Below are positions 1-36,093 of a stretch of DNA of 36,093 nucleotides, one piece after another. The translations under genes and the position numbers were made by a program. This stretch comes from a virus. Under the pieces are notes generated by a model that saw only the letters and a list, made by a program, of their open reading frames with translations, had not been told where the DNA came from and made no database searches. How positions within the stretch are numbered: the stretch's first letter is position 1; each line of letters begins with the position of its first letter. Where the stretch lies: positions 1 to 36,093 of IMG/VR virus record IMGVR_UViG_3300030103_002991. One strand, written 5' to 3'.

Positions 1-1356
1 TACAGAAGCATTGATAAAGAATTCAGGCAAACTAAAGATGCTCAGAGAACCTTATACAATATTGATTGTTTATCAGAAAAAAGAGATGAACCATTGATAA
101 TTGTTGAGGGAGAAATGGATGTTCTCAGTTTGCATGAATGTGGTTATACCAAAGTTGTGAGCTTACCAGACGGAGCATCTAAAGAAGCAAAGTTTAGAGA
201 TGATGATAAAAGATTTGATGCTTTAAAAACTCATGCTGAAGAATTAGCAAAGGAGCAATCAATAATCATAGCAACCGATAATGATGAAGCAGGAAAAGCT
301 TTAGCATTAGAACTAGCTCATAGATTTGGAAAAGATAGATGTAGTTATGTTGATTGGGGTTCAATTACATTATCTGGCGACATTAAATGTAAAGATGCTT
401 CAGATGCTTTATCTTATGGAGCTACTGATACAATAAAATTATTCATTGATAAAGCAAAGCCATACCCAGTTGAAGGATTATACAAAGCTAATGACTATAT
501 AAATCAAGTCATGGATTTATATGAAGGCAAAGAAGAAAAGCCACTAACAACAGGATATGAAGTGTTAGATTCTGTATATAGATTAATGACTGGTGTTTTT
601 ACAATAGTTACTGGTATACCTAATCATGGAAAGTCTAATTTTCTTGACCAGATTTTAGTAAATGCAAGTAAACTACATAAATGGAAATTTGCTATATTCT
701 CTCCAGAACATTCAACCCCAAGACATTTAACTAGATTAGCTGAAAAATATTTAGAATTACCATTCACAAAAGGAGCTACAAGAAAAATGAATGAGGCAGA
801 ATTATTACAAGCTATGAAATATTTAAATAATAATTTTTTCTTTTTAGAATCAAGAGAAGAAAGACCAACTATTAAATGGATTTTAGATAAAGCAAGAGTT
901 GCAGTTATAAGAGAAGGAATAAATGGGATTGTAATTGACCCATATAATGAGATAGATACAAACGATAGAGGAACTAAAAGAGAGGATGAACATATAAAAG
1001 AGATTATATCTGCTTGTAAAAGATTTGCTAGAACTCATAATGTTTCAGTATGGATTGTAGCTCATCCTGCAAAAATGCAAAGAAACAATGATGGCACATA
1101 TCCAATTCCAAGTATGTATGATATATCAGGTTCAGCTCATTGGCACAATATGGCAGATATTGGCTTGTGTGTGCATAGAAACTTTGAGGAGAATGAAACA
1201 GTTGTTTATGTTAAGAAAGTAAGAGAGCAAGGCTTATACGGAGAAATAGGAGAATGTTTATTTAGTTATGATGTATCTACAAGAAGTTATAGAGAGAAAA
1301 TAACAGAAGAGATAAAAGAAGAAATAAACAATATTGATGCTTGGTGGAAAGATTAA
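1..1356 (+). CDS. Primase-helicase (Twinkle/T7 gp4 type), 5'-truncated
   Basis: The reading frame is open to the left edge of the window, so the start lies outside it; the first in-window start-like codon (TTG at 94) falls inside the TOPRIM domain and is not the real start. The TOPRIM signature IIVEGEMD (about 97-120) and the ATDNDEAG motif (near 270-293) give the acidic metal-binding residues of a DnaG-like primase. The C-terminal half is a RecA-fold DnaB/Twinkle helicase: Walker A TGIPNHGKS (about 609-636), an SPEH motif after it, Walker B IVIDPYNE, and a sensor-like IVAHP segment. Phage enzymes of this family unwind DNA at the replication fork and synthesise primers. The gene is followed by a strong bidirectional terminator, so it appears to be the last gene of a plus-strand replication operon. 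The family call is firm. Whether the missing N-terminus carries a zinc-binding primase domain cannot be seen. Confidence 0.93.
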   Translation, partial: YRSIDKEFRQTKDAQRTLYNIDCLSEKRDEPLIIVEGEMDVLSLHECGYTKVVSLPDGASKEAKFRDDDKRFDALKTHAEELAKEQSIIIATDNDEAGKALALELAHRFGKDRCSYVDWGSITLSGDIKCKDASDALSYGATDTIKLFIDKAKPYPVEGLYKANDYINQVMDLYEGKEEKPLTTGYEVLDSVYRLMTGVFTIVTGIPNHGKSNFLDQILVNASKLHKWKFAIFSPEHSTPRHLTRLAEKYLELPFTKGATRKMNEAELLQAMKYLNNNFFFLESREERPTIKWILDKARVAVIREGINGIVIDPYNEIDTNDRGTKREDEHIKEIISACKRFARTHNVSVWIVAHPAKMQRNNDGTYPIPSMYDISGSAHWHNMADIGLCVHRNFEENETVVYVKKVREQGLYGEIGECLFSYDVSTRSYREKITEEIKEEINNIDAWWKD

Positions 1357-1423
1357 AACTTGTGTAATTAGTATTTTTATGTATAATAAATATATTCTTG
1401 CGTTTTTGGAAACAAAAAATAAT

Positions 1424-1457
1424 AAGCCTAATAATTTATTTTATTAGGCTTTTTTAT
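1424..1457. terminator. Bidirectional intrinsic terminator
   Basis: A perfect 11-bp stem (AAGCCTAATAA at 1424-1434, TTATTAGGCTT at 1441-1451) encloses a 6-nt loop. A T-run follows on the plus strand, and an A-run precedes it that becomes a T-run on the minus strand. It lies between the 3' ends of the convergent helicase and HTH genes, so it should terminate both transcripts. Confidence 0.85.
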
Positions 1458-1687
1458 TATTTATATTTTTTATCAATAAGATAAGCTTGAAAATCTAGCC
1501 ATAGATTATGTTTATATAAAAAATACATCATTTGAATTTGATATAGTTTAGACTCTGGTATTTTAGTTTTACTACTTACATATCTTCTAAAGTGTTGGGG
1601 AGTTATCCCTAAAGAATGTGCAAAATGTGTCTGCCAACCAGAGCCAAATAATTTAATGCCTATTTCTTTTAATTCTTCTGCATTCAT
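1457..1687 (-). CDS. Small helix-turn-helix protein
   Basis: This is a 76-residue basic protein. Residues about 17-45 look like a helix-turn-helix: the segment WQTHFAHSLGITPQHFRRYV has the alanine, glycine and hydrophobic spacing of XRE-like recognition units, followed by a short basic helix. The C-terminal third is hydrophobic and aromatic and could form a dimerisation helix. It is the second gene of a minus-strand pair; its ATG overlaps the end region of the upstream DUF932 gene, suggesting translational coupling. It may be a repressor acting on the divergent control region near 2.76 kb, which holds a 17-bp palindrome, but that link is inference. I do not recognise a named family, and confidence that it binds DNA is moderate. 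Confidence 0.6.
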   Translation of the reverse strand: MNAEELKEIGIKLFGSGWQTHFAHSLGITPQHFRRYVSSKTKIPESKLYQIQMMYFLYKHNLWLDFQAYLIDKKYK

Positions 1688-1689
1688 TT

Positions 1690-2724
1690 TTAAGCATAAA
1701 TTTTATCATTGCTTTGCATTAAAGAACCACCTATTCTTTCAAGATATAATGCTCTTTGAATGTTTTTTATTTTTCTCGCAGTAGAAGTAAAAGCTTGAAT
1801 TAATCCATATAAGGTATAATCGTTTTCTTTATCAAACTCTTCCTTAATCATTTTTTCTTCCTCATCTGTAGTTTGAAAAACTTCCTTTATTTTTTTATAT
1901 TTTACTCTTTTAATTTCTTGCTGAGTAGTGGCTTTTAATATATTTAAATTGTTTTTAAAAATATCTTTGCTTAGTAAATGATTTATTACAGTATCAACTT
2001 TATCTAAGGCATGAGTTGGTATAATGTAATTAGGAGAATATCCAATTTCATTTTTTCCTCCTAAATGGAAAGTATTTGTAATTGTTTCACTACTAGGCAA
2101 CATCAATCCATTAGTACAGACTAATCTATATATGAGAGCTGATATTGTCAGAGAAGAACGACCTACTTCAGAATTCCTTAAATATATTCCTCCATATACT
2201 GTATCTCCCTGCCTAACCTGTCCAATGAGATTGGTAAACCTAATTTTCATGCTCATTATATTATCATCTTCATAACCACTAAGAAGAACAAAATTTTTCT
2301 TATCAAACTTTGGTTCTAAATAACTTAATACTTCTTTGTTATCCATAATTTTGTATCTGTTAGATAGTAAAGCTCTTACATTTCCAATAGACTTTCCTTT
2401 TAATATATTTTTTATTCTAAAAGGTTTTTTTATTCTTTGGGTTCTGAATAAATGTGGTTTATTTGTTTTATTTAAAGTATTTATTGTTTTCTCAAATAAC
2501 TGTGGTTCTTCATCTTTTATTCTGTTATAATAGCTGTACGGAATCTTGAATTTAGATGATAAGTTTTTGTGAAAATTTGTAGTCATATCAAAAACATTTC
2601 CATTAACTACAGCTTGTTTTCCATCCACTACAAAAAAATCCTGCATAGAATGAATACTATCATTTCTCAAAGTTGCGTTGTAATTTATCTTTTTTCTAAA
2701 ATTTTCATAATCATATTGAAACAT
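1690..2724 (-). CDS. DUF932-family phage/plasmid protein
   Basis: A 344-residue protein. The central region, with VRALLSNRYKIMDN (about residues 116-129) and GIYLRNSEVGRSSLTISA followed by VCTNGLM (about 179-208), matches the DUF932 family found in phages and plasmids, whose biochemical role is not established. The family is often located beside replication and recombination genes, as here. The ATG at 2724 is preceded by a strong Shine-Dalgarno (GGAGG, about 7 nt upstream), which fixes the start. It is divergent from the ParB-like gene at 2808 and shares a short control region with it. No signal peptide or membrane segment is visible, so it should be cytoplasmic. Confidence 0.8.
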   Translation of the reverse strand: MFQYDYENFRKKINYNATLRNDSIHSMQDFFVVDGKQAVVNGNVFDMTTNFHKNLSSKFKIPYSYYNRIKDEEPQLFEKTINTLNKTNKPHLFRTQRIKKPFRIKNILKGKSIGNVRALLSNRYKIMDNKEVLSYLEPKFDKKNFVLLSGYEDDNIMSMKIRFTNLIGQVRQGDTVYGGIYLRNSEVGRSSLTISALIYRLVCTNGLMLPSSETITNTFHLGGKNEIGYSPNYIIPTHALDKVDTVINHLLSKDIFKNNLNILKATTQQEIKRVKYKKIKEVFQTTDEEEKMIKEEFDKENDYTLYGLIQAFTSTARKIKNIQRALYLERIGGSLMQSNDKIYA

Positions 2725-2751
2725 ATTTCCTCCAAAAGTTATATTTACACC

Positions 2752-2782
2752 TTGATAATAGCATATTATATGCTAGTATAAA
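2752..2782 (+). promoter_or_regulatory. Promoter with palindromic operator between divergent genes
   Basis: A plausible sigma70 promoter for the ParB-like gene has -35 TTGATA (2752-2757) and -10 TAGTAT (2774-2779, 16-nt spacer) or TATAAA (2777-2782). The spacer is filled by the inverted repeat TAGCATAT-T-ATATGCTA (2759-2775), the right size and place for a repressor site. No experimental support is available. Confidence 0.5.
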
Positions 2783-2807
2783 AGAATATTTTTATCATGG
2801 AGTTAAA

Positions 2808-3398
2808 ATGCAAAAAACTGAAATAGAATATGTCAAAACAGAGAATCTCAAAGTTTATGAAAGAAACAGTAGAATACACAATCAAGAGCAGATAATCCAG
2901 ATAGCAAAAAGCATAAAAGAGTTTGGATTTACCAATCCAATAATTATTGATGAAAATAATATGATACTAGCAGGTCATGCCAGAGTAGAAGCAACAAAGC
3001 TTATAGATAGAACTTACTTTCCAGATGTTGATGAAGTGCCTTGTATAAGGCTTAAAGAGCTAACAGAGGACAAGAAAAGAGCATATGTTATAGCAGATAA
3101 CAAAATTGCAGAAAACTCAGAATGGAACTACGACCTATATATGTCAGAGTTAAAATATTTAAATGATGTTGATTTTGATTTAACAACCATAGGAATAGAT
3201 GCTGATATGTCTATAGAGGATGCAGTATATAAACCAATAACAGATTTTAGTTCAGCAGAAGTTCAAAATTCAGATATAAATAAAGCACAAAATAACATGG
3301 CAAAAGATATAAGTAATATTCAGAAGGATAGCTCAGAAGCAGGGGTAGATGTAGTTTGTCCTAATTGCCAACATCAATTTAAGTTTACAGGTTTTTAA
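2808..3398 (+). CDS. ParB/sulfiredoxin-fold protein with C-terminal CxxC
   Basis: A 196-residue protein. Residues about 5-110 form a ParB-like N-terminal domain: VKTENLKVYERNSR, then IKEFGFTNPIIID, the GHAR box (ILAGHARVEA) and VIADNKIAENSEWN. Many phage ParB-like proteins of this type have nuclease, CTPase or modification-associated roles and often sit next to DNA-modifying enzymes. The C-terminus ends with VVCPNCQHQF, a single CxxC that could be half of a zinc ribbon completed by dimerisation. GGAG about 7 nt upstream supports the ATG. It is the first gene of the plus-strand cassette to 6233; its TAA overlaps the next ATG (TAATG). A second ParB-like gene lies at 5664. Segregation of DNA is unlikely as its job because no ParA is present here. 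Confidence 0.82.
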   Translation: MQKTEIEYVKTENLKVYERNSRIHNQEQIIQIAKSIKEFGFTNPIIIDENNMILAGHARVEATKLIDRTYFPDVDEVPCIRLKELTEDKKRAYVIADNKIAENSEWNYDLYMSELKYLNDVDFDLTTIGIDADMSIEDAVYKPITDFSSAEVQNSDINKAQNNMAKDISNIQKDSSEAGVDVVCPNCQHQFKFTGF

Positions 3399-3958
3399 TG
3401 AGAATAATTATAAGAGCAGTTCCTTCAAGAATTGAATACATAAATTATTTGCAAGAAAAATTACCAAAAGCAGAATGGATAATAGATAAAAAAGGCAACG
3501 GAGCAATGTGGTCTTACTTAAAAGCACTTGAATTGTTGAATAATAAATCAGGTATTATAATGGAAGATGATGCTTTGTTGTGTACTAACTTTTTACAAAA
3601 AATCAGTAAAGAAATATCAAAAAAACCTTTTAATTTTATTAATTTTTTTTCTATGAGAAAAGCAGATTTAGAAATAGGAAGTAGATGGTATTCTGATTAT
3701 ACTTGTAATATATGTACTTTTTTTCCTGAAGGACAGGCAGAAAAAATACTTGAATGGCATAAATCTTATTGGGAACCTGCAAACTTTGAAGGAAACAAAC
3801 CAACTTCTGCTTGTGATTTATTTTTAAGAAGCTATTTTAAAAAAAATAAAATAAAATGTTGGTTAGTAGTTCCGAATTTAGTTGACCACAGAATAGGAGT
3901 TAGTGCCATAGATAGTAGAAGGTCATCAAAAAGAATAAGCAAAACATTTAAAGGATAA
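3398..3958 (+). CDS. Glycosyltransferase-like protein (GT-A/GT25-like)
   Basis: A 186-residue protein with the segment GIIMEDDALL (residues about 52-61), a DxD-type EDD motif after a hydrophobic strand, as in GT-A glycosyltransferases of the LPS (GT25) type. An N-terminal strand (MRIIIRAVPSR) and the C-terminal segment VPNLVDHRIG also resemble small phage glycosyltransferases, where VDH and the following basic tail are common. It would transfer a sugar from a nucleotide-sugar donor; the acceptor may be phage DNA or a host surface glycan and cannot be told from sequence. It is coupled to the upstream ParB-like gene by a TAATG overlap, and the next gene begins 1 nt after its stop. The fold call is reasonable and the substrate is unknown. 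Confidence 0.65.
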   Translation: MRIIIRAVPSRIEYINYLQEKLPKAEWIIDKKGNGAMWSYLKALELLNNKSGIIMEDDALLCTNFLQKISKEISKKPFNFINFFSMRKADLEIGSRWYSDYTCNICTFFPEGQAEKILEWHKSYWEPANFEGNKPTSACDLFLRSYFKKNKIKCWLVVPNLVDHRIGVSAIDSRRSSKRISKTFKG

Positions 3959-3959
3959 A

Positions 3960-4490
3960 ATGAAATTCAAAAAAACAGATGAATTTAAAAAATTTATGAG
4001 TATAAATCCTATAGTAAAATACAAATATTTAAATTTGCCTCAAAATATGATTAATCCTTCAGAAGAAGAACTTAATAAAGTTATGAAAGGGAGAAAAATT
4101 AAAACATGGGGAAGGTTAAACAAACAACATCAAGGTTTAGACCCTCATTGGATATGTATTAATTTTAAAAAAAGAAAAAAAGCACCTTTGCATACTGACC
4201 CATTATATCCAAGATACTCTCATCATTTAAAAATAAGAGTAGATGATGGTATTGAATGTGGAGGGTTACCAGAAGATTATCCACAGTTTCCTAAAGGAGA
4301 AAAAAGAAAAACTATTAAAATGAAAAGAGGTTTATGGTATGTTTTAGATACTCATTCTCCACACCAAGTATACTCTACAAAAGATGGTAGTATATGGAAT
4401 TTAGCAATATCAATAGATAGTCATATAGTTTTAGATATTACAAAATGTTTAGATATGTGTTTAATTTATTCAAAAAGAGGTCTGTTATAA
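3960..4490 (+). CDS. Putative 2OG-Fe(II) oxygenase-like protein
   Basis: A 176-residue protein without a clear named family. It has features of a double-stranded beta-helix oxygenase: PLHTD with H78 and D80 as a possible HxD metal pair, then LKIRV, and later GLWYVLDTHSPHQVY with H132 or H135 as the distal histidine, followed by a short strand. The expected 2OG-binding arginine after the distal histidine is not obvious, so catalytic activity is uncertain. It lies between a glycosyltransferase-like gene and an IbrA-like gene, a context in which oxygenases often act on modified bases or carbohydrates. The start has a purine-rich AAAGGA upstream. Its 3' end overlaps the IbrA-like reading frame. 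Confidence 0.42.
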   Translation: MKFKKTDEFKKFMSINPIVKYKYLNLPQNMINPSEEELNKVMKGRKIKTWGRLNKQHQGLDPHWICINFKKRKKAPLHTDPLYPRYSHHLKIRVDDGIECGGLPEDYPQFPKGEKRKTIKMKRGLWYVLDTHSPHQVYSTKDGSIWNLAISIDSHIVLDITKCLDMCLIYSKRGLL

Positions 4491-5689
4491 AAATATATCT
4501 CAATAAAAATGTTTATGACTCTGCGATTGAAAGATTAGAATATATTTTTGATGAATTTGAAAATGTAATTGTAGCATCATCTGGGGGTAAAGATAGCACA
4601 GTTATTTTTAATCTTGCTTTACAAGTAGCCAGAAAGAAAAAAAAATTACCATTAAAAGTAATGTTCCTTGACCAAGAAGCAGAATGGCAGTCTGTTATAG
4701 ATTATACCAAAGAGATTATGTATCACAAAGATGTAGAGCCTATGTGGTATCAAGTTCCAATAAGATTGTTTAATGCTACATCCATGCAAGAAGCTTGGTT
4801 AGAATGTTGGAAAGAGGGAGAAGAATGGATGAGGGAGAAGGATGATATAAGTATAAAAGAAAATGATTTTGGTACAAATAGATTTCATGACAGTTTCCCT
4901 AAGATACTAAAGAAGTTATACCCAGAGCAAAATGCCTGTTATCTAATTGGTATGAGATGCGAAGAAAGCCCTGCAAGAGTAGCATCATTAACACAACTAC
5001 TTACTTATAAAGCAATAACATGGGGAAAGAGGTATACCCCAAAAGCAACATTTGAATCTAAAGGCTATGGTCATTATTACTTTGCTCCTCTTTATGATTG
5101 GACACTATCCGATATCTGGAAATGTATACATGACAACAAATGGAACTATGCAGATATATACAATAAAATGTATCAATATGGTATACCCCCCATAAAAATG
5201 AGAGTATCTAACTTGCATCATGAAACAGCGGTACACCAGTTATTCTTTTTGCATGAGGTCGAACCAAAAACATGGACAAAACTAACGCAAAGATTGAAGG
5301 GTATAAACCAGACTAAACATCTAAAGCAAAGCGAAATGTTTAGAGTATCTAAGCTTCCATATATGTTCAAAGATTGGAAAGAGTACAGAGATTATCTATT
5401 AGACAAATTGATTACTATACCAGAGCATCAGGAGAAGTTTAGAAAGAGATTTGCAGAGCTAGATGTAAAGTATAGGCATATGAAAAACAGAAACGATTTA
5501 TACAAGAAAGAAATACTATCAATACTATGCAATGACCACGAATTCTTTAGGCTAGAAATGTTTACACAACACAACGCACACATGATAGCTTTAAGGAGAA
5601 CAATGGAGGGTAAAGTTCACAAAGCTCACGATAAATGGAATAAATATATATGGAGTACAGAGGATGTTCAAAGACCAACCAATAAATAA
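4445..5689 (+). CDS. ibrA: IbrA-like PAPS-reductase-family (PP-loop) protein
   Basis: A protein of up to 414 residues. The PP-loop ATP-binding motif SSGGKDST (about residues 45-52) and LPLKVMFLDQEAEWQ place it in the PAPS reductase/adenylyl-transfer superfamily. The long C-terminal region with LIGMRCEESPAR, YAPLYDW-type and SDIWKCI segments and WNKY near the end is typical of IbrA proteins (PAPS reductase domain plus DUF3440). IbrA occurs with IbrB, as it does here. In E. coli the pair is known as a regulator of immunoglobulin-binding genes; its chemistry is unresolved. The ATG at 4445 gives a 46-nt overlap with the upstream gene and a non-conserved leader. A better-placed but non-canonical ATA at 4487, after AAGAGG and overlapping the previous stop as ATAA, could be the true start. 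Confidence 0.85.
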   Translation: MFRYVFNLFKKRSVIKIYLNKNVYDSAIERLEYIFDEFENVIVASSGGKDSTVIFNLALQVARKKKKLPLKVMFLDQEAEWQSVIDYTKEIMYHKDVEPMWYQVPIRLFNATSMQEAWLECWKEGEEWMREKDDISIKENDFGTNRFHDSFPKILKKLYPEQNACYLIGMRCEESPARVASLTQLLTYKAITWGKRYTPKATFESKGYGHYYFAPLYDWTLSDIWKCIHDNKWNYADIYNKMYQYGIPPIKMRVSNLHHETAVHQLFFLHEVEPKTWTKLTQRLKGINQTKHLKQSEMFRVSKLPYMFKDWKEYRDYLLDKLITIPEHQEKFRKRFAELDVKYRHMKNRNDLYKKEILSILCNDHEFFRLEMFTQHNAHMIALRRTMEGKVHKAHDKWNKYIWSTEDVQRPTNK

Positions 5690-6233
5690 TGTGATATGGG
5701 TTCCAATAGAACAAGTGCAATCCAATCATTACAATCCTAATTCAGTAGCTAAAAGCGAAATGCGACTACTGTATACATCAATAAAACATGATGGGTATAC
5801 ACAGCCTGTGGTAACAATTTATGATAAAAAGTTGAACAAGTATATTATCATAGATGGTTTTCATAGATACGCAATCATGAAAGCAAATAAAGATATAGCA
5901 GAGAGAACAGATAATAAGCTCCCTATAGTAGTGTTAGATAAGACTATGGCAGAAAGAATGGCATCAACAGTACGACATAACAGAGCAAGAGGAACTCATA
6001 GTGTAGAAGGCATGAGCAGTCTAGTCTTTGGTATGTTGGATGAGGGTATACCAGATGAGGATATTTGCGAAGAGCTAGGAATGGAACCAGATGAGCTACT
6101 TAGGTTAAAGCACATAACTGGTTTTTCTAAATTATTTGAAAATGCAGAATATAAAAAATCATGGAAAACAAAGCAGATGATACTGTATGAAAAGAAAATA
6201 AAAGAGGATAGTAAAGTGCCAGAAGGAGAATGA
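5664..6233 (+). CDS. ibrB: IbrB-like ParB-domain protein
   Basis: A 189-residue protein with a ParB/Srx domain: WVPIEQVQSNHYNPN, then SIKHDGYTQPVV, the catalytic-type box IIDGFHRYAI (about residues 61-70) and MASTVRHNRARGTHS (about 99-113). The C-terminal half is helical with LGMEPDELLRLKHITG, resembling an HTH. This is the usual partner of IbrA and is 26 nt overlapped with it, indicating coupled translation. The GFHR box and RHNRARG match IbrB rather than chromosome-partitioning ParB. It is the last gene of the cassette; 27 bp separate it from the end of the convergent GGCT-like gene, with no clear terminator. The role may be DNA- or nucleotide-related, but is not established. Confidence 0.85.
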   Translation: MFKDQPINNVIWVPIEQVQSNHYNPNSVAKSEMRLLYTSIKHDGYTQPVVTIYDKKLNKYIIIDGFHRYAIMKANKDIAERTDNKLPIVVLDKTMAERMASTVRHNRARGTHSVEGMSSLVFGMLDEGIPDEDICEELGMEPDELLRLKHITGFSKLFENAEYKKSWKTKQMILYEKKIKEDSKVPEGE

Positions 6234-6259
6234 CTGACACTCTACGAGCCTTAAAACGA

Positions 6260-6682
6260 CTAGAAATTACGAAAATATGGGGATAAATTGTCTTTTCTAG
6301 CCATCTCAAGGAATTTTGTATTTAAATTGAAATCTTTGTATCCCTGCAAGATAGTATCATAATATCCTTGATACGGAGGTGCAAAGTTAGTTCTATTCAT
6401 TTGATAAGTAAGAACTTCCTTGCCATTCATTTTGAAATATAACTTTTGATACAATGTTGGAAATCCTTCATAGATATCTAAAGCTTTTTCACAGTCTTTG
6501 GTAATTTCCCAAAGTCCTGCTGATAACATACTATCCTTGCAAGGCATAATGTCAGCTACACCTCTGAAAACTAACTTCCATTGGTCGACCACTATGCCTT
6601 CTAGTGGTTTTGCTTTTGGACATCTGACACCCATCTGTTTGATATTAAGATTACTTCCATATGCTAAATATAACTTACTCAT
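6260..6682 (-). CDS. Gamma-glutamylcyclotransferase-like (GGCT/AIG2) protein
   Basis: A 140-residue protein of the normal length for the GGCT-like family. The N-terminal LYLAYGSNL (residues 4-12) is the substrate-binding YGSN loop, and LDIYEGFPTLY (about 69-78) has the expected catalytic glutamate E72. Members release 5-oxoproline from gamma-glutamyl peptides or gamma-glutamylamines. The ATG lies 1 nt beyond the stop of the upstream amidoligase gene, with GGAG about 11 nt before it, so the two are co-translated from one message. This pairing suggests that one enzyme builds a glutamyl or amide linkage and the other removes it. The cellular substrate is unknown. It ends convergently against the IbrB-like gene. 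Confidence 0.85.
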   Translation of the reverse strand: MSKLYLAYGSNLNIKQMGVRCPKAKPLEGIVVDQWKLVFRGVADIMPCKDSMLSAGLWEITKDCEKALDIYEGFPTLYQKLYFKMNGKEVLTYQMNRTNFAPPYQGYYDTILQGYKDFNLNTKFLEMARKDNLSPYFRNF

Positions 6683-6683
6683 G

Positions 6684-7691
6684 TTATGCTCTCCTCAATT
6701 GTGTAGCTCTCATTTCAAAGAACTCTTTTACATACTCTGGTTGTCCTGCCATCAATGAACTATCTTGAGCATTTTCATTTGAAAATCCAAGATTAGATAT
6801 CCAAGTATTGAATTTATCAACAATTAAGGAAGATTCATTGTAAAGAGTTTCAAGAAAAGTATGAGTATAATAAAAAGTTTCTCCAGAATTATTAATGACT
6901 TTCCATCTGCCACCTCCATGATACTTCATTTTTCCCCCTGCTAAAGCAACTTGCTCTCTGAGAGAAGCATAGTTTTTACTTTTAGCTCTTGGTCTGTATG
7001 AAGCACTAAAAGAAAAAGAATTTTTAAGCTTTGATGATTGCTCAACAAAATTTTGTAAGAACTCAATCCAATTAGCAATCTTGTTATAGTCTGTAGTTCC
7101 AGAATGTTGTCTGAATTCTATAGTCTTGTATCTTCCGTAAGATTGAACATTAACTTTTGAATATCTAGTATGAGAACAATTTAAGATAGCATTTGCTAAA
7201 TCTTCATAAGTATCTTCCATTGCATCTAATCTAGCTAATCTCTGAGCATTAAAAGTACTAGCAATGCTCCCACACATACTATTAGTATTTGCTCTTCTAC
7301 TAATTGGCATCCAACTATCAATCATAGACTCATTATCTTGGTATCTCTTGATAACAAAATACATATCTTTGCTTGATAAATTTTTTGCTTCAATGTGAAC
7401 ATGAATTCCACATGAACGATTTACTTGGTCCATGTCTGAATTTCTTTTAGAAGCAGATATTGCCTTAGTTGCTTTCTTGATTGCAAGTAATCCTTCCTCG
7501 CCTTCAAGTATTGGAGAAACTAATTCATATCCCCCTCTTACTGAAGCATCAGTAACAATCTTCCAATGGCTAGTAGTTCTGTGATTATATCCTTCATACT
7601 CACAAGATAATCCTTGCTCTCTCATTGCAGTAACTAGCTTTTGTCTGTTTGTGTTGACTACTTCTATTTCAATTCCAAATCTTCTAAACAT
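6684..7691 (-). CDS. Glutamine-synthetase-like amidoligase (Amidoligase_2 type)
   Basis: A 335-residue protein with the amidoligase signature: FGIEIEVV (residues 4-11, metal-binding GxExE), TDASVRGGYELVSP, CGIHVHIEA (about 109-117) and KTIEFRQHSGTTD (about 195-207). These ligases form amide bonds between a carboxylate and an amine using ATP. The C-terminal 110 residues are basic and not recognised. I place the start at 7691 rather than at the upstream in-frame start at 7799, because a shared leader with AAAGGGG lies just before this ATG and the upstream 36 codons overlap the promoter. It is the first gene of a two-gene operon with the GGCT-like gene and is divergent from the terminase operon. 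Confidence 0.85.
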   Translation of the reverse strand: MFRRFGIEIEVVNTNRQKLVTAMREQGLSCEYEGYNHRTTSHWKIVTDASVRGGYELVSPILEGEEGLLAIKKATKAISASKRNSDMDQVNRSCGIHVHIEAKNLSSKDMYFVIKRYQDNESMIDSWMPISRRANTNSMCGSIASTFNAQRLARLDAMEDTYEDLANAILNCSHTRYSKVNVQSYGRYKTIEFRQHSGTTDYNKIANWIEFLQNFVEQSSKLKNSFSFSASYRPRAKSKNYASLREQVALAGGKMKYHGGGRWKVINNSGETFYYTHTFLETLYNESSLIVDKFNTWISNLGFSNENAQDSSLMAGQPEYVKEFFEMRATQLRRA

Positions 7692-7715
7692 TTTTTTTAT
7701 CCCCTTTGTTGTTAA
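7692..7715 (-). promoter_or_regulatory. Leader with AACAACAAAGGGG ribosome-binding motif
   Basis: On the minus strand the bases before the amidoligase ATG read AACAACAAAGGGGATAAAAAAA. Nearly the same leader precedes the winged-helix gene (ATG at 15336) and the gene starting at 36047. The GGGG core is the Shine-Dalgarno. The conservation beyond the core suggests common ancestry or common regulation of these minus-strand units. Confidence 0.65.
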
Positions 7716-7722
7716 TAATATA

Positions 7723-7756
7723 ATCATAGTAATCATTTGTTTACATATGTCAACAA
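7723..7756 (-). promoter_or_regulatory. Minus-strand promoter with 20-bp near-palindromic operator
   Basis: The minus strand has -35 TTGACA (7748-7753) and a -10 TATGAT (7723-7728) with a 19-nt spacer; TACTAT with a 16-nt spacer is an alternative. Over the -35 lies TTGTTGACATATGTAAACAA (7737-7756), a 20-bp inverted repeat with nine of ten pairs matching. A closely similar element sits in the same place upstream of the winged-helix gene at 15.4 kb. Confidence 0.6.
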
Positions 7757-7792
7757 TATAATTTACATCATACAACACGCAGAAAACTAGGC

Positions 7793-7823
7793 TTTGCAAA
7801 AAATATTTTTGTTGAAATAATAA
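7793..7823 (+). promoter_or_regulatory. Possible late promoter before the terminase genes
   Basis: TTTGCAAA (7793-7800) contains a -35-like TTGCAA, followed after 18 nt by TAATAA (7818-7823). A TTTGCAAA core also lies just upstream of the prohead protease gene. The match to sigma70 consensus is weak, and a phage- or activator-specific promoter is possible. Confidence 0.35.
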
Positions 7824-7835
7824 ACTAAACCAGAT

Positions 7836-8420
7836 ATGCTACGAATCATGACGAATCAGCCTACTAAAAATAAACCAACTGCAAGTCGATTAGAAGAGAT
7901 TAGAGAGCTGTATGTTACAGGTACAGAGGATGCAACAGGAGATAGGGTATACCCATCCATAGAAAGTTTAGCAAAAGATTTTAATGTTGCTGTAGTTACT
8001 CTGTTCAGAAAAGCAAGAGAAGGAGATTGGAAAGAACAAAGGCAGATATTTGAAAAGAAATTAGCAGAAGAGAAAGATGCTAAGAAAAGAGAAATGATGG
8101 TAAAAGAATCTGTAGAGTTTGATGCTAGAAATTTAAATCTAGCGAAGGCAATGCAAGGACAGATAACCCATTTGTTAAGTCAAGGAGCAAGAGCAATAGC
8201 AAGTAATAATACAGCAAAGCCATTTAGTCCAGAAAGCTTAACAAAGTTAGCAACAGCATTAATATCAGTACAGAAGATAGGCAGACTTGCTCTAGGCGAT
8301 AGCACAGATAACACGAGGATAGATGCACAATTTAATGATGAAAACACAGCAAGACAAGTTGATGAGATACTTGAACAACTTGCCGAAGCCAAGCGAAACA
8401 GCGAGAAAGCAATACATTAA
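7836..8420 (+). CDS. Terminase small subunit (TerS-like)
   Basis: A protein of up to 194 residues immediately upstream of, and overlapping, the large terminase gene. The N-terminal third carries an HTH-like segment, YPSIESLAKDFNVAVVTLFRKAREGDW (describing residues about 39-65), typical of small terminases that recognise packaging sites. The middle is a charged helix and the C-terminal region (LTKLATALISVQKIGRLALG) looks like an oligomerisation helix. Two ATGs compete, at 7836 and 7848; neither has a good Shine-Dalgarno. A pair of direct repeats ACGAATCA (7841-7848 and 7851-7858) flanks the second ATG and may be a regulatory or packaging site. The assignment rests on position and the HTH. Confidence 0.72.
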   Translation: MLRIMTNQPTKNKPTASRLEEIRELYVTGTEDATGDRVYPSIESLAKDFNVAVVTLFRKAREGDWKEQRQIFEKKLAEEKDAKKREMMVKESVEFDARNLNLAKAMQGQITHLLSQGARAIASNNTAKPFSPESLTKLATALISVQKIGRLALGDSTDNTRIDAQFNDENTARQVDEILEQLAEAKRNSEKAIH

Positions 8421-9621
8421 TTGGCTTAGAATTTCAAGACCAAAACAAATAAGCCCATCAGGCGATTGGAATGTTTGGTTAATACTTGCAGGAAGAGGAT
8501 GGGGTAAAACCAGAACAGGCTCACAGGATATTGTTCATTATGCTTTGACAAATGGTAATACCAGATGTGCTGTGGTCGCACCAACATTCAGCGATTTAAG
8601 AAGAGTATGTTTTGAAGGAGATAGTGGTATTTTATCTATCATTCCAGAAGATTGCTACTACAGACAATCAAGAACCAGAGGATATAATAAATCAGTTGTA
8701 GAGATACATTTATACAACGGAAGCATGATACAGGGATATGCGGCAATAGAGCCAGATAGATTTAGGGGTCCACAATATCACAGGGCTTGGTGTGATGAAT
8801 TAGCTTCTTGGAGATATCCAGAGGCTTATGACCAACTACAATTTGGAATGAGATTAGGACAACATCCTCAAACAGTCATAACAACTACTCCAAGACCAAC
8901 AGAGTTGATAAAAGGGATAATGAAAAGAGATGATGCTCACATTACAACTGGTAATACCTTTGAAAATAAAGACAATCTTGCTCCATCAGCATTAAAAGCT
9001 TTCAAGGAAAGATATGAGGGAACAAGACTAGGAAGGCAAGAACTATATGCAGAGATATTAGATGACTTTGAAGGAGCATTATGGAGTTATGCAATGATAG
9101 AAAAAGGCAGGACAAGAGAGTTACCAGAAATGAGAAGAATTGTTGTTGGGGTAGACCCTGCTGTAACAAATAATGTAAATTCAGATGAAACAGGAATTAT
9201 TGTGGCAGGAAAAGGGGTTGACGAAAACTATTATATAATAGATGATGTTTCTGGTAAAATGTCTGCTGACAATTGGGCTAAAACAGCAATCAATGCTTAT
9301 TATAAGTATAAAGCTAATATGATTATAGCTGAAGTCAACAACGGAGGCGATTTAGTAGGCAGATTAATAAGAGGCATAGATAATATGGTAAAATACAAAT
9401 CTGTATCTGCTACAAGAGGAAAGTTAGTAAGAGCAGAGCCTATATCAGCATTATATGAACAGGGCAAAGTTTTTCATAGTGGTACATTTAAAATATTAGA
9501 AGACCAAATGTGCAGTTACACAGGAGATAGACATAAGTCGCCAGATAGATTAGATGCTATGGTATGGGCTATGACAGAACTATCATCATCTAGCAAACAA
9601 GCAATGTGGAGGATAACTTAA
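8323..9621 (+). CDS. Terminase large subunit (GTA/HK97-like)
   Basis: A 432-residue packaging motor and nuclease. The ATPase has Walker A LAGRGWGKT (about residues 55-63) and Walker B RAWCDELA with D158 and E159. A coupling motif TTTPRPT follows. The RNase H-like nuclease has VVGVDPA with D278, a middle acidic EVNNGGD segment, and DRLDAMVWAM near the C-terminus. It resembles the large terminase of alphaproteobacterial phages and gene transfer agents. The ATG at 8323 overlaps the small terminase by 98 nt; internal starts at 8362 (ATG) or nearby are possible, since the first 20 residues are not conserved-looking. It pumps DNA into the prohead through the portal encoded next, to which it is coupled by TAATG. 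Confidence 0.95.
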   Translation: MHNLMMKTQQDKLMRYLNNLPKPSETARKQYINWLRISRPKQISPSGDWNVWLILAGRGWGKTRTGSQDIVHYALTNGNTRCAVVAPTFSDLRRVCFEGDSGILSIIPEDCYYRQSRTRGYNKSVVEIHLYNGSMIQGYAAIEPDRFRGPQYHRAWCDELASWRYPEAYDQLQFGMRLGQHPQTVITTTPRPTELIKGIMKRDDAHITTGNTFENKDNLAPSALKAFKERYEGTRLGRQELYAEILDDFEGALWSYAMIEKGRTRELPEMRRIVVGVDPAVTNNVNSDETGIIVAGKGVDENYYIIDDVSGKMSADNWAKTAINAYYKYKANMIIAEVNNGGDLVGRLIRGIDNMVKYKSVSATRGKLVRAEPISALYEQGKVFHSGTFKILEDQMCSYTGDRHKSPDRLDAMVWAMTELSSSSKQAMWRIT

Positions 9622-11963
9622 TGGGAATAAAGAGTGCATGGAAAGCCTTATTTGATGCTACAGAGAAAAAATATAATACACAGCCAATAGTTTCATATCA
9701 TCAAACAGGTTACAACAATAGAACAAAGAGAGATAGTTATAATGACTTAGCAACAGATGGATATGTAGAAAATGCAGTTGCTTACAGATGCGTAAATGAA
9801 ATAGCTAATGGTGCATCAGCAGTTGAATTTAAGCTGATGAGAGGAGAACAAAGAATAGAAGATAGCCCACTTCTGGATTTGTTGAGTAGACCTAATCCAA
9901 GCTGTTCACAGTTTGAATATTTTAGACAAGTCTATAGTTATCTTTTACTAGCAGGTAATTCTTACTTGCTTAGAATAGGCGAAGATAATCAAATGCCAAA
10001 AGAACTTCACACATTGCGACCTGACAGAATACAGATAAAAACATCTAATCATATGTACCCTGAATCTTATAATTTTGTAGTAAACGGAAAAACAAAAGCT
10101 GTTTATCCTGTAGACCAAATCAATGGACAATCAGATGTCAAGCAAATCAAAACATTCCATCCATTAGACGATTATTTAGGATTGAGTCCTATCATGCCTA
10201 GTGCTTCTGATATTGACCAACACAATTTAACAAACAGACATAATGCCCATTTACTTGTCAACGGAGCAAGACCAAGTGGTGCAGTAGTATATAAGCCTAA
10301 GGATGAAGTAGGAGCAATGACAACTCTCACAGACGGACAGAGAGAACAATTAAGGCAGGATTTACAAAGCAGATTTACAGGAAGCGACAATGCAGGAAGG
10401 ACTATGATATTAGAGGGAGATTTTGATTATAAAGAAATGGGATTAAGTCCAAAGGAAATGGATTTCTCAAATATGAAGAATCTTAGTGCCAGAGATATAG
10501 CTTTGACATTCGGTGTACCTGCACAGTTAGTTGGTATACCAGATGCACAAACTTATGCAAACATGGCTGAAGCTAGATTGGCTTTATATGAGGAAACTAT
10601 CATACCATTATTGCGTCATGTGCAATCTGATTTGAATGAGTGGTTAGTTCCTGTATATGGCGAGGATTTAAAACTTGAATATGACATTGATGGTATACCT
10701 GCTATCACAGAACGAAGAAGAATGGTTACAGATAATATTCTTAGGGCAGTAAGCGAAGGAGTGCTAACAAGAAATGAAGCAAGAGAAAGATTAGACTTAG
10801 ACCCCATATCTGGAGGTAATGAAGTATACATTCCTGCTAATCTATTTCCCTTAGGCAGTCCAGAGGCTAGTCCTAAACAGCCATTGACAGGGAGAGATGC
10901 AGAAAAGATAGCAGAAGAATATTATGGAATAAAAAGAGAGATTAGAAGAGATGTGTATTCTACAATAGAAGAGGCAGAAGAAAGAGCAATAGAGTTAGGT
11001 TGTGTTGGATATCATGCACACCAAGAAGGAGATACTCAAGTCTTTATGCCATGTCAAAGCCATAGTGATTATACAGAAATTACAGGCAGAGATTTAAAGC
11101 AACCTGCTGACCCAAGAATGGGAGAAGGAAGAGATGTATTTGATTCTGTAGGAGAAGCAAGAGCAAGAGCAGAAGAATTAGGATGCGAAGGAACACATAC
11201 ATTAAGAACACCTGATGGAAATGTTTATATGCCTTGTAGTTCTCATGCCATATATCTTAGAGAAACAGGACAGAATAAGGCAGAAAGTGATGTAGATACA
11301 AAGCCAACAGAAGCAATGGCAGAAGAGGCTCAGAGGTCATTAGATTGGAGAAAAGAAGGGAAAAGAGGAGGAACAAGTGTAGGAATGGCAAGAGCAAGAC
11401 AATTAGTAAACCGACAAAGACTATCTCCAGATGTAGTAAGAAGAATGTTCAGTTTCTTTTCAAGACATGAAGTAGATAAAGAAGCAACAGGTTTTAGAAG
11501 AGGAGAAGAGGGTTATCCAAGTGCAGGAAGAGTTGCATGGGGTTTATGGGGAGGAGATGCAGGATTCTCTTGGTCAAGAAAAGTCAGAAATCAACTGAAC
11601 AGAGAAAGAGATGATAAAGAATTTGAAGAAGAAGTTATTGCGAAAGCTGAAGAGGATATCAAGGAAGTAAGTGGTAAGATAAAGAAAACAATAGCTAACA
11701 AAGTAAAAGAACACAACGAAAAGCATGGAGATAAGAAAGGAAAGAGAGTAACGCAGGGAATGTTAGAAGCAGTATTCCGAAGAGGAGTTGGTGCATATAG
11801 AACAAATCCAGAAAGTGTCCGTAGAAATGTCATGGGTCCAGACCAATGGGCGATTGCTAGGGTAAATGCCTTCCTTTATGCAGTCAGAAGTGGAAGATTT
11901 AGAAGTGGTCAATTTGACAGAGATTTACTGCCAAAAGGACATCCTTTGTCCAAAAGGAAGTAG
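9621..11963 (+). CDS. Portal protein with long C-terminal extension
   Basis: A 780-residue protein. I start at 9621, not 9606: GGAGG lies 8 nt before this ATG and it overlaps the terminase stop as TAATG. Residues about 20-415 are an HK97-family portal (VENAVAYRCVNEIAN, LLAGNSYL, LHTLRPDR, SARDIALTFGVPAQLVG, EARERLDLDPISGG). The remaining 360 residues are unusual. Two tandem repeats of about 48 residues (about 443-491 and 505-551) each have an ELGC and an MPC cysteine. A domain with SLDWRKEG, GMARARQLVNR, FFSRHEVDK and GLWGGDAG spans about 570-660. The last 65 residues (RRGVGAYRTNPESVR, WAIARVNAFLYA, DRDLLPKGHP) resemble a DUF5824-like module. Such modules are known in phage head proteins, but their role is unknown. 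Portal proteins are normally 400-500 residues. Confidence 0.92.
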   Translation: MGIKSAWKALFDATEKKYNTQPIVSYHQTGYNNRTKRDSYNDLATDGYVENAVAYRCVNEIANGASAVEFKLMRGEQRIEDSPLLDLLSRPNPSCSQFEYFRQVYSYLLLAGNSYLLRIGEDNQMPKELHTLRPDRIQIKTSNHMYPESYNFVVNGKTKAVYPVDQINGQSDVKQIKTFHPLDDYLGLSPIMPSASDIDQHNLTNRHNAHLLVNGARPSGAVVYKPKDEVGAMTTLTDGQREQLRQDLQSRFTGSDNAGRTMILEGDFDYKEMGLSPKEMDFSNMKNLSARDIALTFGVPAQLVGIPDAQTYANMAEARLALYEETIIPLLRHVQSDLNEWLVPVYGEDLKLEYDIDGIPAITERRRMVTDNILRAVSEGVLTRNEARERLDLDPISGGNEVYIPANLFPLGSPEASPKQPLTGRDAEKIAEEYYGIKREIRRDVYSTIEEAEERAIELGCVGYHAHQEGDTQVFMPCQSHSDYTEITGRDLKQPADPRMGEGRDVFDSVGEARARAEELGCEGTHTLRTPDGNVYMPCSSHAIYLRETGQNKAESDVDTKPTEAMAEEAQRSLDWRKEGKRGGTSVGMARARQLVNRQRLSPDVVRRMFSFFSRHEVDKEATGFRRGEEGYPSAGRVAWGLWGGDAGFSWSRKVRNQLNRERDDKEFEEEVIAKAEEDIKEVSGKIKKTIANKVKEHNEKHGDKKGKRVTQGMLEAVFRRGVGAYRTNPESVRRNVMGPDQWAIARVNAFLYAVRSGRFRSGQFDRDLLPKGHPLSKRK

Positions 11964-13919
11964 ATGTACCACAATCTACAGCTCAAACAAACTAGATTTA
12001 TAAATGCTAGAAAAGAGTTAAGAGAACAAAACAGAATAAGAGTAAACTTTGAAAAGTCAATGCAAAGAAAGCTTATTATTATGTTTAATGAGTTTGGAAA
12101 CAAGGGAGCAAATATATATGAATCTACAGGAACTACAGGTCTAACCTTATATTTTTCTAAAACTAGAAACAAAGTAGAACAAACTCTCAAGCCTTTTTAT
12201 ATTCGTATCATACAAACATTTTCAGAAAGATTAGAACGAAGGCTTACTAAAAAAGAGGGAAACTTCTTTGATATTCTTACAGAAAGATATATGACAAGTG
12301 TGGGTGCAAATCATATATCTGATATTGATACTACAACTAGAAAACAACTACAAAGAGTGATAAGCCAAGCCCAAAAAGAAGGATTAGGAGTAGCACAAAC
12401 AGCCAGACAAATAGAAGAAAGATTTCAGCCAAGATTTACAAGAGCAAGGTCAGCAACTATAGCTAGAACTGAAACACATAGTGCCGCAAGTTTTGCTAAT
12501 CATGAAATGGGAAAAGAATTACAATCATCTGGAGTACAGCTTAAAAAGCAATGGGTTGCGACCTCAGACGAAAGAACAAGAATTGCTCATGTTACAGCCA
12601 ATGGAACAACAGTTCCTATGGATGAAGCTTTTGTAGTAGATGGAGCATCTATGCAGTATACAGGCGACCCTAACGGAGGAGCAAGAAATGTTATCAACTG
12701 TAGATGCGTAACACTTTATATAGAAGAAGAAACAACAGTTTATGATACTGATATTGCTCAAACAGCAAGAACAGTAGTTCCAAAACCATTGCCAAATGTT
12801 ACACCAGAAGTAGTAAATATAGAAAAATTATTATCTAGTCCTGCTAATGCAAGTTTGACTTATCCAACTCTTATTCTAAAAAGCAAAAGACAAGTACAAA
12901 AAGAATTAGACGATAGAACAATAAAAGTAATACCAGAATACACAGATATAGATAGAGCAATAGCAGATGATTTTGATGATTATTATAGAAGTTACGGAAG
13001 TAGATTTAGAGGAGGGCAAAGAGTAAATACAAACGGATTAAGAGGTATGGAAGATGATACAGCTTCTATAGTTTTAGAAGTAACAAAAGAACTAGACGAA
13101 CTCGCAGATAGATTTAAAATACCAAAACTAAATGGATTTGTTTCTGGCACTAAAAAAGGAGTTGGAGCAAGTATGGGAGATGGTAATATGTTTATTAATT
13201 ATAAAGTTTTTAATGAATATGCTAGAAATAGCAAAGGTAGAAAATTCAATAAAAATCCAGATGACATAGCTAAGGAAAATCAGTTAGCTAAAGAAATAAA
13301 AGAATTATCAGATAATCAGGATGCTTTAATCGAGGAAGGAAAAAGAAGATTTAATGCCATAAGAACTCAGTTTGCTTTACCAAGATTACTAGATGCAGAT
13401 GGTAAACCATTGCCACTATATCCTGAAGGTTATAATGAATGGGTTATTAGATACAAAAATAATAAATCACTTAAAACAAAAAAAAGAAACGAGCTAGATA
13501 AATTATTTAAGAAAACTGATGCACCTGATATAAAACCAATATCAACATGGAAAAGAGGAGATGAAACTATTAAAAGACCATTTGGAAGTGATGAATATTT
13601 TGATGATGGTATTGATAAGATTCGTTCTACTATGTATCATGAGTTTGGTCATCATGTTCATCAAATAACAGATGTAAAAAATTTAAAAGACTATCTTGAC
13701 CCAATATTAGAACAAAGACTTAGGAAATTAAAAGGAGTAAATGGTCGTGATGTAAACTATGGAATAAGGGGTGCACCAACAAAATATGGAGATAAAAATA
13801 CGAAAGAGTGGTTTACAGAAAACTTTGCATTATACTTTTTAAATAAAAAAGAACTGACAGACCCATTATTTATTGATTTAATAGAAGATATTTTAAAAAA
13901 GGCAAACAATGTCAACTGA
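11964..13919 (+). CDS. MuF head protein fused to zinc-metallopeptidase-like domain
   Basis: A 651-residue protein starting directly after the portal stop. Residues about 130-255 form a MuF (Mu gpF/SPP1 gp7) minor head domain: ARTETHSAASFANHE, WVATSDERTR, HVTANGTTVPMDEAF and VINCRC. Residues about 320-651 are a different domain that ends in MYHEFGHHVHQ, with H559, E560 and H563 as a zincin HExxH, and EWFTENFALYF 55 residues further, giving E619 as a candidate third zinc ligand (gluzincin-like). A basic, helical stretch separates the two. MuF proteins sit inside the head near the portal, and MuF C-terminal extensions in other phages carry toxin or effector domains. This one may be a packaged protease acting on virion or host proteins. 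Fusion and motifs are seen; activity is inferred. Confidence 0.87.
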   Translation: MYHNLQLKQTRFINARKELREQNRIRVNFEKSMQRKLIIMFNEFGNKGANIYESTGTTGLTLYFSKTRNKVEQTLKPFYIRIIQTFSERLERRLTKKEGNFFDILTERYMTSVGANHISDIDTTTRKQLQRVISQAQKEGLGVAQTARQIEERFQPRFTRARSATIARTETHSAASFANHEMGKELQSSGVQLKKQWVATSDERTRIAHVTANGTTVPMDEAFVVDGASMQYTGDPNGGARNVINCRCVTLYIEEETTVYDTDIAQTARTVVPKPLPNVTPEVVNIEKLLSSPANASLTYPTLILKSKRQVQKELDDRTIKVIPEYTDIDRAIADDFDDYYRSYGSRFRGGQRVNTNGLRGMEDDTASIVLEVTKELDELADRFKIPKLNGFVSGTKKGVGASMGDGNMFINYKVFNEYARNSKGRKFNKNPDDIAKENQLAKEIKELSDNQDALIEEGKRRFNAIRTQFALPRLLDADGKPLPLYPEGYNEWVIRYKNNKSLKTKKRNELDKLFKKTDAPDIKPISTWKRGDETIKRPFGSDEYFDDGIDKIRSTMYHEFGHHVHQITDVKNLKDYLDPILEQRLRKLKGVNGRDVNYGIRGAPTKYGDKNTKEWFTENFALYFLNKKELTDPLFIDLIEDILKKANNVN

Positions 13920-14091
13920 CCCTATGCAAATAATTTTTGATTTATTGAGAAAAGGCGAAAGCTCATGGTCAAAAGAAGATAAAGAAAAATATGATTTAGC
14001 TTTTTTATTATTAACCCCAGAAGAAGAAGCAGAATTTAAGAAATGGGAAAGAGAAACACCAGATTTATATTTAAGGAGAAGAAATGATTGA
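13909..14091 (+). CDS. Small acidic/basic hypothetical protein
   Basis: A 60-residue protein overlapping the end of the MuF gene by 11 nt and the next gene by 8 nt. It is charged and predicted helical, with SWSKEDKEKYD, LTPEEEAEFKKWERE and an RRR end; no domain is recognised. The tight overlaps on both sides and the plus-strand context support a real gene. An immunity or chaperone partner for the MuF peptidase domain is conceivable because it follows directly, but nothing in the sequence shows it. Confidence 0.6.
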   Translation: MSTDPMQIIFDLLRKGESSWSKEDKEKYDLAFLLLTPEEEAEFKKWERETPDLYLRRRND

Positions 14092-14545
14092 CCCATTAAC
14101 AGCCTTTTCAGCAGTATCAGCGGCAAGTAGTGCTATCTCTAGTGCAATCCAAGCAGGAAGGGATATAAGCTCTCTGAGTGGACCTATATCCAAATATGCG
14201 AAGGCAGAAGCACAACTACAAGTTGGTGCAAAGAGAAAGAAGAATAGTTTATTTTCCAAAATAGGAAATGTAGAGGGAAATGCAGTAGATGAATTTTTTA
14301 AAAAAGAAGAAGTAGCTGAAACTAGAGCCAAGCTCAGAGAAATGTTTATGTTATATGGTAAACCTGGTCAATGGCAGAGGTTACAAGCAGAAATAGCTAG
14401 ACAAAGAAAAATGCAGATGGAAGCAATAGAAGAAGAACAAAAAAGACAAGCAAGAAATAAAGCTATAACTATAGTGGTATTTTTAACAATAGGGGTTGCA
14501 GTTTTTGGCTATTATTATATAACCTATTTGATGAGTTTAACATGA
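14084..14545 (+). CDS. Hypothetical phage protein with C-terminal membrane helix
   Basis: A 153-residue protein. The N-terminus (MIDPLTAFSAVSAASSAISSAIQAG) is small-residue-rich and helical, as in several marine podovirus and siphovirus structural proteins. The middle is basic, with a KEEVAETRAKLREMFMLYG segment and a long charged helix (about 100-125). The C-terminus has one strong transmembrane segment (ITIVVFLTIGVAVFGYYYI, about 128-146). AAGGAG lies upstream of the ATG. It overlaps the following gene as ATGA. It lies between head genes, so a virion or membrane-penetration role is possible; the function is unknown. Confidence 0.7.
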   Translation: MIDPLTAFSAVSAASSAISSAIQAGRDISSLSGPISKYAKAEAQLQVGAKRKKNSLFSKIGNVEGNAVDEFFKKEEVAETRAKLREMFMLYGKPGQWQRLQAEIARQRKMQMEAIEEEQKRQARNKAITIVVFLTIGVAVFGYYYITYLMSLT

Positions 14546-14745
14546 TGAGAAAAATTAATATTAAAATAGAAACTATTGTTACTCTGATTGTAGTTATAGT
14601 AAGTGTTGGAGTAGCTTATGGTTCGCTGACAACAAGGGTACATACCATAGAAAAAAAGACTGATACAATTCAACAAATCGCTATTGATGTATCAGTCATT
14701 AAGGAGAAAGTGAGTAATATAGAAAAAACTATAAACTCAAAATAA
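14542..14745 (+). CDS. Small membrane protein with coiled-coil tail
   Basis: A 67-residue protein with an N-terminal membrane helix (IVTLIVVIVSVGVAYG, about residues 12-27) and a C-terminal heptad-rich segment (RVHTIEKKTDTIQQIAIDVS then IKEKVSNIEKTI). The layout resembles XhlA-type or i-spanin-like small membrane proteins, but no family is clear. It is translationally coupled to the previous membrane protein (ATGA overlap at 14542; ATG at 14545 is an alternative start). It ends directly against the convergent minus-strand gene at 14746. Confidence 0.65.
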   Translation: MMRKINIKIETIVTLIVVIVSVGVAYGSLTTRVHTIEKKTDTIQQIAIDVSVIKEKVSNIEKTINSK

Positions 14746-14991
14746 TTACTGTTGAGATTGCACCCAAGTATCTACTTCATCAGCATTTTCAAAATCATCA
14801 GCCTCAACATACCCTTCTTGTTTATTTATTTCTTTATCTCTTTCCAATCTATTTAATCTTATTGTAATTTTTTCTAAAGCATTAGTAAGTAACTTGTTTT
14901 GTGCTTGTAATCCGTCTATCTTAATTAATAATTTTTCTGTATTATTATTTGCTTCTCTTATCTCTTGCATTATATCATCATTGTTATACAT
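14746..14991 (-). CDS. Small coiled-coil protein with acidic EADDFENA tail
   Basis: An 81-residue protein. I place the start at 14991 because AGGGAT lies just before this ATG. An upstream in-frame ATG at 15024 would run the coding region through the GC-rich hairpin. Residues about 5-50 are a heptad-type coiled coil (EIREANNNTEKLLIKID, LLTNALEKITIRLNRLE). The C-terminus has EADDFENADE, shared with the otherwise unrelated protein at 35644-35844. The function is unknown. It is the second gene of a minus-strand island inside the late region, downstream of the winged-helix gene. Confidence 0.7.
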   Translation of the reverse strand: MYNNDDIMQEIREANNNTEKLLIKIDGLQAQNKLLTNALEKITIRLNRLERDKEINKQEGYVEADDFENADEVDTWVQSQQ

Positions 14992-15011
14992 TTTTTTATC
15001 CCTATAGTTGT

Positions 15012-15029
15012 GGGGGATTTTCATCCCCC
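15012..15029 (-). other. GGGGGAT/ATCCCCC hairpin with GAAA loop
   Basis: On the minus strand GGGGGAT-GAAA-ATCCCCC forms a perfect 7-bp stem closed by a GNRA tetraloop. It lies 10 nt after the winged-helix stop and 20 nt before the coiled-coil gene. There is no T-run after it on either strand, so I read it as an mRNA processing or stability element rather than a classical terminator. Confidence 0.6.
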
Positions 15030-15039
15030 TAGTTATTGA

Positions 15040-15336
15040 TTAAAGGTCGTTGATATTGTGAAGGTCGCAATAAGCATCAATGCCTTCTTCAGTTAGATGA
15101 ACAGTAGCAGGAATATATCCATATGTATTATCTTCTGGCTCTGACCAAACTAATTCTTTTTTCTCTAAACTTGATATTACTCCTCCAACTTGCTCTTTAG
15201 TCCAATTAAGAATTTTCATAATTTCAACAGGTCCAACTTCACTAAAGTTATCTCCATGTTGATGTCTTGAAGGCTCTCCGTTAAAACATAATTCCATAAG
15301 TTTTGATTCTTTTTCTGTTATATTTATTTTTGTCAT
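15040..15336 (-). CDS. Winged-helix DNA-binding protein
   Basis: A 98-residue protein; the start at 15336 is set by AAAGGG in the leader shared with the amidoligase gene. Residues about 5-80 look like a winged helix: KESKLMELCFNGEP, VGPVEIMKILNWTKEQVGGVISSLEKKELVW and a beta-wing with YGYIPATVHLTEEG. The domain resembles MarR/PadR-like or phage regulators. Its promoter carries the same near-palindromic operator as the amidoligase promoter, so it may regulate itself and that operon. That link is inference. It lies divergently upstream of the protease-capsid operon, where a regulator could also act. Confidence 0.75.
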   Translation of the reverse strand: MTKINITEKESKLMELCFNGEPSRHQHGDNFSEVGPVEIMKILNWTKEQVGGVISSLEKKELVWSEPEDNTYGYIPATVHLTEEGIDAYCDLHNINDL

Positions 15337-15370
15337 TTTTTTTATTCCCTTTGTTATAATTAATATACGA

Positions 15371-15404
15371 ATCATATTACAGTATTGTAGACATTTGTCA
15401 ACAA
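15371..15404 (-). promoter_or_regulatory. Second minus-strand promoter with matching operator
   Basis: -35 TTGACA (15396-15401) and -10 TATGAT (15371-15376) again have a 19-nt spacer; TAATAT with 16 nt is an alternative. The operator TTGTTGACAAATGTCTACAA on the minus strand (15385-15404) has eight of ten symmetric pairs and matches the element at 7737-7756 over TTGTTGACAnATGT and ACAA. Confidence 0.62.
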
Positions 15405-15470
15405 TATTATAAACAATACATAAAAAAGCCTGAAATCTAGTACTTTTTGTGCATAGTAGCTACAAAATAT

Positions 15471-15507
15471 ATTTGCAAATGTAAAAAAAATAGGTACATT
15501 GATTCGT
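15471..15507 (+). promoter_or_regulatory. Possible late promoter before the protease-capsid genes
   Basis: The palindrome ATTTGCAAAT (15471-15480) holds a -35-like TTGCAA (15473-15478), with TACATT (15495-15500) 16 nt downstream. The inverted 8-mer TGATTCGT (15500-15507) lies at the expected start point and is the complement of ACGAATCA found near the terminase start. The consensus match is weak. Confidence 0.35.
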
Positions 15508-15519
15508 GAGGACATAAAT

Positions 15520-16635
15520 ATGAGTGTTTTAAAATCTACTCCAAGAGGTATGTTACAAGTCCTAGATGATAGGGAGAGAGAATGGGATTCTGATTCTGCT
15601 ATACAAAGAGTAAGAACTTTTACTAACAGTAAAGATAATCCTAGCAGTAGTTACAAAAATGCTTTTTTATATTTTAACCCAGATGATGAAGATAATTTTA
15701 GAGGATATAAACTTCCAATAGCAGATGTAGTAGATGGCAAATTAGTAGCAGTTCCAAGAGCTATATTTTCAGCGGCAGGTGCGATAAGTGGAGCTAGAGG
15801 AGGAGTTAATATCCCAGAGAATGATAAGAGTACAATAACAACTAAAATAAACAGGTATTATGATATTATGAGTGATTTATTTGATGATGATATAGAGAGT
15901 CCTTTAAAATTTAAACCAGAGTATGCTGACCAAGAAGATAAGAGTTTTGATAGCAAAACTTTTACTTGCTTTGCTGAATTGAAAGCATACAGAGATGATG
16001 ATGATGAAGAGGACATGGGAAAGTTTGAAGGGTATGCATCAATATTTGGAAATAAAGATTTAGGAAATGATGTAGTAGTAGAGGGAGCATTTAGAAAAAG
16101 CTTAATGAGAAGAAAACCAAAAAATGTAAAAATGCTCATGCAACATGATACAAAAATGCCAATAGGGGTATATGATAAAATTAGAGAAGATGAAAACGGA
16201 TTGAAGGTGCAGGGCAGACTTGCACTAGGAACACAAAAAGGCAGAGAAGCCTATGAGTTATTAAAGATGGGTGCTTTAGATGGATTGTCCATTGGCTATA
16301 AAGCTGACCCTAAGAAACAAGTCTATGACGAAAGAAAGAGAAAAAGATATCTCAAAGAAGTAGACTTAATGGAAATTAGTCTTGTTACATTTCCAATGAA
16401 TCCGAAGGCACAGATAACTTCGGTCAAAGCAAATGACAGGACTATTAGAGATTGGGAGAAGTTTCTTCGAGAGGAAGGTAATTTATCTCGTTCTCAAAGC
16501 AAGATAGCAAGTAAGGCTATCTATTCAAGTCTGGTTGACCATTGGGATGATGCAAAACAAGACAACAGCGGTTTAATATCATCTTTTAAAGATGTTATTA
16601 AAATTCTTTCAACTACTAATACAAATAAGGAGTAA
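15520..16635 (+). CDS. HK97-family prohead protease with N-terminal extension
   Basis: A 371-residue protein. The start at 15520 follows GAGGAC; the upstream in-frame TTG at 15499 has no ribosome site. Residues about 165-300 are the S78-type prohead protease: GYASIFGNKD, VVEGAFRKSL, MLMQHD with catalytic H209, GALDGLSIGY with S257, and LMEISLVTFPMNP near E285. The N-terminal 130 residues (FTNSKDNPSSSYKNAFLYF, YKLPIADVVDGKL, AVPRAIFSAAGAI) form a module known in other phage head proteins and of unknown role. The protein cleaves the capsid delta domain and itself during head maturation. It is the first gene of the second late operon, directly before the capsid gene. Confidence 0.92.
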   Translation: MSVLKSTPRGMLQVLDDREREWDSDSAIQRVRTFTNSKDNPSSSYKNAFLYFNPDDEDNFRGYKLPIADVVDGKLVAVPRAIFSAAGAISGARGGVNIPENDKSTITTKINRYYDIMSDLFDDDIESPLKFKPEYADQEDKSFDSKTFTCFAELKAYRDDDDEEDMGKFEGYASIFGNKDLGNDVVVEGAFRKSLMRRKPKNVKMLMQHDTKMPIGVYDKIREDENGLKVQGRLALGTQKGREAYELLKMGALDGLSIGYKADPKKQVYDERKRKRYLKEVDLMEISLVTFPMNPKAQITSVKANDRTIRDWEKFLREEGNLSRSQSKIASKAIYSSLVDHWDDAKQDNSGLISSFKDVIKILSTTNTNKE

Positions 16636-16637
16636 TT

Positions 16638-17867
16638 ATGACTGATACAATTAGTCAAAACGAACTCAAGGAATGTATTGATAATACAGGTAAGGCTTTT
16701 GAGGAATTCAAAAGTACTTATGATGAGAAGCTTACAGCCCTTGAAAAGAAAGGCTCTGTTGACCCATTAGTTGACGAAAAGTTAAAGAAGATTGAAGGAA
16801 CACTTGATTCCCTTGAAGATTTTAACCAGAAAGCAACTAAGATAGCTATGGAGCAAAAGAAAGTTGGCGAAAAAATTGACAACTTTGAAACAATGTTAAA
16901 AAGACCAAGCAACAATTTTTCAGGCAAAGATATTGATGAAAAATCTGTAGCATATGAAAAATATCTTAGAAAGGGAGCAGATGCTTTAGATGATATGGAA
17001 GTAAAGACTTTGACTGTTTCTAATGATACAGGAGGAGGCTATCTTGCACCCCCAGAATATGTTAGAGAAATTTTAAAGAAAGTTACTGAAATGTCGCCTG
17101 TTCGTGCTGTTGCAAGAGTAAGAAACACAACTCAAAGAAGTGTACAGATTCCATCAAGAACTGGTGTCTTTAGTGCAAGTTGGGTATCTGAAATAGGAGC
17201 AAGAAGCGAGTCTACAGGATTAACATATGGATTAGAGGAAATCACAGCACATGAGTTATACGCACTTGTAGATATATCTCAAGCTGATGTTGAAGACCCA
17301 GTATTCAATATGGAATCAGAACTATCTAGCGAATTTGCTACACAGTTTGCTGTAGCAGAAGGAACATCATTTATCTCAGGAACTGGTGCAGGACAGCCAG
17401 AAGGTATTTTAACAAATACATCTGTTGGTTCTACAGCAGGAGCAAATGATGCAATTACTATTGATAATCTATTATCACTATATGGAGATATCAAAAGTGA
17501 TTATGCTAGAAACGGAACTTTCATGTTCAATAGAGGCACATTAGCTGCAATCAGAAAGTTAAACACAGGAACAGGTGGTTCTTATGTTTTCCAATCTGGT
17601 TTCTCTCTACAAACTGGTGTACCAAACACAATACTTGGTCAACCATATGTAGAAGCTTCTGATATGCCAGATGTCGGAGATGGAACTGTGCCTGTAGTCT
17701 TTGGAGATTTCTCCAGAGGTTATACAATCGTGGATAGAATTAATCTATCAATACTTCGTGACCCATTCACTCAAGCTGCATCTGGTTCTATCAGATTTTT
17801 AGCTAGAAAAAGAGTTGGTGGTCAAGTCGTAATGGCAGAAGCTATCCGTAAATTAACATTAACATAA
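16638..17867 (+). CDS. Major capsid protein (HK97 fold)
   Basis: A 409-residue protein typical of HK97-like capsid precursors. Residues about 1-105 form a charged coiled-coil delta domain acting as a scaffold. The mature part begins near VKTLTVSNDTGGGYLAPPEY (about residues 121-140). Typical segments follow: VARVRNTTQRSVQIPS, WVSEIGARSEST, LYALVDISQADVEDP, FISGTGAGQPEGIL, and RKRVGGQVVMAEAI near the end. The protease upstream would remove the delta domain. AAGGAG precedes the ATG. No internal irregularity is seen. Confidence 0.95.
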   Translation: MTDTISQNELKECIDNTGKAFEEFKSTYDEKLTALEKKGSVDPLVDEKLKKIEGTLDSLEDFNQKATKIAMEQKKVGEKIDNFETMLKRPSNNFSGKDIDEKSVAYEKYLRKGADALDDMEVKTLTVSNDTGGGYLAPPEYVREILKKVTEMSPVRAVARVRNTTQRSVQIPSRTGVFSASWVSEIGARSESTGLTYGLEEITAHELYALVDISQADVEDPVFNMESELSSEFATQFAVAEGTSFISGTGAGQPEGILTNTSVGSTAGANDAITIDNLLSLYGDIKSDYARNGTFMFNRGTLAAIRKLNTGTGGSYVFQSGFSLQTGVPNTILGQPYVEASDMPDVGDGTVPVVFGDFSRGYTIVDRINLSILRDPFTQAASGSIRFLARKRVGGQVVMAEAIRKLTLT

Positions 17868-17882
17868 TAGGAGGGAACTGAT

Positions 17883-18356
17883 ATGTCTAAAAAAGATTTA
17901 GCAAATAATTTAACAGTAACTCAGATAATTGACCCTGCTACTATCACAACAGATGCAACTACAAATTCAAATGGTGTAGATACTGCTTTAACTACAGGAA
18001 GTGCAATGATTGTAGTTAACACAGGAGAGTCAGGCGATACTTTGAGTTCAACAGTAAAATGGGATTATAGATTAGAAGATTCTTCTGATAATTCTACATT
18101 TACTGCTGTTACTGATAACGACAGAGTCACATACGGAGCTGTTAATACTTCTACAGGAGTTTTTGCAACTGTAGATGCGGCATCTGAGGATGATGCAGCA
18201 TATAAGATTGGCTATGTTGGACCAGAAAGATATGTAAGAGTTGCTATAGTTAGAACAGGTACTCATACTAATGGTACACCACATGGAGCTATTGGTGTAA
18301 CAAGTCCAATACACAAACCAGATTCTGGAGGAAATGACGGAAGTCCAACAGGATAG
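17883..18356 (+). CDS. Putative capsid decoration/head fibre protein
   Basis: A 157-residue protein, threonine-, serine- and aspartate-rich, with few lysines after the first residues. It contains strand-rich segments (GSAMIVVNTG, WDYRLEDSSDNSTFTAV, ERYVRVAIVRTGTH) that resemble small beta-sandwich phage proteins of the type often encoded directly after the capsid gene. It starts after AGGAGGG, one of the strongest ribosome sites in the window, suggesting high expression. A decoration or minor capsid role is inferred from position, composition and expected abundance. It is followed by a GC-rich hairpin. Confidence 0.6.
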   Translation: MSKKDLANNLTVTQIIDPATITTDATTNSNGVDTALTTGSAMIVVNTGESGDTLSSTVKWDYRLEDSSDNSTFTAVTDNDRVTYGAVNTSTGVFATVDAASEDDAAYKIGYVGPERYVRVAIVRTGTHTNGTPHGAIGVTSPIHKPDSGGNDGSPTG

Positions 18357-18376
18357 TCTCATTGGTTGATGATAAA

Positions 18377-18400
18377 TGGGGGATTGAAATATATCCCCCA
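18377..18400 (+). other. GC-rich intergenic hairpin after capsid genes
   Basis: TGGGGGAT (18377-18384) pairs with ATCCCCCA (18393-18400) around an 8-nt loop. It lies between the putative decoration gene and the next gene. No T-run follows, so it probably attenuates or stabilises the upstream capsid message rather than ending it. The stem core is the same GGGGGAT/ATCCCCC as the hairpin at 15012-15029. Confidence 0.6.
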
Positions 18401-18418
18401 ATAATTTAAGAGGTAAAA

Positions 18419-18670
18419 ATGAAAGTAAAAATGTTACAAGATAAAGCAGGAAAAGCCAACGCAATTGGGAGTATCAGCATGACTTATGAAAAAGGTATAA
18501 CCTATGATATGAATGAGGATTGGGCTAAAGCACTTGCTAACGCATGGATTGAAAATGGAGTAGCAGAAGAAATAGGCAAAATAGAAAAGAAGATAGTAAA
18601 GCCTAAAGAAACTAAAAAAGTAACAAAAAAAATAAAAGAAGTAAAAATAGAAGAAACTGACGAGGAATAG
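18419..18670 (+). CDS. Small head-region protein with lysine-rich tail
   Basis: An 83-residue protein with an N-terminal module KGITYDMNEDWAKALANAWIENGVAEEI (describing about 24-51), typical of short phage proteins between capsid and connector genes. The C-terminal 30 residues are low-complexity and Lys/Glu-rich. AGAGG upstream supports the start. The role is unknown, though position suggests a head assembly or joining accessory. Confidence 0.65.
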   Translation: MKVKMLQDKAGKANAIGSISMTYEKGITYDMNEDWAKALANAWIENGVAEEIGKIEKKIVKPKETKKVTKKIKEVKIEETDEE

Positions 18671-18673
18671 TGA

Positions 18674-19336
18674 ATGAGTGGAGTTACAGTAGTTACTGGT
18701 CCTTCAGCACAGCCTGTTGAAGATAATGAGATTAAAAGAGCATTGAGAATAGCTACAAGCGACTCTACACATGACAACTTAATTGGTACAGCAAGAAGCA
18801 CAGCTACAGCGATTGTTGCAGAGTATCTTGGCAGGTCGCTTATCAATCAAACATTAAAATTATCTTTGGATGCTTTGCCTTATGAGGATGAAAATATTCC
18901 AATACAAGAAGGAGTATCAGTTGGTCCGTATATGTCTTATATAGCAAGAGCAATATATTTACCAAAGCCTCCGTTACAATCAGTTACTCATATTAAAACT
19001 TTCAATGATTCTGATACAGCTACTACTTTAGCTACTTCGGTATATTATGTTGATAGCAATAGTGAAATAGGAAGAGCAGTATTAAGGAGAGGAGAAGTAT
19101 GGGGAGAAATGTTGAGAGTAGCTAATTCAATGGAAATTACTTATGTAGCAGGATACGGTTCATCTTCAGGAGATGTTCCCATAGCAATAAGACAAGCAAT
19201 CATAACAATGGCAGTAAATATATTTGAAAATCCAGAGCCAATAATAAAAGGAGAATCAGCTACTACAGTAAGTGGTGTATTAGAATCTTTATTGCGACCA
19301 TATGTTGTAAGAAGATTTGGTATAGGATTTAGCTGA
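18674..19336 (+). CDS. Head-tail connector (phage gp6/gp8-like adaptor)
   Basis: A 220-residue protein starting 3 nt after the previous stop. It fits the family of connector proteins that bind under the portal: DNEIKRALRIATSDSTHDNLI, TARSTATAIVAEYLGRSLINQTL, LPKPPLQSVTHI, YYVDSNSEIGRAVL, ITYVAGYG and IPIAIRQAII-type segments occur in the expected order. The family is usually 190-230 residues. It overlaps the next gene as TGATG. Confidence 0.85.
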   Translation: MSGVTVVTGPSAQPVEDNEIKRALRIATSDSTHDNLIGTARSTATAIVAEYLGRSLINQTLKLSLDALPYEDENIPIQEGVSVGPYMSYIARAIYLPKPPLQSVTHIKTFNDSDTATTLATSVYYVDSNSEIGRAVLRRGEVWGEMLRVANSMEITYVAGYGSSSGDVPIAIRQAIITMAVNIFENPEPIIKGESATTVSGVLESLLRPYVVRRFGIGFS

Positions 19337-19707
19337 TGGCTAAACAATCAATTCCAATAAGTAAATTGAGATATTCAATTAATCTGCAATCAAGAACAAG
19401 AAGCACAGACACAGGAGGAGGTTTTACCTCATCATTTGGAAACACAAGAACTTTATTTGCTTACATTAAGCCTTTGAGTGGTTCAGATGATTTTAAGTCT
19501 GGAAGAATAGAACACAAACTTACGCATGATGTATATACAAGATATTATAGTAACATTGATTACAAAGCGAATGGAGGACAAATGAGAATTAGTTGGTCAG
19601 ATAACGGAACAACTAGAATTTTATCTGTAAAATATGTATATACACTAGAGGAGAGAGATAAATTTTTATTATTTAGATGCTCAGAAGGGAATCAAGAAGA
19701 TGTCTAA
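19336..19707 (+). CDS. Head-tail joining (head closure) protein
   Basis: A 123-residue protein of the SPP1 gp16/HK97-type head-closure family: LRYSINLQSRTRSTDTGGGF, then LFAYIKPLSG, HKLTHDVYTRY, the ISW segment and LSVKYVYTLEERDKFLLFRCSE. Length and order between connector and neck protein fit. It overlaps the next gene by 8 nt. Confidence 0.85.
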   Translation: MAKQSIPISKLRYSINLQSRTRSTDTGGGFTSSFGNTRTLFAYIKPLSGSDDFKSGRIEHKLTHDVYTRYYSNIDYKANGGQMRISWSDNGTTRILSVKYVYTLEERDKFLLFRCSEGNQEDV

Positions 19708-20143
19708 GATAAATGTGAAAGTAGTAAATCAAAAACAGTTTGACGATAGAATCAAAGGACAGTCAGCTAGAGTACAAGCTAATTTAATAAGAGTGGTAAA
19801 TTTATCTAGTAATGAAATAAGGAATATAGCTGTAAGAAATATATTAAGTAACGCAAGAACAGGAGGACAAGTTACAAGATATAATCCTAAAAGAACAATT
19901 AATATATCAGCAGAAGGAGATTACCCTGCAAGTGATACAGGGTTTTTAGCTAATCAAATAGCTGTAAAGATAGATGCAGGAGGATTAGGTGCAGAAGTTA
20001 TTAGCAATGCTGATTATAGTGAGGCTCTGGAGTTTGGAACAATAAAAATGAAAGCCAGACCATTTATGCAACCATCAGCAGAAGAAGCAAAAAAGAAATA
20101 TAGATTAGATAGTGTTAACGCAGTAAATAAAGGAATGAAATGA
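19700..20143 (+). CDS. HK97 gp10-like neck/tail completion protein
   Basis: A 147-residue protein with the HK97-gp10 features: basic helical N-terminus (RVQANLIRVVNLSSNEIRNIA), YPASDTGFLANQIAV, VISNADYSEALEFGTIKMKARPFM (describing about 105-128) and a final helix. The EFGT/RPFM pair is characteristic. It joins the head-closure complex to the tail. Its TGA overlaps a short cationic reading frame as ATGA. Confidence 0.88.
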   Translation: MSKINVKVVNQKQFDDRIKGQSARVQANLIRVVNLSSNEIRNIAVRNILSNARTGGQVTRYNPKRTINISAEGDYPASDTGFLANQIAVKIDAGGLGAEVISNADYSEALEFGTIKMKARPFMQPSAEEAKKKYRLDSVNAVNKGMK

Positions 20144-20226
20144 AAATATTATTAAAAAGAATTAAAAATTTTTTTAAAAAAATAAAAACAAAGATTAGTA
20201 AATGGAAAAAAAAGAAGAAGAAATAA
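20140..20226 (+). CDS. 28-residue cationic amphipathic peptide
   Basis: An ATG at 20140 overlaps the gp10-like stop as ATGA and opens a 28-codon frame ending at 20226. It encodes 14 lysines and one arginine. Hydrophobic residues at positions 3-5, 8, 11-12, 15, 19 and 22 fall every 3-4 residues, as in an amphipathic helix, before a run of six lysines. The frame also overlaps the start of the following gene by 25 nt. Poly-A-rich DNA makes lysine codons likely by chance, but the periodicity and the coupled start favour a real peptide. It could be membrane-active or nucleic-acid-binding; the function is unknown. Confidence 0.45.
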   Translation: MKILLKRIKNFFKKIKTKISKWKKKKKK

Positions 20227-20540
20227 GATTTCAAGTCATGGGTTTAACTTCTGAAGGTCAATTAGTTGATTCTTTAGATGATATAAGAATGTTTGTAGTA
20301 GTAGAAAAATCAAAGCCTGTCAAGATATTATCTGAAGGAGTGTATACAATATTAGTGCAAGGAGTTTACGAGATAGGAGATTATGTAGCAGGATTTGTAG
20401 ATGAAGACGAATCTATATCAGCCAAAGCTATTGCACCTCATGGTTTTGAAGAATATAGAGATACAATAGTAGGAAGAATAATTCAAGGAAATAATAAAAT
20501 TATAGGAGATGATTATTTTAAAGTTAGGATAATGATATGA
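20202..20540 (+). CDS. Hypothetical neck/tail-region protein
   Basis: A 112-residue protein between the neck and tail-terminator genes. It is predicted mostly beta, with IRFQVMGLTSEGQLVDSLDD, ILSEGVYTILVQGVYEIGDYV and VGRIIQGNNKII. No family is recognised. It overlaps the next gene as ATGA. The upstream context is A-rich (AAAAAAGAAG lies just after its ATG), so the exact start is uncertain. Confidence 0.6.
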   Translation: MEKKEEEIRFQVMGLTSEGQLVDSLDDIRMFVVVEKSKPVKILSEGVYTILVQGVYEIGDYVAGFVDEDESISAKAIAPHGFEEYRDTIVGRIIQGNNKIIGDDYFKVRIMI

Positions 20541-20935
20541 GTTTAGATGCTTTTCCTTTACAAGAAGCTTTATATTCAAGGCTTAATGGAGATGGTACAT
20601 TGGGAGGATTGATTGAAGGAGTTTTTGACTCTGTTCCAGATGATAATAACTTGCCAATTGTAACTTTGGGAGAAGGAACAACTACAGACAATGCTATGAA
20701 AGACCTTGACGCAAGGGATTATGTGTTTAATATAGATGTTTATAGTTCATATAGAGGCATGAAAGAAACAAAGAATATTATGCAAAGAGTATATGATTTA
20801 TTGCATGACCACAGTTTATCTGTAAGTGGTGCAAATTTAATTACTTTGAGATGTGAATTTACAACTCAAGTGATAGAAGGGGATGGTGTCATAAGACATG
20901 GCATCATGCGTTTTAGAGCTTTTATAACTGATTAA
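20537..20935 (+). CDS. Tail completion/terminator protein (DUF3168 type)
   Basis: A 132-residue protein with the DUF3168 layout: FPLQEALYSRLNGDGTL, GVFDSVPDDNNLPIVTLGEG, DLDARDYVFNIDVYSSYRGMKETKNIMQ (describing about 57-84), LLHDHSLSVSGANLI and a C-terminal IRHGIMRFRAFI. This family caps the tail tube at the head-proximal end and sets its final length. Position directly before the tail tube gene fits. Confidence 0.88.
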   Translation: MSLDAFPLQEALYSRLNGDGTLGGLIEGVFDSVPDDNNLPIVTLGEGTTTDNAMKDLDARDYVFNIDVYSSYRGMKETKNIMQRVYDLLHDHSLSVSGANLITLRCEFTTQVIEGDGVIRHGIMRFRAFITD

Positions 20936-20952
20936 TAAATAGGAGGAAAAAA

Positions 20953-21366
20953 ATGGCGGCTCAAAAAGGTTCAGCATTATTAATGAAGATTGGAAATGCA
21001 GGTTCACCTGAAACATTTACTACAATAGGAGGGATGCGTTCAACATCTATATCAATGAATGATGAAATGGTTGATATTACAAACAAAGATAGTTCAAGAG
21101 CAAGAACAATACTTGCACAAGGTGGTATTAATAGTATGACTATATCTGGCTCTGGAATTTTTACAGACTCAGCTTCAGAATCTACACTAGAAGGAAAGTT
21201 TGATAGTTCAACTTTGGCAAACTATCAATTTTTAGTACCTGATTTTGGAACATATACTGGTTCATTTATGCTTACTACTTTAGAATACTCTGGAGAATAT
21301 AATGACTCTGTTCAATATTCTTTTACTTTTGAGAGTAGTGGAGCTATTACTTTTGCAACAGTATAA
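20953..21366 (+). CDS. Major tail tube protein
   Basis: A 137-residue protein of the TP901-1/GTA tail-tube family: KGSALLMKIG, FTTIGGMRSTSISMNDEMVDITN, then ISGSGIFTDS, FDSSTLANYQFLVPDFGTYTGSF (describing about 83-105) and LEYSGEYNDSVQYSFTFESSGAITF (describing about 109-133). A strong Shine-Dalgarno AGGAGG lies 6 nt upstream, as expected for an abundant structural protein. Hexameric rings of it would form the tail tube. Confidence 0.9.
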   Translation: MAAQKGSALLMKIGNAGSPETFTTIGGMRSTSISMNDEMVDITNKDSSRARTILAQGGINSMTISGSGIFTDSASESTLEGKFDSSTLANYQFLVPDFGTYTGSFMLTTLEYSGEYNDSVQYSFTFESSGAITFATV

Positions 21367-21379
21367 TTAGGAGTTTGAT

Positions 21380-21646
21380 ATGGCTTGGGAAAAAATTACT
21401 ATCACAGCTAATGATAATGAAATAGAAGGTGTTAAAAATGGCAATCAGATTGAAATGCCATACGCAGAAGGAATTAGCACAGAAAGTACTATTTCTGTTG
21501 ACGGAAAAGCAATAGAAGTTACAATGATAACTAATGTTGCAGAACGCAACGAAACATTATTATTGGAGGTAAAAGAAGATGGTAAACAAGTTAAGAGGGG
21601 AACTAGAAATAAGTCTAAATCAGAAGAAGTACAAGACAAGACTTAA
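21380..21646 (+). CDS. Small hypothetical tail-region protein
   Basis: An 88-residue protein with a good ribosome site (TAGGAG). It is beta-rich (KITITANDNEIEGV, TISVDGKAIEVTMI) with a charged lysine-rich C-terminus. It overlaps the tail chaperone gene by 68 nt, which is large. No family is recognised. Its place between tube and chaperone suggests a tail assembly role. Confidence 0.6.
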   Translation: MAWEKITITANDNEIEGVKNGNQIEMPYAEGISTESTISVDGKAIEVTMITNVAERNETLLLEVKEDGKQVKRGTRNKSKSEEVQDKT

Positions 21647-21935
21647 TTTAGACGCAATAGTTAGAATAGAAACAGAAGTAGGGAAGTCTATTCTGGAAAT
21701 AGCTAATGACCTGATGACACAAAAAGTTAAAATGCAGGAAGTTATTGTAATTTTAACACAAGCTATCAGAGGAGGCGGTAACGACTTGACAGCCAAAGAT
21801 ATAGGACAAGAGGTTTATAACGCAGGACTTGTTGAAGGATTTAAAGTTACAGGCGAGATATTAACCAATACTATAACAGGAGGCAAGGAAGTAGCCGAAA
21901 AAAAAGAGGAAACGGAGTCAGTTCTACCAAACTAG
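21579..21935 (+). CDS. Tail assembly chaperone (GTA-gp10/TAC_11 type), zero frame
   Basis: A 118-residue protein. GELEISLNQKKYKTRLNLDAIVRIETEVGKSILEIA (describing about 7-42) and the region with AIRGGG, DIGQEVYNAGL and VTGEILTN match the GTA-gp10-like tail chaperone family (Phage_TAC_11). The ATG follows GGAGG by about 10 nt. Near its 3' end is a slippery A-AAA-AAA (21899-21905), after which the -1 frame stays open and encodes a second chaperone segment. The 118-residue form is the unshifted product and would be the more abundant one, by analogy with lambda gpG. Confidence 0.88.
   Translation: MVNKLRGELEISLNQKKYKTRLNLDAIVRIETEVGKSILEIANDLMTQKVKMQEVIVILTQAIRGGGNDLTAKDIGQEVYNAGLVEGFKVTGEILTNTITGGKEVAEKKEETESVLPN
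21899..21905 (+). promoter_or_regulatory. Programmed -1 ribosomal frameshift site (A AAA AAA)
   Basis: In the zero frame the codons read GAA AAA AAA GAG, giving A_AAA_AAA in phase followed by G. A -1 slip continues as AGA GGA AAC and enters the open frame that runs to 22120. The heptamer is a known slippery type. No strong downstream structure was identified by eye. Confidence 0.75.
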
Positions 21936-22120
21936 ATTGGCTTCGCTATATGGAAATTTGTTTGGGGATGTTACATATGCCACCTAATTACTTTTGGAAT
22001 ATGAGTTTGATGGAATTACACACAGCAATAGATGGCTTTATGGAAATAAATGGAAGCAAGAAAAATAAATCCATGACACCAGATGAATTACAAAACTTAA
22101 TGGAGTTATATCCAGACTAA
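21905..22120 (+). CDS. Tail chaperone frameshift extension (TAC_6-like)
   Basis: After a -1 slip at 21905 the frame encodes 71 further residues, giving a fusion of about 180 residues. This part has KLDWLRYMEICLGMLHMP and FWNMSLMELHTAIDGF, the pattern of the small GTA-type chaperone family (Phage_TAC_6), where the W before the leucine-rich helix and the FW motif are typical. An ATG at 21950 could start it independently, but this would lose the conserved W and no ribosome site is visible, so a frameshift fusion like lambda gpGT is more likely. Its TAA overlaps the tape measure ATG. Confidence 0.8.
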   Translation, partial: RGNGVSSTKLDWLRYMEICLGMLHMPPNYFWNMSLMELHTAIDGFMEINGSKKNKSMTPDELQNLMELYPD

Positions 22121-24432
22121 TGGCAACAGTAGATAAATTAATAGTTCGTATCGAAGCCGATATGAAAGACTTAAAGGCAGGGTTAGCACAAACTCAAAGA
22201 GCCTCCAAAAATGCTACAGCAAATATAAGACAATCATTTAGTAAGCTTAGAGGAACTCTTGGAGGAGTAGCAGGAAGTATATTCAGCCTTAAAGGAGCTA
22301 TAGTTGGGCTTGGAGTAGGGGCAGGACTAAAATCCTTAATAGGAGTAGGAAATGAAGTAGAGAGCCTTCAGATACGATTTGAGACCCTTTTTGGCTCTGC
22401 TGAAGAAGGAGCAAAAGCTTTTGACACAATGGCAACATTTGCAGGTAAAGTGCCATTTAGTCTGCAACAAATTCAAGCAGGTTCAGGAAGTTTATTAGCT
22501 GTTGCAGATGATGCAGATGAACTAGGCGAATTACTACAAATGACTGGTACTATAGCCGCGGCTACTGGTTTAGATTTTAGAACTGCATCAGAACAAATTC
22601 AGAGGTCATTGAGTGCAGGAATAGGTGCAGCAGACTTATTCAGAGATAGAGGTGTAACAGCCATGCTTGGGTTCAAGGCAGGAACTAAAGTATCAGTAAG
22701 AGAAACAAGAGAAGCTTTAGAAAAGTTTGCAAAAGAAAATGATGGAATAACTGATAGATTAGCAGGAACTTTTTCTGGAACTCTCAGCATGATTGGAGAT
22801 GCTGTATTTACTTTTCAAAGAACATTAAATGATGCAGGATTTTTTAGAAATCTAACAAATCATTTTAAAGATTTACAAAGAACCATAAATGAAAATCAAG
22901 CAGGAATAAAAGAATTTGCACAACAATTATCTGAAGTATTAAGTAAAGCTATGACAGGATTAAGAAATGCTATTGTTTTTGTAGTAAAGAACTTTGATGA
23001 TTTAGTGAAAGTCATAGGAACTTTTATAGCACTTAAATTAGCTTCAGTAGTTATTAACATAGGTTCAGCATTTTATGGACTTGCTACAGCTTTGGGAATA
23101 GCAGGAACCGCACAAAAAAACTTTAATATAGCAGTTTTGAAAAATCCATATGTCATTGCGGCAGTAGGAGTAGCAAAAGGAGTTTTATTAGTTAAGGATG
23201 GATTCGGAAAACTTGCAGAAACACTTGGATTAGTTTCAAAAGAAACAGAAGAATTAAATCAATTTGAACAAGCTTTGAACAAGAGTAGAGCAGATTCAAT
23301 TGAATTTTTAAAGAAACAAGCTCAAGAACAAGAGATACAAAAGAAAATAAAACAAGCTCAGATAGAAGCTTCAAAAGAACTTGAAGAAGCAATAGAGGAA
23401 GAAAGATTTGCAATCAAGCTTTTGGAGGCTGAAACAAGAGGTGCAACTGAAGCAGATTTAGAACTTATGAAAGTAAGAAGAGAGTTTAAAGATGATAATC
23501 CAGAACTTTTATCTCAACTAATATCTGAAATACAACTAAGACAAGCTCATCAAAATGCTATCAAAGCTGAGAAAGAAGCAATGGAAACAAGAGATAGGCA
23601 AGTAGAAGAGGCTCTTGAAAAAGAAAAAGAAAAACAAAAACTTCTAGAAAAAGCTAGAGAAGATGCTCTTAGAGTACAACAAAAGCAAAGAGATGAAGAG
23701 AAAGCATTGATGGAAGAATTAGGATTTTCTGCTATAGATTTAAGTGATAAAATAGAAACATTAAATAGACTTAAAGCATCTGGTAAAATATCATCTGCCC
23801 AATTTGCAGAGGGATTAGGGGAATTAAATTTAAAAATGTTTGAAAGTACAAAAGCAGGTGCTATATTGATGCAAGGTTTGGATAGAACTATGACATCATT
23901 ATCAGATACAATGGCAGATAGTCTGATGGGAATGGGAGAAGGATGGAAAGGATTTAGAGATAGTTTGAAAAATATAGCTAGAGATATTATAGCTCAATTT
24001 ATAAAAATTCAAATACAAGCCGCATTGGCAAGAGCTGTTGGAGGTATGTCAGGAGGAGCAGGTTTTCTTGGAAGTGTAGCAGGATTTTTTGGAGGTGGTG
24101 GGGGAAGCTCTCCTGCTGTAACAAGTAGTTATACTCCATCTGCTTTTGCAGGAGGTGGATATGTAGCTCCTAATCAAGCTCATATTGTAGGAGAAAGAGG
24201 ACCAGAGTTATTTGTACCTAACACAGCAGGAAACATAATGACTAACAATCGTTCAAGACAAATGTCAGGAGGAGGAGGAACTGTTAATCAAACTTTGAAC
24301 TTTGATGTAGGAGTAGCTCAGACAGTAAGAGCAGAAATAGTTTCATTATTACCAACAATAAAACAACAATCTGTAGATGCCATGATAGATGCAAAAGAAA
24401 GAGGAGGGCGAGTAGCCGATATATTCAAATGA
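22120..24432 (+). CDS. Tail tape measure protein
   Basis: A 770-residue protein. The N-terminus (IVRIEADMKDLKAGLAQTQR) and the segment with NEVESLQIRFETLFGSAEEGAKAFD (describing about 78-102) are typical of lambda-type tape measures. The middle has hydrophobic helices (about 285-350) and a long charged coiled coil (about 370-530). The C-terminal region has a Gly-rich linker, GGGYVAPNQAHIVGERGPELFVP (describing about 685-707), then a short tail. By the usual rule of about 0.15 nm per residue the tail would be near 115 nm; this is an estimate. It starts at a TAATG overlap with the frameshifted chaperone, which would be its partner. Confidence 0.93.
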   Translation: MATVDKLIVRIEADMKDLKAGLAQTQRASKNATANIRQSFSKLRGTLGGVAGSIFSLKGAIVGLGVGAGLKSLIGVGNEVESLQIRFETLFGSAEEGAKAFDTMATFAGKVPFSLQQIQAGSGSLLAVADDADELGELLQMTGTIAAATGLDFRTASEQIQRSLSAGIGAADLFRDRGVTAMLGFKAGTKVSVRETREALEKFAKENDGITDRLAGTFSGTLSMIGDAVFTFQRTLNDAGFFRNLTNHFKDLQRTINENQAGIKEFAQQLSEVLSKAMTGLRNAIVFVVKNFDDLVKVIGTFIALKLASVVINIGSAFYGLATALGIAGTAQKNFNIAVLKNPYVIAAVGVAKGVLLVKDGFGKLAETLGLVSKETEELNQFEQALNKSRADSIEFLKKQAQEQEIQKKIKQAQIEASKELEEAIEEERFAIKLLEAETRGATEADLELMKVRREFKDDNPELLSQLISEIQLRQAHQNAIKAEKEAMETRDRQVEEALEKEKEKQKLLEKAREDALRVQQKQRDEEKALMEELGFSAIDLSDKIETLNRLKASGKISSAQFAEGLGELNLKMFESTKAGAILMQGLDRTMTSLSDTMADSLMGMGEGWKGFRDSLKNIARDIIAQFIKIQIQAALARAVGGMSGGAGFLGSVAGFFGGGGGSSPAVTSSYTPSAFAGGGYVAPNQAHIVGERGPELFVPNTAGNIMTNNRSRQMSGGGGTVNQTLNFDVGVAQTVRAEIVSLLPTIKQQSVDAMIDAKERGGRVADIFK

Positions 24433-25058
24433 CAACATATCCTTTAACATTTCCAAGTACTGTACCAGTTTCTACAAACTTTAGAATTAATAGAAAGATA
24501 GGTGTAGCAGAAAGTATTTTTACAGCTACACAACAAGTTTATCAATATACAGGAGAATTTTGGGAAGTAGATTTAAATATGCCTCCAATGAGAACAGGCA
24601 CAGCAAGAGCTTTTGTAGCTTTTCTTGTTTCTTTAAGAGGTCAATATGGAAGCTTTTATCTTGGGGATTTTGATGCAAGAACAGCTTTAGGTACAGCAGG
24701 AACATCAGCAGGTACACCTTTAGTAAATGGAGCAGACCAAACAGGAAATACTCTTGTCTGTGATGGTGCTCCTAATAGTCAAACAGGTTATTTAAAAGCA
24801 GGAGATTACATACAACTAGGAAGTGGTTCATCTCAAAGACTGCATATGGTTACAGCAGATTCTAATTCTGATGGAAGTGGTAATTTTACTTTATCAATTG
24901 AACCTGCTTTAAGACAAAGCCCTGATAATAATTTAGCTATTACAGTAGCAAACACAAAAGGAGTTTTTAGACTATCATCTAATATTACTGGTTGGGATAC
25001 AAATGCCGCATCTACTTATGGAATATCTTTTTCTGCTAGAGAGGTTATTACTTTATGA
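24429..25058 (+). CDS. Distal tail-like protein
   Basis: A 209-residue protein coupled to the tape measure by an ATGA overlap. FWEVDLNMPPMRTGTARAFVAFL, GQYGSFYLGDFDARTALGTA, then LVNGADQTGNTLVCDGAP, LKAGDYIQLG and a LSIEPALR segment fit a family of siphophage tail proteins encoded directly after the tape measure. The family is believed to form the distal ring where the tube meets the tip. No odd feature is seen. Confidence 0.75.
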   Translation: MTTYPLTFPSTVPVSTNFRINRKIGVAESIFTATQQVYQYTGEFWEVDLNMPPMRTGTARAFVAFLVSLRGQYGSFYLGDFDARTALGTAGTSAGTPLVNGADQTGNTLVCDGAPNSQTGYLKAGDYIQLGSGSSQRLHMVTADSNSDGSGNFTLSIEPALRQSPDNNLAITVANTKGVFRLSSNITGWDTNAASTYGISFSAREVITL

Positions 25059-26008
25059 GAGATACATCAGCAGTATTTAGAGCTATTGCTCGTTCTAATA
25101 AAATAAAAGTAGGAGTTTTAATTGAGGCTACTTTTTCTTCTGGAGCAGTTAATCTTTGGAATGGATATGGTAATTTAACATATTCTGGAGTCACTTACGC
25201 AGGAGCAGGAAAGCTTTTAGATATATCAGCAGTTCAAGAATCTATTGAAACAAGGGCAAATGGATTTTCTGCAACTCTTTCAGGATTAGACAGCTCTTTA
25301 CTTGCTATAGCTTTAGATGAAGCATATACAGGTAGACCATTCAAAGCAAAAATATGTTTTTTAGCTCCTGACCCTGACCAAGAAACATCTATAAATATAA
25401 AAGTACAATCAACTTCAGGAGGAAATAAATATTTTATAGAAGAAGGACAACAAGCACAAATCGATTTAAAATATGGCAATAAATATATCTTTGATGTTTC
25501 AGATAGTTCTGTAGATGGACATCCTTTTTTACTTTCTACAACAAGTGATGGAACTCATGCTAGTGGTAGTATTTATGGTACAGGAGTTACATATTTCTTA
25601 GATGGAGTAGCAACTAGCGAAACAGATTATAAAAATCCAACTAATTTTAATGCAGCATCGACAAGGCAAGTAAAATTTACTGTTCCTGCATCTGGCTCAT
25701 ACCCAACAAATCTTTATTATTTTTGTGCTATTCATTCTGGTATGGGGGGAAGTTTATCTCCTTCTTCTGACATTATTATTTATCAGCCATATACAATATT
25801 TGATGGCTTTATGGATGTTATGAGATTAAGTGACTCTGGAGGAACAGCAAATATTTCAGTAAACTGTGAGAGCCAACTTATTGCACTAGAAAGACCAAAT
25901 ACAAGAAGATATACTCCAGAAGACCAGAAAATAGATTTTCCTAATGATGAAGGCTTAGATTTTGTTGCAGGACTACAAGATGATGAGATAGTATGGGGCA
26001 GAGGATAA
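25055..26008 (+). CDS. Tail hub-like protein with inserted cupredoxin-like domain
   Basis: A 317-residue protein. The outer parts, residues about 1-115 (IEATFSSGAVNLWNGYGNLTY, AGAGKLLDIS, FSATLSGLD) and about 245-317 (IFDGFMDVMRLSD, VNCESQLIALERPNTRRYTPEDQ, DDEIVWGRG), match a tail-hub-associated family near the tape measure. Between them, residues about 120-240 form an extra domain: DGHPFLLS with H156, then YYFCAIHSGMGG with C224, H227 and M230. This H...C-x2-H-x2-M arrangement is the type-1 copper ligand set of cupredoxins (compare amicyanin). Similar CxxH-x2-M domains occur in marine phage structural proteins. Copper binding is inferred, and a structural role is possible. It overlaps its neighbours by 4 nt and 16 nt. 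Confidence 0.75.
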   Translation: MRDTSAVFRAIARSNKIKVGVLIEATFSSGAVNLWNGYGNLTYSGVTYAGAGKLLDISAVQESIETRANGFSATLSGLDSSLLAIALDEAYTGRPFKAKICFLAPDPDQETSINIKVQSTSGGNKYFIEEGQQAQIDLKYGNKYIFDVSDSSVDGHPFLLSTTSDGTHASGSIYGTGVTYFLDGVATSETDYKNPTNFNAASTRQVKFTVPASGSYPTNLYYFCAIHSGMGGSLSPSSDIIIYQPYTIFDGFMDVMRLSDSGGTANISVNCESQLIALERPNTRRYTPEDQKIDFPNDEGLDFVAGLQDDEIVWGRG

Positions 26009-26442
26009 ATAACTGGCAAATAGCTTTTCAAAAAGCAATTGAAAAAGAAAGAGTTTTTAAAAGAGGTATATCTGATTGTGGGATATATGTCTTAGAATGT
26101 CTTAGCGAATATACAAATAATAAATTATATTTTAAATACAAAAATAAATATTCAAGTTTGCATCAATGTATAAAACTTTTTAAAGATAATAACATTGAAG
26201 GAAATAATCTTAATGAATATATCATAAATTTTTTTGATAGAGAGTTTGAAAAAGTTCATATAAATCTTGCACAGAGAGGAGATATAGTTGGATTTAATTC
26301 TGAAGAAATATCTAAAATTAATGATATGAAAAATTCTGGTTTTACTGTAGGTATAATGTGTGAGGGATTTGGAAGATTTGTTATGAAAAATGGATATCAA
26401 GATATTCTTAGAGAGAACCTAACTATGGCTTGGAAAGTCTAA
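25993..26442 (+). CDS. NlpC/P60-like tail tip peptidase (GTA gp14-like)
   Basis: A 149-residue protein between the hub-like and gpJ-like genes, where siphophages commonly encode an NlpC/P60 peptidase. GISDCGIYVLECLSEYTNN has the nucleophile-type DC at about residues 27-28. Further RGDIVGF and VGIMCEGFGRF match the strand segments of the family, and the C-terminus ends AWKV. The catalytic histidine is not obvious, so activity in cell-wall hydrolysis during entry is uncertain. It overlaps the previous gene by 16 nt. Its own TAA overlaps the next ATG. Confidence 0.68.
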   Translation: MGQRINNWQIAFQKAIEKERVFKRGISDCGIYVLECLSEYTNNKLYFKYKNKYSSLHQCIKLFKDNNIEGNNLNEYIINFFDREFEKVHINLAQRGDIVGFNSEEISKINDMKNSGFTVGIMCEGFGRFVMKNGYQDILRENLTMAWKV

Positions 26443-29105
26443 TGGGAGGGGATATTGTTCAAGTTGCTATATCAGCTGCAATCGTACTTTTTTCAGGGGG
26501 TACAGTATACGCTGCAATGGCTGTTGCAGCACTTACTTATGCTTCAATAAAACTTGCACCTAAGCCAAAAATACCAGACCTAGAGCCTTTTGGAAGTCTG
26601 GCAGAATCAGATAGAAAACAATCTTTCAGACAAGCTATAACTACTAGAAAATTAGTATATGGAAAAATAAGAGTTGGTGGACCTATTATATTTTTAGAGT
26701 CTACTGATGAAGGTACAACTAAAAATCAATTTTTGCATATGATTGTTTTAGTGGCATCTCATGAAATAAATAGTTTTCAAGAGTATTATATAGATGGAAA
26801 CAAAATATTACCAAGTCAGCTAGATGGAAATGGAAATGTAAATGATTCCTCTACTCCTTACTATGATGGAACAACTTCTTTTCTTAGAATTGAAAAAGCA
26901 GTTGGTACAACCTTACAAGGAGCAAATGCTAATTTAATATCTGAATCAAACGGACTATGGACAGCAAATCATAAATTATCTGGTATTGCATATGTGTATT
27001 TGCGATTTAGATTTAATAGAGATATTTTTCAAGGTATACCGCAGTTTGCTTGTGTTATAGAGGGTAAAAAAGTTTATGATACAAGAACAGGAAGCACAGC
27101 ATACAGTCAAAATCCTGCTTTGATACTAAGGGATTATATGACAGATGCTAAAGGTATGAATATGTCTTCAACAAAAATAGATGATTCAACAGTAACAACA
27201 GCGGCAAATATATGTGATGAAGACCAAGAATTATCAGGAGGAGGTACAGAAAAGAGGTATACCGCAGATGGAATGATTGATACAGGAGTAAATCCAAGAC
27301 AAAATATAAATGATATTTTAAGTTCAATGGGAGGTGTTATAACTTACTCAAATGGTAAATTTAAATTTTTTGCTTCATCTACTTCTACTGCTGTATTTAG
27401 TTTGAACGAAGATGATGTTATAGGGGATTTAACTACTCAAGCAAGATTAAGCAGAAAAGATAATTTTAATTCTATTAAGGGAAAATTTTTATCGGAAACA
27501 ACTGAATGGGAGCAAACAGATTATCCTGCATTAAGTCCTACCTCTTTTATTACAGAAGATAATGGAGAAGTAATTTATCGTGATTTAGACTTGGCATTTA
27601 CTACTTCTCAATCTATGGCACAAAGATTAGCTAAAATTCAACTTTATCAAGCTAGACAACCACTTACTGTATCTGGTACTTTTAAATGTTCTGCTTTTGC
27701 TTTAGATACAAATGATTTAGTAAAAATATCAAATACAAGATATGGTTGGTCTAATAAAGTTTTTAGAGTTGCATCTTGGGGATTTACTAATAATCAGGAT
27801 GGATTATCTGTTACAATGACTTTAACAGAGTATGCAGATTCTATTTATTCTTGGAGTACTACAGAACAACAAGTATTAGCATCTGCTCCAAATACTACTT
27901 TGCCTAGTGCTTTTAGTATTTTACCTCCAACAAATTTACAAGCAGTAGAAAATTTAGTAGTTGCCAGAGATAATTCAAGACTAGCATCAAGCTTAGATAT
28001 TTCTTTTACAGGGTCAGTTGATGCAAGAGCAACTTCTAATGAAGTACAATATAAGCTTTCTAGTTCATCAACATATATATCAGCAGGAACTTCTCCATCT
28101 ACTGAAATATCTGTTTTAGATTTGTCAGCAGGAGTCTATGATGTTAGAGTTAGAGCAATTAGTGCTATTGGTATAGCTTCTGAATTCTCCTCTACATCTG
28201 TTTCTCTATCTGGGTTATCTGCACCTCCTGCAAATATGACAGGATTAAGTTCTCAGCCAACAGCAGGATTAAATTTTTTAACATGGAATAAGTCTACAGA
28301 TTTAGATGTTACTTTAGGAGGAGGTGTTGAAATTAGATTCAGCCCTGTTACTTCTGGAGCAACATGGAATAATTCTACTCTAGTAGATGATACAATAGCA
28401 GGAGACTCTACTTCTGTTGTAGTTCCTTTAAGAGCAGGAACATATTTAGCTAAATTTTTTGATAGTTCTGGTCATTTTTGTGCAACTGCATCAACAAATG
28501 TTACAACTGCTGCAACTGTTTTAGCTTTTCAAAACACAGTTACAGTTACAGAAAGCACTTCATTTTCAGGAACTAAAACTAATTTGGTAGTGTCAGATAA
28601 TAAATTACAGTTAAATTCATCAACAACTTTAGACCAAGTAGCAGATTTTGATGGTATTGCAGATTTTAATTTTCTTGGTGGACTTAATACATCTGGAACT
28701 TATTTTTTTGCTAATCAAATAGATAAAGGCTCAGTTACAAGAGTAAGATTACAAGCAAATGCAACTGTAAATATAGTAAATACAAATAGTTTTTTTGACC
28801 AAAGAACAGCAAATATAGATACTTGGAATTCTTTTGATAATACAGGAGATGCGGCTGTTGCAGATTTAAAAGTATTTTATGCAGAAAGTTCTGATGGAGT
28901 TTTTGGAAGTTTTGATGCAGTAACAGATAATATTGACACATGGGCAGATTTTGATACCATAACCAATGAATATATAGATTTTAAGGAATTTCAATCTGTG
29001 GAAGCTAACAATAGATATTTTAAATTTAAAGCAGAGTTATCAACAGAAGACCCTGCATATAATATAAGATGCTCAGCTTTATCAGTAACAAGTAACACTT
29101 TATAG
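26442..29105 (+). CDS. gpJ-like tail tip / host-recognition protein
   Basis: An 887-residue protein. I start at 26442 (TAATG overlap) rather than at 26430. The N-terminal 40 residues are hydrophobic (VAISAAIVLFSGGTVYAAM), as in GTA gp15/lambda J homologues. Residues about 60-460 fit the phage-tail hub region (RKLVYGKIRVGG, HMIVLVASHEINSFQEYYIDG, ALILRDYMTD, DILSSMGGVITYSNGKFKF). From about 490 to 600 is a fibronectin-III-like part (PPTNLQAVEN, ASSLDISFTGS, YDVRVRAISAIG). The C-terminus has paired IDTW repeats (FDQRTANIDTWNSFDN and DNIDTWADFDTI) that look like a beta-sandwich. It is likely to carry receptor specificity. Confidence 0.88.
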   Translation: MGGDIVQVAISAAIVLFSGGTVYAAMAVAALTYASIKLAPKPKIPDLEPFGSLAESDRKQSFRQAITTRKLVYGKIRVGGPIIFLESTDEGTTKNQFLHMIVLVASHEINSFQEYYIDGNKILPSQLDGNGNVNDSSTPYYDGTTSFLRIEKAVGTTLQGANANLISESNGLWTANHKLSGIAYVYLRFRFNRDIFQGIPQFACVIEGKKVYDTRTGSTAYSQNPALILRDYMTDAKGMNMSSTKIDDSTVTTAANICDEDQELSGGGTEKRYTADGMIDTGVNPRQNINDILSSMGGVITYSNGKFKFFASSTSTAVFSLNEDDVIGDLTTQARLSRKDNFNSIKGKFLSETTEWEQTDYPALSPTSFITEDNGEVIYRDLDLAFTTSQSMAQRLAKIQLYQARQPLTVSGTFKCSAFALDTNDLVKISNTRYGWSNKVFRVASWGFTNNQDGLSVTMTLTEYADSIYSWSTTEQQVLASAPNTTLPSAFSILPPTNLQAVENLVVARDNSRLASSLDISFTGSVDARATSNEVQYKLSSSSTYISAGTSPSTEISVLDLSAGVYDVRVRAISAIGIASEFSSTSVSLSGLSAPPANMTGLSSQPTAGLNFLTWNKSTDLDVTLGGGVEIRFSPVTSGATWNNSTLVDDTIAGDSTSVVVPLRAGTYLAKFFDSSGHFCATASTNVTTAATVLAFQNTVTVTESTSFSGTKTNLVVSDNKLQLNSSTTLDQVADFDGIADFNFLGGLNTSGTYFFANQIDKGSVTRVRLQANATVNIVNTNSFFDQRTANIDTWNSFDNTGDAAVADLKVFYAESSDGVFGSFDAVTDNIDTWADFDTITNEYIDFKEFQSVEANNRYFKFKAELSTEDPAYNIRCSALSVTSNTL

Positions 29106-29113
29106 GAGGATAA

Positions 29114-29743
29114 ATGGCAACCCATGATTATGTAATAGCTAATGCAGATGGTGCTACCGTAAGAGCAGACATAAATTCAGCATTAGCTGCAATAGTATCA
29201 AACAATAGTAACGCATCATCACCGAGTACAACTTATGCTTACCAGTGGTGGTTCGATACAAATACAAATATATTAAAATTAAGAAACTCAGGAAATGATG
29301 CTTGGGTTACAATAGCAACAATAAACCAAACAGCAGATACAGCAAATATAGTTTTTAATGATGCAAATCAAACTTTTACAAAAGCACAAAGAGGAAGTTT
29401 AACTCAAGTTAATTCTGCATCAAATGGAACAATTACTCCAGATTTTGCTTTAAACAATCATTTTATATTATCAGATAATGCAGGAAATGGAGATTTAAGA
29501 GCAGATAACTCTGGTGCATATACTTTAGCAAATCCTAGTAATTTAGTTGCAGGTCAAACAGGTTCTATTTTTGTAACACAAGATGGAACAGGAGGAAGAA
29601 CTCTAGCTTATGGTTCAAAGTTTAAAACAGCAGGGGGGGCAGGTTTTACACTTTCAACTGCTGCAAGTGCAGTAGATAGAATAGATTATATCGTGCATAC
29701 AACAAGTTTAATACAAATAGTAGGAACAAAGGCATACGCATAA
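29114..29743 (+). CDS. Tail fibre-like protein
   Basis: A 209-residue protein with a strong AGGAGG ribosome site. The N-terminus ANADGATVRADINSALAAIVSNNS and the YQWWFDTNTNILKLRNSGNDAWVTI segment (about residues 44-68) are typical of marine phage fibre or tail proteins with a short beta-prism adaptor. The rest is Ala/Thr/Gly-rich beta structure. It lies between the tip protein and the LamG gene and is probably part of the fibre. Confidence 0.7.
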   Translation: MATHDYVIANADGATVRADINSALAAIVSNNSNASSPSTTYAYQWWFDTNTNILKLRNSGNDAWVTIATINQTADTANIVFNDANQTFTKAQRGSLTQVNSASNGTITPDFALNNHFILSDNAGNGDLRADNSGAYTLANPSNLVAGQTGSIFVTQDGTGGRTLAYGSKFKTAGGAGFTLSTAASAVDRIDYIVHTTSLIQIVGTKAYA

Positions 29744-29744
29744 T

Positions 29745-30608
29745 ATGGCAATACTAAATACATCAAATAGAGCAGGAGCATCTGGACAAGGTTCAGGTGG
29801 TGGAGGTGGAGGAGGATTTTATTCACATCAGATTGAGCATAGTTGTTTTTTTGATGGAACAAGTTCTAAATTGTCTAAAACCTTTGGAACTGCTGCAAGT
29901 ACAGATGATAAAGTAGCTATATCATTTTGGCTGAAAAGAAATGGTGCTAGTAATACTAATTCTGCAATAGGAAGTACAACAAATACTAAAATAATATCAG
30001 GAGATGCTTTTAATCAACTTGAAATAAATACTAATAACCCTTCAGGATTTAGCGACCAATTTGGTTATTTTATGAATGGGGGTGGTAATGGTGCTTGGTA
30101 TAAAGGAAAGTTACGAGACCCTGCAGGTTGGTACAATATTATATGGATATATGATTCAACACAAAGTACAGCAAATGATAGAGTAAAAATATATATAAAT
30201 GGACAAAGTTTACCTACTAATGATAGTGATTTGTGGAATTATACAAATAGTGGAATAAATCCATATCCCCCACAAAATACAGATACTACTATTAAAAAAA
30301 ATGGTTTGCTTACACTTATAGGGGCTTATGAATATGATGGGGCAGGATATTTTGGTGGTTCTCTAGCAGAGTTTGTAGTAATAGACGGAACTGCTTCATA
30401 TACAGATTTTGGTGAATCTAAAAATGGTGTATGGGTTCCTAAAGACCCAAGTGGTTTAACATTTGGGAATAATGGATTTTATCTAAAATTTCAGGATGCT
30501 TCTGCACTCGGTGATGATAGCTCAGGAAATAATAATGATTTTGCTACAACTGGTCTTACATCTGCAAATCAATTAATTGATAGTCCAACAATAGGAACAG
30601 GGAGTTAA
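29745..30608 (+). CDS. LamG (concanavalin-like) domain tail protein
   Basis: A 287-residue protein. After a Gly-rich linker (about residues 15-27) is a LamG/concanavalin A-like jelly roll: CFFDGTSSKLSKTF, KVAISFWLKRNG, GWYNIIWIYDST, RVKIYINGQSLP, YFGGSLAEFVVIDG and FYLKFQDASALGDDSSGNNNDF (describing about 245-266). Such domains bind glycans. In many marine phages a LamG domain is followed in the same polypeptide by the SPRY region encoded here by the next gene. The stop at 30606-30608 and the ATG at 30611 split this unit into two genes in different frames. Confidence 0.82.
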   Translation: MAILNTSNRAGASGQGSGGGGGGGFYSHQIEHSCFFDGTSSKLSKTFGTAASTDDKVAISFWLKRNGASNTNSAIGSTTNTKIISGDAFNQLEINTNNPSGFSDQFGYFMNGGGNGAWYKGKLRDPAGWYNIIWIYDSTQSTANDRVKIYINGQSLPTNDSDLWNYTNSGINPYPPQNTDTTIKKNGLLTLIGAYEYDGAGYFGGSLAEFVVIDGTASYTDFGESKNGVWVPKDPSGLTFGNNGFYLKFQDASALGDDSSGNNNDFATTGLTSANQLIDSPTIGTGS

Positions 30609-30610
30609 AT

Positions 30611-32371
30611 ATGGGAGCAAATAATAACTTTGCAACATGGAACGGAATAGAAAAAGGAGCATATGTAGATTTAACTGTTGCTAATACAAAAGCATTAGGA
30701 AACACAGGAGCAGATGCTTGTGGAGTAAATACTTCTATAGGTGTTACAAGTGGAAAATATTATATTGAAATGAGATTAGTTGTAAGTACATCTTATCCAT
30801 ATGTAGGGATAGGAGCAGGTTCACAAGAAAGAGCTTTTAATAGTAATAATGGGCATTTAGGTGCATTACGATATCAACCTGGTGGGAGTGCAGGTTCACT
30901 TTTAGGAGATAACACAGGCTCACAAACAACAGATTTATGGGGTTCAGTTACTTTAACTCAAACAAATGTAAGTAGTGCTGTTACAGGAGATATTATTGGA
31001 ATGGCTTTAGATTATGATAATAAAAAATTATGGTTTTCTAAAAATGGAACATTTTTCAATTCAGGAAATCCTCAAACAGGAGCATATCCACAAATTACTT
31101 GGACAACTAATCCGAAATCTATATTTTTTATGTGCTTTGCTTATACTTCAACAAGAGGTGCTATTCTAAATGCAGGTCAAGATTCTACTTTTGGAGGCTT
31201 GGAAAGTGCAGGTTCAGGAGTAGATGACAATGGTTTTGGCAATTTCAAGTATTCACCTCCTACAGGATATCTTGCCTTATGTTCAGGGAATGTACCAACA
31301 AGTTCAGATATAGACCCTATGGAAACTGATGACGACTATCCTGCTAAAAATTTTAATCCAATTATTTATACTGGTAACTCTACTACAGGACAATCATTAA
31401 CAGGATTAGGCTTCAAGCCTGACCTCATCTGGGCAAAAATGCGTAATAGTTCACAAAATAATCAATTATATGATTCTTCAAGAATGAATACTAGAGGAAC
31501 ACCTACACCATTTGGTCTAAGAAGTGATACTACTGGTGCAGAGTTTGATGACCAATCAACAGGAAACACTAATCCTATAATAGCTTCTTTTGATACAGAT
31601 GGTTTTACTTTAGGAACAAGTGGAAGTGGACCAAATGATAATGCTCGAACTTATGTAGCTTGGTGTTGGAAAGCTAATGGAGGTACGACAGCTACGAATA
31701 ATGAAGGCAATCTCACAAGCACAGTTCAAGCAAATACTAAAGCAGGATTTAGCATTATGACTTTTGGAAATTATACAAGTGCTAGTGGAGCAACAATAGG
31801 ACATGGACTTGGTAAAGCACCATCTCTATATTTTCATAAATCTCGTGCATCATCTGGTAATTGGCATGTTTATCATTCTAGTTTAGGAGCAACGAAAGCT
31901 ATGTTATTAAACTCATCTAATTCAGTAGCAACTGCTATTGGTTATTGGGCTAACACAGAACCTACCTCTACTGTATTAAGTTTAGGAAACACATTTGCAG
32001 GAACAGGTAATGGAGTAGTATATGCGTGGTCAGAAATTGAAGGATTCAGTTCCTTCGGTACATACATTGGAAGCGGTAATTCGAATGGGGCATTTATATA
32101 CACAGGGTTTAGACCTGCTATGTATTTTGTAAAAAATGCAACAGCTAGTAATGGTTGGTTTGTTTATGATAAATTAAGAGATGGATTTAATGGACAAAAT
32201 GACACTTTGTCTTGGCAAAGTACTTCAGCAGAAGATAATACTTACCAACAGGATATACTTTCTAATGGCTTCAAGGTCAGGGATAGTAATAATGCAACTA
32301 ATCAAAGTGGTCAAACTTTTATTTATGGTGCATGGGCAGATGTGCCTTTTAAAACAAACAACTCAAGGTAA
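30611..32371 (+). CDS. SPRY-domain tail fibre protein
   Basis: A 586-residue protein starting 2 nt after the previous stop. It begins NNNFATWNGIEKGAYVDL, followed by a B30.2/SPRY module to about residue 200 (VTSGKYYIEMRL, PYVGIGAGSQ, GDIIGMALDYDNKKLWFSKNG, YPQITWTTNP). The rest has two related halves, with YTGNSTTGQSLTGLGFKPDLIW and FIYTGFRPAMYFVKN as matching motifs and CWKANGG-type strands, as in marine phage fibre proteins (DUF7483-like). It is likely the distal adhesin for host surface recognition. No frameshift is seen inside it. Confidence 0.8.
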   Translation: MGANNNFATWNGIEKGAYVDLTVANTKALGNTGADACGVNTSIGVTSGKYYIEMRLVVSTSYPYVGIGAGSQERAFNSNNGHLGALRYQPGGSAGSLLGDNTGSQTTDLWGSVTLTQTNVSSAVTGDIIGMALDYDNKKLWFSKNGTFFNSGNPQTGAYPQITWTTNPKSIFFMCFAYTSTRGAILNAGQDSTFGGLESAGSGVDDNGFGNFKYSPPTGYLALCSGNVPTSSDIDPMETDDDYPAKNFNPIIYTGNSTTGQSLTGLGFKPDLIWAKMRNSSQNNQLYDSSRMNTRGTPTPFGLRSDTTGAEFDDQSTGNTNPIIASFDTDGFTLGTSGSGPNDNARTYVAWCWKANGGTTATNNEGNLTSTVQANTKAGFSIMTFGNYTSASGATIGHGLGKAPSLYFHKSRASSGNWHVYHSSLGATKAMLLNSSNSVATAIGYWANTEPTSTVLSLGNTFAGTGNGVVYAWSEIEGFSSFGTYIGSGNSNGAFIYTGFRPAMYFVKNATASNGWFVYDKLRDGFNGQNDTLSWQSTSAEDNTYQQDILSNGFKVRDSNNATNQSGQTFIYGAWADVPFKTNNSR

Positions 32372-32382
32372 AGGAGAATAAT

Positions 32383-33012
32383 ATGTGGGGAAAAGTAGAA
32401 AATAAAAAAGTAATAAAAATATATAAAAATCCAGAAATAATAAGAGATGCTTCTGGCACACAATATCCAACAGCAATATTTAATAACGATACAAGATTAG
32501 CTGACTTCAGTATTTATCCAATAACAGATGCTAATTTAAAACCAAATATTCCTATTTTATATAGTGGCATAGGAGAGTCTTATTCTTGGAATGAAAAAAA
32601 TAGTAAAATAGAAAGAACTTATAATTTTTCTCAAAAAGATTTAGCTGATGCTGATGCAGTAGATGATAAGGGAAAAAAAGTACTTGATGAAAATGGTAAA
32701 CAAGTTATTAATCTTGGAATAAAAAGTATATTAAAAAAAGAAGTAAAACAAATACAAGCTTCAATGCTTTCAAATACTGATAAATGGATTATAAGAAAAG
32801 CAGATACAGGAGATGACATTCCTGCAACAGTAGTTACTTATAGAAAAAGCATAAGAGATACAGCAACAAGTATGGAAAAAGCAATTACTGATGCAAAAGA
32901 TTTTGATGCTATAGTTTCTTTATTAACTCCTGTATTAAACTCTGATGATACAATAAAAACACCTCCTACATTGTTTACCTTTCCAGATGTACCAGATGGT
33001 ATGCCAGATTAA
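32383..33012 (+). CDS. Tail fibre accessory / assembly-like protein
   Basis: A 209-residue protein after AAGGAG. The N-terminal half is beta-rich (MWGKVENKKVIKIYKNPEII, FSIYPITDANL). The C-terminal half is helical with LKKEVKQIQASMLSNTDKWIIRKADTGDDIP (describing about 123-153) and YRKSIRDTATSMEKAI, a pattern known from proteins encoded after fibre genes in marine phages and reminiscent of fibre chaperones. It is followed directly by the lysis genes (TAATG overlap). Confidence 0.62.
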   Translation: MWGKVENKKVIKIYKNPEIIRDASGTQYPTAIFNNDTRLADFSIYPITDANLKPNIPILYSGIGESYSWNEKNSKIERTYNFSQKDLADADAVDDKGKKVLDENGKQVINLGIKSILKKEVKQIQASMLSNTDKWIIRKADTGDDIPATVVTYRKSIRDTATSMEKAITDAKDFDAIVSLLTPVLNSDDTIKTPPTLFTFPDVPDGMPD

Positions 33013-33461
33013 TGGAGTTATCTAAAAATTTTACATTAGCTGAGTTATGTAAAAGTCAAACTGCTACTAGACATAATATTATAAATATTCCAACAGAACA
33101 AAATATTATTAATAATCTAATAGCAGTATCAAATAATATATTGCAACCCATAAGGGATAACTTCGGTATACCATTTTCTCCTAACTCTGGATATAGGTCG
33201 CCAGAATTGAATCAACTTCTCGGCTCGAAATCGACTAGCCAACATTGTAAGGGAGAGGCAGTTGATGTTGAAGTTCCTACAATAAGTAATTTAGATTTAG
33301 CAAACTGGTGTGCAGTTCACTTATCATTTGACCAAATAATATTGGAATTTTATAAAGAGGGAGAGCCAACATCAGGATGGGTTCATATATCATACAACTT
33401 GGAAAAGAATAGAAAGAAATATCTTAGCTTTGATGGAAAAAAATATAAGGAGATGAAATAA
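33012..33461 (+). CDS. Endolysin, M15-type peptidase
   Basis: A 149-residue protein. GYRSPELNQLLGSKSTSQHCKGEAVDVEV (describing about 60-88) holds the M15 zinc site, with H78 and D85, and GWVHISY near residue 125 supplies the third ligand H125. These peptidases cut peptidoglycan stem peptides or crosslinks, giving lysis. There is no signal sequence, so release needs the holin encoded next. TAATG couples it to the neighbouring gene on both sides. Confidence 0.92.
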   Translation: MELSKNFTLAELCKSQTATRHNIINIPTEQNIINNLIAVSNNILQPIRDNFGIPFSPNSGYRSPELNQLLGSKSTSQHCKGEAVDVEVPTISNLDLANWCAVHLSFDQIILEFYKEGEPTSGWVHISYNLEKNRKKYLSFDGKKYKEMK

Positions 33462-33841
33462 TGGCATTAACAGCATTAATTGGACCTGCAACAAAGTTGC
33501 TTGGAAAGTTTATACAAGACAAAGATAAAAAAGCTCAATTAGCTCATAAGTTAGCAACTATGGCTGATGAACACGCACAGCAACTTGCCCTTCAACAAAT
33601 AGAAGTAAATAAAGCAGAAGCTAAAGGTAACTGGTTTCAATCCTCGTGGAGACCCCTCATAGGTTGGGTTTGTGGACTATCCCTTGCTATCAACTATATG
33701 GTTTCTCCGATATTAGCAGGTTTTGGAATTATTGTACCACAAGCTGATATGTCTGTTATGATGCCTCTGTTGTTTGGTATGTTAGGAATTTCTGGATTAA
33801 GAAGCTTTGATAAATATAAAAAAACGGACACGAAAAAATAA
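33461..33841 (+). CDS. Holin (three-transmembrane GTA-type)
   Basis: A 126-residue protein. GNWFQSSWRPLIGWVCGLSLAINYMV (describing about 47-72) is typical of the 3TM holin family; further hydrophobic stretches follow (ILAGFGIIV and VMMPLLFGMLGISGL), and the C-terminus is basic. The N-terminal 40 residues are amphipathic helix. The ATG overlaps the endolysin stop as TAATG and is preceded by AAGGAG. It would open the inner membrane for the endolysin. Confidence 0.88.
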   Translation: MALTALIGPATKLLGKFIQDKDKKAQLAHKLATMADEHAQQLALQQIEVNKAEAKGNWFQSSWRPLIGWVCGLSLAINYMVSPILAGFGIIVPQADMSVMMPLLFGMLGISGLRSFDKYKKTDTKK

Positions 33842-34017
33842 TGCCAGATTTTTTATGCTTTTATTGTGGTCATAAATTAATACATTCTGGTTCAGCAGAT
33901 TGGGATTCAGAAGATTATGATGTAGTTGATTATTATACCTGTCCAAATTGTAATTCTGTGATTGAGGGCTATAGATACAAAGAAAAGACTAAAGAAGAGC
34001 AAAACGAAGCGATATAA
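33841..34017 (+). CDS. Small zinc-ribbon protein
   Basis: A 58-residue protein whose ATG overlaps the holin stop as TAATG. It has two CxxC knuckles, LCFYCGHK (residues 5-12) and YTCPNCNS (about 33-40), separated by an acidic loop, the classical zinc-ribbon layout. The C-terminus is charged. Similar small zinc-ribbon proteins occur in phage genomes, but their role is unknown. It ends the plus-strand late operon. Confidence 0.8.
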   Translation: MPDFLCFYCGHKLIHSGSADWDSEDYDVVDYYTCPNCNSVIEGYRYKEKTKEEQNEAI

Positions 34018-34047
34018 AGCTCACAGAGTAGCCTTTAAGAGTCTTTT

Positions 34048-34070
34048 GGCTATATATGTAGCCTTAATTT
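34048..34070 (+). terminator. Weak terminator-like hairpin at end of late operon
   Basis: GGCTA (34048-34052) pairs with TAGCC (34059-34063) around a 6-nt loop, followed by TTAATTT. It sits between the end of the late operon and the convergent minus-strand gene. The stem is short and the T-run interrupted, so termination may be partial. Confidence 0.45.
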
Positions 34071-34225
34071 AAAAATCTAAACCAGAAGTCATATAAGTCA
34101 ATTTTAAGTTTTTTTGATAATTTCTTTGCTTGTAGATATATTTCTAAAGCTTCAAGTTCATTATCACTATTATATTTTATATGCCAACTATATTTATCTA
34201 TTAATTGTTGTATTTCCATATTCAT
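34064..34225 (-). CDS. Small hypothetical protein after oxygenase gene
   Basis: A 53-residue protein. I start at 34225 because this ATG follows the oxygenase stop by 1 nt; a longer form from 34258 would overlap that gene by 32 nt. It is helical (EIQQLIDKYSWHIKY, LEALEIYLQAKKLSKKLKI) and ends DFWFRFLN. No domain is recognised. It is the last gene of the minus-strand XRE-oxygenase unit. Confidence 0.55.
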   Translation of the reverse strand: MNMEIQQLIDKYSWHIKYNSDNELEALEIYLQAKKLSKKLKIDLYDFWFRFLN

Positions 34226-34226
34226 A

Positions 34227-34796
34227 TTATCTAAATTGTGGTCCACTAAACCAAGCAACTAATGCCCATCTAAGTCCTTTGGTTACTTTTGTGACTCTAT
34301 GAGATATAAAGCTACTAAATAAAATGCAATCTCCCTTATCTATTTTACAAATTTGTTTTCCATTTAAAAAGAATTCTAGTTCTCCTCCAGAAAAATCATC
34401 ATTCAGAAGAATTGAACAACTAATCTTTCTATTACTTGCATCTCCAACCCCTAAATCACTATGCCAATCGTAAGCATTGTTTGGTGCGTTGTATCTTAAA
34501 AGTTGTGGTCTTTCTAATAATCCTGATAAATTATAATTAAATGTTTCATTTGCTCTTACTACTTGCTCTATCAAAAATTCATCAAGCCACATTTCTTGCT
34601 CATGTATTCTCCATACATCTACTTGTCTTATAGAAACAATATTTGATTTAGTTCCATCTGGATTGTAGACTTTACCTGTTTGATAACTTGACTTTTTATG
34701 TAAGTCTATTATTTTTCTACAAAAACTTTCATTAATAGTATCTGTTTTTGTAATTCCATGTTCTCCCCCCAAAGAAGGGGGTATGCATAAGCTCAT
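34227..34796 (-). CDS. PKHD-type 2OG-Fe(II) oxygenase
   Basis: A 189-residue protein of the prolyl 4-hydroxylase-like superfamily. YDWHSDLG has the HxD pair H112 and D114, and SSFISHRVTKVTKGLRWALVAWFSGP (describing about 161-186) has the distal H166 and the 2OG-binding R176, all at expected spacing. Such enzymes hydroxylate proteins, small molecules or modified bases using oxygen and 2-oxoglutarate; the substrate is unknown. The ATG overlaps the stop of the upstream XRE gene (ATGA), fixing the start. The first 12 codons contain a C5-(6 nt)-G5 hairpin that might reduce its translation. Confidence 0.9.
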   Translation of the reverse strand: MSLCIPPSLGGEHGITKTDTINESFCRKIIDLHKKSSYQTGKVYNPDGTKSNIVSIRQVDVWRIHEQEMWLDEFLIEQVVRANETFNYNLSGLLERPQLLRYNAPNNAYDWHSDLGVGDASNRKISCSILLNDDFSGGELEFFLNGKQICKIDKGDCILFSSFISHRVTKVTKGLRWALVAWFSGPQFR

Positions 34797-34978
34797 AATT
34801 TTTTATCAGCAATCATATAATTAATTAACATTTTTATTCTGTCTGGAAATTCTCTTTTACCAGTTTCAATTAAATGAATACTTGCCCTATTTGAAAAACC
34901 TAATGTTGTTGCTACTTTTTGTTGAGATAGATTATTTTTTAATCTATATTCTTTTAGTTCTTTAGCACTATTTATCAT
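34793..34978 (-). CDS. XRE-family HTH regulator
   Basis: A 61-residue protein with a single HTH_3 domain: KELKEYRLKNNLSQQKVATTLGFSNRASIHLIETGKREFP (describing about 6-45) with the classical SQQ-VA-LG and E-G-R positions. The C-terminus is a short helix. A near-consensus promoter places the transcription start at the ATG itself, so the message may be leaderless. It is co-translated with the oxygenase gene downstream. It could control its own operon. Confidence 0.85.
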   Translation of the reverse strand: MINSAKELKEYRLKNNLSQQKVATTLGFSNRASIHLIETGKREFPDRIKMLINYMIADKKL

Positions 34979-34984
34979 ATTGGT

Positions 34985-35013
34985 ATTATATCTTTTTTTG
35001 TTTAATTATTCAA
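34985..35013 (-). promoter_or_regulatory. Promoter giving a probable leaderless transcript
   Basis: On the minus strand -35 TTGAAT (35008-35013) and -10 TATAAT (34985-34990) are separated by exactly 17 nt. The ATG of the XRE gene begins 6 nt after the -10, at about the expected transcription start, leaving no room for a Shine-Dalgarno. It lies just past the end of the upstream gene's coding region. Confidence 0.68.
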
Positions 35014-35205
35014 CATTTGATTTTCAAATTTCTTTTCTAAATCAAAATCTCTTTTTCCCAATGTGCCATTGCAGTTATCTTTTGCATACTCATTCCATTT
35101 ATTAAGCCAAAGCTTTTTAAACTCTTCATTGGTTGCATTTCTGTAAGCAGTATCAAGTTTTCTTAATACTGAACTAATCTCTAAAAAATTATTTATCTTC
35201 ATCAT
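35002..35205 (-). CDS. Small hypothetical protein
   Basis: A 67-residue basic, helical protein (LEISSVLRKLDTAYRNAT, EEFKKLWLNKWNEYAKDN). No domain is recognised. AGAGGA lies about 10 nt before the first ATG (35205), and a second ATG at 35202 is an alternative. It overlaps the end of the upstream small gene by 17 nt. Its end overlaps the promoter of the XRE gene. Confidence 0.55.
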   Translation of the reverse strand: MMKINNFLEISSVLRKLDTAYRNATNEEFKKLWLNKWNEYAKDNCNGTLGKRDFDLEKKFENQMLNN

Positions 35206-35368
35206 AATAAAAATCCTCTTCTAACATTCTTTCTAATTTTGTTTGTAATAATTCTGTTTGTGCCTCTGCACCTAATGTATTTTTAGATTCTATATTTCTT
35301 CTTATAGCTCTACATATATCAATAGCAGATGCAATATTTTCTCTTTGTTTTTTTATTTGTTGTTCCAT
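35189..35368 (-). CDS. Small helical protein
   Basis: A 59-residue protein beginning MEQQIKKQRENIASAI and ending LEEDFYYDEDK, with a charged helical middle (DICRAIRRNIESKN, TELLQTKLERM). GGAG lies about 8 nt before the ATG, a good start. It partially overlaps both neighbours in the minus-strand series. No family is recognised. Confidence 0.6.
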   Translation of the reverse strand: MEQQIKKQRENIASAIDICRAIRRNIESKNTLGAEAQTELLQTKLERMLEEDFYYDEDK

Positions 35369-35376
35369 GTAATCTC

Positions 35377-35643
35377 CTAATTTAAGACACTATGTCCTCT
35401 CGCAGTCAGGCATTGTTTAAAACTTTTATTGCAGGTAGATTCTCCGAATGGTCTAGTGCAATGTAGCCAATTTTGCTCTAAGTCTTTTGTTAATTCTTTG
35501 CACTCTAAAATATCCCTTGTTATATTTGCATAATCTGTTGACACTCTTGGGTCAATGATTGGCTGATATTTTACAGAACATCCTTGAATAAGTAAACCCA
35601 TTATTATAATCGCAATAATCAACATTATATAATCTTTTCTCAT
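35377..35643 (-). CDS. Phage lipoprotein
   Basis: An 88-residue protein with a signal sequence, MRKDYIMLIIAIIIMGLLIQGC, and lipobox-like LIQG-C at residue 22 (glutamine at -2 is atypical). The mature part has SVKYQPIIDPRVSTDYANIT and three further cysteines in the C-terminal half, suggesting disulphides in the periplasm. It may be a membrane-anchored accessory (outer-spanin or superinfection type), but no evidence separates these. The ATG adjoins the stop of the upstream gene. Confidence 0.7.
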   Translation of the reverse strand: MRKDYIMLIIAIIIMGLLIQGCSVKYQPIIDPRVSTDYANITRDILECKELTKDLEQNWLHCTRPFGESTCNKSFKQCLTARGHSVLN

Positions 35644-35844
35644 TTATATCTCCTCTCCATAAATATTTTTTTCTTCTGCGTTTTCAAAATCGTCTGCTTC
35701 ATTATAGCTTTCTTCTGGCACTTGCATTTTAATATGTAGTTCTCCATTCTGGTGTGTTGTTATTCTATATTGAAACGGAGCAGTCTTAACTAGCCATTGT
35801 AATATCTTTTGAATATTGTTTGCTTGTGTGTGTTTTATTTCCAT
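35644..35844 (-). CDS. Small protein with EADDFENA tail
   Basis: A 66-residue protein. The first 40 residues look like a small alpha/beta fold (NIQKILQWLVKTAPFQYRITTHQNGELHIKM, describing about 10-40). The C-terminus contains EADDFENAEE, shared with the protein at 14746-14991. GGGAG lies before the ATG. Its stop adjoins the lipoprotein ATG, so they are likely one operon. The function is unknown. Confidence 0.65.
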   Translation of the reverse strand: MEIKHTQANNIQKILQWLVKTAPFQYRITTHQNGELHIKMQVPEESYNEADDFENAEEKNIYGEEI

Positions 35845-35861
35845 TTATATCTCCCTTACTG

Positions 35862-36047
35862 TTATTGTTTTTTTGCTTCCCATTCAGCAAATTTTTTTTC
35901 TACAAAATTAAAAACTTGTTCTGCTACTTTTGGATTGTGGCAAACTGCTACTTTAACTTGATGAGCAGTCATGTTCATGTGTTGAGCCATTTTCTCTACA
36001 CATTCATTTGCAAAATCTTTAAAAACTTTTTTTTGTTGTTCTGTCAT
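35862..36047 (-). CDS. Small helical hypothetical protein
   Basis: A 61-residue protein with a helical, charged sequence (KKVFKDFANECVEKMAQHMN, then VAEQVFNFVEKKFAEWEAKKQ) and two cysteines. The leader AACAACAAAGGGAAATAAA before the ATG is the same type found before the amidoligase and winged-helix genes, so it may be first in the minus-strand operon continuing to 35189. The upstream promoter is outside the window. No family is recognised. Confidence 0.65.
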   Translation of the reverse strand: MTEQQKKVFKDFANECVEKMAQHMNMTAHQVKVAVCHNPKVAEQVFNFVEKKFAEWEAKKQ

Positions 36048-36093
36048 TTTATTTCCCTTTGTTGTTTAATATGTATACAAGATTAATAAATTA

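Follow-up and report, generated by a model that had tools for sequence, protein, structure and literature searches.

Gene sets that combine an amidoligase with a gamma-glutamyl cyclotransferase (GGCT) were reportedly described in phages, including phiEco32, by Iyer et al. in 2009, a work that several later phage papers on this gene combination cite. The gene pair itself is of an already known kind, and novelty of the pair at the locus studied here is not supported, since Iyer et al. (by way of the papers that cite them) and later phage papers had described it. Both families occur together in PSA-HP1, RIO-1, phiEco32, LUZ24, and related phages (PMC5498523), in phage U17 (PMC11945000), in UFV-P2 (PMC3890496), in Terrisporobacter TPDSL_ph1 (PMC11253131), and, as phrog_2443 plus phrog_2520, in the C. 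clostridioforme LM41 prophages (PMC11318856). The published guess for such cassettes, which is a hypothesis in the papers too, is peptidoglycan modification against superinfection (PMC5498523). Word searches of the open-licence literature, which are weak evidence, returned no experimental substrate of the pair.

The window analyzed here is the complete virus record IMGVR_UViG_3300030103_002991 (36,093 bases), possibly a fragment of its genome. It shares with the "peptidoglycan modification cassette" of the phiEco32/RIO-1/PSA-HP1/LUZ24 type the same two families, the phage setting, and their close clustering. However, in phiEco32/RIO-1-type cassettes the two are joined by an ATP-grasp ligase, a glutamine amidotransferase, and a second ligase. 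The scan of window proteins matched none of the three; the contig is possibly a fragment, and some small open reading frames (ORFs) lay outside the scan. Unlike in these cassettes, the window amidoligase has an exchangeable C-terminal domain. The Clostridia prophages (LM41 phi13, TPDSL_ph1, and "Ca. Heliusvirales") resemble the window in that the amidoligase is followed by the GGCT on the same strand, in some cases upstream of the terminase, and the pair was found near the terminase in "Ca. Heliusvirales" gut phages. Unlike the window amidoligase, the related amidoligases of Firmicutes mostly stop a short way past the core, and their short C-terminus is conserved and not exchanged. The pair can also be likened to butirosin BtrJ/BtrG, a system of gamma-glutamyl protection and deprotection in which a ligase adds gamma-glutamate and a GGCT-type cyclotransferase removes it, but BtrJ belongs to the ATP-grasp ligases and modifies a carrier-bound intermediate of antibiotic biosynthesis, and none of that is present in the window.

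Results

Organization of the amidoligase-GGCT locus

The coordinates of the locus are given in Table 1. The program-called amidoligase ORF begins further upstream, at a TTG (7799), and the start was placed at an ATG preceded by a Shine-Dalgarno-like "aaagggg". As the preliminary description had it, to the exact coordinate, the two genes adjoin in one minus-strand operon, with a single base (6683) between the amidoligase stop and the GGCT start. A sigma-70-like site (10/12; TTGACA-16-TACTAT, 7753-7726) identified by consensus scan fits the pair in position and strand, such sites being common in this AT-rich region.

Table 1. Positions of the features discussed (window coordinates unless a related locus is named)
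Feature	Position	Strand	Description and basis
Amidoligase (Amidoligase_2 protein)	7691-6684	(-)	335 aa, ATG at 7691, stop ending at 6684; predicted GS/GCS-fold ATP-dependent carboxylate-amine ligase; Pfam, PHROG, AF2/Foldseek
GGCT (gamma-glutamyl cyclotransferase)	6682-6260	(-)	140 aa, ATG at 6682 to stop at 6260; phrog_2520, 2pn7 profile match; residues Y5, YGSN 8-11, and E72 intact
Exchangeable C-terminal domain of amidoligase	6753..6989	(-)	aa ~235-313; sliding windows and aa identity versus L001
Conserved C-terminal tail of amidoligase plus stop codon	6684..6752	(-)	aa 314-335, 'AGQPEYVKEFFEMRATQLRRA'
Putative promoter and ribosome-binding site of the pair	7693..7753	(-)	Consensus scan only; sequence
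Flanking cassette outside the pair	2808..6233	(+)	Pfam/PHROG matches; content replaced in relatives
Terminase small and large subunits	7836..9621	(+)	PHROG matches; divergent from the pair; same arrangement in L001-L006
~78-aa protein loci	L206 4223-4453; L243 3971-4201; L045 5762-5998; L026 5731-5970; ~60 more		Directly downstream of amidoligase

Both proteins are intact members of their families

The amidoligase motifs FGIEIE (aa 5-10), CGIHVHIE (aa 94-101), and EFRQHSGT (aa 192-199), as well as YGSN (aa 8-11) and E72 of the GGCT, are present as first described, and both family assignments were confirmed by Pfam, PHROG, or profile searches. The amidoligase matched Pfam Amidoligase_2 (PF12224) at 7e-36 (124.7 bits; cut-off, 22) and phrog_2443 at 5e-47. 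In an alignment of 47 amidoligases, G6, E8, E10, D48, E56, P60, G95, H97, C140, E192, and R194 were invariant, and the GS/GCS-type core residues (GxExE, GxHxH, and ExR) were invariant or nearly so. The AF2 model (pLDDT, 89) had as best Foldseek PDB matches YbdK (2.4e-5) and a predicted glutathione synthase (3.7e-5), followed by glutamine synthetase (GS; 1.2e-3) and gamma-glutamylmethylamide synthetase (2.4e-3). The predicted fold is glutamine synthetase-like (GS/GCS-type) at the superfamily level only, because Foldseek TM-scores were low (0.38-0.41; ~0.4 to YbdK and GS, at a probability of 1.00). Characterized GS and gamma-glutamylmethylamide synthetase form gamma-glutamyl bonds.

The GGCT matched phrog_2520, "gamma-glutamyl cyclotransferase", at 8e-24, and as a single sequence scored 20.6 bits against Pfam GGACT, just under the cut-off of 22.8. 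Since this cut-off is a statistical filter, the family was called from phrog_2520 and from the match of a profile of 20 phage GGCTs to human GGCT 2pn7 (5.5e-19), in which the human catalytic E98 is aligned to E72, itself invariant in 20 relatives. Thus, no catalytic residue is missing from either protein. Moreover, against relatives pN was well below pS for both genes, which are intact and under purifying selection; conserved catalytic residues and pN < pS together rule out a pseudogene or a broken active site. Assignment to a defence system was also considered and dropped, the GGCT having no PADLOC model and the amidoligase only a weak PADLOC match (0.0073).

The two genes are inherited together

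Starting from the GGCT, an amidoligase was found on the fetched locus for 61/81 distinct viral GGCTs (on the same strand in 60 of these 61), and it was absent in only 11 of the 81 among those with room on both sides. Starting from the amidoligase, a window-type GGCT lay directly downstream of 40 of 73 distinct genes, within 100 bp in 39 cases. The two genes thus co-occur often, whereas rare co-occurrence would have spoken against the preliminary reading. Altogether, 80 distinct amidoligase-GGCT pairs were found within 600 bp, and over these pairs the distances in the two trees correlate (Spearman coefficient of 0.667, against at most 0.175 in 2000 label permutations). Co-occurrence and co-divergence rule out chance adjacency. 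Because co-occurrence is high and the catalytic residues are intact, the predicted ligase and its putative glutamyl-bond-cleaving partner are well supported as one unit.

In the window's own marine clade (L001-L006; amidoligase identity to the window, 51-83%), the pair occupies a common location, with a ParB/PAPS-reductase module on one side, the terminase genes on the other, and both of these on the opposite strand. The pair also occurs in prophage loci of the Clostridia type, in contrast to marine chromosomes (SAR11 and others), where most of the GGCTs found have no amidoligase in the fetched stretch. The SAR11 genome loci L119, L123, L131, L159, and others carry a GGCT of the same subfamily (~46% identity) with no amidoligase nearby; that of L159 lies just downstream of a CinA/MoaB-like gene.

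The flanking cassette varies in content while the pair stays

The flanking cassette consists of a ParB-like gene, a glycosyltransferase-like fragment, an unassigned ORF with an HxD...H pattern, a PAPS-reductase-like gene, and a second ParB-like gene. In relatives its content varies, some having glycosyltransferase-like plus oxygenase-like genes and others MT-A70-type plus other methyltransferase-like genes, and the pair stays. The preliminary description had proposed that the phage adds a tag and recycles it: the ligase with its predicted glutamyl-bond-cleaving partner stood up, but not the link to this cassette, which is on the other strand and whose gene content changes around a constant pair.

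Several further features were observed. A second variable spot (3398-4490), holding the glycosyltransferase-like fragment (phrog_854, partial) and the 176-aa ORF with the HxD...H pattern, is replaced in L001, L004, and L005. The PAPS-reductase-like (DUF3440) and ParB-like genes (4445-6233) are conserved beside the pair in the window clade and form a combination reminiscent of IbrA/IbrB. Two small minus-strand ORFs in the head-gene region (14746-15375), with little or no DNA match in L001 at this position, represent another replaced cassette. An M15 peptidase endolysin is followed by a GTA-type 3TM holin (33012-33841), which may hint at an alphaproteobacterial host, and at the late contig end a minus-strand 2OG-Fe(II) oxygenase (34227-34796; PF13640, 3e-14) lies beside a small HTH protein. 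In L004 (4406-4681) and L006 (6914-7180), a small ORF overlaps the GGCT 3' end. Its product starts with a hydrophobic stretch, contains repeats rich in Asp (DRDRDNDGIRDKYDDDWDNDG), and looks like a secreted calcium-binding-repeat protein; it was not seen in the window.

The C-terminal domain of the amidoligase is exchanged between near-identical phages

Amidoligases of the marine window clade have a C-terminal domain of roughly 75-100 residues that is swapped between otherwise near-identical phages. Between the window and L001, amino acid identity was 0.90 for the core, 0.52 for the domain, and 0.98 for the GGCT, and the tail that follows the domain is 0.96-1.00 identical to those of L001 and L002 (1.00 for L001 over the last 23 residues). 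A related tail motif was found across the long-C-terminal-domain clade. In a DNA scan of the block shared with L001 (4487-14780; 341 sliding windows of 90 bp), the eight lowest sliding windows all fell in 6737-7036, whereas outside the domain segment identity averaged 0.935 (93.5% over 10 kb) with a minimum of 0.76.

The same pattern was found in other pairs. L002 is 0.86 identical to the window in the core and 0.28 in the domain, and its domain is 0.45-0.49 identical to those of L003/L005 despite core identities of only 0.56-0.57. DNA identity between L213 and L220 was 90-100% before the domain, 55-68% across it, and 83-98% after it until the GGCT end; between L210 and L244, it was 85-100% before, 40-76% across, and 98-100% after for >1 kb. 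Moreover, the domains of L220, L244, and L210 are nearest to those of amidoligases with distant cores (L068/L233, L063, and L053), and in 105 close pairs the GGCT generally tracks the amidoligase core, not the domain. These three domains, like that of L002, thus have their closest counterparts in amidoligases with distant cores, and the pattern reflects recombinational exchange of a specificity-like module and not drift. Misassembly as the origin of the mosaics is unlikely, since flanks match on both sides, frames are open, and several independent metagenomes show the pattern.

This exchange is limited to the long-C-terminus clade; in Firmicutes prophage amidoligases, conservation of the short C-terminus mostly equals or exceeds that of the core. 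Against Pfam, the domain had only subthreshold matches (e.g., NrtR winged helix, 0.0075 for L213), and assignment to a known family was dropped for want of a confident match. Domain exchange appears to be unreported for phage amidoligases. Type I restriction specificity subunits exchange short target recognition domains between conserved flanks, the remainder staying near-identical, as in the window amidoligase; protein, chemistry, and target are different, and the analogy is one of evolutionary pattern only.

A ~78-aa protein accompanies many related amidoligases

Where the window-type GGCT is absent, the downstream genes encode a GGCT of a different subfamily (e.g., L212; PF06094, 1.6e-21), a glutamine amidotransferase of class II (L249, PF13230, 2e-7; L254, PF13522, 3e-11; the remaining members were assigned by sequence resemblance), and/or a conserved ~78-aa protein, which lies directly downstream of many amidoligases outside the window clade. 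The latter family had 66 matches in the loci fetched by then, redundant copies included. None of 36 members matched a Pfam or PHROG family, and neither of two members tested matched an NCBIfam family; the structure model, a confident one (pLDDT, 94.5), has a beta-beta-alpha-alpha-alpha-beta order. In a search from one subgroup, an amidoligase lay directly upstream in 23/23 loci with enough sequence, and a GGCT lay directly downstream in all loci reaching far enough. Many of the loci have start/stop overlaps with the amidoligase, and one member, in a named Porphyromonas phage (L026), is annotated as hypothetical. This partner protein appears to be unreported.

Among window ORFs of at least 40 aa, no member was found. 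Measured from the ExR motif to the last residue, the C-terminus is short (69-87 residues) in marine amidoligases accompanied by the ~78-aa protein and a GGCT, and long (131-176 residues) in window-type amidoligases, which have no ~78-aa protein. This suggests that the protein and the long domain replace each other in marine clades. In both, the predicted structure runs from beta strands to helices. Nevertheless, replacement remains a suggestion, because profiles share no homology and Firmicutes pairs have neither; HHalign of the two gave a probability of only 0.05-0.3%, so that a fused ~78-aa protein is not claimed as the origin of the domain. PafA, a GS/GCS-superfamily ligase, likewise works with a small protein, Pup, but the ~78-aa protein has no conserved C-terminal Glu/Gln that would form a Pup-like tail, and the window, which has no small protein, is not a member of this system.

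Discussion

We propose, tentatively and at somewhat less than an even chance, a model in which this two-gene phage accessory operon forms and removes a glutamyl amide on a target chosen by the C-terminal domain. With ATP, the amidoligase would activate a carboxylate, most probably that at the gamma position of glutamate or a glutamyl residue, and join it to an amine on the target recognized by the domain. The cotranslated GGCT would then work on the shared glutamyl part and release 5-oxoproline together with the free amine, so that the product is reversed, trimmed, or recycled. GGCT cleaves gamma-glutamyl amides with release of 5-oxoproline, and since the nearest folds of the amidoligase include gamma-glutamyl-bond enzymes, formation and removal of a gamma-glutamyl amide would be the most economical scheme. 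Because swaps of the domain leave the GGCT unchanged, it is probably the shared glutamyl part that the GGCT recognizes and the variable partner that the domain recognizes. A domain swapped between otherwise near-identical phages suggests, in turn, that the target is probably a macromolecule that varies, belonging either to the host or to a competing phage, and such a target would make host takeover or exclusion of rivals the likely role. The long domain is not essential to the chemistry of the family, since many phage amidoligases, including Firmicutes prophage ones, lack it and keep the GGCT. A bolder version, which we regard as doubtful, would have marine phages shuffle the target recognition domain of the ligase in the manner of restriction specificity subunits, so that near-identical phages covalently attach a glutamyl-type group to different host or rival macromolecules with the GGCT as a generic eraser; sister phages without the domain may use instead the separate ~78-aa partner, a protein of an undescribed family.

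An unlikely alternative is peptidoglycan or cell-surface modification for superinfection exclusion, the ligase adding peptide links to the stem peptide and the GGCT removing old ones, as hypothesized for phages with the same gene families (PMC5498523, PMC11945000, and PMC11253131). A diversifying target domain would suit a contest over the cell surface. The ATP-grasp ligase and glutamine amidotransferase of the published cassette are nevertheless unmatched among the scanned proteins of the window, a record that may be incomplete, and neither protein has an obvious secretion signal by eye. Moreover, GGCT chemistry requires a free alpha-amine on the glutamyl group, and that of the stem-peptide D-Glu is blocked by L-Ala, which hinders direct GGCT action.

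The diversity of the domain could also speak against target choice itself: if a host defence or inhibitor binds the C-terminal domain, a swap would allow escape without change of target, whichever substrate is assumed. The same mosaic pattern would result, with core and tail staying conserved, but such an escape, which we consider rather improbable, needs an unknown host inhibitor binding the C-terminal domain only, and the domain keeps a consistent architecture instead of being lost.

Small-molecule metabolism, in which a glutathione- or polyamine-like gamma-glutamyl amine or peptide would be made by the ligase and degraded by the GGCT to tune host amine or redox pools, would agree with YbdK and GS as closest fold matches and with the established activity of human-type GGCT on gamma-glutamyl amino acids. 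GGCT genes that stand alone in SAR11 and other chromosomes also make a cellular metabolic role possible for this type of GGCT. We hold this to be distinctly improbable for the phage pair, as a fixed metabolite does not account for an accessory domain that near-identical phages have exchanged repeatedly, and a variable, probably macromolecular target is favored over it. Modification of virion or genomic DNA, in which the ligase would work with the ParB/PAPS-reductase/glycosyltransferase-like cassette and attach an amino acid or amine to a modified base, is very unlikely: the cassette does adjoin the pair in the window clade, and DNA methyltransferase or ParB annotations lie near it in L029, L030, and L033, but the cassette is on the opposite strand in a general insertion zone before the terminase, its genes are replaced while the pair persists, and no known DNA-hypermodification gene, e.g., a thymidylate synthase homologue, was found in the scanned window proteins.

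The amidoligase-GGCT pair has figured in phage annotations since 2009. With an exchangeable domain and the ~78-aa protein, the question of its substrate becomes testable with natural pairs of near-identical phages. Phages that differ locally in one ~80-residue domain amount to natural swap experiments, and comparing their modified targets would point to the target. The ~78-aa protein is a further entry point, since it may be a substrate, an adaptor, or a regulatory subunit. Should the domain recognize a variable component of the host or of a rival, the pair would represent a covalent-modification system with evolving specificity outside restriction-modification.
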